Virus record (IMG/VR): IMGVR_UViG_3300029266_000657
Span: 1-41,467 of that record
Origin: a virus
Length of the DNA stretch: 41,467 nucleotides
Direction: 5' to 3' (one strand)
The notes under the pieces: model-generated
What the model was told of the DNA's origin: nothing
What the model saw: the letters and a program-made list of their open reading frames with translations, nothing else
Database searches by the model: none
Made by a program: the position numbers and the translations under genes
Shown: positions 1 to 41,467 of the stretch, one piece after another
Layout: every line of letters begins with the position of its first letter
How positions within the stretch are numbered: position 1 is the first letter of the stretch

Positions 1-1418
1 GGGAGGAGACCAAGTTGGTTTAGCAATTCTTTGTTTGCACCTACTAAGTCACCTTCAAATGCTAGTTGTTGAGCTTTGTCTACGTTTATTGATCTACCTA
101 GCATTACAGATAATTCCATTGCAGAAGCTCTAGCAGTATCTATATCTAATAGTTTATCACCTAGTGCAGACATTTGGCCTAAAGTTGTTCCTAGCTTTCC
201 AGCCTCTACAGCCATAGCTCCTAGTTTAGCTACTGATATGTTACCAAATTTAGATGTCAGCTCCATGTTACTTGCAACGTCTTCCATTACTTTGCCAATA
301 GGCAAGCCTGCGCCTCTTGCAAGATTTGAAACTGTTTCTAATGTAGCTTTTGATTGCTTAACAGATGAACCTTCTACAAGCTTCATGTGGCCGACAAGCT
401 TACCGGCACTTAGTTCTGATAAACCTGTTTGTCTTGCTATGTTTGAAACTTGAACTATTGCACTTGCTGAAATATCATTAAGATCTCCCATACCTTCTGC
501 TAAGCCTTGCATAGAATCAGCATTCTGCTTTGCGGATACTCCGAATGCAGCACCCATTATGTTTGCACCTGCCATTTCATCAGCCATACCAGCCGATTGT
601 GTTCTTGACATACCCATGCTATCACCTGCAGTTGCCATTGTATCTGCAAACTTGCTAGCCTGTCTACCTAGTTCAACAGTAAATAGCCCCATAGCTACTT
701 TAGGATCCTGAATTATATCTATAAAGTCTTCATACTTTTCTTTATACTCATCAAAAGTTTTTGTTATTTCTTCCTGTCTATCTTTACGCTTCTTCATCTG
801 CTCCAAGAGCTTGTGTGAAGGGTCTAGTTCTTTTTCTCTCTCAACAGCCTGATCTCTTACAAATTGCTTTATGTCTTCTTCTACAGTTGCTCTTTGTTCT
901 GCAATTGCTGCTGCTTGTAAATCTAGTTGATATGATTTATTTTTTGTAAGTGCTATTCTTTTATTCGAATCGCCAACTGCTTCGATAGCAGCTACTCTAG
1001 CATTGTCTACTGTCAATAAAAGTTTAGACTTTTGGAGTTCATCGTTATAAATAAGAGCTAATGCCTCTTTGTTTGAGCTGAAACCTTCTAAAGTTGTAAC
1101 TCTAGCGTTGTCAGCTGCTAGCAGCCGGTTTGATACCTGTAATTCCACATTGCCTAATTGAGCTAGCTTACTTTGGTTTGAAGCCATACTATCCATATTG
1201 CCTGCAATACCTTCTAATATGTCTGCTTGTTTTTGTGCACCTTGAACTAATCTATCTTGAGCTGATTGCTGCTTTGCTTTTGAAACTGCTGCTGCAGCTG
1301 CGATTGTAGCTAAGTCAGAGTGTAAAGCTTTCTCTCTCTCAGCCATCTTGATAGTATCACCATATAATTTTTGGCGTTTCTCTTCTAGCTTTAGTCTTTT
1401 TTCTGGGTCCATTGCCAT
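1..1418 (-). CDS. Tape-measure-like tail protein, N-terminal part (runs off the left edge)
   Basis: The frame is open from an ATG at 1418 to the window edge, giving about 472 residues with no stop. The first ~200 residues are strongly helical and rich in Ala, Gln, Lys and Glu, as in a coiled coil. A ~35-residue unit occurs twice there (DNARVTTLEGF near residue 103 and DNARVAAIEAV near 138). Later residues are Gly/Ala/Met-rich with amphipathic helices (AGMADEMAGANIMGAAFGVS and similar), typical of tail-length tape measures. It directly follows the predicted tail-chaperone pair, the usual place for a tape measure, which would set tail length and be ejected through the tube. The start is 7 bases after the stop of the 95-residue gene; no good Shine-Dalgarno is visible, so a start at 1412 is also possible. 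The role is inferred from composition and position; there is no sequence match to T4 gp29 that I can assert. Confidence 0.6.
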   Translation of the reverse strand, partial: MAMDPEKRLKLEEKRQKLYGDTIKMAEREKALHSDLATIAAAAAVSKAKQQSAQDRLVQGAQKQADILEGIAGNMDSMASNQSKLAQLGNVELQVSNRLLAADNARVTTLEGFSSNKEALALIYNDELQKSKLLLTVDNARVAAIEAVGDSNKRIALTKNKSYQLDLQAAAIAEQRATVEEDIKQFVRDQAVEREKELDPSHKLLEQMKKRKDRQEEITKTFDEYKEKYEDFIDIIQDPKVAMGLFTVELGRQASKFADTMATAGDSMGMSRTQSAGMADEMAGANIMGAAFGVSAKQNADSMQGLAEGMGDLNDISASAIVQVSNIARQTGLSELSAGKLVGHMKLVEGSSVKQSKATLETVSNLARGAGLPIGKVMEDVASNMELTSKFGNISVAKLGAMAVEAGKLGTTLGQMSALGDKLLDIDTARASAMELSVMLGRSINVDKAQQLAFEGDLVGANKELLNQLGLL

Positions 1419-1424
1419 AGTCTA

Positions 1425-1712
1425 TTAGTTATATATATCTAAACGTTTTTGCAACTTATCGAAGTGTGCAACTCCATCCTTAGCATCCTCTATCGATTGC
1501 ATCAAATCCTCTACAGCCTTCTTACCTTTTGGACCTGAACCTGCAATTCTTTCAAGACCAGCTCTGTATCTTTTATCGTTTGATTTTTTTAGTATGCCTG
1601 ATATATGGTTTAGTACACTGTCTACTACGCCTTCTTTAGTAAGCTCACTGTTTTCTGAAAGTTTTTTAGAAATTATATTTCTAACGTATTCCCTTAACTT
1701 TTTTTGCTTCAT
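1425..1712 (-). CDS. Small basic protein with a prohead-type leader
   Basis: This is a 95-residue protein of unknown function. The frame is open from a GTG at 1724, but that GTG lies inside the ribosome binding site (AAGGTGGAG), and the ATG at 1712 is correctly spaced, so 1712 is the likely start. The N-terminus (KKLREYVRNIISKKLSE followed by N) is a basic amphipathic helix ending in Leu-Ser-Glu. That resembles the capsid-targeting leaders that T4-type gp21 proteases cut, and similar leaders occur on head proteins elsewhere in this window. The rest is helical and Lys/Gly-rich (GSGPKGKKAVEDLMQ). It sits between the tail-chaperone pair and the tape measure, so a tail assembly role is equally possible. 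Confidence 0.7.
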   Translation of the reverse strand: MKQKKLREYVRNIISKKLSENSELTKEGVVDSVLNHISGILKKSNDKRYRAGLERIAGSGPKGKKAVEDLMQSIEDAKDGVAHFDKLQKRLDIYN

Positions 1713-1742
1713 TATATACTCCACCTTTCGCTTAATTAGTTT

Positions 1743-1756
1743 TATATAAATATCAA
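1743..1756 (-). promoter_or_regulatory. Recurrent intergenic element, copy 1
   Basis: Coding-strand sequence TTGATATTTATATA. It ends about 30 bases before the ATG of the 95-residue gene and lies directly upstream of its ribosome binding site. Probable promoter core of this phage; see the finding on the element family. Confidence 0.45.
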
Positions 1757-1758
1757 CG

Positions 1759-2004
1759 TTATTTGGATTTCGAGAAGTTTGGACGCTTTATAGACGTGTT
1801 ACTGCTTTTTCCTTTAGAGTCCTTTTCCATCTTCTCTCTTTCAGACTTATGTTGATCATTTAGTTTTCGTAGATAAAACAACCTTAAGTAAACAGGCATT
1901 CTATATACATCGTCGTGACTAAACCCACCATTAGAGAAGTACAGTAACTGAAATATCTGCTCGTGTAGAATGGCCTTATAGTTAAGACCTAGGCCAAAAA
2001 AACT
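1759..2004 (-). CDS. Frameshift extension of the tail assembly chaperone (no start codon of its own)
   Basis: This frame is open from 2004 to a TAA at 1761-1759 and overlaps the 3' end of the preceding gene. It is bounded upstream by a TAG at 2007-2005 and has no ATG, GTG or TTG until a Met codon well inside it. The peptide after the slippery run reads GLGLNYKAILHEQIFQLLYF and continues through SNGGFSHDDVYRMPVYLRLF into a basic tail. It looks like a real, folded, helical protein rather than a shadow frame. A run of seven T on the coding strand (2002-1996) lies where the two frames meet. A +1 (or -2) slip after TTT TTT would attach 78 residues to residue 282 of the upstream protein, giving about 360 residues. 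This mirrors the G/GT tail-chaperone arrangement of other tailed phages, immediately before the tape measure. Frameshifting is inferred. Confidence 0.7.
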   Translation of the reverse strand, partial: SFFGLGLNYKAILHEQIFQLLYFSNGGFSHDDVYRMPVYLRLFYLRKLNDQHKSEREKMEKDSKGKSSNTSIKRPNFSKSK

Positions 2005-2842
2005 CTACGGTCATAGGAATACTAACGGAGCCTTCGTGTCCACATTCATCGCAGTCAAAGTATACTGACATGTCAACATCAGGTGTAACCTTTTCAAGAT
2101 TATTTCGGAATGCTAAAGAGTCTCTAGATATGAATTCGTTTTCAACAAAGTTGTTTATAGTCTTTATTGTTTCGTCACCATCAACTGCAACTATTAACTG
2201 CTTAAGTCTACTAGTCAAATCAAAAGAAATTGCAGATGAATGAGTTTTCTTTTTCATTCTCTTTACTTCATTTTGAATCTTCTCTTCATCTGAATGTGAT
2301 AGTAGCTTAAATGAAATTAGTTTCTTACTTAATGGTAATTCAAATTCAAAAAGATTAGAATCGTTTGTTATCTCTACATCTTTATTGGAAAGACCAGCAA
2401 GATCAACTGTGTCTTTATGTTTTGCTCCACACTTAGGACAAGGTATTTCTACAGGATAATCAGATCCGTAACCTAAAACTCTTGCAGCAATCATTACAGC
2501 GTTTTTATCACCTAGTAATAAATCGTCGTAATTTACTCTTTCACCTTTACCATTACCTATAACCAATGAACGTAAAAGCATGTCTATGACTGTGCCTTTC
2601 TGTATAAGATTCTGTGAAGTAAGTATGTCTTCTTCCTTTGCAGTCATATACTTCATTTCTATCTTGCCACCTTTTAAAGGGTGACCTTCAGGATATAACT
2701 TACCTTCACTAGGTAAATCTATGATTTCAGTAGGAAATTTAGAATTAGAAACTTTTGTTATTTCTGTTTCGTTTATTAATTGTTGCTTAAGTGCGTCTGT
2801 TGTGATTTCCTTTCCAGGATAATCTTCTGTTAATTTTGCCAT
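1982..2842 (-). CDS. 26: gp26-like baseplate hub protein / tail assembly chaperone
   Basis: This 286-residue protein resembles the T4 baseplate family that includes gp26. T4 gp26 is about 208 residues, so this one is longer. Recognisable parts are an N-terminal segment with IIDLPSEGKLYPEGHPLKGG, a helical middle, and a split zinc-ribbon made of CPKCGAKH in the middle and CDECGHEG near the C-terminus. The start has a good ribosome binding site (AAGGAG, 8 bases upstream). It follows the tube gene gp19, separated by a terminator and a recurrent AT-rich element, so it probably has its own promoter. The last codons contain a seven-T run where a frameshift would fuse it to the overlapping downstream frame. 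It may therefore act as the short form (G) of a tape-measure chaperone. Family assignment is fairly secure; the chaperone role is inferred from position. Confidence 0.75.
   Translation of the reverse strand: MAKLTEDYPGKEITTDALKQQLINETEITKVSNSKFPTEIIDLPSEGKLYPEGHPLKGGKIEMKYMTAKEEDILTSQNLIQKGTVIDMLLRSLVIGNGKGERVNYDDLLLGDKNAVMIAARVLGYGSDYPVEIPCPKCGAKHKDTVDLAGLSNKDVEITNDSNLFEFELPLSKKLISFKLLSHSDEEKIQNEVKRMKKKTHSSAISFDLTSRLKQLIVAVDGDETIKTINNFVENEFISRDSLAFRNNLEKVTPDVDMSVYFDCDECGHEGSVSIPMTVEFFWPRS
1996..2002 (-). promoter_or_regulatory. Predicted ribosomal frameshift site (T7 run)
   Basis: The coding strand reads GAG TTT TTT TGG in the frame of the upstream gene, five codons before its stop. After the second TTT, skipping one base (+1) or re-pairing back two (-2) enters the downstream open frame at GGC. 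A -1 slip would hit TAG within three codons, so it is not favoured. No obvious strong stem-loop was seen just downstream. Confidence 0.55.
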
Positions 2843-2880
2843 GTTTTATAACTCCTTTATGTTGTTTTGTATAACTAGTA

Positions 2881-2894
2881 TATATAAATATATA
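2881..2894 (-). promoter_or_regulatory. Recurrent intergenic element, copy 2
   Basis: Coding-strand TATATATTTATATA, about 38 bases before the start of the gp26-like gene and directly downstream of the terminator that ends the tube gene. Confidence 0.45.
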
Positions 2895-2911
2895 TGAACG
2901 TAAAAGTTTGC

Positions 2912-2938
2912 AAAAAAATAGCCTGAATTAACAGGCTA
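2912..2938 (-). terminator. Intrinsic terminator after tail tube gp19
   Basis: On the coding strand a 7-bp stem TAGCCTG / CAGGCTA with a short AT loop is followed by seven T. It lies about 20 bases after the gp19 stop codon. Confidence 0.85.
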
Positions 2939-2959
2939 CTTAATTTTATATAATGAATA

Positions 2960-3451
2960 TTAGTATTGTAAGATCCAGTAGTCACATCTTATAGTTAATG
3001 AGATAATAGCCGGTACACCGTCATTTTCCCAAGATATTTCACCAAAGTCAGCATCTGTTAAGAAAGCACCTTTACCAGTCCATTCTTCTACCTTATCACC
3101 TACAGGTCCAAGTACATTGATTGTCACATCTTTCTTATAGAAGTCTGCGTAACCATTTCTACCTGTTACTGATTCGTGGTGAAGCCTTGCCCATTCCATA
3201 ACAGCTTGCGCGCCTGATGGTACAATTGGGTCATATAACTCTACAGTTATAGCATCCCAGTTACTTCTTCCCTTGATGAATCTAGAATTGTTTATGTGTT
3301 TGATTTCAGTTTCACCATTAACAAGCTTTGGTCTAGCCGCTTTTCTTATTAAGTATGAAGGTATTCCGTCTACGTAAAATACGAATCGGTTTGTTACCTT
3401 TGGCTCAAAGGCCGTGAACATTAGTTCTGTTGGGTCAATTAAATTTGCCAT
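2960..3451 (-). CDS. 19: Tail tube protein gp19
   Basis: The 163-residue length equals that of T4 gp19. The protein has the tube-subunit layout: N-terminal MANLIDPTELMFTAFEPKVT, the segment RFVFYVDGIPSYLIRKAARP, then a beta-rich body with WDAITVELYDPIVPSGAQAV and a C-terminal strand ending in DYWILQY. Stacked hexameric rings of this protein form the inner tube through which DNA passes. The start has AGGAG 9 bases upstream. It follows the sheath gene, as in T4, with one recurrent element in the gap, and a terminator follows it, so it can be transcribed alone at high level. Confidence 0.93.
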   Translation of the reverse strand: MANLIDPTELMFTAFEPKVTNRFVFYVDGIPSYLIRKAARPKLVNGETEIKHINNSRFIKGRSNWDAITVELYDPIVPSGAQAVMEWARLHHESVTGRNGYADFYKKDVTINVLGPVGDKVEEWTGKGAFLTDADFGEISWENDGVPAIISLTIRCDYWILQY

Positions 3452-3472
3452 TTTGTTTTATCTCCTATTTAG

Positions 3473-3484
3473 TATAAATATCAC
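3473..3484 (-). promoter_or_regulatory. Recurrent intergenic element, copy 3
   Basis: Coding-strand GTGATATTTATA, overlapping the last base of the sheath gene's stop codon and ending about 21 bases before the gp19 start. Confidence 0.45.
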
Positions 3485-5772
3485 TAATCGTTAAATGTTG
3501 CGCCTGTTGGCATTATGTTAAAGTCAACAACAATGAATTCAGCGGCTTTAGCTGGTTGAATGAATATATCACCTTTCATGATGTTTCTATCAATGATATC
3601 AGGTGTATTGTTTGTTTCGTCCATTACAACCTTAAAAGCATAAAGACCTTGTCTTTGTTGAACTGATTCCATATAAGGATTAACTTGTGATAAGAATCTG
3701 TTTTTTGTTGCTGTTGTGTTGTTTTCAAATATTAAGTACTTAGATACTGATGCGATAAATTTCTTAAGATTTATTAATAATCTTCTTACGTTTACACGGT
3801 CAAGAGCAGAAGCTTTCTTTTGAAGAGTTTTCTGTCCCCATACACAAACACCTTCACCTGGGAATGTTGCTACCGGGTTAACTGATCCTTCGTATAAAGT
3901 ATCTCTGTTTGCATGTGTTAATTTTCTATCAGCTTGTACTACTGTTTCCTGTCCACCTCTATTTAAACCAGCAGGAGCAAACCATTCTGCAGATACCTTA
4001 TCATTGAATGCATAGATACTTGGCATAATTACAGATTGTGGAACCCAGATATATTTACCTGTTGCAGGGTCCGCAATTTGTACCCATGGCCAATACATTG
4101 CTGCATATGATGAATCAAAGTTTTCTGCTTGTTGAGTTACTGATGCTATATTTTTAGTTGTATATAATACAGGATCTATGATAGTCATCACATCACCACG
4201 TTCTTCACATACAGTAACAATTTTATTAGCTAATGCAGGTGCCATTTCATAGCTTATCCCTGGAGCAATTAATAAGTTGATGTCGAATTCATCTTGATTT
4301 TTTAATAGATTGAATGCACATAGATATCCTGATTCACCAGCACCAGCAACTGAAACATCCAAACCTTGAAAGTTTGAAGTAGTTGAAGTTTCATAGTAAT
4401 TAGCCACACCTGTTGCTCCTAATGGAGAATCAACAATCATTGCACCGTCAGCTCCTCCAAAGAAAGAACCTGAACTTATCATTGGAAGCGAAGCTGTTAG
4501 GTTTGTATCTCTAATACCTCCGTTTTCAGTTAAATAATCTACTGTGTTTGCGATTGTGTTTTCATCAACATAAACAAATTGTGATCTATTTTTAAAGTTT
4601 CCTGAAGGTTGGATATATGGGAAAGCAGTTGTAGGATCTCCTACCGTTGGTCTTTGAGTACCAATTGATGCACCAATATAATTTTTTTCGTTAGGATCTA
4701 ATGATAAGTTGTTCCATGTTTCAAGAATAACTTTTCTTTTTTTAGAATCATCACCTCTACGGATTGCAACTGTAAATGTACCTTTCTTTTCATTGATGTT
4801 TGATACTTCCCATCTTAAATTGTTTCCTGTACCGAATTTAGTTCCTGTACCTATAAGTGATGAAGATATAAATACATCATTTGCAGCTACTTTTAAGTTA
4901 GTTAAACTTGAACCAGGTAAGCTATTCATTAGTTTACCATCAGTGTGAGCTTTTAATTGGAATGATACTTTGTTAGAAGCATATGTTGAACCAGATTGTA
5001 CTACACCAGTTACTGCTGCTAATGAACCAGTTGAAGCTATGTTGCCTACTGTAGTAACTGTTCCTGATGTTATACCAGTAATACTTGAACCAGATATAAT
5101 AGTTGCAGCCGTTTCATCTGATACTATTGATGATGTAAATTCTACAATTCTAGCACCTGCAGATAATGATTGCGAAGTAAATGTATCACCTGTAATTGCA
5201 GTTGCTTTTACAGCAAAGTTTGTTATTGTTGCACCGTCTAATGGGCCAGCTGTACCGAAGTCAAAGTAGAATCTTCCTGTTGAGCTACCTCCTGTTGCTA
5301 CTGATGTATTATCAGCAGGTAAAGGAGTATCAACACCAACAAATAAGAATGTTGCACCTAATGAAGATGTATACTGTACTAGTGTTTCGCCATCTACAAT
5401 TGCTTTATCGAATGTGATTGAGCCTGATGGAGCAGTACCAGCATGAGCACTTTGTAACAAGTGCGTGTGTGAGTTTGCGTTGCTAACGCCAGTTGTTGGC
5501 ATTACTCTTACGATAGTAGCAGGGCCACCATGTTTTAAGTATTCTTTTGCCGTGATTGACGTTAAGTATTGATAGTAATTACTACCTGATTTAAAAGAAT
5601 CTCCATAAAGAGCTTGATACTCTGAATATGAAAATACTTGTGTCGGTATTAATGCCGGACCTTTTACTGTTGGTCCTACGATTGCAGCTCCTATTGCTGC
5701 AACACCTTGCTGTACAAATGATAAATCATTTTCTCTTGTAAATACACCAGGGCTAATTATTTTTTCAGCCAT
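3484..5772 (-). CDS. 18: Tail sheath protein gp18
   Basis: A 762-residue contractile sheath subunit; T4 gp18 is 659, so extra residues sit in the variable outer domains (roughly 110-330, a Thr/Ser/Gly-rich beta region). Conserved sheath features are the N-terminus (ISPGVFTRENDLSFVQQG followed by VAAIGAAIVGPTVKGPA), the middle LLIAPGISYEM, and the C-terminal core with FPGEGVCVWGQKTLQKKASA, VNVRRLLINLKKFIASVSKY and FLSQVNPYMESVQQRQGLY. The sheath surrounds the tube and contracts at infection. The ribosome binding site AGGAG is well placed, and the ~85-base gap upstream holds an AT-rich recurrent element. Identification is secure from the C-terminal core. Confidence 0.95.
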   Translation of the reverse strand: MAEKIISPGVFTRENDLSFVQQGVAAIGAAIVGPTVKGPALIPTQVFSYSEYQALYGDSFKSGSNYYQYLTSITAKEYLKHGGPATIVRVMPTTGVSNANSHTHLLQSAHAGTAPSGSITFDKAIVDGETLVQYTSSLGATFLFVGVDTPLPADNTSVATGGSSTGRFYFDFGTAGPLDGATITNFAVKATAITGDTFTSQSLSAGARIVEFTSSIVSDETAATIISGSSITGITSGTVTTVGNIASTGSLAAVTGVVQSGSTYASNKVSFQLKAHTDGKLMNSLPGSSLTNLKVAANDVFISSSLIGTGTKFGTGNNLRWEVSNINEKKGTFTVAIRRGDDSKKRKVILETWNNLSLDPNEKNYIGASIGTQRPTVGDPTTAFPYIQPSGNFKNRSQFVYVDENTIANTVDYLTENGGIRDTNLTASLPMISSGSFFGGADGAMIVDSPLGATGVANYYETSTTSNFQGLDVSVAGAGESGYLCAFNLLKNQDEFDINLLIAPGISYEMAPALANKIVTVCEERGDVMTIIDPVLYTTKNIASVTQQAENFDSSYAAMYWPWVQIADPATGKYIWVPQSVIMPSIYAFNDKVSAEWFAPAGLNRGGQETVVQADRKLTHANRDTLYEGSVNPVATFPGEGVCVWGQKTLQKKASALDRVNVRRLLINLKKFIASVSKYLIFENNTTATKNRFLSQVNPYMESVQQRQGLYAFKVVMDETNNTPDIIDRNIMKGDIFIQPAKAAEFIVVDFNIMPTGATFND

Positions 5773-5824
5773 TTATTTTTCTCCTTTAATTGTAAGAATT
5801 AACCACATGGGTCATGTTATTTCT

Positions 5825-5837
5825 AATATAAATATAA
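5825..5837 (-). promoter_or_regulatory. Recurrent intergenic element, copy 4
   Basis: Coding-strand TTATATTTATATT, about 52 bases before the gp18 start; a variant of the element family. Confidence 0.4.
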
Positions 5838-5859
5838 TGCTGCAATCTCAAAATATTTG

Positions 5860-6120
5860 TTATTCAGGTATAAAAACGCCTGTTTCTAAGTTTAATTGAC
5901 CTATACCATACTTGTCAGATAACTCTTTTACAAAAGCTTTTTCCTGTTCTCTTGTAGCGTTGTATTCTTTCTTTATCTGGTCTTCAGTCTCATCTAAAAC
6001 TAACTTGTCCATAGCAACTTGGCCATAACTAACAGTTATTGTATCATATTTGTTTTTAAAACTCTGCACCTTATCCATTTCTTCTTCTGTAAACTTTTTG
6101 TCTTCTTTTATTTCCGTCAT
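5860..6120 (-). CDS. Small charged coiled-coil-like protein between gp15 and gp18
   Basis: An 86-residue, Lys/Glu-rich, mostly helical protein (TEEEMDKVQSFKNKYDTITV; LVLDETEDQIKKEYNATREQ) with no signal peptide, membrane segment or metal motif. I do not recognise the family. Position between tail completion gp15 and sheath gp18 suggests a tail assembly accessory protein. It starts 29 bases after the gp15 stop with a purine-rich ribosome binding site (AGAGAAAGAAAG) and is likely co-transcribed with gp15. Confidence 0.75.
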   Translation of the reverse strand: MTEIKEDKKFTEEEMDKVQSFKNKYDTITVSYGQVAMDKLVLDETEDQIKKEYNATREQEKAFVKELSDKYGIGQLNLETGVFIPE

Positions 6121-6149
6121 CTTTCTTTCTCTTTATAACTTATTATTTA

Positions 6150-7055
6150 TTATTCTCGTCCTGCACCAGGTTCGAGTGATGGTGACATGTCTCTTCCTGG
6201 ACCACCTCGAGAAATAGGTGGTCTACTAACTGGTGGTCTTGAAGATAACGGACTTGTAGCAGCACCGCTACCAATACCCGTTCTTCTATTTATTTCATTT
6301 ATATCCGCAGTTGTTTCATTGTTAACAGTAATTATTGCTTTTCCATAATCTTTAGAGTTATAATTACTCATTGCTTTCTGTATATTATCAGGTATAATGA
6401 ATCCACTCATACCTATTGTAAACGTTGCTTTTGCAATTCTATCTTCTCCTTGTGCAGCTGCTGACTCTATATCAAAACTATCAATTTTCGAAAGAAACTT
6501 AAAGGTGTTATCCTGTCCCCAATATTGACCTTCAGCATAATTTACATCTTCTATGATCTTGTTTAACTGTTCTAAGTATTCTGCATATATTACGCATTCG
6601 TATGATAGTTTTACGTAATCAGGTATAACTACATTGTGAAATTCTGTTTCAGGCTGTCTACCTATTAGTATGTCGAACCTGTCATATCTGTTTCTTGATG
6701 AGTATTTTTTTTGAAACCCGTAGTAAAGCGGGTTGTTTGTATCTACCTTGTTACCTAAATCTCTACGCTTCTCTACACTAGTTCTTTTATATACTATTGC
6801 AGGGTATTGAATTTTGCCTTTTTTGTCTCTGTAAATACCAGTTTTCTGTATTGATTTCCATCTTTCAGGTGAACCATATACTACAGGTACATTTACTCTT
6901 TCGCCATCTTCCATCACGCTAGGCTGTATTATATTATCGAAATAGTATTTTATTACAGAGTCAACATCATATAGATTTACAGAAAGATCTTTTACGTTGT
7001 CATCTCTTCTTATCTGGCTAGTTCTATCTATGTTTTGCTTGTTAGGATTATCCAT
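6150..7055 (-). CDS. 15: Tail completion / sheath stabiliser protein gp15
   Basis: A 301-residue protein aligning by eye with T4 gp15 (272 residues). Shared features are an early segment about a dimer of extended strands with VNVPVVYGSPERWKSIQKTG (T4 has a similar VPITYAS), a central YECVIYAEYLEQLNKIIEDV, and a late segment DRIAKATFTIGMSGFIIPDN. A proline-rich tail (SRPPVSRPPISRGGPGR) resembles the proline-rich end of T4 gp15. gp15 caps the finished tail and joins it to the gp13/gp14 neck. Its start overlaps the end of gp14 by 8 bases and has a strong GAGGAGG site inside gp14, indicating translational coupling. Confidence 0.88.
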   Translation of the reverse strand: MDNPNKQNIDRTSQIRRDDNVKDLSVNLYDVDSVIKYYFDNIIQPSVMEDGERVNVPVVYGSPERWKSIQKTGIYRDKKGKIQYPAIVYKRTSVEKRRDLGNKVDTNNPLYYGFQKKYSSRNRYDRFDILIGRQPETEFHNVVIPDYVKLSYECVIYAEYLEQLNKIIEDVNYAEGQYWGQDNTFKFLSKIDSFDIESAAAQGEDRIAKATFTIGMSGFIIPDNIQKAMSNYNSKDYGKAIITVNNETTADINEINRRTGIGSGAATSPLSSRPPVSRPPISRGGPGRDMSPSLEPGAGRE

Positions 7056-7650
7056 ATAGTCCTCCTCTCTGTTCGTCTATTTTTGTGCCTGCAATATATT
7101 CATCGTATCCTGCTCTTACGTTTTCCAATGTGTTTATTCTGCTTCTTCTCATCTCGTGTGTTTCAACTATAACAGACCAGCTTGATCCGTGTGATCCAGC
7201 GTTGTGATCCGTATCTGGATTTTTTCCAAATAAATACTGGCCTTGTGATATAGTATCTATTTCGCAGTATACATTGTCCCAAAATATAACATCACCAATT
7301 TCTAAGAATATATTTGCGTCTTGAGCATTATCATTAGGATTTGCAGTATTCTGAGTATCGCCAATTTCAATTTGTGCAAGATCATCTCTTAAAAATGAGT
7401 ACTTTATCTGTCTTGTATAATCAGAGCCTATAGATTCTGCTGTATATTCTTTAGCATCTTTCTCTATAAGTCCTGCAATTCTAACTCCAGGTTTAAATAC
7501 CTTACTTAGCGATTCACCATAAAGATTTTCGTTGCTATCAAATATTGAATACTTAAATATATCGCATCGAGTGTCAATTATTTCGTTTAACAACTCTCTG
7601 TTTAAATGTCTGAAAAGACTTATGTCTCTTGCTCCTCCAAATAGTGCCAT
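7048..7650 (-). CDS. 14: Neck protein gp14
   Basis: A 200-residue protein; T4 gp14 is 256. The N-terminus ARDISLFRHLNRELLNEIID, followed by FKYSIFDSNENLYGESLSKV, fits the gp14 neck family, as does its place between gp13 and gp15. With gp13 it closes the portal vertex after DNA packaging and forms the platform for tail attachment. The start follows an AGGA site, and a recurrent element lies only 8 bases upstream of the ATG, so any transcript from that element would have a very short leader. Confidence 0.82.
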   Translation of the reverse strand: MALFGGARDISLFRHLNRELLNEIIDTRCDIFKYSIFDSNENLYGESLSKVFKPGVRIAGLIEKDAKEYTAESIGSDYTRQIKYSFLRDDLAQIEIGDTQNTANPNDNAQDANIFLEIGDVIFWDNVYCEIDTISQGQYLFGKNPDTDHNAGSHGSSWSVIVETHEMRRSRINTLENVRAGYDEYIAGTKIDEQRGGLYG

Positions 7651-7652
7651 AA

Positions 7653-8792
7653 TTATCCTATATAAATATTAAGCGGTGCCTTGTTAAGCATGCCTTGTTG
7701 AAAATCTGTTATTTCGTTTTCCTTTTCCATTAAGTTTCTTCTTGATGCAGCTTCTAGATCTTCTCTTAAATTAGCTATTAAACCTTCTGCTTCAGCTATG
7801 CCTTCTGATCTCATAGTATCGCCATCTAAAGTTGTTTCTGCTCCTGGAATAGGTATTGAGCTGTACTTGCTTCTAATAGAGCCTAGCACTTGTTTTGTTA
7901 AAGCTAGTGTATATTTCTTTATCCACTGTATACCTGGATCATTTATATCAGAATATTGCATATTGTTATATCCCATATTAGAATAATCTGATATTGCAGA
8001 TTCAGTAATTAAAGTATCTCTATCTGTAGTGTGTATATATTGTATATAAAATTTAAATGAGCTAGCAGGTCTAGGGAATATCTTTAGCTTGTTATTAATA
8101 AGTTCAAAAGTATAATGAGATTTTCTTACAGTGTCACTAAACTCAGTTTGCTGTATCTTTAACAGATCATCATAAATTGGCATTGCTAGATATTGTGTGC
8201 CTAATGTACCTTGCCAACCAAATTGATTTGTAGCATAATCCATACCTAGATTTGTATCATATCTTCTTGCTTCTGCAGGAGTACTTTGATGAAATACTCT
8301 TTTTACTTCTATATCTGTACTGGAAGTTACAGTGGAGCCTGCTGAATCATAAAGCACTGAATTAAGATCATATTCTTGTTGGCTTCCAGTAGTTTGTACA
8401 TAGCCTGTTCTCCAATCTACGTTACCACCACTTCCTGCTTCGGTGCCATATTGCTTTGATAGTGCTATTAGTCTTCCTAAATTTTGTGTTATAGCTTGGT
8501 GTGTAAAGTTTGTTGATGTTGGATTACCTTTAGCACTTAATAGATTTTCTCTTATATTAAATCTATTTACCTGTGCGCTGTATTCAGTTACTGATTCTTC
8601 GAAACATGCAAAGAATTGTCCGTTGCCCATTTCTACATCTGTTATTGGAAACCCTAGACGTGTTGCGCACCATAATGCAGTTTGTGCAGATGCAGTTACG
8701 TATGGTTGATCAGTATCATATAAACCAAATGGTGTGCTACCACTTACTGTAGCTGCTGATACTGTTCCATTATATATTGCTATGTTTGCCAT
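7653..8792 (-). CDS. 13: Neck protein gp13
   Basis: A 379-residue protein; T4 gp13 is 309. It shows family-like stretches: ALWCATRLGFPITDVEMGNG, FFACFEESVTEYSAQVNRFN, and a late LKIFPRPASSFKFYIQYIHT. It sits directly before gp14, as in T4. gp13 hexamers with gp14 seal filled heads. The start has a GGGAATAA purine stretch and a recurrent element about 22 bases upstream. The C-terminal region (GAETTLDGDTMRSEGIAEAE) is helical and charged. The family is assigned from these patterns and the gene order. Confidence 0.83.
   Translation of the reverse strand: MANIAIYNGTVSAATVSGSTPFGLYDTDQPYVTASAQTALWCATRLGFPITDVEMGNGQFFACFEESVTEYSAQVNRFNIRENLLSAKGNPTSTNFTHQAITQNLGRLIALSKQYGTEAGSGGNVDWRTGYVQTTGSQQEYDLNSVLYDSAGSTVTSSTDIEVKRVFHQSTPAEARRYDTNLGMDYATNQFGWQGTLGTQYLAMPIYDDLLKIQQTEFSDTVRKSHYTFELINNKLKIFPRPASSFKFYIQYIHTTDRDTLITESAISDYSNMGYNNMQYSDINDPGIQWIKKYTLALTKQVLGSIRSKYSSIPIPGAETTLDGDTMRSEGIAEAEGLIANLREDLEAASRRNLMEKENEITDFQQGMLNKAPLNIYIG
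7659..7672 (-). promoter_or_regulatory. Recurrent intergenic element, copy 5
   Basis: Coding-strand TTAATATTTATATA, spanning the end of gp13 and ending 8 bases before the gp14 ATG; it abuts the Shine-Dalgarno AGGA. Confidence 0.4.
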
Positions 8793-8814
8793 TATTTATT
8801 CCCTATTCTACTTT

Positions 8815-8828
8815 TATATAAATATCAA
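8815..8828 (-). promoter_or_regulatory. Recurrent intergenic element, copy 6
   Basis: Exact consensus TTGATATTTATATA on the coding strand, ending about 22 bases before the gp13 start. Confidence 0.45.
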
Positions 8829-8844
8829 GTACTAAGTTCTTTAA

Positions 8845-9507
8845 CTACATACCCATTAGCATTTCGAATACGCTGTCTATTGCTGGATGTCTATGATTGT
8901 CTGTGAGTATTCTTTTGTATACGAATGGAGAATCTGATATTTTAGATACGTCAACTATTGAAGAATAATTTTTATCCTTTAGATCTATCTGCTGACTGTC
9001 TCCACAAAATATCATTGTAGAGCCTTTACCTAATCTACCTAGTGCCATTCTTAATTGAGCTCTAGTTAGGTTTTGAAACTCATCTATTATTACTACTGAA
9101 TTTTCAAATGTTCTTCCTCTAAAGTGAGCAAGTGAAACAAGCTCTATTGTTTCGTCTCTTTCCATCTTTTCTAGTATAAGAGGTTTGTTGTATACCTTTC
9201 TCATATTAGATCTTATAGGTACCAACCAAGGTTCCATCTTTTCTTTTTCTGATCCAGGTAGAAAACCATTGTCTTCTGTAGATACAGTTGGTCTTGTTAT
9301 GATAATTTTATTTATCATTCTTTTGAAAAACATATCAAGTGCTACCTGACATGCTAGTAGTGTCTTTCCACTACCGGCTTTCCCTACAATAAAATTATAA
9401 GGGTGATGTAGCATTGCCTGCTTCGCTGATTTCTGTTCTTCAGAAAGTGTTATTGAAAATTTTATGTTTCCTTTCGGTACGGATTTTTCTATATTCTGCT
9501 TCGACAT
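8845..9507 (-). CDS. phoH: PhoH-like P-loop ATPase
   Basis: A 220-residue cytoplasmic ATPase of the PhoH family. It has a Walker A motif VGKAGSGKT near residues 40-48, the family segment IIITRPTVSTEDNGFLPGS, and Walker B with VVIIDEFQNLTRAQLRMALG. Next come FCGDSQQID and a closing TDNHRHPAI. Stand-alone PhoH proteins are common in marine phages; their biochemical role in phages is unsettled (helicase-like or RNA-linked functions are proposed), and a direct link to phosphate starvation is not shown here. The gene sits between a strong terminator after the capsid gene and the neck genes, and has its own element plus a GGAGG ribosome binding site, so it is an independent unit or the head of the neck operon. 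Confidence 0.92.
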   Translation of the reverse strand: MSKQNIEKSVPKGNIKFSITLSEEQKSAKQAMLHHPYNFIVGKAGSGKTLLACQVALDMFFKRMINKIIITRPTVSTEDNGFLPGSEKEKMEPWLVPIRSNMRKVYNKPLILEKMERDETIELVSLAHFRGRTFENSVVIIDEFQNLTRAQLRMALGRLGKGSTMIFCGDSQQIDLKDKNYSSIVDVSKISDSPFVYKRILTDNHRHPAIDSVFEMLMGM

Positions 9508-9528
9508 TTATTAACCTCCATTGTATTT

Positions 9529-9542
9529 ACTATAAATATCAC
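9529..9542 (-). promoter_or_regulatory. Recurrent intergenic element, copy 7
   Basis: Coding-strand GTGATATTTATAGT, placed between the capsid terminator and the PhoH ribosome binding site. This terminator-element-gene order is the best local argument that the element is a promoter. Confidence 0.5.
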
Positions 9543-9547
9543 TATAC

Positions 9548-9575
9548 AAAAAAAGACCCCTCCGAAGAGGGGTCC
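9548..9575 (-). terminator. Strong intrinsic terminator after major capsid gene
   Basis: On the coding strand an 8-bp GC-rich stem GACCCCTC / GAGGGGTC closes a stable TTCG tetraloop and is followed by seven T. It lies about 34 bases after the gp23 stop. Confidence 0.95.
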
Positions 9576-9608
9576 TTAAATAAATATAATCTACTTCTTA
9601 GTTAGTTA

Positions 9609-11222
9609 TTAGCTAGCGAAAGAACCAGTTACTGAACCGAATTTAGATGTCCAAGCTTCATCACCTACAACAACTTTACCATAGAAGTCTTTTCTTACAA
9701 CTTTCTTAGCATATCTTGTCATCACACCTTTACGCGGAGTAAAGTTTGTTGGATCGTAAACAAGTGGAGTCATGATTAACGGAATGTATGGAGCAAATAC
9801 AGCACCAGTTTCAAGGAATTGAGTTCCTCTAAATCCAGTTAATATAGTATTTCCTGTCCAATATGGATTCTTGTAAATCGTGAATCTGTTAGATAAAGAA
9901 CCGATAGCTGTTACACCCATTGCAAAGCTTGCAGCTTCACCAGTTGTATTAGCAGCATATCCAGCAATTGACTCTAAGTAAGTCGCGATTGAAGGAGAAC
10001 ATACAGCAAAGTTAGCTCCTCCTCTCATCGTTGATTGGTGGATAGTGTTCGACATCATTTGCATTGAGATACCTAATTGTGCGAATGCATCGCCAAAAGT
10101 TTCACCTGCAGTTGGAGCAGCAGCAACAAACGTAGTTGAGAATGCAGCAGCAGCATTAAGCATTGAAAGGATCTCTAAATCGATTTCCATTGAAATGTAT
10201 TCAGATAACATTGAAGTTAATTCAGCTTCAGCGTCAATTGAATGGTAAGCATTTAGATCTTGTGCAAATTCCGGTGACCATTTAACTTTTAATTTTCTAG
10301 TCTTAGCAACTAAAGCTTCTTGAGTTAATTGAACATCGATTTCTGGAATTTCTAAATCATCTGTTAAAGTAGATGAAACGATTTCTGGTTGAGCAGTATC
10401 TTCAAAATCACCTCTTTTTAATGCATCTACAGTATTCTTGTAGTAATACAATTTGTATTGAGCATCTATTCCTGTTGCAGCAGCAGAAGCACCAGATCCA
10501 TAAGCACCTAGCTTGTGGAAAGTTGCAGCTTTAGTAGCAGGTACAAATGATGAACATGTAAATACAGCACCGATACCTTCATCACCACCGTTACCAGCAG
10601 CCATTACAGTACCAGCAGAAGATGATACCATGTAGAAAGCAGATGCTAAATCATAGTCAGCGTCTGTTAATGCATCGTTTGCTAAAGCAGCTAACAATAC
10701 AGATCCTGTTGATTCACCTGCAAGTAATAATACACCTTGCTTAGACAAAGAGTAACCTGCAGCTCTACCGCCCATATCTGTATCCCAGTTACCATATAAA
10801 CCATCGTTTAAGTTTGGTGCTGTTTTACCAGAACCACCGTATAAAGAATTACCATCTTCATGGCGTCCTTTTTGTGTTCCGTATTTAAAATCTAACCAGA
10901 AAACTAGACCTGATGGTAAGTTCATTGGCTGTACACTGACAAATTCCTTTGCAGAAATTTCAGCGAAGATTCTTCTAACTAATGGTAATGCAACTCCATT
11001 CCAGTTTTCTCTAGCGTTACCAGTATCGATAGCGTTAGATTCTGAAATAAGTTGTTTAGCTTGGTTTTCTAAAAGGATAGCAGTATTGTGTTTGTTATAC
11101 TCCTCATTTACTCCTTCTAATAGACCAGTCTTTTCCCATTTAGTTACAAGATTTTTTGTTTCGTTTCTCTGTGCGTTAAATGACGCTTGAGAATCTTGTA
11201 ATAAATCATTGATTTGTGACAT
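9609..11222 (-). CDS. 23: Major capsid protein gp23
   Basis: A 537-residue HK97-fold capsid protein of T4 type (T4 gp23 is 521). Conserved features include PLVRRIFAEISAKEFVSVQP, MNLPSGLVFWLDFKYGTQKG, the VKWSPEFAQDLNAYHSIDAE segment with EYISMEIDLEILSMLN, and the C-terminal YAKKVVRKDFYGKVVV. The N-terminal ~61 residues are helical and charged and end in LISE followed by S62, matching the site where T4 gp21 removes the first 65 residues of gp23. Ribosome binding site AGGAG is 10 bases upstream. It follows scaffold gp22 with only a 26-base gap and ends at a strong terminator, consistent with very high expression. Confidence 0.96.
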   Translation of the reverse strand: MSQINDLLQDSQASFNAQRNETKNLVTKWEKTGLLEGVNEEYNKHNTAILLENQAKQLISESNAIDTGNARENWNGVALPLVRRIFAEISAKEFVSVQPMNLPSGLVFWLDFKYGTQKGRHEDGNSLYGGSGKTAPNLNDGLYGNWDTDMGGRAAGYSLSKQGVLLLAGESTGSVLLAALANDALTDADYDLASAFYMVSSSAGTVMAAGNGGDEGIGAVFTCSSFVPATKAATFHKLGAYGSGASAAATGIDAQYKLYYYKNTVDALKRGDFEDTAQPEIVSSTLTDDLEIPEIDVQLTQEALVAKTRKLKVKWSPEFAQDLNAYHSIDAEAELTSMLSEYISMEIDLEILSMLNAAAAFSTTFVAAAPTAGETFGDAFAQLGISMQMMSNTIHQSTMRGGANFAVCSPSIATYLESIAGYAANTTGEAASFAMGVTAIGSLSNRFTIYKNPYWTGNTILTGFRGTQFLETGAVFAPYIPLIMTPLVYDPTNFTPRKGVMTRYAKKVVRKDFYGKVVVGDEAWTSKFGSVTGSFAS

Positions 11223-11248
11223 TTTTTAAGTCTCCTATTTTTTTAAAA

Positions 11249-12169
11249 TTATTTTAATCCTGCCAATTTTTGCATTCTTGTTGCAAATTGGTTTGATTCA
11301 ACAATAACACCTTTCGATGGTTTTGTAGAACCGATTGTTTTTGATGCAAAGCTTTCGTTAACTTTTTTCTTTGGAACATAGTTCGTGATTGATTCAGCTA
11401 ATGTAGTATATACTAATTTAACTTCTCTTACAGAATTTGCTCTATCGAACGTTTCGATAACTTTCATCTTTTGTGATTCTGACAAGCTGTTTCCTCTGAA
11501 TAGTTTGTTAGAGAAAAGTAGTTTAGAATTCAACAAGTTTACTTCGTTAATTTTAGATTTTAAAAATCTAATAACTTTGTAAGCTTCTTCTAATTCTTCT
11601 TCATTTTCTTCAACTTTGTCTTCAGTTTCTTCAACATCGTCTTCTTCTCTTAATGCAGAAATAATCTCTTCAAGATCCATTTCTTCCTCATCACCATCTT
11701 CTTCATTTACGGCTTCATCGTCACTAGCTTCTTCATTTTCTTCAACTTTTTCTTCTTCAGATTCGTAAGTTTCTTCAACTTCTTCTTCTTCTTCAAGTTC
11801 TTTAATGATTTCTTCTAATTCCAATTCGTCTTCGTCCATGTCTTCTGTCTCGTCTAATTCCTCAGTTTCGTCGTAAGTTTCATCAGTAGACATTTCGTCT
11901 TCTTCAGTCTCAGCAACCATTTCGTCTTCCTCAGATTCAGTGACATCAATATCCATATCTTCTTCCTCGTTTGAGGTAGTGTCCATGTCCATTTCGTCTT
12001 CGTCTTCTAATTCGTCATCCATTTCTTCGGCAATCTTGTTAGATAGCATAGATTGTAATTTGGGAGTAAATGCTTCTTCAAGAGCCAATTTTGCATTTGC
12101 AATTGCTGTTGAACGAACAGCTTTAGCGTCGGCAATAGCCTCTTTTAATAAGTCTTTTTTCTTTGACAT
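11249..12169 (-). CDS. 22: Prohead core scaffolding protein gp22
   Basis: About 306 residues. The frame opens at an ATG at 12175, but that codon touches the ribosome binding site GGAG, and the ATG at 12169 has proper spacing. The N-terminus (KKKDLLKE then AIADAKAV) is followed by an extremely acidic middle of Glu/Asp runs (residues ~55-205). A basic helical C-terminus follows, with YKVIRFLKSKINEVNLLNSK and LFRGNSLSESQKMKVIETFD, typical of T4 gp22-type scaffolds. It forms the inner core on which gp23 assembles and is then degraded by gp21. It is preceded by a ~200-base gap with a terminator, an AT-rich element and a long leader. Confidence 0.88.
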   Translation of the reverse strand: MSKKKDLLKEAIADAKAVRSTAIANAKLALEEAFTPKLQSMLSNKIAEEMDDELEDEDEMDMDTTSNEEEDMDIDVTESEEDEMVAETEEDEMSTDETYDETEELDETEDMDEDELELEEIIKELEEEEEVEETYESEEEKVEENEEASDDEAVNEEDGDEEEMDLEEIISALREEDDVEETEDKVEENEEELEEAYKVIRFLKSKINEVNLLNSKLLFSNKLFRGNSLSESQKMKVIETFDRANSVREVKLVYTTLAESITNYVPKKKVNESFASKTIGSTKPSKGVIVESNQFATRMQKLAGLK

Positions 12170-12175
12170 TATCAT

Positions 12176-12290
12176 TCTCCTTTAATTTTTTGTTCTGGAA
12201 ATAAGGTTATTATGAACCTTAATAGGGTGGGTTATAGTATGTGTATTGTATTATATAGAGATAACACTTTTTGTATACACCTAATTTTTC
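12176..12290 (-). promoter_or_regulatory. Long leader of the scaffold-capsid unit with a candidate promoter and hairpin
   Basis: This non-coding stretch on the coding strand contains a sigma70-like -10 (CTATATAATAC near 12250-12260), then a small perfect hairpin (AAGGTT, 6-base loop, AACCTT, near 12203-12221), and then AAAGGAG before gp22. It makes the longest leader in the head region. Confidence 0.4.
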
Positions 12291-12291
12291 T

Positions 12292-12305
12292 TATATAAAT
12301 ATATA
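12292..12305 (-). promoter_or_regulatory. Recurrent intergenic element, copy 8
   Basis: Coding-strand TATATATTTATATA, about 122 bases before the gp22 start and just after the bS21 terminator. Confidence 0.4.
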
Positions 12306-12323
12306 TGCAAAACCCGAAAAACT

Positions 12324-12348
12324 AAAAAAGAGCCTAAAAAAAGCTCTT
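12324..12348 (-). terminator. Intrinsic terminator after the bS21-like gene
   Basis: On the coding strand AAGAGC and GCTCTT form a 6-bp stem with a T-rich loop and are followed by six T. It lies about 30 bases after the bS21-like stop codon. Confidence 0.8.
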
Positions 12349-12376
12349 CTTTATTAAAATATTTTATATATGTATC

Positions 12377-12724
12377 CTATCTAGCTTTACCATCCTCAAT
12401 GGCGACCCAAACGTATCCCTTTTCGTGTCTTCTCTCCATTCTTAATTGATATTGGTTATTTCTTTCAGCGTCTTCTTTCTGTATTCTTTTTACCTGGCTA
12501 GGTTTAATGTATTCCTTTTTTGCTCTATACTTTCCAAGCTTGTCTGAATCTTTAAGCTGGCGCTTTAGATACTTAAGAGCTCTCTCCAATGTATATGTAC
12601 TTGAATCTGGAACCTTAACTGCATCGGGATTTCCTTCTACGTAAAAGTCGTGTCTACCTGCTTTCTTTCTAAAAGGCTTTTTTACAAATTCCTTTTTTTG
12701 ATAACTGTTTTTGTGTTTTTGCAT
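12377..12724 (-). CDS. bS21-like ribosomal protein
   Basis: A 115-residue, very basic protein. Residues ~45-85 match the small-subunit protein bS21: an LERALKYLKRQLKDSDKLGK helix, then YRAKKEYIKPSQVKR, comparable to the bacterial pattern of a first helix with KR, a short G/L turn, and an aromatic followed by KP and a K/R-rich end. Cellular bS21 is about 55-70 residues, so this one has a ~40-residue basic N-terminal extension (KKEFVKKPFRKKAGRHDFYV) and a ~30-residue C-terminal tail. bS21 sits near the anti-Shine-Dalgarno of 16S rRNA, so a phage copy could exchange onto host ribosomes and favour phage messages. Phage-borne bS21 genes are known in marine and large phages. It has its own terminators on both sides and a T4-late-like TATAAATA upstream, and no Shine-Dalgarno. 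Confidence 0.82.
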   Translation of the reverse strand: MQKHKNSYQKKEFVKKPFRKKAGRHDFYVEGNPDAVKVPDSSTYTLERALKYLKRQLKDSDKLGKYRAKKEYIKPSQVKRIQKEDAERNNQYQLRMERRHEKGYVWVAIEDGKAR

Positions 12725-12746
12725 TTGTATATTTTATGTTAAATTT

Positions 12747-12764
12747 TATTTATATATAATATAA
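12747..12764 (-). promoter_or_regulatory. Promoter-like sequence of the bS21 gene
   Basis: Coding-strand TTGTTATATTATATATAAAT continues directly from the terminator T-run. It contains TATAAATA (12754-12747), the T4 late promoter octamer, 22 bases before the ATG. This is the only clean coding-strand copy of that octamer I noticed upstream of a gene here. Confidence 0.5.
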
Positions 12765-12800
12765 CAAAAAAATCCGATATATAAAACATATACCGGATCT
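12765..12800 (-). terminator. Intrinsic terminator after the 428-residue prohead protein (module copy A)
   Basis: On the coding strand an ATCCG / CGGAT stem extends through one mismatch into TATAT / ATATA, with a short A-rich loop and a following seven-T run. The reverse strand also carries a T-run, so it could work both ways. The same module recurs at 26994-27030. Confidence 0.85.
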
Positions 12801-12820
12801 TTTTTAATTTATAAACTTAT

Positions 12821-14107
12821 TTAATTAGATCCAAGCATCTTACCCATCAATGCAGGATAACCTTTTACAGTTTGTAGGTTTTGTAACATTTTCTTAAATA
12901 CTGATCTGTCTGCACCTTTAGCTGATTTTGCCTCGTGTACAAGATGAGTTAGTAAAACTTTGCAATTTCTTTCCCATTCCTTTGCAAATGATTTGTCCAT
13001 AGGTGCTTCAGTAAAAAAAGATTCGTCTGTGTTATCTTTCCAAGATTTAGCATCAGGTCTATCAGGATCGCCTTTTTTAGCAGGAGCTTCACCACGTTTT
13101 CTTTTTGCGTGAATGTTTGCCCACATACCTTTACCTTTTTCAGATAAAACAGATTCCTTAACTATGTCTCTGTATTCGCCCTGATTAACTATCTTAGCTT
13201 TTTGTAACATGTCAGTATAATAATCTTTCACTTCTTTCATGTAAGTTGCAACGTAATCATGTCTCCAATTATCAAGGTCTTTATGTGGATCTATAGCTTT
13301 AGACTTAACGTCTGCCTTTTCTCTCTCCATAGCTGCAAACTCTTGTTTGTATCTTATATAAGATTCAACCATTCTAGCATATCTATCAGTTACAGTTTTA
13401 TATGTATCCCATGATGTTTGGTATTTACCTTTTTTAAGCATCTGAGTATTTTTATCTATTACTTGCTGAACTACCTTAGCAGCTTGAGCCATAAGTTTTT
13501 CCATGCCTTCTGCCCCTGTTGCTGCAACTTTCAAAGTTAAAGCTTTTTTATATCTAGCCATGTTTGCGTTAACAACGTCTCTAGCTTTCATAAGTGCCGC
13601 AGCACCTTTTTGAGCTTCAGCTCTAGCAGCTTGCTTTTCTTTTGCTGATGGTATATCTGATAAAGCTATTGATATTACTCTGTCAGCTACTTCAGAATAT
13701 CTTTTGTAATTATCAACTGATTTCTGTTGATTACCAATTTTTTGGTCAGAAGATGAGTATCTTTGCTTTGGCCAGTACATAGATTTTTTACCTATAGTAA
13801 TTCCTATAATACCTTTGTCAAGCTGACCATATTCTGATTGTCTTTGGAATGGGTTTACTTTCCTGTCGTTTAATATAAAGATATTCATATAGTCATTTGA
13901 AGGGTTAGCTTTCGTACCTACATTTTTATCTTCTACATCAGACCATGCAAATCCTCTACCTTTGGCAGTCACATCAAAGAACTTTTTGTCATTTCTATCC
14001 ATCGTTTGGAATAGTGCAGTTATTGCTTTAGATTCAAACTTTTCTGTTATTAGAGATTTCATTATTTCTTCTCTTACAAGTTTTCTTAATTTTGCTTCGC
14101 TTTTCAT
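12821..14107 (-). CDS. Large helical internal prohead protein with two protease-site motifs
   Basis: A 428-residue protein of unrecognised family. It opens with a basic amphipathic leader KLRKLVREEIMKSLITE (residues ~6-22) ending in Thr-Glu and has a second similar motif late (YRDIVKESVLSE then KGKGMW). The segment after that, ANIHAKRKRGEAPAKKGDPD, is highly basic. The middle (residues ~150-300) is Ala/Lys/Glu-rich and helical. It lies in the core-protein cluster between protease gp21 and scaffold gp22, and the hydrophobic-x-Glu sites suggest gp21 processing, as for T4 internal head proteins. The exact function is unknown; DNA condensation or an ejected protein are plausible. Confidence 0.75.
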   Translation of the reverse strand: MKSEAKLRKLVREEIMKSLITEKFESKAITALFQTMDRNDKKFFDVTAKGRGFAWSDVEDKNVGTKANPSNDYMNIFILNDRKVNPFQRQSEYGQLDKGIIGITIGKKSMYWPKQRYSSSDQKIGNQQKSVDNYKRYSEVADRVISIALSDIPSAKEKQAARAEAQKGAAALMKARDVVNANMARYKKALTLKVAATGAEGMEKLMAQAAKVVQQVIDKNTQMLKKGKYQTSWDTYKTVTDRYARMVESYIRYKQEFAAMEREKADVKSKAIDPHKDLDNWRHDYVATYMKEVKDYYTDMLQKAKIVNQGEYRDIVKESVLSEKGKGMWANIHAKRKRGEAPAKKGDPDRPDAKSWKDNTDESFFTEAPMDKSFAKEWERNCKVLLTHLVHEAKSAKGADRSVFKKMLQNLQTVKGYPALMGKMLGSN

Positions 14108-14112
14108 ATTGT

Positions 14113-15291
14113 CTACCCTACTTTTGTTAGTTTGTGAGTTTGTGTTGCCATCCAGCTATCGCCTTTTATACCAGCCATTTTAGATGCTTTCTTTATTGCT
14201 TCAACAGTTGATCTAGCTTTTACTGTATATACCTTCTTTGGATCAAGTTCTACACCGCCTAATGTCATTGCAGCGAATTGCATTTTCCAAGTAGCAAATC
14301 CTTCTTTTATTGTTTCTTTCTTAGAAGTATTAAAGTTTACTGCCATACCATGACCTGATATAACATTGCTTAATCCTTCGAATGCTTCGTTAACTCTACC
14401 TTGAAAAGAAGGTTTTTTACCTTCATACATAAGATCAAACATTAGATCTTGTATATTAGAATCTGTAGAATTACCACGATTCTTTTCAATAGCTCTTCTA
14501 GCTTTTAGAGCATTTTTTGCCAATACTATATGATATCCTTTCTTAGGTCCACCCATCTTCTTACTATATTGAGCACCTTGCATTTTAGAGCCAACAGGTC
14601 TAGCGTTACCTCTAGGATCAACTACAACATATGATTCATGTATACCTTCATCTTTACTTTTATGCATTTTGTCAACTTTGTTAAAAAAAGCTTTTTTATC
14701 TTCATCATCAAGTTCTGCTGGAGAATCTATACCTTCATCGTCCATAGCATCTTTGAATTTTTCTTTATAGTCAGAATCTTCGTTTTTAACAGCTTTAGAT
14801 ACTGCAGCTCTTTTCTTAGCTAAGTACTTGTCACTTCCATCTTCGTCGCCATCATTATCAATATCACCGTCTTCTTTACCTACAGCATCCATTGCTTCTT
14901 CAAGGTCATTGATTTCGTAGTATTTACCAAGCTTACCACCTATATCTTCAAATACAGACTCTAGTCTTTGTTGTAATGTAGATATCTCTTTGAATGTTCC
15001 TTCGAATACCTTTACAGAATCAGAAATAGATTTTGTATCTCTTTTTACAGATACGGCATCGAACCAATCAGCAGTTTCTTCTATAGCCATCTTGCTAGCA
15101 TTTTCAGCCATCATCTTGATATTTTCTATCAATTCAGTTATTTCGTTTGTTTTATATATCTTCTGGCCAAGTTCATTAAATCTTTTAACAGCCTCCAAAG
15201 TTTCTGTCTTTTCTGATTCGGACATTCTTTTTTCTGAAGATTCATTTAGATAGTTATTAGATCTCCAATCTCTGATGTTGAATTTACTCAT
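14113..15291 (-). CDS. Internal prohead/core protein with EF-hand-like calcium loop
   Basis: A 392-residue acidic protein of unrecognised family. The N-terminus FNIRDWRSNNYLNE followed by S looks like a gp21-type leader with Leu-Asn-Glu at the cut. Residues ~141-154 (DGDIDNDGDEDGSD) have the alternating Asp/Asn pattern of an EF-hand or dockerin-type calcium loop, followed by a basic KYLAKKRAAVSKAVK helix. A segment near residue 200 (DDEDKKAFFNKVDKMHKSKD) and several later Glu sites (MYEGKK, IKEGFA) may also be cut. The gene begins right after protease gp21 with AAGGAG, and the next gene follows at 5 bases, so it belongs to the head-core operon. Role inferred: scaffold or packaged internal protein. 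Confidence 0.78.
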   Translation of the reverse strand: MSKFNIRDWRSNNYLNESSEKRMSESEKTETLEAVKRFNELGQKIYKTNEITELIENIKMMAENASKMAIEETADWFDAVSVKRDTKSISDSVKVFEGTFKEISTLQQRLESVFEDIGGKLGKYYEINDLEEAMDAVGKEDGDIDNDGDEDGSDKYLAKKRAAVSKAVKNEDSDYKEKFKDAMDDEGIDSPAELDDEDKKAFFNKVDKMHKSKDEGIHESYVVVDPRGNARPVGSKMQGAQYSKKMGGPKKGYHIVLAKNALKARRAIEKNRGNSTDSNIQDLMFDLMYEGKKPSFQGRVNEAFEGLSNVISGHGMAVNFNTSKKETIKEGFATWKMQFAAMTLGGVELDPKKVYTVKARSTVEAIKKASKMAGIKGDSWMATQTHKLTKVG

Positions 15292-15927
15292 TTATTTACT
15301 CCTTGTTGGTAATGCGCATTTGCAAGTTAAATCACAAAGCATTTCGTTTATTATATTATTTACCTTATCGTATTTATTTACATTATAAATATCATTTACT
15401 GATTCCTTAATAGGTGCCATGAATGCTCCATGTGTAGATGGGTTTGATACAAAATCCCAACATACCAATTCAAAATCAGGTTGTACTTCCAGTGTTCCGT
15501 CTTCAGAAAGCTGCTTAACAGATCCTAAACCTCTTGATGATATACCTAGCTTTACACCAGCTTTCAACAATTCTTTAAGTATGTTACCTGATGGTGTACC
15601 TAGAACTTCAACTTTTCCTAACAAGTCATCACCTTTCCACCATATCTTTTTTATATTGTGAGATACGTTTTGTAAGTTTACTACTGAAGATTCAGGGTGA
15701 TCTAATTCGCCAAGTGCTCTATTCTCTGCAATTTGTTCGTTAGCATATTTAGCAGCTTCACGCATCAAAGTTTCTTTAGGATATATTCTTCCGTTTTGAT
15801 TTTTAGCGCCAGCTCTTTGAAGTACGCCACTTACTATTACCCGGCCGTTGTTTTGTTCTTCTGACTCTCTGATCATCTGTGGTGATATTTCAAACGATGT
15901 ATAATCTATTAGTACTTCCTTTGACAT
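15292..15927 (-). CDS. 21: Prohead core protease gp21
   Basis: A 211-residue serine protease of the T4 gp21 (peptidase S80) type; T4 gp21 is 212 residues. Key pieces are the entry RIYPKETLMREAAKYANEQI, the catalytic histidine in GELDHPESS, and the catalytic serine in GISSRGLGSV, followed by a strand with FELVCWDFVSNPSTHGAFM. It cuts core proteins and the capsid N-terminus after Glu in hydrophobic-x-Glu sites during head maturation. Its ATG overlaps the stop of the upstream gene (TAATG) with AGGAG in front, so translation is coupled. Several neighbours carry candidate cut sites. Confidence 0.94.
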   Translation of the reverse strand: MSKEVLIDYTSFEISPQMIRESEEQNNGRVIVSGVLQRAGAKNQNGRIYPKETLMREAAKYANEQIAENRALGELDHPESSVVNLQNVSHNIKKIWWKGDDLLGKVEVLGTPSGNILKELLKAGVKLGISSRGLGSVKQLSEDGTLEVQPDFELVCWDFVSNPSTHGAFMAPIKESVNDIYNVNKYDKVNNIINEMLCDLTCKCALPTRSK

Positions 15928-16568
15928 TAGAATCTCCTCAGTTTATTTGACAGTCTTTCCATTTTTTCAGATATCTTTGAAAGATTTTCTCTGGTAGATT
16001 TCCAATATTTATTTTCGTCTATTCCAGCTTCTGTCTTAAGTTTTATATTTTGGTTTATTATTCTTTCGATTTTAAACAGCTTGCTATTAACTTCCTTTAT
16101 AGCTCTGTTAACTTTCTGCTTAGATGATGATGTTTCGTCTTTTTTATATTCATTATAATTAACTTCATTTACCAAAGTAAGCTTAGCCATTTTCATGAAT
16201 GTAGATTCTTTTACTTGAGTATATCCCATCAACCCTACAGTTGCATCTTTTTTCTTCTTCTTTCCAAATGCGTATGGTGTATCATAAGCTTCACCGCCAC
16301 CAGTTACGTTTGCTTCATCTATTTCTTCATTTTCAGAATACAGATCTCTGCCTTTATGTTTACCTTTGTATGTAATTCTATCTGCTTCTATTGGATGGAA
16401 GTTTCCAGGATTTGACTTAAGTTTTATATAAGCTACTCTGCCTGAGACTTTGTTTACTACGCCGTATTCTCCGTCATCCATTTTAATGATGTCACCTTTC
16501 TTGGCTTTTGCTTCATTTAATTTCTGTTGTTCTTCAAACATTTTATCGAGTTTTTTATTTAACGACAT
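15927..16568 (-). CDS. Small prohead core protein with an SH3-like N-terminal half
   Basis: A 213-residue basic protein. Residues 1-20 form a helix ending in QQKLNE then AKAKK, a good gp21-type cut site. Residues ~24-72 (KKGDIIKMDDGEYGVVNKVS; VAYIKLKSNPGNFHPIEADR) look like a small five-strand SH3/KOW-type barrel. After an acidic EEIDEAN comes the Gly-rich TGGGEAYDTPYAFGKKKKKD, and the C-terminal ~70 residues are coiled-coil-like. It overlaps the gene upstream by 14 bases and protease gp21 by one base. Position corresponds to the small core proteins (gp67/gp68 region) of T4, but no homology to those is claimed. Confidence 0.75.
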   Translation of the reverse strand: MSLNKKLDKMFEEQQKLNEAKAKKGDIIKMDDGEYGVVNKVSGRVAYIKLKSNPGNFHPIEADRITYKGKHKGRDLYSENEEIDEANVTGGGEAYDTPYAFGKKKKKDATVGLMGYTQVKESTFMKMAKLTLVNEVNYNEYKKDETSSSKQKVNRAIKEVNSKLFKIERIINQNIKLKTEAGIDENKYWKSTRENLSKISEKMERLSNKLRRF

Positions 16569-17400
16569 TGTTTATCTCCTTAATCAAATCATAAGCTCGC
16601 ATTACAGAAAGCATGTGCTTGTCCTGTATTTTTCTTTCATTCTTTATAAGCTTTAGCTGCGTTACAACTTCATTTAACTTTATTGAAACAATACTGTCTT
16701 TAACTTTTTTATTAAGCTTCTTCACTGCCGACGTTGTTTTATCTATCTCTGTGTGTAGGTGTTGTTTTAGCTTTTCGGTATTTGATATATTGTTTATATA
16801 TTCTCTTAACAAAGTTTTCTGGCCAGCACTAAGCTTTCCGTATTTGTCATTGAATTTTTCCAGCATTATTTTGTATGAAAGTATTCGTATATCTTTGTCT
16901 TGCTTAGAATATATTTCATATGTTTCATCTACTCTAGACATCTTAGTTTTTTTACTTGTAATAGTTTCGATAAGATTGTATTTGAATCTAACAGACTGTG
17001 ATGGGTTTGTTTTTTCTTCAAATAAACAAAATATAGATGCGTTTGAAGAATAGTTTTCAACCTTAGCTTTAAAGAATTCTTCTATATTATAATTCTTTTT
17101 AACTTCTTTAATAAGATTATATTTCTGCTTTCTCAACTCAACTCCTGAAAGCTTTTTTCTTTCTTTCAATACAGCTGATATAAAGCTTTCAGCTTTCTTT
17201 TCAGTATTAAATTTTTCTTTTAAAAGAGTCTGATATAATCCTAGCTCAGTCTTAAGTGTTGTGTTTTTCTTAAAAAACTCACGTATGATACCAATGGCAG
17301 GTGATTTATCAACTCCGTTAATTGTATCGCTAGTTATCTGTCTTACTAGTAACTCGAATAGTATTCCAGTATTTTTATATTTTGAATGTTTCGCTTTCAT
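16555..17400 (-). CDS. Conserved-looking head-core protein between portal and protease
   Basis: A 281-residue, Lys-rich, almost entirely helical protein beginning KYKNTGILFELLVRQITSDT, a pattern I associate with a family found next to the portal gene in marine T4-like phages, though its function is not established. The rest alternates Leu/Ile with Lys/Glu, suggesting coiled coils. It starts after a 57-base gap from the portal, with GGGAAAG before the ATG and a recurrent element 34 bases upstream. It overlaps the next gene by 14 bases. A core or portal-linked assembly role is inferred from its location in the gp20-gp21 interval. Confidence 0.72.
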   Translation of the reverse strand: MKAKHSKYKNTGILFELLVRQITSDTINGVDKSPAIGIIREFFKKNTTLKTELGLYQTLLKEKFNTEKKAESFISAVLKERKKLSGVELRKQKYNLIKEVKKNYNIEEFFKAKVENYSSNASIFCLFEEKTNPSQSVRFKYNLIETITSKKTKMSRVDETYEIYSKQDKDIRILSYKIMLEKFNDKYGKLSAGQKTLLREYINNISNTEKLKQHLHTEIDKTTSAVKKLNKKVKDSIVSIKLNEVVTQLKLIKNERKIQDKHMLSVMRAYDLIKEINNVVK

Positions 17401-17434
17401 TTATTTTCTTTCCCGCATATATCTTTATATATTA

Positions 17435-17448
17435 TATATAAATATACA
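17435..17448 (-). promoter_or_regulatory. Recurrent intergenic element, copy 9
   Basis: Coding-strand TGTATATTTATATA in the gap between portal and the 281-residue gene, ending about 34 bases before its start. Confidence 0.4.
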
Positions 17449-17457
17449 TAAACTAAT

Positions 17458-19257
17458 TTATATATCCTCTTTCAATATGTTGCTTTCATTTAAAAGATCA
17501 GATTTATATTGCTTTTTCTTACTAAACAATTGACTTATTTTCCTTGATTCAAACCTTCGCTGTGACTTATTGTTACTAAGTTTTGTGTCTCGCTTTCTTT
17601 CTTCTTTACCAATAGCATCTCTACCTCTTGCAGAATCCTGACTACCATATTTTGTAGATTCTTCAGGTCTACCTTGACCTGGTTCGTTTGGAGTATCTCT
17701 AAATAAAGTTGAATCATTACCATCTGTGTTTTCGGGATCTATTGTTGCCAATGTATGTGGAGTACCAAGTGCTTCACCTGTATCTTGTGGATCGTTACCT
17801 TCCATTTCGATTTGAGATTTTCTAAATTTCTGCTTAACATCTCTAACAACACCAGCTCTATTTTCTTCAATTTCTTCTTCGTTCATATTGAATACATTTT
17901 TGTATATCCAATCTTCTGATACCATCTGTCCATCTTTTATGGTAGACGCTAAATCTAATTTGCTAGACCATAATTCAAGTTTTTCCTGCTCTGCTATTGA
18001 CGATGGGTTTGTAAGAGTAAGTTCAAAGTCTACTAGTTCTTCGTCTGTAAATCCTTGTGAGTATAAATGTACCATTGCAATTTTTGTTAATTCAGAAATA
18101 AATATTCTTTGTATTCTTTCGATTGTTCTTGCAAACCTTACGTCTTGAGCGGCTAAAGTTGCTTTACCTTCTACGCCTTCCTCGTATCCTAAAAACGCCT
18201 TCGGCACCTTAAGTGCAGCAAACATTCTAGCTTTTAAATAATCGACATCATCGATGCTGTTGTTTTCCATACCCGATAGTGTATCTATCTCTGTTCCAGA
18301 TTGACCACCTCTTACAGGAAGGTATACATCTTCAAGCATATTAGACATATTAAACTTAAGATTGTACTGTCCTGTCTTTTCGTCTATATAAGGTGTCTTC
18401 TTCATTTGGTTAACAACTCGCTGCATGTATGTATCTACTTCAGCTGGAGGTATATTACCTATATCTATCTTGTATATTCTTTTTTCTGGTGCTCTCATGA
18501 TTCTATGTATCAACATAGCATCTTCCATAAGAGTAAGCTGCTTCCAAGTCTTTCTTGCTGGTTCAATCATAGCTTTACCATAAGGTAAGAAATTCATATC
18601 ATTCAGCATTCTAAAGTGAGCTATCTCATAATTTTCATACTTATTAGTGTTGGACTGCTTTGCAGATGTTTGACCTCCCATAGAAGGATCATGAGTAAAT
18701 ATAACAGTGTCAGGATTTGAAGGGTCTGTCCCTTCTTCTCTAAACATCTCGTATGAAGACATAGGTATTGCATTCGTTATACCTACCTTTTCTGTAATAT
18801 CTAATTTTAGATAAAAGTCTCCATACTTGCACATGTTTCTTACCCATGGCCATGCATTAAATTCGATGTTAAGTACATCGTAAAATAAATTGTTTAATAC
18901 TTTTTTAACTTTCTCATCGTCTGTCTTTATATCCAATACGTTTCCAAACTCGTTTTTAAGAGTAGATTCATCAGAGTATATGTCCAAAGCAGAAGAAATT
19001 ATAGAGTCTTCATCCATAATCTCGTAGTCTGAATATAGTTGCATTCTAAGTGTGTGAAAGTTTGCTTGCTGGTTATACCCATGACCTTCGGTCTGGTATA
19101 TTCTGTTGTATCTATCGACGAGTCTGTTTGTTGCTAACTTTGTGTTTGCCTGTACTTTACTTAAGTCAGCAACCTTAAGTCCATTGTCAGTTCTTCTAAC
19201 AACTGTACCTGTTGAGAATAATGTTTTTAATCTTCCAAAAAATGTTTTATCAGCCAT
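17458..19257 (-). CDS. 20: Portal protein gp20
   Basis: A 599-residue T4-type portal (T4 gp20 is 524). Recognisable parts are LYSDYEIMDEDSIISSALDI, YSDESTLKNEFGNVLDI, a WPWVRNMCKYGDFYLKLDI stretch, and the long EPARKTWKQLTLMEDAMLIH helix with RIMRAPEKRIYKIDIGNIPP. Further on are DDVDYLKARMFAALKVPKAF and LGYEEGVEGKATLAAQDVRF. Twelve copies form the ring at one capsid vertex where packaging starts and the neck binds. The C-terminal ~110 residues are Gly/Asp/Arg-rich and probably disordered, and end in SNILKEDI. It lies 14 bases after the terminase gene with AAAGGAG. Confidence 0.95.
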   Translation of the reverse strand: MADKTFFGRLKTLFSTGTVVRRTDNGLKVADLSKVQANTKLATNRLVDRYNRIYQTEGHGYNQQANFHTLRMQLYSDYEIMDEDSIISSALDIYSDESTLKNEFGNVLDIKTDDEKVKKVLNNLFYDVLNIEFNAWPWVRNMCKYGDFYLKLDITEKVGITNAIPMSSYEMFREEGTDPSNPDTVIFTHDPSMGGQTSAKQSNTNKYENYEIAHFRMLNDMNFLPYGKAMIEPARKTWKQLTLMEDAMLIHRIMRAPEKRIYKIDIGNIPPAEVDTYMQRVVNQMKKTPYIDEKTGQYNLKFNMSNMLEDVYLPVRGGQSGTEIDTLSGMENNSIDDVDYLKARMFAALKVPKAFLGYEEGVEGKATLAAQDVRFARTIERIQRIFISELTKIAMVHLYSQGFTDEELVDFELTLTNPSSIAEQEKLELWSSKLDLASTIKDGQMVSEDWIYKNVFNMNEEEIEENRAGVVRDVKQKFRKSQIEMEGNDPQDTGEALGTPHTLATIDPENTDGNDSTLFRDTPNEPGQGRPEESTKYGSQDSARGRDAIGKEERKRDTKLSNNKSQRRFESRKISQLFSKKKQYKSDLLNESNILKEDI

Positions 19258-19271
19258 TCGTTTTTACTCCT

Positions 19272-20855
19272 TTATAGTAACCAGGTCAAATCTTCATCGT
19301 CGCCATTATTACCGATCTTTTGTTTCCAAGGGTCTTGTCCAGAAAAACTATTTCCTGTATAAGCACCTTTGGTGTTAACTATATTATTTATAGCACTTTT
19401 GTTGATATTCAACCCTTCTGTATGTAGACGGATTGCATTATCTCTAACGAACAGTGCAATAGAGAATGCCATTGTAAGATCATCATTATAGCCTCGTTGA
19501 GCTTCTGCTCTGTGGCCATTCCATATAAAAACAAACAGTTCATCTATCAGTCTTTTGGATTTGATCGTGCACGCTTTCTCCCTAAAATAAATATCTAGCT
19601 TCGATATCAAAAGAGGTCTTGTACGAGTTGAAGTCGTAAAACCTGGGGTCATGTTTTCCCTATTTTTTAGGTCATAACCTTTTGTTAATTGTGTTGCTGC
19701 GTCATGAACTCCTTCATGTTTGTATGTATAATAAAGGTTTCTATAGCCTCTATCAATAGCAGGTTGTAGCGCAGCCCAACCTATGTTTGCATTTTCTACA
19801 ACTAGCAAAGCTTCGTTGTATTCTGTAGCTATGTTAACAAGTAAATTTCCAAATTCTTTTGTACCTATCTGGTTTTTATACTCTGCAACCTGCTCCATTT
19901 TTTCTATATCTATTACATGAAAAGACGAATAATCACTACCGTCTCCTCGGGCTACATCGGCAACTACCATATATGCTTTTGTATAATCTGCGTAATCCCA
20001 TATCCAAAGTTCTTCTTCGATACCTCTTTTCTCAATAGGATCACATACCATGTTGTCAGTATACCATTCTAATAACTCACCTGATATAACTGAGTTACCC
20101 GAAGTTACAAAGTCACAGTCACATTCTTGAGCAGCCATTTTAGGTCCCAGCAATTCGTCTTGAAGATCTCTCCACTTCTGATCTCTATCAGGGTGTGCTG
20201 TCCAGTGAAGTTTGATAGGATTAAACTGTCCTTCTCTTCTTTCAGCTTGAGTCCATATCTTATGAAATAAATTACCTGTACCGTTAGGCGTTGAAAGAAG
20301 TATTGCAGATCCACCTGTTGCAAGAGTTTGCTGAGCTGATGTCCATATTTCTTCTACCTTGTCTATAAATGCAGCTTCATCAATTACAAGAAGAGAAAGT
20401 GCTTCAGAACGAGCAGCATCAGGTGCTGATGATACAGCTTTTATCTGTGAGCCATTTTTAAATCTTAGAGAAAGTCTGTTGTCTTCTTCTGACCCTACCT
20501 TAAGCCATGAAGGAAGATATTCATGCATAACTCTAACTTTTGTAATAAGATTCTTTGCAGTGTCTTGTTTTATTGCAATAACCAATACATTAAAGTCTTC
20601 TCTAAATATCATGTTCCATACAGAATATCCAGCAGTTAAAGTAGATATACCCATCTGACGTGATTTAAGTATTATATTAAATCTGTTTTCGTTAAAATCT
20701 TTAAGTGATTCTTCCTGAAACTCGAATAAATCGAACTTTATTTTACCTCGCTGAGGGTGTTGGATAAAGCAATACTTTTTCATAAAGTATACAGGATCTT
20801 TAGAGCACTTTAAGTACTCATCCACTAAAGCTTGTTTGATTGTTTTATTTGTCAT
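19272..20855 (-). CDS. 17: Large terminase subunit gp17
   Basis: A 527-residue packaging motor (T4 gp17 is 610). The ATPase half has an adenine-binding FDLFEFQEES, a Walker A variant KSRQMGIST near residues 64-72, Walker B in LLVIDEAAF, and the coupling motif LLSTPNGTGNLF. The nuclease half has the RNase H-like acidic residues in VVADVARGDGSDYSSF, LVVENANIGW and GYNDDLTMAF. It cuts concatemeric DNA and pumps it into the prohead. The start follows AGG at 4 bases, and a recurrent element ends 6 bases before the ATG. Portal follows directly, so packaging genes are grouped. Confidence 0.96.
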   Translation of the reverse strand: MTNKTIKQALVDEYLKCSKDPVYFMKKYCFIQHPQRGKIKFDLFEFQEESLKDFNENRFNIILKSRQMGISTLTAGYSVWNMIFREDFNVLVIAIKQDTAKNLITKVRVMHEYLPSWLKVGSEEDNRLSLRFKNGSQIKAVSSAPDAARSEALSLLVIDEAAFIDKVEEIWTSAQQTLATGGSAILLSTPNGTGNLFHKIWTQAERREGQFNPIKLHWTAHPDRDQKWRDLQDELLGPKMAAQECDCDFVTSGNSVISGELLEWYTDNMVCDPIEKRGIEEELWIWDYADYTKAYMVVADVARGDGSDYSSFHVIDIEKMEQVAEYKNQIGTKEFGNLLVNIATEYNEALLVVENANIGWAALQPAIDRGYRNLYYTYKHEGVHDAATQLTKGYDLKNRENMTPGFTTSTRTRPLLISKLDIYFREKACTIKSKRLIDELFVFIWNGHRAEAQRGYNDDLTMAFSIALFVRDNAIRLHTEGLNINKSAINNIVNTKGAYTGNSFSGQDPWKQKIGNNGDDEDLTWLL

Positions 20856-20861
20856 AACCTA

Positions 20862-20875
20862 TATATAAATATATA
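20862..20875 (-). promoter_or_regulatory. Recurrent intergenic element, copy 10
   Basis: Coding-strand TATATATTTATATA, ending 6 bases before the terminase ATG and touching its Shine-Dalgarno. Confidence 0.35.
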
Positions 20876-20892
20876 TGTATATAAAAGTTACG

Positions 20893-21288
20893 TTATTTTT
20901 TTGTACGCTTTTCAAGGCTTCTTCCCCCGAAATATGCGCCAATAACTGTTATTAAAACTAACTGCAGTAAGTCTGTCCACTTAGGTTCTACAACAAAATT
21001 TATAGAGCCAGCGTCAATAAATATCATAAGTACAGTGCATACTACTAAGAATATAAGTACAAGAGGTCGTACATTTTTAGATAACCATGAGTCAGAATTC
21101 ATATCTGCTTTCCAACGGTCACTAATATTTGCTTCCATATCTGTTTCATATTTAGCAACTAACTCTTGTATCTTTTGTTCTGCTGCAAGTTTTTCTTCTT
21201 TAGATGTGTGAAGGTTGTCTATAACACCTCCTACACTTTTTACTAATTCTCCAGCTCCTGCTGAAAATATTTTAGTTAATATGCTCAT
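20893..21288 (-). CDS. Holin-like small membrane protein
   Basis: The likely start is the ATG at 21288, which overlaps the upstream stop (TAATG) and has AGGAGAAG in front. An upstream start at 21342 would add 18 very basic residues and has no such site. The resulting 131-residue protein has an amphipathic N-terminal helix (LTKIFSAGAGELVKSVGGVI), a charged coiled middle, and two hydrophobic segments, VRPLVLIFLVVCTVLMIFID and DLLQLVLITVIGAYFGG, then a basic end (RSLEKRTKK). This matches the layout of three-helix holins described in gene-transfer agents and marine phages. It would permeabilise the inner membrane at lysis. No endolysin gene is visible in the window. Confidence 0.72.
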   Translation of the reverse strand: MSILTKIFSAGAGELVKSVGGVIDNLHTSKEEKLAAEQKIQELVAKYETDMEANISDRWKADMNSDSWLSKNVRPLVLIFLVVCTVLMIFIDAGSINFVVEPKWTDLLQLVLITVIGAYFGGRSLEKRTKK

Positions 21289-21872
21289 TATTCTTCTCCT
21301 TTTAATAACTTTTCTGTAAGTTCTTTTTCTGACTCTATCCAATCTTTGAATCTAGTCCTTATTACTTCTTTTGTTTCTGAATTAAGCTTTGACCAGCTTT
21401 CAACCTTACCGCCTTCGGTAATTAGATTTTCTGAATCTATAGTTGAAAACCATTTTTCAAATCTTTGCTCTTGGTTTATTGTCCAAGAATCAAAGTTTTT
21501 TCTCACTTCTGATTCCATCCATTCTTTATATTTACCTTTTACATGAAGATCGAATTCATATTCATTCTGGCAATTCAAACAATGACTATATAATCTATAT
21601 ATTTTTTTATGTGAAGCGTTCTTCATAGAACGTTTACATTTAGGGCATGATAAAGGTATTTTTAATTCTTTCCTTGCAGCACCTAACTTTGTATAATTCT
21701 GTTTTATGCCATTTTTTACAGTCCAAGTTTTGCCAGATTCTTCCCAAATTTCTCCTTCTAACTTTTTTCTAGAATACGATTTATAGCCACTACTCGCTTT
21801 TGTTTTATCGCCGTAGTTGCCTGTTGCTAAATTTCTCATTCTCTGTATTTTTTCTTTTGAAAACTGTTTCAT
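21288..21872 (-). CDS. Zinc-ribbon protein upstream of the holin and terminase
   Basis: A 194-residue protein with a four-cysteine zinc ribbon (CPKCKRS and, 22 residues later, CLNCQNEYEF). The N-terminus is very basic (MKQFSKEKIQRMRNLATGNY with KTKASSGYKSY), and the C-terminal half is a charged helix with repeated Trp-containing units (KYKEWMES, QRFEKWFS, RFKDWIES). I do not recognise the family. The basic part plus zinc ribbon suggests DNA binding, and the place just before large terminase makes a small-terminase or packaging-recognition role conceivable. The protein lacks any feature I can match to T4 gp16. It follows the 755-residue gene at 10 bases. Confidence 0.72.
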   Translation of the reverse strand: MKQFSKEKIQRMRNLATGNYGDKTKASSGYKSYSRKKLEGEIWEESGKTWTVKNGIKQNYTKLGAARKELKIPLSCPKCKRSMKNASHKKIYRLYSHCLNCQNEYEFDLHVKGKYKEWMESEVRKNFDSWTINQEQRFEKWFSTIDSENLITEGGKVESWSKLNSETKEVIRTRFKDWIESEKELTEKLLKGEE

Positions 21873-21882
21873 ATTATAACCT

Positions 21883-24150
21883 TTAGAAGTACATCATACC
21901 TGTGATTTGGTTTACAGGTGCAAAGGCTCCAGTTAATTTGTATGTCTTTCCTTTGTATACAAATACTAAACCTTCACTTGGTACTATAGAATCCATGCCA
22001 CCTATTGAATTTAATTTATTTAATTGCTGTTTTAGTCTATTTATTTTTTTAATGTCACCACCTTTTTTTACCACTGATATAGCCTGCTTTATCTGCTTTC
22101 TTATATTTTGAACAGCCTTATCTGGATTAGCTGCCAAGAAACCTTCTGCGTTTTTAAGCACTTCAACACCTAGTTCGAAAAATAGTTTTTCAAAAGGAAG
22201 CATGTTTTTCTTTACTTGATCTGCATGTTTTTGCTTGTCTACTTCTATTGCTTTTGCAAGTAGCTTCTCATCTGATATTGTTTTCTTGTTTAATCTAAAT
22301 GATTTATCAGAAAAAGCCCATCGTGTTACAAGGCCTGTTTTTATTTTGTTATCTATGCCTTTAAAGTTTTTATCTACATATTCACCCCACCAAGCTTGAT
22401 GATATTCAGCAAATGTACTTGAGTCAGACATTCTAAACTTAGACATAAGCTTGTTAAGCTTTCCTAAGAAATAAGGTTTTCTAGCAGAATAATCTTGATG
22501 AGGATTGACTTTTAAGAACTGTGGGCCTATTATTGTAAAGTTCTTTTGAACAGACTGGTTGACTTGACTTATCATACCTGAAAGTATTCTAGCTCCATCA
22601 GCAACTGATCCAATTGGCATTCCATCTTTATACTTAAGTACGTTGTGAAATTGTAGATGAGGTGCGTCATAATTAATTACGTTTGATGATGCAGGGTACA
22701 TTATCTCCATGTTAATCCAATTATTTCCATCATCAAATATCTTCTTTCTCTGCTTATCGTTTAAAGATTTTATTGCTTTTGTAAGATCGTTCATAGCATA
22801 GTTAAATGCTTTTTCTATATTTCCTCTACCTGAAAACTTCTTAGCTATTGAGTTCGAATCTACACCCCCTCTTTTAATATCACCTGCGTTCCTTGCGGCA
22901 AGAAGTTTTTTGTTCCAAGTTATAAATAGATTTTGTCCATCTGTTTTTTCTGTCGCAGCTGTTTCAAGATCTAGCTTTCCCTGAAGTGAGATGTCTATTA
23001 TCTGTCTGAAGTCTCCAAACGTTAAACCTCTATCGTCAAATGGATGAGACATGTGACCGTAAGCTCCACCTTCTAAAATCAAACCTTCTGAAAGCTTGCC
23101 GGGTTTAAGCGGCTTCATTGGCTCGTCTTTATTATTAGTTTTAGATATTTCTGCACCTAGATAGCTTACAAATTCGTATCCAATTCTTGTTGCAATATAC
23201 TTTGACCATTTAGCCCAACGATCATATGCAACTCTTCCTTTCTTATCTGCCAACTGGTTTGTACCTGAATTTGCTGCACCAGGCATCCCTACAGGAAAAT
23301 AAGACGTTGCACCTGTAGGTCCTTTTGGAAATTTAGTACCGTGTACAAAAAATTCTTCTTCTCCTGATATATAGTTTAATACTTCCATACCTAAAGATTC
23401 TGCAGAATTCTTTCCAAATTTCTTCCAAGACTTTTGATTTCCCCAATAACCTCTAGGGCCATCGTCGACCGTATCACCTCCTGCACTAAGTAAATTTTCA
23501 CTTAAAAACTTTGGTATATCGAATTGTGTACAGAATTCTTCTACTGATTCGTTAAGCTTTTCTAGCTTCTTTGTTATTAAATCGTAATTTTTTGTATTAC
23601 CAAATATACCTTTGAATATTTTGGTTTTTTCTTTCTTATCTATATCTGTATCACCTAAAGCTTTTCGTATTGCAGTACCACTCATCTCTCCATATCCTGG
23701 TACTTTCATACTTATATGTGGTGCAACTAGTATATAAGCTCCTTCTCTATATCCTATTTCTGCCTTACCTTTCCATTCGCTAAAAAACTTACCGCTTGTA
23801 AGCCTGCCTGCATCTTTTGCTCCAAATATAAACACAGCAGCTGTTGTTTCTGGATCGTATTTCTTCAGTATTTCTTCAGCCTTATAGGGACTCTTTACTT
23901 GAACTACCTTAGATATACCATAAGAATTTATGATTTTTTTCTTTTCATTAAAACTAAAAGGTGATTTTGGTAGTTGCACTTTTCCACTTGTTGCAACATA
24001 ACAATCTTTAAATTTAGACTTTAACCACTTGAATGTCTTTGCGTGGTGAGCTCCCATAGGTTGGAAGCGTCCGGGGTATATTGCAACTATATTCTCTATA
24101 TTAGAATCTTCACTAATTATATTTTCTGCTAGCCAGTTAGATAAACTCAT
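21883..24150 (-). CDS. Fusion of a cytidylyltransferase-like domain and a ligase-like nucleotidyltransferase
   Basis: A 755-residue two-enzyme protein. Residues ~20-185 are a cytidylyltransferase/NMNAT-type Rossmann domain: GRFQPMGAHHAKTF replaces the usual GxFxPxHxGH, and MSGTAIRKAL matches the ISxTxxR motif. Residues ~350-755 carry the motif order of covalent nucleotidyltransferases (RNA/DNA ligases): motif I EKTDGQ with the candidate AMP-accepting Lys402, an NMEIMYP segment with Glu482, motif IV PSEGLVF near 724-730 and motif V KTYKLTG near 735-741. Short Leu-x-Glu sites flank the domains: WLAE (6-9), FLSE (215-218), KLSE then GLILE (352-360). These resemble gp21 cut sites, so the polypeptide may be packaged and split. 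The start overlaps the kinase stop (TAATG). Substrates are unknown; end repair of RNA or DNA, or a NAD-linked reaction, are possibilities. Confidence 0.78.
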   Translation of the reverse strand: MSLSNWLAENIISEDSNIENIVAIYPGRFQPMGAHHAKTFKWLKSKFKDCYVATSGKVQLPKSPFSFNEKKKIINSYGISKVVQVKSPYKAEEILKKYDPETTAAVFIFGAKDAGRLTSGKFFSEWKGKAEIGYREGAYILVAPHISMKVPGYGEMSGTAIRKALGDTDIDKKEKTKIFKGIFGNTKNYDLITKKLEKLNESVEEFCTQFDIPKFLSENLLSAGGDTVDDGPRGYWGNQKSWKKFGKNSAESLGMEVLNYISGEEEFFVHGTKFPKGPTGATSYFPVGMPGAANSGTNQLADKKGRVAYDRWAKWSKYIATRIGYEFVSYLGAEISKTNNKDEPMKPLKPGKLSEGLILEGGAYGHMSHPFDDRGLTFGDFRQIIDISLQGKLDLETAATEKTDGQNLFITWNKKLLAARNAGDIKRGGVDSNSIAKKFSGRGNIEKAFNYAMNDLTKAIKSLNDKQRKKIFDDGNNWINMEIMYPASSNVINYDAPHLQFHNVLKYKDGMPIGSVADGARILSGMISQVNQSVQKNFTIIGPQFLKVNPHQDYSARKPYFLGKLNKLMSKFRMSDSSTFAEYHQAWWGEYVDKNFKGIDNKIKTGLVTRWAFSDKSFRLNKKTISDEKLLAKAIEVDKQKHADQVKKNMLPFEKLFFELGVEVLKNAEGFLAANPDKAVQNIRKQIKQAISVVKKGGDIKKINRLKQQLNKLNSIGGMDSIVPSEGLVFVYKGKTYKLTGAFAPVNQITGMMYF

Positions 24151-24848
24151 TATTTTCTCAACTCCAATTCTTTTTTAATCCATTTCTTTGCAACATGATT
24201 TTGTATAGGACGTGTTATAAATTCTCTTGCTTTTGATTTTACAATACCTGCGAAGTCTTTCATTTCTGAATTATCTACTACTAACATATTACTAGAACCA
24301 AATAATCCTTGAAATTTACCTAGATTATTTTGAACAGCTTGCCAAGATTTTTTTACTAGTTCACTTGGCAATTTTCTATCTCGCATTTGGTTTCTTTCTA
24401 ATGCAATTTCTAGGTCAGTGTTTACAAAAATCATAAAAGAATCGTAACCTACATCCTGTAATTGTTTTTTCTGTTTTGCTATAACTGAATAATTCTTTCC
24501 TGTTCCATCTATAAGCAAACCTAGTCTTCCATTTATATAATTTTTAAGAGCAGCGTCTCTGACTTTTTTACTTTTATTTCTTAAAGTCATAGCTTGTTCA
24601 AACTCAGCAGGGTTAAGCTTTGCTATATCTTGACTTAAACCTTTCATTTGCAAATAAGTTTCGAAGTACTTGTCACTGTTAACAGATTTTAATCCCTGAG
24701 CAGAAACGAATGGCATTTTTTCTGGCATTCCAAAAAGTGAAGATGCAGCATATGATTTTCCACTACCAGGGCCTCCAGCTGTAAACACTGCCTTGAATAT
24801 ACCTGGATCGTATACACCTTCGTTTAATATGTCTTTTAGTTTTAACAT
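24150..24848 (-). CDS. P-loop kinase (zeta-toxin / polynucleotide-kinase-like)
   Basis: The frame opens with TTG at 24851, but the ATG at 24848 is the likelier start, giving 232 residues. After a short leader LKLKDILNE then GVYDPG comes Walker A AGGPGSGKSYAASSL (residues ~24-38). A central segment GLLIDGTGKNYSVIAKQKKQ and a lid-like LEIALERNQMRDRKLP follow, as in zeta-toxin and polynucleotide-kinase-type phosphotransferases. The leader ends in Ile-Leu-Asn-Glu/Gly, an excellent match to the hydrophobic-x-Glu/small-residue cut site of T4-type prohead protease. It overlaps the ligase-fusion gene by one base, indicating coupled translation and shared function. The phosphate acceptor cannot be told from sequence. 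Confidence 0.8.
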   Translation of the reverse strand: MLKLKDILNEGVYDPGIFKAVFTAGGPGSGKSYAASSLFGMPEKMPFVSAQGLKSVNSDKYFETYLQMKGLSQDIAKLNPAEFEQAMTLRNKSKKVRDAALKNYINGRLGLLIDGTGKNYSVIAKQKKQLQDVGYDSFMIFVNTDLEIALERNQMRDRKLPSELVKKSWQAVQNNLGKFQGLFGSSNMLVVDNSEMKDFAGIVKSKAREFITRPIQNHVAKKWIKKELELRK

Positions 24849-24852
24849 CAAA

Positions 24853-25749
24853 TTATTCTAAATCTATTGTTGCTGTTTTTGTAACTGGTGTTCTACCTGA
24901 ACTATCAATTACTGTAAACACCAATGCATTAATTACACCTCTATTTTTCGTTGCAGTAAGTGTGCATGTAACAGATTCAGTAGCTGTTGGCATTGTGGTT
25001 ACAAAACCAACCTTAGATGTATTAGCTGATATAGCGCTTGCTTGACCACTAGATATTGTTGTAGTGTTTCCTGCTTTTGCATTACCTGAGCCAGTTCCTA
25101 CAACCAATACTGTCTTATTAGTATTTGCAGCTATAGCAGTATTTATTGAATCAGCAAGCTTATCAGCTGTTACTTGATTATCTGCTATGTGATCTGTGTC
25201 GATAGATCCATCTGTGTAGTGTTCTGAGTTAATAGCATTGTCTGCTATTTTGTCACCATTAATTGCATCACCAGCAATATATGCTTGAGCTATAGCTGTT
25301 CCTTGCCAAACTCCAGAACTTATAGTTCCTACCTCTGTAATATCTAAGGCATTTATGTCTGATTTGGATTGATCTGCATTTGTGTTCTTAGCAGTGTTTG
25401 CAGCTACTGCGTCAAAGATTGCAGTTGACATTACACCAGAAACAGATGTTGTAGCAATAGGTAGTGTTGCATTAGTACCATCTGAAGAAGCTATAACCCT
25501 AGCACCAGTGCTGCTTGCTACAGATAAATTAGTAGTTACGTTTGTAGATTTAGCTTCGTCTAAATTTACTTGATCAATTACTTCGTCAATTTTTTTATTT
25601 ACGTATTGCAACACATCGTCATAAGGATTGTCGTTATCGGTTGAGTCGTCAAATCGTTCTGTTATGTTTGCTATTTTAACTGCAGATTTACTTTTAGCAT
25701 ATTTGCTGTTTGATTCGTCTGCTATAGTGTCTGATTTTCTTATTGCCAT
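24853..25749 (-). CDS. Tail fibre / appendage protein with pseudo-repeats
   Basis: A 298-residue structural protein. The N-terminal ~60 residues are charged and include a helix (VLQYVNKKIDEVIDQVNLDE). The middle has Ala/Thr/Ser-rich repeats and a fibre-type pattern of short isoleucine-led units: INGDKIADNAINSEHYTDGS, IDTDHIADNQVTADKLADS. Such units build triple-stranded beta fibres. The C-terminus (TCTLTATKNRGVINALVFTV) is beta-rich. It is the last gene of the fibre block, starts with AAGGAG and follows its neighbour at 10 bases. Trimeric fibre function is inferred from composition. Confidence 0.75.
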   Translation of the reverse strand: MAIRKSDTIADESNSKYAKSKSAVKIANITERFDDSTDNDNPYDDVLQYVNKKIDEVIDQVNLDEAKSTNVTTNLSVASSTGARVIASSDGTNATLPIATTSVSGVMSTAIFDAVAANTAKNTNADQSKSDINALDITEVGTISSGVWQGTAIAQAYIAGDAINGDKIADNAINSEHYTDGSIDTDHIADNQVTADKLADSINTAIAANTNKTVLVVGTGSGNAKAGNTTTISSGQASAISANTSKVGFVTTMPTATESVTCTLTATKNRGVINALVFTVIDSSGRTPVTKTATIDLE

Positions 25750-25759
25750 TTATATCTCC

Positions 25760-26722
25760 TTATTCTACTACGTAATATTCTACAGCAAGTTGGAAGTCGT
25801 AGCCTGTACCTCCCGATGCCACTGTTTTTTTAAATCTAGGGTAAAGCATCGTCATTGCGTTAACAGGCTGACTTACTTGACCTCTTCTGTCTAATTCATA
25901 GAAATTATTTTGTGCTGAGATTGTTACTGTTTGAGCACCTTCAAGTTCGGCTAGTGTTTGTGATGTACTTGTTACATTGCCATCCCACATTCCTGAACTA
26001 TATACTAAAGTAAAAGATATATTATCAGTTGTATTTCTTCCTTGTATGTTTAAATGATATCCAGTCAACACTGCTTTATAAGGTAATTTCCACCCTGAAT
26101 TCAGTGTAGATGTCTTGTTTGTTATTGTTGTCGAACTAGTTCCTAGATCTCTATTCCAATAATAGTAATTTGTACCTTGAGGATTAGGTCCATAATAATT
26201 TGATGTATTATTACCAACTTGCAATCTACCAGTTGTTGACCAGTATTTTTTTGTTTTAGAAAATATATTTGTACTTGAACTTACATCTCCTGTAAGAGTA
26301 AGCTTGTTGCCGTTAGGATTATACATTATCCCTGGATCTGTTTTAGGTGCTAAGTTTCCTGTTGCTGAATCTACAAATAATACAGGATGTGCTGCATTAC
26401 CACCATCTGCTGCTACTGTTACTGTAGATGATCTGGCTGCAAGAGTTGCGTTTGGAATTGTTATTTCAGCTACAGCATCTGCTGTAAGTAATGCATCACC
26501 TCCCCATACTTCTGGCCTAATTTCATCTGTTACTAATTGATTTTGAGATGTTAGTACTACGACTGAATTGTCTGTTCCTGCTGATAAAGCACCAAATATT
26601 CTACCTGTTGATACTATCTGTCCTCCAGTTATAGTTCCAGGTGAGACTATACCTGTTGATGCTGTTACTTGGGATAAATTAGCTGCTGATCCCGATGTTA
26701 CTACTTTTTTCCATGCTGGCAT
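25760..26722 (-). CDS. Fibre protein with the WKKVVTSGSAA anchor
   Basis: A 320-residue structural protein. Its first residues, PAWKKVVTSGSAANLSQV, are nearly the same as those of the fibre at 27261-28670 (SWKKVVTSGSAAVLSSL), so both probably dock onto the same partner. The middle is Thr/Ser/Gly-rich beta (SAGTDNSVVVLTSQNQLVTD; SSTVTVAADGGNAAHPVLFV), and the C-terminal ~140 residues form a compact aromatic domain (GWKLPYKAVLTGYHLNIQGR; MTMLYPRFKK). That domain may be a receptor-binding or jelly-roll tip. The gene has AAGGAG, a structured leader (26741-26784) and a recurrent element upstream. Confidence 0.78.
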   Translation of the reverse strand: MPAWKKVVTSGSAANLSQVTASTGIVSPGTITGGQIVSTGRIFGALSAGTDNSVVVLTSQNQLVTDEIRPEVWGGDALLTADAVAEITIPNATLAARSSTVTVAADGGNAAHPVLFVDSATGNLAPKTDPGIMYNPNGNKLTLTGDVSSSTNIFSKTKKYWSTTGRLQVGNNTSNYYGPNPQGTNYYYWNRDLGTSSTTITNKTSTLNSGWKLPYKAVLTGYHLNIQGRNTTDNISFTLVYSSGMWDGNVTSTSQTLAELEGAQTVTISAQNNFYELDRRGQVSQPVNAMTMLYPRFKKTVASGGTGYDFQLAVEYYVVE

Positions 26723-26740
26723 GTGTTTTTCTCCTTATGG

Positions 26741-26784
26741 TTGGCTACTTACTTTGTGTAAGTCCACTTCCCTTTATGGGCCAA
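26741..26784 (-). promoter_or_regulatory. Structured 5' leader, candidate three-way junction RNA
   Basis: On the coding strand TTGGC (26784-26780) pairs with GCCAA (26745-26741). Inside are CTTAC/GTAAG with a 5-base loop (26762-26748) and a short CC/GG hairpin with an ATAAA loop (about 26779-26771). The paired block ends a few bases before the ribosome binding site AAGGAG. It lies between a recurrent element and the fibre start. Confidence 0.4.
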
Positions 26785-26794
26785 TAATTTGTTA

Positions 26795-26808
26795 TATATA
26801 AATATAAC
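26795..26808 (-). promoter_or_regulatory. Recurrent intergenic element, copy 11
   Basis: Coding-strand GTTATATTTATATA, 72 bases before the fibre ATG; it precedes the structured leader and has the GTTATAT form also seen after the repeated terminators. Confidence 0.45.
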
Positions 26809-26819
26809 GATATAAAGTA

Positions 26820-26966
26820 TTAAGCTTGTTGCTTCTTAGCTTCTTTCGAAATTTGTTTTTCGATTTTTTCTAAAACTATAGTTACAAATAGTGCGTCTTT
26901 TCCCGTGATTTGTGCTGCATTGACAGCTGCTTTTAAAAAAGCTAGTTCGTTTATTGTATAACTCAT
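26820..26966 (-). CDS. Small 48-residue helical protein
   Basis: A short gene with a strong ribosome binding site (AAGGAG, 6 bases before ATG at 26966) and a TAA at 26822-26820. The product (SYTINELAFLKAAVNAAQIT, then GKDALFVTIVLEKIEKQ and a Lys-rich tail) is predicted to be two amphipathic helices. It has no clear membrane segment or metal site, and I do not recognise it. It sits alone between a terminator-promoter module and the element of the next fibre gene, so it is expressed separately from the fibre genes. Confidence 0.72.
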   Translation of the reverse strand: MSYTINELAFLKAAVNAAQITGKDALFVTIVLEKIEKQISKEAKKQQA

Positions 26967-26977
26967 TTATTTCTCCT

Positions 26978-26996
26978 TTTATATTAATATAACAAA
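26978..26996 (-). promoter_or_regulatory. Promoter-like sequence after repeated terminator (copy B)
   Basis: Coding-strand TTGTTATATTAATATAA directly follows the terminator T-run and leads into AAGGAG of the 48-residue gene. It matches the sequence in front of bS21 and primase in its first eleven bases. Confidence 0.45.
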
Positions 26997-27030
26997 AAAA
27001 TCCGATATATGAAAACATACACCGGACTTT
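26994..27030 (-). terminator. Intrinsic terminator after the 67-residue gene (module copy B)
   Basis: On the coding strand a TCCG / CGGA stem is extended by TATG / CATA with mismatches and followed by seven T. Sequence and layout closely match the terminator at 12765-12800. Confidence 0.8.
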
Positions 27031-27032
27031 TA

Positions 27033-27236
27033 TTATTTATTATATTCTTTCTGAAGCTTTGCTGTTAGATGATAAAGAGTGTCTATCATATTACCATTAA
27101 AGTTTGAGTTTTTAACTAACTGAAGAATAATGCCTAGCTCATCTTTTGTCATTTGAACTAGATGATATTCCGTACCTTCTTGCTTAGATGTTGCGGAGTT
27201 TCTAATATCCTGTAGTGAATTTCCTTTTATTGCCAT
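27033..27236 (-). CDS. Small protein, 67 residues, unknown function
   Basis: The frame opens at 27254, but the ATG at 27236 has AAAAGG 8 bases upstream, which decides the start. The product (AIKGNSLQDIRNSATSKQEG; TKDELGIILQLVKNSNFNGN, ending in HLTAKLQKEYNK) is a small helical protein without a signal or membrane segment. It follows the fibre gene at 27261 by 24 bases and ends at a terminator, so it is the last gene of that unit. A chaperone or regulator is possible; nothing in the sequence decides. Confidence 0.7.
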   Translation of the reverse strand: MAIKGNSLQDIRNSATSKQEGTEYHLVQMTKDELGIILQLVKNSNFNGNMIDTLYHLTAKLQKEYNK

Positions 27237-27260
27237 ATATAACCTTTTTAACATTTTTTA

Positions 27261-28670
27261 TTATTCAACGAAGATGTAAATCTCATCACTATCTATCTTG
27301 ATATTACCATTGTATTGGAATGAAGCGTTTGAACCTGTAACAACCATTGCAACGTATGCATCAGGTGCGATTGTTGTTTGGTATTGATTACCTCCTTCAA
27401 AATCGAAACCTAATCTGCTAGCTGATTCGTCCCAACCTAAAGTACATGTTTGGCCTGAGAAGAATATACCAGCATCTGCTGCTGAACCACTTGCATTAAT
27501 ATTAATAAATTGGTCATCAATTGCTAAGTTTGTAACGTCCAATACTGTGTGTGTACCACTTGTAACTAAATTACCAGCAATAGTAATTGTATCTGAACCA
27601 TCACCTATTGCAAGTGCACCTCCTTGTGAAGTGTTTAATAAAGCATTTGCACCAGCAGCTGCCGTACTTTGGCCTGTACCACCATGAGCAATTGCAATAT
27701 CTGTTGCTCCCCATGTACCAGTTCCAATTGTGCCTACAGTAGTTATATTAGAACTACCAGCAAAAGTAGATACTGCAGTGTTTTCTACAGCGTTAAGTGT
27801 TAAAGCTGATTTAACTTCAGCTGGAGTTAAAGCTGTTAATGTATTTGCATCTGAAAATCTAGCGAATTCGTTTGCGTTAACAGTACCTGAAGTATCTACT
27901 GTACCTCCTGAGCCTGTAACTGACATTAACCTTGTTGTTACATGGTCATATATATGATCACCTGTTGCTAGTGTACTAGCTCCGTTTGTAACCGCGGCTG
28001 TTCCTAATACAGCACCTCCACCTAATCCTAATGTAGATCGCATACCACTTGCAGATGTGTCATCGACTAATAATGCACCAAAAGCAGATATTGATTCTGT
28101 TGCAAAAGTTGATGCAGCTTCAACGGCAGCTGTTCCTAAACCTAATGTAGTTCTCATATTTGATGCAGCAGCATCGTCTAATAATAATGCAGCGAAAGGT
28201 GATACTGAAGCTGTTGCTCCTGTATTAATATCTAATGCTGCTCTAGCATCAGCTGCTGATAGATATGTAAATTTGTTACCTGAATGATCCCAACCTGCAA
28301 GTATATCTGCATTTCCTGGATCAGTTGCTGATACTGCTTGAGTTGAAAGCGTAAGCACATCTGTCATGTTAGCATTGAATGTTACATTTGTTGAATTGTC
28401 TGTACCTGTAGGGTCGCAGCCAATACTTGTTCTTAGTGTTGCTCCTGATTCTGCTACTGGGTCTGCAGTTCCATCACCAACTATCATTGCACTGTTTGCC
28501 AATACACCCATAGCTGTTATTGCGCCAGTACCTGAACCTAATAGTACTCCACCGTTAGTGAAAGTTGCTGCTCCTGTTCCACCGTTTGCTACTGTTAGTT
28601 TAGTATCTAAAGCTAGTGACGATAGTACTGCCGCCGAACCGCTTGTTACTACTTTTTTCCATGATGCCAT
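27261..28670 (-). CDS. Fibre protein with the WKKVVTSGSAA anchor and RTLGLG repeats
   Basis: A 469-residue structural protein. The N-terminus SWKKVVTSGSAAVLSSL is shared with the 320-residue fibre. The shaft has two kinds of repeat: Gly/Ala/Thr units (LTVANGGTGAATFTNGGVLL) and phage-fibre units of the type ALLLDDAAASNMRTTLGLGT, ALLVDDTSASGMRSTLGLGG. The latter resemble units in many long fibres and prophage tail proteins. A later beta region (TVGTIGTGTWGATDIAIAHG) is followed by a C-terminal globular part with FFSGQTCTLGWDESASRLGF and a short IYIFVE end. Ribosome binding site AGGAG. Probable trimeric fibre; exact place on the virion is unknown. Confidence 0.8.
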   Translation of the reverse strand: MASWKKVVTSGSAAVLSSLALDTKLTVANGGTGAATFTNGGVLLGSGTGAITAMGVLANSAMIVGDGTADPVAESGATLRTSIGCDPTGTDNSTNVTFNANMTDVLTLSTQAVSATDPGNADILAGWDHSGNKFTYLSAADARAALDINTGATASVSPFAALLLDDAAASNMRTTLGLGTAAVEAASTFATESISAFGALLVDDTSASGMRSTLGLGGGAVLGTAAVTNGASTLATGDHIYDHVTTRLMSVTGSGGTVDTSGTVNANEFARFSDANTLTALTPAEVKSALTLNAVENTAVSTFAGSSNITTVGTIGTGTWGATDIAIAHGGTGQSTAAAGANALLNTSQGGALAIGDGSDTITIAGNLVTSGTHTVLDVTNLAIDDQFININASGSAADAGIFFSGQTCTLGWDESASRLGFDFEGGNQYQTTIAPDAYVAMVVTGSNASFQYNGNIKIDSDEIYIFVE

Positions 28671-28703
28671 ATTTTAATTCTCCTATTTTTGTAAATCTTT
28701 GTA

Positions 28704-28717
28704 TATATAAATATATA
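28704..28717 (-). promoter_or_regulatory. Recurrent intergenic element, copy 12
   Basis: Coding-strand TATATATTTATATA, about 33 bases before the 469-residue fibre start. Confidence 0.4.
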
Positions 28718-28728
28718 GTTCTTTTGTT

Positions 28729-29073
28729 TTATTCATTGTCGCCAACATAAAATACACCTAGTTTATAGTATATTCCACCTTCGACTGCAGTTGGTGTAGA
28801 TCCAGCGCTACCCAGAACTGTTACTCCCTGTGAGTTTATTTTAAATTTTTCTGCGGATCCAGTAACTGTTTCCATTCTTACAACTAAAGTGTCAGCTGCA
28901 GAGCTAGTAAGTACAAAGCTTCCTGATACATTTACCTCTGCTGATTTTAAACTTAATTTAGTAGAAGAACTAAACTCAACAATAAAATCAGATGCTGTTA
29001 TGTATGCAACTGTATTACTTGATCCTGTGAATTGTAGTACCCCTAGTCCGGGTCTTATTATAACATCAGCCAT
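28729..29073 (-). CDS. Small beta-rich structural protein
   Basis: A 114-residue protein, Ser/Thr/Val-rich and probably all-beta (LGVLQFTGSSNTVAYITASD; SAEVNVSGSFVLTSSAADTL), ending in a short segment GGIYYKLGVFYVGDNE. The composition matches the C-terminal tip modules of neighbouring fibres. Its ATG comes directly after the upstream stop (TAA ATG), with weak GGTGA pairing, so translation is likely coupled to the 365-residue fibre. It may be a separate tip or decoration subunit of that fibre. Confidence 0.7.
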   Translation of the reverse strand: MADVIIRPGLGVLQFTGSSNTVAYITASDFIVEFSSSTKLSLKSAEVNVSGSFVLTSSAADTLVVRMETVTGSAEKFKINSQGVTVLGSAGSTPTAVEGGIYYKLGVFYVGDNE

Positions 29074-30171
29074 TTATTTCACCGTCTTTAATTTATTAAC
29101 ATCTTTTCTTGTAGCATTAACTGTGTAATACGCATTAATCTTACTACTGAAGAGTGCATCGTTACTTATAAATATCTTGTTATCGGATATGTTTTTAACG
29201 TGTAAATTTTGGCTTTTACCTATTGCAGTCAACTGCACTGTAATACTATCGTCATGTACGAGCCATTTCCACTCTTCAGGTAATTCAATTATCTTTTCTT
29301 GTGTTTCACCTCTTACATAAACAGAATGCTCAGGACCTTCTAATACACCGTATACTAATTTCTTGCCTTCGATACCTTGATGCGGTATGCTAAATGATTT
29401 AACTGCAGCTTCTATAGTGCCATCAAATTCTGCATCACCTGTTTGAGGATTTATACTTATTTTAACAGCGTTACTTGTATCAATAATTTGAATAGCAGTG
29501 TCTGCTCTTAATTTTATAATATCATCACCATCTATAGTAATGTTATTATCGTTACCTGATATAAATTGATCAGTACCATCTACTGAATTATCAAAAGATA
29601 TTTTTCCGCCTCCTGGTAGAAATACATTCATTGAATTTATGTCGCCACTTGAACTTATATTACCTGATGCAGTAACTGATCCGTTGAATGTGTGGTTGTC
29701 TGCAGCTTCATCTCCAAAGATGTTTGAACCACTTGCGTACACTACTGATGATGTAACTATAGAAGATGTTAATGCAGTTACATTAAGTGAAGCAAACTGC
29801 ACATTTGACGTTGTAGTAAGCTGTTGATTTATAGCTTTAACTGCAGCGACATTAGTCAACTCAGATTCTAGTAAAGCTCCTTGTCCATCTATAGATAGAT
29901 TTGTTATTCCAGATCCATTACCTACAAAAAATCCTGCATTTACTGTTCCACTTGCAGTTATATTTCCAGTACCTGTATGGTTACCTAGATGATTTCTTAT
30001 TTTATTCGATGCTGTTATCTCGCCAAACATCCAGTTTGAATGTGTAGCATTTGAAGAGCCTGATCCATACCAAAGCGAACCTGATGATACGTTGATAGCA
30101 AGCTCACCTTGCAAGAGTGTTGCAGGTGCTGATGATCCTGTTCCATTTTTTATTTGTATTGTTTGTGCCAT
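29074..30171 (-). CDS. Tail fibre with conserved C-terminal tip domain
   Basis: A 365-residue fibre. The N-terminus MAQTIQIKNGTGSSAPATLL then QGELAINVSSGSLWYGSG is the common attachment pattern of marine myophage fibres (IKRGTG... LxxGELAIN). The middle is a Ser/Thr/Gly beta shaft. The C-terminal ~109 residues (from about 257) form a recurrent tip domain: SFSIPHQGIEGKKLVYGVLE, GPEHSVYVRGETQEKIIELP, then EEWKWLVHDDSITVQLTAIG. Domains of this kind end T4-like fibres and may contact receptors or a chaperone. Ribosome binding site AGGAAG; a recurrent element lies 16 bases upstream. Confidence 0.82.
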   Translation of the reverse strand: MAQTIQIKNGTGSSAPATLLQGELAINVSSGSLWYGSGSSNATHSNWMFGEITASNKIRNHLGNHTGTGNITASGTVNAGFFVGNGSGITNLSIDGQGALLESELTNVAAVKAINQQLTTTSNVQFASLNVTALTSSIVTSSVVYASGSNIFGDEAADNHTFNGSVTASGNISSSGDINSMNVFLPGGGKISFDNSVDGTDQFISGNDNNITIDGDDIIKLRADTAIQIIDTSNAVKISINPQTGDAEFDGTIEAAVKSFSIPHQGIEGKKLVYGVLEGPEHSVYVRGETQEKIIELPEEWKWLVHDDSITVQLTAIGKSQNLHVKNISDNKIFISNDALFSSKINAYYTVNATRKDVNKLKTVK

Positions 30172-30187
30172 TGTTTTATCTTCCTAT

Positions 30188-30201
30188 TATATAAATATCA
30201 A
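30188..30201 (-). promoter_or_regulatory. Recurrent intergenic element, copy 13
   Basis: Exact TTGATATTTATATA on the coding strand, overlapping the stop region of the 176-residue gene and ending 16 bases before the next ATG. Confidence 0.45.
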
Positions 30202-30728
30202 AAAGTCCCGCCTGTTAGCGTGTTAAAGACAAAATCTCCTGTAACGTCTAAATCACCAACTTCCATTTTGTTTCTTCCTCCATCAGCCTTGCTAATTCTC
30301 ATACCTTTTTCAGCATCGAATCTTATATCACCAACCTTAGTATTTTCAGGGTTTCTAAATTCTATTGTTTGGTTCTGCGTTATAATGTGGTCGAAAGAAC
30401 CTGTAATACAAGACATTGTACTCGAGCTAATGTGACCACTTGCACTCATGTTTAAAACTGTATCTATGGAGTTTCCATTTAAGCTTAGGGCTTGTGATGC
30501 TTCATGATTTCCTAAACCGTCACCTGATGCTACTGCAGAAGCTAACGAAGCTGATACGTTTGTAAATCCTCCTAGACTTAATTTTTGAGCAATTCTAACG
30601 TCTGGTCCATCAAAGGCTATAGGAAGCACACTACCTGTTCCATTGTATACAATACCCAAAGCATCTGTGTGCATCACTCTCTGAAAAGTGTCTTGTATAT
30701 TCGAACCTGATAAATTAGGTAAAGCCAT
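30198..30728 (-). CDS. Small fibre/baseplate-periphery protein
   Basis: A 176-residue structural protein. Its N-terminus, ALPNLSGSNIQDTFQRVMHT then DALGIVYNGTGSVLPI, is a module I associate with the first ~35 residues of fibre or baseplate-attached proteins in marine T4-like phages. The rest is Ser/Gly/Asn-rich beta with SASGHISSSTMSCITGSFDH and a C-terminal TGDFVFNTLTGGTF, similar to the ends of other fibre genes here. The start has AAGGGAATAA. It follows the 186-residue gene by 11 bases and is probably in the same operon. Confidence 0.75.
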   Translation of the reverse strand: MALPNLSGSNIQDTFQRVMHTDALGIVYNGTGSVLPIAFDGPDVRIAQKLSLGGFTNVSASLASAVASGDGLGNHEASQALSLNGNSIDTVLNMSASGHISSSTMSCITGSFDHIITQNQTIEFRNPENTKVGDIRFDAEKGMRISKADGGRNKMEVGDLDVTGDFVFNTLTGGTF

Positions 30729-30739
30729 AACTTATTCCC

Positions 30740-31300
30740 TTATTTGCGTTTCTGTAAAACTTTAATAACCTTGTCAATTATTGGAAGTCTTATATCTTCC
30801 TTAATTGGATTTTCTTGTACGTATTCTGCTACTATATTATTTAACTTGTTCTTTCTTATTGTCAAGTTGTTTATATTTATGTCTTCTTTTATAAGCATTT
30901 TGACCAAGTTTAAAATATGCTGTCTTTCCGTTAATGTAGGCTGGGATAATATATTGACTGTATCTTTGGTTTTTTGTAATATTTGTTTTTCCTGAGTTAT
31001 AACTTCAACAGTTACCTTCTTAGACTGCTTAACTTTAAACTTAGATTCCCAAGGAATGAAATATGTGTCTTCCGCTATAACTTCTAATCTTATAGTTCCT
31101 TCAGTACTCTCATCTATTAAGCCTCTAAGTCTCTTTACAGGTATGTTTACCTTGCCAGATTCTGAAATTGTTCCTTTGAACATTATATCGAATCCGTCTG
31201 CCTCTACAACTAGTCTAGCTTTAGATTTTTTTAATGACGCACCTTCAAGCTTTATCTTTGCTTCAAAGTTTTCTATTTTATCAGTGTATAATTTGTACAT
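30740..31300 (-). CDS. Structural accessory protein, beta domain plus helical tail
   Basis: A 186-residue protein. Residues ~1-100 form an Ig-like or all-beta domain (FEAKIKLEGASLKKSKARLV; GTIRLEVIAEDTYFIPWESK), and ~100-186 are helical and Lys/Ile-rich (LTERQHILNLVKMLIKED). The first half fits a hypothetical family seen next to fibre genes in marine T4-like phages. The function is unknown; fibre attachment or assembly is a reasonable guess. It overlaps the preceding 95-residue gene by 20 bases and has GAGGAG, so the two are translationally coupled. Confidence 0.72.
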   Translation of the reverse strand: MYKLYTDKIENFEAKIKLEGASLKKSKARLVVEADGFDIMFKGTISESGKVNIPVKRLRGLIDESTEGTIRLEVIAEDTYFIPWESKFKVKQSKKVTVEVITQEKQILQKTKDTVNILSQPTLTERQHILNLVKMLIKEDININNLTIRKNKLNNIVAEYVQENPIKEDIRLPIIDKVIKVLQKRK

Positions 31301-31568
31301 TTCTTTTTATCTCCTCAGCGATTATTTTTATATCATCTAGGTATATTTCTATATTCTCTACTTCTTTTGTTTCATCGTAGATTTTTATACCTTTTCTTTC
31401 CATTACAAGTCTAATGACTTTTAGTTTTTTGGCTTCTAACTTCTTGTCTTTCTTCTTAGAACTTCTTCCACCTTCAATACTTTCAATTACTTCTTGAACA
31501 TCATTCCAAATATGGTCGTTATCATTCCATTTAAAGTTTGCAGTATCCCATGTTATATTATTCGCCAT
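31281..31568 (-). CDS. Small Trp-rich structural protein
   Basis: A 95-residue protein starting ANNITWDTANFKWNDNDHIW then NDVQEV, a repeated W-D/N pattern I associate with small virion proteins of marine myophages. After GGRSSKKKDKKLEAKKLKVI it becomes charged and helical. The start codon at 31568 falls inside a copy of the recurrent AT-rich element, so any promoter there would not make a normal leader for this gene. It is likely read through from the fibre gene upstream. Function unknown; tail or baseplate accessory inferred from its neighbours. Confidence 0.75.
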   Translation of the reverse strand: MANNITWDTANFKWNDNDHIWNDVQEVIESIEGGRSSKKKDKKLEAKKLKVIRLVMERKGIKIYDETKEVENIEIYLDDIKIIAEEIKRNVQIIH

Positions 31569-31581
31569 ATATAAATATCAA
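31568..31581 (-). promoter_or_regulatory. Recurrent intergenic element, copy 14, overlapping a start codon
   Basis: Exact TTGATATTTATATA on the coding strand; its last A is the first base of the ATG of the 95-residue gene. Confidence 0.35.
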
Positions 31582-31589
31582 CCTAATTA

Positions 31590-32846
31590 TTAAAATGAGC
31601 CTCCATCAATTGCAATAAGACTTCCTGTAAAGTTAGGATAGCCTCCTGTTGCTCTTAGCTGATCTGCATATAGATCACCTCGCAAAGTTACATTACCATT
31701 TATATCTAATTCAAAGTCATTAGCTCCAGTAAAAGCTACATCTGAGTTTATTGCAAATCTAAACTGGTTTACGTCTACACCCATAACCCATCTTTGAGTT
31801 GCCGTTGGGTTTTGGAATATCAATCTTCTATCTGCATCTCCAGTTCCTGCTCTGGTATTTCCTATTAAAACATAATTACTGTCAACTGTCAATACAGCAC
31901 TGTTTGTAATTTCAAATTGTTCGGCTTTGATTATAGCAATATCTTGTATGGCTCCTTCTAAACTACCAATTCCAAAGTTCATAGAAGATTTTGTAGACGA
32001 ACCATCTTCAGAAACACCATCAACAACACCTCTAATTCTCATGGCTGTAGCATCTTCTCTTGATCGCACTCTACCAATAGATTCATCTTCCCATGTTATG
32101 GTACCTAATACATCTCCTGCAGATGCTGTTGTCGGTAATTCAAATGTACCTGGAGAATACGTTAATACTATTTCTGATCCTGACGTTTCCGCTACCACTT
32201 CAGCACCTACAGCTCTACCTGCAAATTTCTTTGTTATGATCTTTCCGTTTGCAAACTCCATCTCCTTAGTACCGTCATCAGATCTGAATTTAATCGAATC
32301 AGCTTTAAAATCTATGTCATCAGTAGGTGATGTTGTTTTAAAACCTAACCTACCAGATCTAGATACAAACATGAATGTTTTTTCAGAATTTGATCCAATA
32401 GCTCCTGATCCAATATTTTCTTTTGGTTTAGATATGCTCCACTCTCCTTCTTGGTTAAATCCTAGTTGAAGAGAACCTGTTACTTGTCTAGGCCCTACTG
32501 ATGAAGTACCATCATGATCTACATCATAATATCTAGAATGAGTGAAGTTTCCATTTGATTCTGAGATTGGCACGATCAATGTAAAAGATCCTGTTGATGT
32601 AATGTTTCCGTAAAACGCTAAAGATTCTGCTACTGATACTGATACAAATGATGATGTGAATATAGTAACTGCGTTTGCTACTGATTGTGTAAAGTTACCT
32701 GACATTGAAACATTGTTTGCCGGATTTGATCCAACGAACACCGCATGACCTGATGTACTACCTGTAGTACTACTTCCTGTTGGAGAATGTATACTTGTTG
32801 TCGTAAATAAAATTGATCCTGATGTAAATATTATATTTTGTGGCAT
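31590..32846 (-). CDS. Fibre-type structural protein, 418 residues
   Basis: A beta-rich, Ser/Thr/Gly protein (SGSILFTTTSIHSPTGSSTT; GNFTQSVANAVTIFTSSFVS) that follows the large S74 fibre with a TAATG overlap, so the two are translated together. A central part (SEKTFMFVSRSGRLGFKTTS) and a late FELDINGNVTLRGDLYADQL resemble shaft and collar units of phage fibres. The end (GGYPNFTGSLIAIDGGSF) parallels the short endings of neighbouring fibre genes (NTLTGGTF). It has no chaperone domain. Likely a second fibre segment or partner of the 1506-residue protein; the pairing is inferred from overlap and order. Confidence 0.78.
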   Translation of the reverse strand: MPQNIIFTSGSILFTTTSIHSPTGSSTTGSTSGHAVFVGSNPANNVSMSGNFTQSVANAVTIFTSSFVSVSVAESLAFYGNITSTGSFTLIVPISESNGNFTHSRYYDVDHDGTSSVGPRQVTGSLQLGFNQEGEWSISKPKENIGSGAIGSNSEKTFMFVSRSGRLGFKTTSPTDDIDFKADSIKFRSDDGTKEMEFANGKIITKKFAGRAVGAEVVAETSGSEIVLTYSPGTFELPTTASAGDVLGTITWEDESIGRVRSREDATAMRIRGVVDGVSEDGSSTKSSMNFGIGSLEGAIQDIAIIKAEQFEITNSAVLTVDSNYVLIGNTRAGTGDADRRLIFQNPTATQRWVMGVDVNQFRFAINSDVAFTGANDFELDINGNVTLRGDLYADQLRATGGYPNFTGSLIAIDGGSF

Positions 32847-35800
32847 TATCGTTTCTCCAAGATAGCTATTCGTTCTTTAAGATCATCTATCATTTTCTGC
32901 TGATCCTGTACGGACTTAACAAGTAGAGGCACCATAGTAAGATAGTCCATAACCATAGGGTTTGATTTAGGTTCATCATTTACTTCTTCGTTTCCTGTTA
33001 CTGCATCTGGGAATACTTCTGCTACTTCCTGTGCAATAAATCCTGATACTCTCATACCTCCTTTAGACATTGGAGTTTCTTTCCACTCAAAGTCTCTTAC
33101 ACGTATTCCCATAAGATGGTCAAGTGTAAGTACAGTATCAGTTATATCCTGCTTAAGTCTTCTATCAGAAACAGTATCTATCTTTATAGCGTTTTTGTAA
33201 TTGTTATGGTCTTTACGTATACCTCCAGCATAATGGTCTGTTAATTTGTAAGGTCCTAGTCCCCATTCTTTATGAAAACATGATAAGTAAAACACATTTG
33301 CTAGACCGCAGTCTGTGTGTGATGTTTGGAGCGTCTGGTTGAATGGCTGGTTTACTTGGTAATATGCAGCGTCACCAGCAATAGTACAGTTTAAAGCTGG
33401 TGGAGTGTTTACGTTACCAGTATGCTGTCCTGGGAAGCCACCTTTTATAGGAGCATTTCTAGGTATTGATGACACACCAATCTTTACACCATGTCCTGCT
33501 CCTGCTTGCGCACAATCAAAGCCGTCGCTTCCCAGTTTATTTGGATCTGCCATCTTATTAAATATAGCAGCATAAACCATTCCTCTTTCAGCTTCAAAGT
33601 CACTGTCTATAAGTCCAGCAGATCCTGGTGGACAATCCATTGAGTTGAAGCCATTAACGAGCAGCCATGCCGTTTCATCGTTAACACCTGCATATGAATT
33701 CCAGTTTGTGCCTATACCAGTTGGCGTTGTTGGATTAAACAATGGAGGGCCAATTGTTGTTGTACATGGAATATAAGAAAACGATTTTAATGCATTCGAA
33801 CCTTGTGCACCGTGATATGGATTGAATCCAACGTGACCTGCAGTTCCTTTTACAAGATCACCTGAAGTCATACAGTGAGAACCACCACCTCCTGAAGAGT
33901 TCTCTCTTATATAACTTATCTCACCTGTAACAATATTATACTTCATTGTATGAAATGCGTCGGCTTCTTTAAGACTATAGTAAAATAAGTCGTTGTTTGC
34001 TTTTATTTGTATACCACCATGAGTTGTTAATAGCGATTGCGTGAAATGCGTTAAAGCATTGGGTATAAAACTAAACCCTTCAGCACCATCAGATATCTCA
34101 AGGACGTTATCTTTTGTTCCTAAGTTTCTTATTTTAAAAACGTCTAATGCTGTTCTTTCGACAGTTGCAAAGTCTGTAGAAGTTCCTTTCCAGAAATGGC
34201 CGTAACCATCACTTTGTGTTATCCAAAACTCACCCATCTGTAAAGATGCTGTAGCTGTATGGTTACCTAGATTGTCACCACTAGAACCTCCTGCACTAGT
34301 TGCAGTTGAAATTGTAATTGAATCATTTGTAGCATTAGATGAAAGAGTTACGTTTGCACCACCTATAAATACTATTTGGTCAGTAGTTGAATTTGCAACA
34401 AGATTGTTTTGAGCAGCGTGAACTGTTACGCCTGAGTGAGTTGTTGCAACTGTTGCAAATATGTTTTGCGAAGAAACATTTGAGATATATGTGTTTAAAT
34501 ATGCAGCAGACATAGATATATTTATCTCGCCAGTAACATCAAGTGATGTTGTTATACCTCCTGCTCCTAAAATCTTCATTGCCTGGTTACACGCTGTTGC
34601 AGTATTTGTTACTCCTCCATCAACACCAAATGTTCCATAACTTGTTTTACATATATTGCCTACACCTATTGTCATCTGATCTGCTGCTGAAGATAATGTT
34701 ACATTAGCTCCACCTACGAATGTAAAAGTATCTGTTGAATTGTCAGCGTCTTGTGATGCTTGAGCTGCGTGAGGTGTTACGCCTGAGTGAGTTATTGCAA
34801 ATGTTTTAAATAAGTCTTGATCCGGAGTTCCTGCATTATTCAATCCGAATGATGAAGTTGTCTTTAGTTCGCCAGTAACTTCATTCCATGTAACTATTCT
34901 AGATTGAGAAGCTGCAGGAAGACAAGGCAGATATACTGAACCTGATATTATCCAGCTGTCATTACAATCTTGTCCGAATAATCCAGGGCCTGACATTGTA
35001 ATTGGTCCGCCTGCAGTTATAGGTCCAGATAAAGATACAGGTCCAGATATTGTTGTGTTACCTCCAAATACATTAGGACCACTAGAGCTCATGCCTCCAC
35101 TAAATGTTGCTGGTCCGTTAAAGTTTACAGTTGAACTAAATGTTGTAGGTCCTGAGAATGATGTTGAAGTAAAGTAATTAGGACCACTAGCACTTAGACC
35201 ACCACTGAATGTTGCAGGGCCAGTTGCTGTTACAGTGTTTGTAACTATATTTGTAAATGTAGCTGTTAATTCATTTTTCCACGGGACATGAGGTACTACT
35301 GCTGTATAATTTGCTATGTCTCCATAATCATTGTAGAATTCAAACTTAAAGTCTAATGAATCATATGCTGCAACATTACATTTTACAGTAGGAAATATTA
35401 CGTCCCATGTTCCTGGAGTAAATCCTTTTCTTTCCCAAGGCTTTATAGATATATCCCATAAGTACCAGACACCTGAGTCTATTTTGAACTTAGGCTTACC
35501 TCCTTCTGTACCATCTGCCTTGAATATAAATTTCTTACCTATTTCTCGTTCGTTGTTATTATAATCATAATCAACTTGTTTTTTCTTTACTGCAACGTCC
35601 TCTATTAGTCCTATGAACTTTCCAAAGTCATCACCTCCATCAGTAAATGCAGAACCTGACATATATACTGATATCTTTGGCTCTTCTATTGCATTGTTAA
35701 ATGTAGGTGTCCATGAAGGTATCTGTGTTTTTTGAGATACGGATTTGAATGACAATTCATACCATTGGTTTTCATAAAATGATGCTGTGTTAGAACCTGA

Positions 35801-37366
35801 TGGTTCGAACAGCCAGTATGCTGTATCGTCTAAATTAAGTGCTTGCTGATTGTCACCTATTATAACACAGTCTTGTACAGGAGGATTTTCTGCAGATGTC
35901 TGCTGTTTGTATATACCTATCGACGGTGTGTTTGTACCTACACCAGATGAAGTCCAATATGTTTTAAGAGATGTAGCACCATTATGAGCAATTCCTTGAA
36001 CTGAAAAATCTCCTATAGGTGATCTATGTTTTTCGTGGTCTTTTCTATATAAAAGCTCTTGTGCAAATACAGCATTGTCTGATGCCATTACCCAATCAAA
36101 TGGAGCTTGCTCGTTTTTCATATAACATTTTACCCTAGTAACGTCTCCAGTTAGAGGTTCTAAGTTGTTGAATGTTACTTGTGCGTATGATGTATTTAGT
36201 GGACCACCGTTTGCACTACTTGTCTGCATACTATAACTAGTAGGAGCTTGAGACCACATAAGTTCAAAGTTAGAGTCAGAAAATTCAAAATGTTCAAATG
36301 ATTGATAAGTTGCTGATGTATTTCCTTGTATTGTAGTGTGAGGTGATGATGTTCTTATTTCAAATGGAGAAATAACTTCTTCTACCATCGTAACATATGC
36401 ACCTGTAACGAACGATCTTGTAACTACTGTAGATGTTGGGTGTAAGTATGATATGTCTTCTAATAATCCATCACCTTCTTCTTCAGGTGCAAATACAGGA
36501 TTTGTATTAGGGTCGTGATGTGATGTATATCCTAAGAATGAGCCTGGCCTAGGAACTTGAGGATCTCTAACAATTATAATACCACCTTCCATATCTTTTG
36601 TAAAACCTCCAAAGTCAATAAAGTTTGTACCTTGAGGTTTTGCTGTAACAAAGAACTTGTCACCTGATTTTCTATATGAAATTTTAGTAGTTGTATTAGC
36701 GCCTTCTATTTCTGCAGCGTATCCATCTGATGAAAGTATATAGCTTGAAGTAGGATTACCTGTCCAATAACCTGTATTTGTTGAGCCTGATAATTCTTGA
36801 TTGTGAGTAAGATGGTAAAAAGGTTTAAGTATTTCCTCGATTTTTATAGCAGGCCTAGATGTTTCACTATATAATACAGGTGATTTATTAGATGTTCCAG
36901 GTTTGCATGTAAATATTCTAGTCCATCTAAAATTAGGTACACCTCGATATGCTGGTGGTATAGGTGTTCCATCAGGTGCTTGAGATGCTACACCTATTAA
37001 TGTTACGATAGTATCTCCAGGAGGAGTATTAGATGCAACGTCTACTGAAATTACTTTAGTATCTAATTCATCACCTAACCCGTATACTTGTGATTTTAGT
37101 AACTGTCCATTAGAATCTACAACCTCTACTAGTATCTCCGAATTAACAAGCATTGTGTCAGCTGTACCTCGCAGACCTATGAAGTTTCTACCTCCAGTAA
37201 ATGTAAATGAAAGATCGTAATCTAAGCGAAAGTAATTGCTAGACTTGTCGTCGAAGTCTTCAAAGTATACTTCTCTGTTATATAAATCTTGAAAGAAATA
37301 TTGACCTACAGTCGTTTCGACTTGCAGTCTTTCTATTCTATTTGATGTGTTGTTTCTTGATGCCAT
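32846..37366 (-). CDS. Giant tail fibre/appendage with C-terminal S74 chaperone
   Basis: The largest protein here, 1506 residues. The N-terminal ~180 residues are a beta domain (FFQDLYNREVYFEDFDDKSS) probably bound to the baseplate. A long mixed region follows, then (roughly residues 710-800) a Gly-Pro-Thr-Phe-Ser shaft of units such as GPATFSGG, SGPNYF and SGPTTF. Two copies of a HSGVT-x-HAAQ unit with GGANVTLSS come next. The last 108 residues match the S74 intramolecular chaperone: SDRRLKQDITD with candidate cut site Ser1400, the FEWKE segment, GFIAQEVAEVFPDAV, and a coiled-coil end (MIDDLKERIAILEKR). Such chaperones fold trimeric fibres and cut themselves off. Ribosome binding site GGGAATAA; a recurrent element lies 18 bases upstream. 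Confidence 0.87.
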   Translation of the reverse strand: MASRNNTSNRIERLQVETTVGQYFFQDLYNREVYFEDFDDKSSNYFRLDYDLSFTFTGGRNFIGLRGTADTMLVNSEILVEVVDSNGQLLKSQVYGLGDELDTKVISVDVASNTPPGDTIVTLIGVASQAPDGTPIPPAYRGVPNFRWTRIFTCKPGTSNKSPVLYSETSRPAIKIEEILKPFYHLTHNQELSGSTNTGYWTGNPTSSYILSSDGYAAEIEGANTTTKISYRKSGDKFFVTAKPQGTNFIDFGGFTKDMEGGIIIVRDPQVPRPGSFLGYTSHHDPNTNPVFAPEEEGDGLLEDISYLHPTSTVVTRSFVTGAYVTMVEEVISPFEIRTSSPHTTIQGNTSATYQSFEHFEFSDSNFELMWSQAPTSYSMQTSSANGGPLNTSYAQVTFNNLEPLTGDVTRVKCYMKNEQAPFDWVMASDNAVFAQELLYRKDHEKHRSPIGDFSVQGIAHNGATSLKTYWTSSGVGTNTPSIGIYKQQTSAENPPVQDCVIIGDNQQALNLDDTAYWLFEPSGSNTASFYENQWYELSFKSVSQKTQIPSWTPTFNNAIEEPKISVYMSGSAFTDGGDDFGKFIGLIEDVAVKKKQVDYDYNNNEREIGKKFIFKADGTEGGKPKFKIDSGVWYLWDISIKPWERKGFTPGTWDVIFPTVKCNVAAYDSLDFKFEFYNDYGDIANYTAVVPHVPWKNELTATFTNIVTNTVTATGPATFSGGLSASGPNYFTSTSFSGPTTFSSTVNFNGPATFSGGMSSSGPNVFGGNTTISGPVSLSGPITAGGPITMSGPGLFGQDCNDSWIISGSVYLPCLPAASQSRIVTWNEVTGELKTTSSFGLNNAGTPDQDLFKTFAITHSGVTPHAAQASQDADNSTDTFTFVGGANVTLSSAADQMTIGVGNICKTSYGTFGVDGGVTNTATACNQAMKILGAGGITTSLDVTGEINISMSAAYLNTYISNVSSQNIFATVATTHSGVTVHAAQNNLVANSTTDQIVFIGGANVTLSSNATNDSITISTATSAGGSSGDNLGNHTATASLQMGEFWITQSDGYGHFWKGTSTDFATVERTALDVFKIRNLGTKDNVLEISDGAEGFSFIPNALTHFTQSLLTTHGGIQIKANNDLFYYSLKEADAFHTMKYNIVTGEISYIRENSSGGGGSHCMTSGDLVKGTAGHVGFNPYHGAQGSNALKSFSYIPCTTTIGPPLFNPTTPTGIGTNWNSYAGVNDETAWLLVNGFNSMDCPPGSAGLIDSDFEAERGMVYAAIFNKMADPNKLGSDGFDCAQAGAGHGVKIGVSSIPRNAPIKGGFPGQHTGNVNTPPALNCTIAGDAAYYQVNQPFNQTLQTSHTDCGLANVFYLSCFHKEWGLGPYKLTDHYAGGIRKDHNNYKNAIKIDTVSDRRLKQDITDTVLTLDHLMGIRVRDFEWKETPMSKGGMRVSGFIAQEVAEVFPDAVTGNEEVNDEPKSNPMVMDYLTMVPLLVKSVQDQQKMIDDLKERIAILEKR
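34424..34442 (-). repeat. Direct repeat within the S74 fibre, copy 1
   Basis: A 19-base sequence encoding part of the HSGVT-x-HAAQ unit, repeated exactly at 34775-34793 within longer similar flanks. It marks duplication of a ~120-residue fibre domain. Confidence 0.7.
34775..34793 (-). repeat. Direct repeat within the S74 fibre, copy 2
   Basis: Partner of the repeat at 34424-34442, about 350 bases apart; both encode the start of the duplicated HAAQ / GGANVTLSS domain. Confidence 0.7.
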
Positions 37367-37384
37367 TCATTATTCCCAATATAT

Positions 37385-37398
37385 TATATAAATATCAA
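37385..37398 (-). promoter_or_regulatory. Recurrent intergenic element, copy 15
   Basis: Exact TTGATATTTATATA on the coding strand, 18 bases before the giant fibre ATG; no terminator lies between it and the end of the nuclease gene. Confidence 0.45.
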
Positions 37399-37401
37399 GT
37401 A

Positions 37402-40400
37402 TTAAACAATAACGCGGCTTAAGCCTTTGGATCTACTTATTTCTATTAAGCCGTCAACCATATCTTTCATTATGTCTATATGAGATATAATAACCACAAA
37501 ATCAAATTCATTTTTAAGATAGTCAAATAGCATAGATATGGAATTTATGTTTTCAGAATCAAGATTTCCGAATCCTTCATCGATTGCAAGGAAATTAGGT
37601 CTAGGTAAATTAGATATCTTTATAAGTGCAACTCTAATTGCAAGTGAGCTAATAAATTTTTCCATGCCTGATGTGAGTTCTAAAGGCCATCTGTCTTCAT
37701 CTCCGTATTTTATATAGCTTAATATGTTTTTGCCATCTACATCGAACTCAATTTCAAAATCTACAATCTGAGAAAGTGTGTTGTTTATTTCTTCTTCTAA
37801 ATAAGGTAGCGTTTCTGCAATAATCTCATAAGGTATACCATCACGTCGTATTGCATCTAAATAAAACTCATATGATTTCAACCTAAGTTCCAATTCATGA
37901 GCCTCAGTAATAGTGTTTGTAATGTTAGATATGTTTTGATCTGTTATTGAGACATTGCTGTACGCCTGTTGTATATCTGTTTGGCTTTCGTCTAACTCTA
38001 ATTTTATATTTGCTTTTTCTATTTCTAACTTTTCAATAGATGCGTTAATCTTCTCATTGGCTTTAATCGTCTCCTTGTTCTTATGATACTTCTCTATATC
38101 ACGCTCTACGCCCTTTAATTCAGTTTTCTTTGCGCGTAGGTCAGACTTTCTTTGCTCTGATTTGATAATAATTTCTGATTCATATTGGATAATTGTTACT
38201 TTTTCAGATTCAAGAGTTTTGTATGTATCTATAAGGTTTTTAACGGATGTTGTATCATTTAATACATTGTCAGACGCTGCTTTATCGTTAAGTAATTTAT
38301 TGACAACTATCTTGTCTTCTGTAAGTGATTCTTGAGCCTTCATTGCAGACTTTACAAACTCATTGTCACAACAGTAATTACAGTTGGGATCATATTCATG
38401 TGTATCTAATTTAGATATAAGATCGAGCTTGTTTCTAACGTTAACCTTTATAACTTCTATCTCTCTTACCAATCTAGAGTTATTTTCCTTTTCTATATCT
38501 AAAACTGCTTTTTTAGCAATTAGATTTTTTATATCAATTTTTGATATTTTAGAATCCAACTCGGCTAACTGGTTTTTGTTTGTCTTCTTATAGTTCTTAT
38601 ATTTTTCAAGTTTGTAATTGTATACCTTTATGTCTTGTTCACAATAAGACTTTTTGCTTTCAAGTTTATCTATATCGTTTTCAATTGTTATACTCTTGAG
38701 CTCTTTTACTTTACTGTGTATGTGATTTTCTTTTTTAGTATACTTCTTCTGTATTTCTTTCTTTGCTAAGTCCAGTCTTTGATATGTTGATTCGTAAGTT
38801 TTTAAATTATCTTCTTCATCTATAAGCTGTTGAGAATAATCTGTTTTTCCAAAGTTTCTTAAAAGCACCTGAACTTCTTTTATTTCTTCGTTAGCTAATT
38901 GATACAATTCTTCGAATACAGTTATATCCAAAAACTGAGATAGTAAATCTTTCTTTTCTGTTTGTGACTGGTCTATAAATCCAGTATTGTTATTTTGCAC
39001 AGACATCGATGTTAAAACAAAATCATTATATAAACCTAGATAACCTCTTATGTTTTTATCAGTCTGGGTTCTTTGCTCACCATTAAGAGATATTATGTTA
39101 TCGTCTTCACCAATCATCCAGAAATTAACATCGACTCTAACGTGACCTTTCTTTTCTTTCTTACCTTTTCTTTCAATAAAGTACTGTACGCCATCAATAT
39201 CAAATGAAAGCTTAGAATAAAAGCTTTTCTTTTTATTGTTTAAAACATCGCCTGCTGATTTCGTTCTAGAGCACTTGTGAAATACACAAAACATCAAAGC
39301 ATCTAATATTGCAGACTTACCTGCGTGGTTAGGTGCAAATACACCTATTACATCTCTAAGCTTGCTAAAGTCTATTATGTTATCTTCTCCATAGCTAAAC
39401 ATATTAGAAAATTCAAAAGTTTTTGGAGTCCACCGTACGCCTCTTGATATTTCTGTAGTTGGAAGACTTTTGTTTAATTCTGTGTTTATATTTTTTATAC
39501 GTCTTATAGTTTCATCGTCTGCAGGATGGTTTGTACCTATATATTCTTCTAATAACTCGTTTTGATATTGTACATCTCGTATATCTCTAGTAATAGAACG
39601 TGTTGTTTTGTTTTGAGCGTTGAGCTTGTCATTTTTTATTATTACAATATCAGTAGTTTTACATCTACCTTTTATTTGCTTTATAATATCTTTAAGCTGA
39701 GCTTGTGTTGTGCTTTCTGTTCGTATTCTAACTCTAGGGTATTTAGGTATATTATCTATATTAGGAAGAATACCTTCTTTTACATTTACAGTATAAAAGC
39801 CATGTACGTTTTCAAAGTCTACAAAGCTAGCGTTTCTTTTATCAACATCCCATATAGCACAGCCATGTTTATCAAACGCTTCTCCAAAATTCTGCTGTAT
39901 TAATGAACCTACTTGCAGTATCGTTTCTGACTTATCGTAGAATTGTCTTTTGTGTATATCTCCAAGCATTACCATATCGTAGCCATCAAACATAGACACT
40001 TTTAAATCATCGCTTTCTACTTTATAACCTGCATCTGTATATGACATATCTATCGCACCATGAAATAATGCAACTTTAGTTTCAGCGTCAAATGAATTTG
40101 ATTTTATAAAAGTCTTTGGATCATCAAATATACTAAATATAGCAAAGTGAGTATCTGCTATCTCGTGAACTGCAGAGTCTTTAAGATAGTGAAGTTGAGG
40201 GTGATTGAGTGACTCTATCATAGGTGATAGTGAGTCCAGCCTTGATGAGTTATTTAGATTAGCATCATGATTACCTGTTATAACTATTGTGTGTCTTCTA
40301 TCTGCTAAGTTTTTAAGAAATTCACAGGTTACTTCTATAAGCTCTGGTGATATATCTGTTTTGCTATGTACTACATCTCCTCCAACATAAACTATTGAGT

Positions 40401-40548
40401 TTTTAGGAAGCCTGTCTACTTCTTTATATAATTGTCTAAATACTTTTCTGTATTCTTTATGCCGTTGATAGTTTCTTATATGTATGTCAGCTACATGTAA
40501 TACTTTTTCTAGTTTATCAAATCCTACGTCAATTTTGTTAAAGTCCAA
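37402..40548 (-). CDS. Fused recombination nuclease gp47-gp46 (SbcD/SbcC, Mre11/Rad50 type)
   Basis: A 1048-residue protein that joins two T4 genes. Residues ~1-260 are the phosphodiesterase half with the Mre11 metal motifs: DIH (21-23), GGD (56-58), GNHD (92-95), FHG (162-164) and GDIHK (196-200). Residues ~370-1048 are the ABC ATPase half: a Walker A-like FAPNHAGKSAILDAL near 404-418, where Ala replaces the usual first Gly, then long coiled-coil arms. A zinc hook CNYC (723-726), a signature LTSGMEKF near 958, and Walker B FLAIDEGFGNLD near 986-997 follow. It would process double-strand ends for recombination-dependent replication. Translation starts at a TTG with GGAGATGAAA upstream, overlapping the primase end by 11 bases. 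Confidence 0.92.
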   Translation of the reverse strand: MDFNKIDVGFDKLEKVLHVADIHIRNYQRHKEYRKVFRQLYKEVDRLPKNSIVYVGGDVVHSKTDISPELIEVTCEFLKNLADRRHTIVITGNHDANLNNSSRLDSLSPMIESLNHPQLHYLKDSAVHEIADTHFAIFSIFDDPKTFIKSNSFDAETKVALFHGAIDMSYTDAGYKVESDDLKVSMFDGYDMVMLGDIHKRQFYDKSETILQVGSLIQQNFGEAFDKHGCAIWDVDKRNASFVDFENVHGFYTVNVKEGILPNIDNIPKYPRVRIRTESTTQAQLKDIIKQIKGRCKTTDIVIIKNDKLNAQNKTTRSITRDIRDVQYQNELLEEYIGTNHPADDETIRRIKNINTELNKSLPTTEISRGVRWTPKTFEFSNMFSYGEDNIIDFSKLRDVIGVFAPNHAGKSAILDALMFCVFHKCSRTKSAGDVLNNKKKSFYSKLSFDIDGVQYFIERKGKKEKKGHVRVDVNFWMIGEDDNIISLNGEQRTQTDKNIRGYLGLYNDFVLTSMSVQNNNTGFIDQSQTEKKDLLSQFLDITVFEELYQLANEEIKEVQVLLRNFGKTDYSQQLIDEEDNLKTYESTYQRLDLAKKEIQKKYTKKENHIHSKVKELKSITIENDIDKLESKKSYCEQDIKVYNYKLEKYKNYKKTNKNQLAELDSKISKIDIKNLIAKKAVLDIEKENNSRLVREIEVIKVNVRNKLDLISKLDTHEYDPNCNYCCDNEFVKSAMKAQESLTEDKIVVNKLLNDKAASDNVLNDTTSVKNLIDTYKTLESEKVTIIQYESEIIIKSEQRKSDLRAKKTELKGVERDIEKYHKNKETIKANEKINASIEKLEIEKANIKLELDESQTDIQQAYSNVSITDQNISNITNTITEAHELELRLKSYEFYLDAIRRDGIPYEIIAETLPYLEEEINNTLSQIVDFEIEFDVDGKNILSYIKYGDEDRWPLELTSGMEKFISSLAIRVALIKISNLPRPNFLAIDEGFGNLDSENINSISMLFDYLKNEFDFVVIISHIDIMKDMVDGLIEISRSKGLSRVIV

Positions 40549-41449
40549 ATTTCATCTCCAAAAGTTTTGCAAAGTCAACGGTTTTAGAATCACCAATAAT
40601 CTTAGTAATTTTTTTATGTCCTAATGTACTAGGATCTTCGTCGTCTTTCATTTCAATTATTCTTACATCTATATTTTCAGATTGTAAATATTCACACAGC
40701 TTTATAGACTCGCTTTTTGCATCGTTATCTAAAACTATATTTACTCTCTTTACATTATTTTGCTTTATCTTCATTTTAAGTATCTTAGGTAAAAACTTTC
40801 CAAATATTGGTATTGAGTTTTCACCAATTGCTATTGCATCAAACACACCTTCACATATACTTATGTCTTCGCTCCAGTTAACTAGGAGTTCGAAGCCTAC
40901 GACATCTTTAGAAGTTTTTGGATTCTTGTGCTTGAAGTCACTATCATAATATGATCTACCTACAAAGTAATTAAGCATTCCCTGGTCATCGTAACTTGGT
41001 ATTATTATCATCCCATTATATTGTCCTGAATCGCAAAATCCTATATTATATCTAAGTACATCTGTCTTTGTTATACCTCGTGATTTTAAATATTTAGCAG
41101 CGTTTCTGAATTCAGGGTTGTTCGAACTTCCGTTTATCATAGGTGTGAACTCCATTGGTAAAGATACGTGGTCTACTTGCTTTTCTTTATCTACCCTTCT
41201 TTTAACGCCTGTTAGTGAATGAAGCTCGCCTATCTTTCCTATAGCGCCTATCTGCTTAAATATTCTTTCAGCTCCAACACCTTTCACACCACAAACCCAG
41301 CAATGCCATTTTTGAGATACTATGTTTATTACAAGCTTCTTTTTATGATGGTTGCAGTAAGGGCATGAAAAAGTTGCTTCATTACCACTAGTCATTGACT
41401 TACCTAATACAGTTTCAAAAAGATTGAGCAATCGTCTACTTTTATTCAT
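40538..41449 (-). CDS. 61: DNA primase, DnaG/gp61-like
   Basis: A 303-residue primase (T4 gp61 is 342). An N-terminal zinc-binding domain has SCPYCNHHKK (C29, C32) and KWHCWVCG (C50, C53). A Toprim domain follows with ISICEGVFDAIAIG (the Glu-Gly pair and Asp) and a metal-binding IVLDNDAKSE. The intermediate PSYDDQGMLNYFVGRSYYDS is typical of DnaG-type catalytic cores. It makes RNA primers for lagging-strand synthesis, normally with a gp41-type helicase not seen in this window. Its upstream sequence begins with the promoter-like TTGTTATATTATATA that follows the repeated terminator modules elsewhere, and its end overlaps the fused nuclease gene, so the two replication genes are coupled. Confidence 0.9.
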   Translation of the reverse strand: MNKSRRLLNLFETVLGKSMTSGNEATFSCPYCNHHKKKLVINIVSQKWHCWVCGVKGVGAERIFKQIGAIGKIGELHSLTGVKRRVDKEKQVDHVSLPMEFTPMINGSSNNPEFRNAAKYLKSRGITKTDVLRYNIGFCDSGQYNGMIIIPSYDDQGMLNYFVGRSYYDSDFKHKNPKTSKDVVGFELLVNWSEDISICEGVFDAIAIGENSIPIFGKFLPKILKMKIKQNNVKRVNIVLDNDAKSESIKLCEYLQSENIDVRIIEMKDDEDPSTLGHKKITKIIGDSKTVDFAKLLEMKFGL

Positions 41450-41452
41450 GTA

Positions 41453-41467
41453 TATAATATAACAAAA
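41453..41467 (-). promoter_or_regulatory. Start of a third terminator-promoter module at the window edge
   Basis: Coding-strand TTTTGTTATATTATA, cut off by the window end. The same sequence follows the terminators at 12765-12800 and 26994-27030, so a third terminator copy is expected just beyond the edge. Confidence 0.5.

Follow-up and report, generated by a model that had tools for sequence, protein, structure and literature searches.

Two enzyme genes within a T4-like head cluster

The window (the whole stretch of DNA that we analysed, 41,467 nucleotides of the IMG/VR virus record IMGVR_UViG_3300029266_000657) contains a T4-like head cluster, in which portal, S77 prohead protease, scaffold and capsid genes were recognized from the sequence and from profile matches. 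Two minus-strand genes, encoding a kinase and a fusion of enzyme-like domains, are flanked by structural genes on one side and by the large terminase on the other; the fusion start and the kinase stop meet in an ATGA-type junction, overlapping by one codon-frame step (Table 1). What are these enzymes doing among head genes? An earlier note had proposed that both are packaged in the head, with the fusion split into separate enzymes on maturation, because both carry sites of the kind cut by the T4 prohead protease gp21, in which a hydrophobic residue, any residue and Glu are followed by a small residue (hereafter HxE/small).

Table 1. Positions in the window of the kinase and fusion genes, their putative leaders and cut sites, and the prohead protease with neighboring core-region proteins.
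Feature	Position	Strand	Remarks
P-loop kinase gene, 232 aa + stop	24150..24848	-	ATG at 24848; predicted Zeta toxin / polynucleotide-kinase-like fold
Kinase leader MLKLKDILNE, 10 aa, putative cut after E10	24819..24848	-	
Fusion gene, 755 aa: adenylyltransferase-like domain + middle region + KxDG ligase-like domain	21883..24150	-	
Fusion leader MSLSNWLAENIISE, 14 aa, putative cut after E14 (next residue D)	24109..24150	-	
Nucleotidyltransferase domain (GRFQPxHxxH), NMNAT/PPAT-like, ~residues 15-204	23539..24108	-	
E218, putative cut site FLSE/N, boundary of first enzyme domain and middle region	23497..23499	-	
Fusion middle region, residues 219-355, ending at E355 (KLSE/G)	23086..23496	-	
E360, putative cut site LILE/GG, immediately N-terminal of ligase-like domain	23071..23073	-	
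Ligase-like domain with KTDG motif, putative covalent nucleotidyltransferase, residues 361-755	21886..23070	-	
Prohead protease, gp21/S77 type	15292..15927	-	PF03420 110 bits
Core-region protein, leader-like start ...NNYLNE/S	14113..15291	-	sequence
Core-region protein, leader-like start ...QKLNE/A	15927..16568	-	sequence

The kinase is predicted, from its sequence and its model, to be a Zeta toxin/polynucleotide-kinase-like P-loop kinase: it matches Pfam PF06414 at 38.2 bits (cut-off 22.3), and a Foldseek search with the model returned zeta toxin (E 6.5e-7) and the Clostridium thermocellum Pnkp kinase (E 1.6e-6). The first domain of the fusion is likewise predicted to belong to the NMNAT/PPAT nucleotidyltransferase superfamily, on the basis of a match to PF01467 (21.4 bits, cut-off 21) that recurs in 39 of 42 family members and a Foldseek match of the model to NadM (2r5w, E 6.3e-4). 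Pfam, PHROGs and PDB profile searches gave no match for the ligase-like domain at the other end. By its motifs, it is a candidate member of the covalent nucleotidyltransferase (ligase/capping enzyme) superfamily: the KxDG of motif I (here KTDG), the EG of motif IV and the lysine of motif V are all present, and inspection of the alignment shows that E401, K402, D404, G405, E726, G727 and K738 are invariant.

Family searches gave no match for the middle region between these domains. In related phages, it is also fused to a second copy of the kinase (BLASTP matches L107, L110-L115, L118 and L122), and an LxE[GA] motif is kept ahead of the kinase domain in these copies, an arrangement compatible with a cut site and also with a structural role. 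The three activities also occur apart: in the isolated Pelagibacter phage HTVC008M (L127), the genes for AGE60461-AGE60464 include a KWDG-motif protein, a kinase and another nucleotidyltransferase as adjacent separate genes, a trio that by inspection corresponds to that of the window. One ligase-like gene, at L074:10001-12464, has an intein-like insert between the K and T of its KTDG motif, running from CIYPDAILQ (after TEK) to YYANGILVHN (before TDGQNLF); the reading frame changes inside the insert, which also contains stops.

The bare cut motif is close to background

Every motif listed in the earlier note was found where it had been placed: MLKLKDILNE/G at the start of the kinase, and WLAE9/N, FLSE218/N, KLSE355/G and LILE360/G in the fusion. 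Taken alone, however, the motif is too common to be informative. HxE[GASN] was present in 9.5-11.5% of internal 20-residue segments, a chance-level density at which roughly 10% of any stretch of that length carries one, and the N-terminal segment was enriched for it in one of five genomes (p=7e-4; not significant in the other four). Conserved HxE/small columns accounted for 3/23 conserved Glu columns in the fusion, 2/19 in the terminase and 5/25 in the portal, and thus also occur within folded control proteins. With the motif near background and the fusion count not above that of the control proteins, we dropped motif counts as evidence and sought evidence that does not depend on the motif.

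The kinase leader resembles a T4 capsid-targeting sequence

According to a review of work on T4 (PMC9026906), the 10 N-terminal residues are enough for packaging, with positions 4 and 7 important for targeting and positions 8 and 10 for processing. The kinase leader is hydrophobic at 4, 7 and 8, ends in Glu at 10, and has the same length and the identical register as the MKTYQEFIAE of T4 IPII/IPIII, which we read from the T4 record. E10 and G11 are kept without exception in 36 kinase homologues with identities as low as 45%, whereas residues 5 and 9 are free to vary. In the kinase model, pLDDT is below 50 for residues 1-13, and the first strand begins at residue 19. The earlier note's view of this leader as one of capsid-targeting type is well supported by its T4 length and register, its invariant Glu-Gly, the low-confidence tail and the presence of the leader on many unrelated proteins, as described below. 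Judged by sequence, the leader is very probably a signal of this type.

The prohead protease of the window itself has conserved HxE/S sites close to both of its ends, at E21 (21/21) and E175 (20/21). On the L222 contig (G013:C1:71514-72392), the match to the S77 prohead protease is split in two although it lies in a single 367-residue frame, which suggests that the protease carries an insertion.

In Agrobacterium phage Atu_ph07 (L130, AUZ94865-AUZ94869), adjacent proteins begin with M[KR]WEQL[TN]E or MKWNDLNE, and at least AUZ94865-AUZ94869 have YRGM-type segments in common. AUZ94865, a homologue of the kinase with the leader MKWNDLNE/A, has its YRGM-type segment joined to the kinase via EVTE/GVNDKHIFKA, and it lies within a cluster rich in virion proteins if the CDS are numbered in record order.

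One leader occurs on many unrelated viral proteins

In four large contigs that are related to one another, unrelated genes begin with near-identical leaders; HAD-like and NUDIX-like proteins are among the products. From these leaders, we built a DNA-level pattern encoding MIKLx[DN]ILxE and ran it over the whole viral collection. The pattern gave at least 151 matches on at least 119 contigs, and among the matches listed 147/151 lay at the starts of open reading frames; a single control pattern, with its codons rearranged, matched 20 times across the entire collection, once at such a start. With a slightly looser peptide pattern applied to part of the listed loci, 137 leader genes on 74 contigs fell into 67 BLASTP clusters, some of which may be distantly homologous to one another. 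Zeta-toxin-like kinases, NUDIX proteins, an exonuclease and ligase-like proteins are among the leader-bearing clusters. A search of the open-access literature found no description of this leader.

These results bear on whether the motifs are a coincidence, that is, a low-information motif found where it was sought. Although the background frequency of the motif and the poor conservation of one fusion site (E9, below) fit such a reading, what many unrelated proteins have in common is the whole leader and not the motif, as seen against a scrambled control and in an independent collection. We regard coincidence as very improbable overall, and for the kinase leader the observations disfavour it.

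Could the shared peptide instead be another kind of signal, such as a membrane or replication-compartment signal, an assembly tag or a translation-start element? The ties of MIKLxDILxE to head packaging are two, its resemblance to the T4 sequence and the company of an S77 protease, which leaves some room for this. The leader codons vary synonymously, however, so selection acts on the peptide, which argues against an RNA element; and the peptide agrees with the T4 sequence in its length, its hydrophobic residues at 4, 7 and 8 and its terminal Glu (PMC9026906). The leaders also co-occur with the protease: of 24 leader contigs, mostly fragments, 14 gave an S77 protease, among them all five longer than 130 kb, versus 1 of 14 control contigs, a comparison that is only indicative because the control contigs are mostly shorter. 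We consider a signal for something other than head packaging improbable.

Conserved glutamates and, in related fusions, leader copies lie near domain boundaries

To return to the fusion, we aligned 41 orthologues and took as conserved any column with Glu in at least 70% of them. Among 25 such columns, 19 lack HxE/small context in every sequence. The other six are unusual in their location: each is at the N-terminus, in the linker or where the first enzyme domain ends. The Glu residues E14, E218 and E360 are each present in 40/41 fusions, and E201 (KLNE), a conserved site that the earlier note did not list, in 39/41. The E218 column stands out from a variable neighborhood, with an entropy of 0.17 against a flank mean of 2.38. 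E355 is present in most short-linker fusions, while long-linker fusions have a leader copy instead. Among the internal sites first proposed, E218 and E360 are supported, and E355 in part.

The N-terminal site had been placed after E9, in SNWLAE/N. We ruled out E9, which is kept as Glu in 20/41 orthologues, and E14 takes its place. The leader ending at E14 is very probably, from its sequence, of capsid-targeting type, although at 14 residues it fits the T4-type leader less well than that of the kinase does, with Ala at the position corresponding to 4.

Two observations point to E360 as a place where the fusion may be split. L182, a homologue in which the ligase-like domain stands on its own, reads MIKLNNILNEVIQE/GGAGGHMAHPFD, so that its leader ends at the point equivalent to E360/G361. 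In addition, 17 of the 41 fusions repeat their own N-terminal leader in the linker, just N-terminal of GGAYGHM (0/500 shuffles each); in one example, the copy reads SLGQWLANQILLVE/GG and the N-terminal leader MSLGNWLADQIIS. These do not represent 17 independent events, because the sequences are related, and the same test found no internal leader copy in the fusion of the window. The proposed splitting is thereby supported at the E360 point, by the L182 leader and the leader copies of related linkers, and we regard internal cutting as plausible from the sequences. The fusion model adds little here. It is poor (pLDDT 65, pTM 0.38), with low confidence in the middle region, pLDDT below 50 for residues 1-5 and 7-15 and all putative cut sites in low-confidence parts, which is therefore weak evidence for disorder or exposed linkers.

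The linker of another related fusion (L045, with L059 as a close relative) contains an extra small domain (VGDTVLMGKFKNK...) that resembles HTVC008M AGE60462 and is followed by VTE/GLLTE/GG.

The same data can be read without internal cutting: the leaders would be capsid-targeting signals and be removed, but the fusion would stay one bifunctional virion protein, its linker Glu residues being relics of gene fusion or conserved for other reasons. The conserved HxE/small columns inside uncut folded proteins fit this, as does the restriction of the linker copy to a part of the family that does not include the fusion of the window. Moreover, conservation extends over G361-G362 and the GHMxHPFD that follows, so that E360 could be part of the ligase-like domain. 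Set against this are the near-invariance of E218 amid variable neighbors, the standalone homologue in which a leader is followed by E/GG, and the 17 fusions in which a fresh leader copy at the boundary would make an odd relic. We therefore hold an uncut fusion to be unlikely, and prefer cutting at E218 and E360.

Enzymes detected in cyanophage virions carry T4-type leaders

The virion proteome of cyanophage S-CREM2 includes four non-structural, non-lytic enzymes: a SAM hydrolase, an APH-like kinase, a cytidylyltransferase and a Cas9-like nuclease (PMC10665884). All four have leaders of T4 type. S-CREM2 gp6, gp14 and gp154 begin MKDFDSFLEE, VKRFDAFLTE and MKNFSSFLTE (the last followed by /A), and gp12, the Cas9-like nuclease annotated as a virion protein, has a displaced one, LRFASFMAE/A, at residues 17-25. 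Genome-wide, 5/8 S-CREM2 proteins matching a leader-register pattern were detected in virions versus 47/211 others (p=0.02), a modest association, as the three patterns tried gave p=0.020, 0.0087 and 0.126. By inspection, a narrower pattern matches detected proteins only; because it was chosen post hoc, we leave it out of account.

Two enzymes detected in virions belong to the nucleotidyltransferase superfamily, as the first domain of the fusion is predicted to do: S-CREM2 gp154 (PMC10665884) and the NMNAT gp281 of S-SCSM1 (PMC9602691), each found in virions by mass spectrometry. The latter begins MKSFLQFLKE/A. In S-SCSM1 as a whole, where few proteins match, 1/4 leader proteins was detected (p=0.52; p=0.81 and 0.31 for the other two patterns), so that the S-CREM2 association did not recur at significance with any pattern. 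The authors of both studies note that such enzymes could be co-purified, as contaminants in the S-CREM2 case (PMC10665884; PMC9602691). A BLAST comparison of the nucleotidyltransferase of the fusion with the virion-detected cyanophage NMNATs showed no similarity, and these proteins hence serve as analogues only. T4-type leaders on enzymes detected in virions speak against the shared peptide being a signal unrelated to packaging. As analogues, these enzymes lend indirect support to head packaging of the kinase and the fusion, which we consider likely.

A proposed model for packaging and processing of the two enzymes

The computations show the leaders and how well they are conserved, their spread over unrelated proteins, their agreement with the T4 register and the boundary leader copies in related fusions; from these, we infer packaging, cutting, ejection and enzyme roles as follows. 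The N-terminal leader of the kinase and of the fusion would steer each protein to the core of the prohead. The S77 (gp21-type) protease that the phage itself encodes would then remove the leader after Glu, at E10 in the kinase and E14 in the fusion, and would also cut the fusion at E218 and E360, and near E355 in short-linker forms, freeing two enzymes, one adenylyltransferase-like and one ligase-like, and the piece between them. The released products may enter the host with the DNA, a step that we add by analogy with T4. We consider this whole course, from capsid-targeting leaders through cleavage to entry of the pieces into the host, probable. Perhaps the enzymes act in the first minutes of infection in nucleic-acid end repair, which a kinase together with a ligase-like enzyme recalls, or in NAD-related chemistry, given the NMNAT-like chemistry of the first domain.

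A broader proposal, to which we give a little less than an even chance, is that a large group of environmental T4-like phages use one transferable tag, MIKLxDILxE, on dozens of different head-packed enzymes, and that some of this cargo is a polyprotein, an enzyme fusion with tags or cut sites at its inner boundary, split by the prohead protease at head maturation and delivered as a nucleic-acid- or nucleotide-processing set. If true, a 10-residue pattern would predict virion cargo straight from sequence, even in never-cultured phages, and kinases, ligase-like enzymes, NUDIX and HAD-like proteins and exonucleases would become candidates for delivery ahead of phage gene expression. It would also be a case from phages in which a precursor of several enzymes is cut apart within the head by a maturation protease.

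Comparison with known systems

The giant phages phiKZ and SPN3US, which belong to another phage group, also have a Glu-specific prohead protease that strips propeptides from packaged proteins (PMC9026906), but these are multi-site propeptides and not short shared leaders with a copy at an enzyme boundary. S-SCSM1 gp281 and S-CREM2 gp154 combine a nucleotidyltransferase-superfamily enzyme with a T4-type leader; unlike the fusion, they have no ligase-like partner, and BLASTP finds no similarity between them and its nucleotidyltransferase domain. T4 Alt, an ADP-ribosyltransferase that is packaged, processed by the prohead protease gp21 and ejected (PMC9026906), is a precedent for an enzyme as head cargo, although the enzymes of the window have other folds and Alt is not two enzymes cut apart.

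For the leader itself, the parallel is the T4 capsid-targeting sequence of IPII and IPIII. Like it, MIKLx[DN]ILxE has 10 residues, starts with Met, ends in Glu at 10, and has hydrophobic or aromatic residues at 4, 7 and 8 and an acidic residue or Asn at 6; in both cases, one leader sits on different cargo in a genome that encodes a gp21-type protease. The leader described here differs in its sequence, in a cargo that appears far more varied, in that its packaging and cleavage are predicted, and in the residue after Glu, which in the wider MIKLx[DN]ILxE set is often I or V. The best reading of the kinase and fusion tags is as variants of T4 capsid targeting, new as variants and extending to a polyprotein-like fusion.
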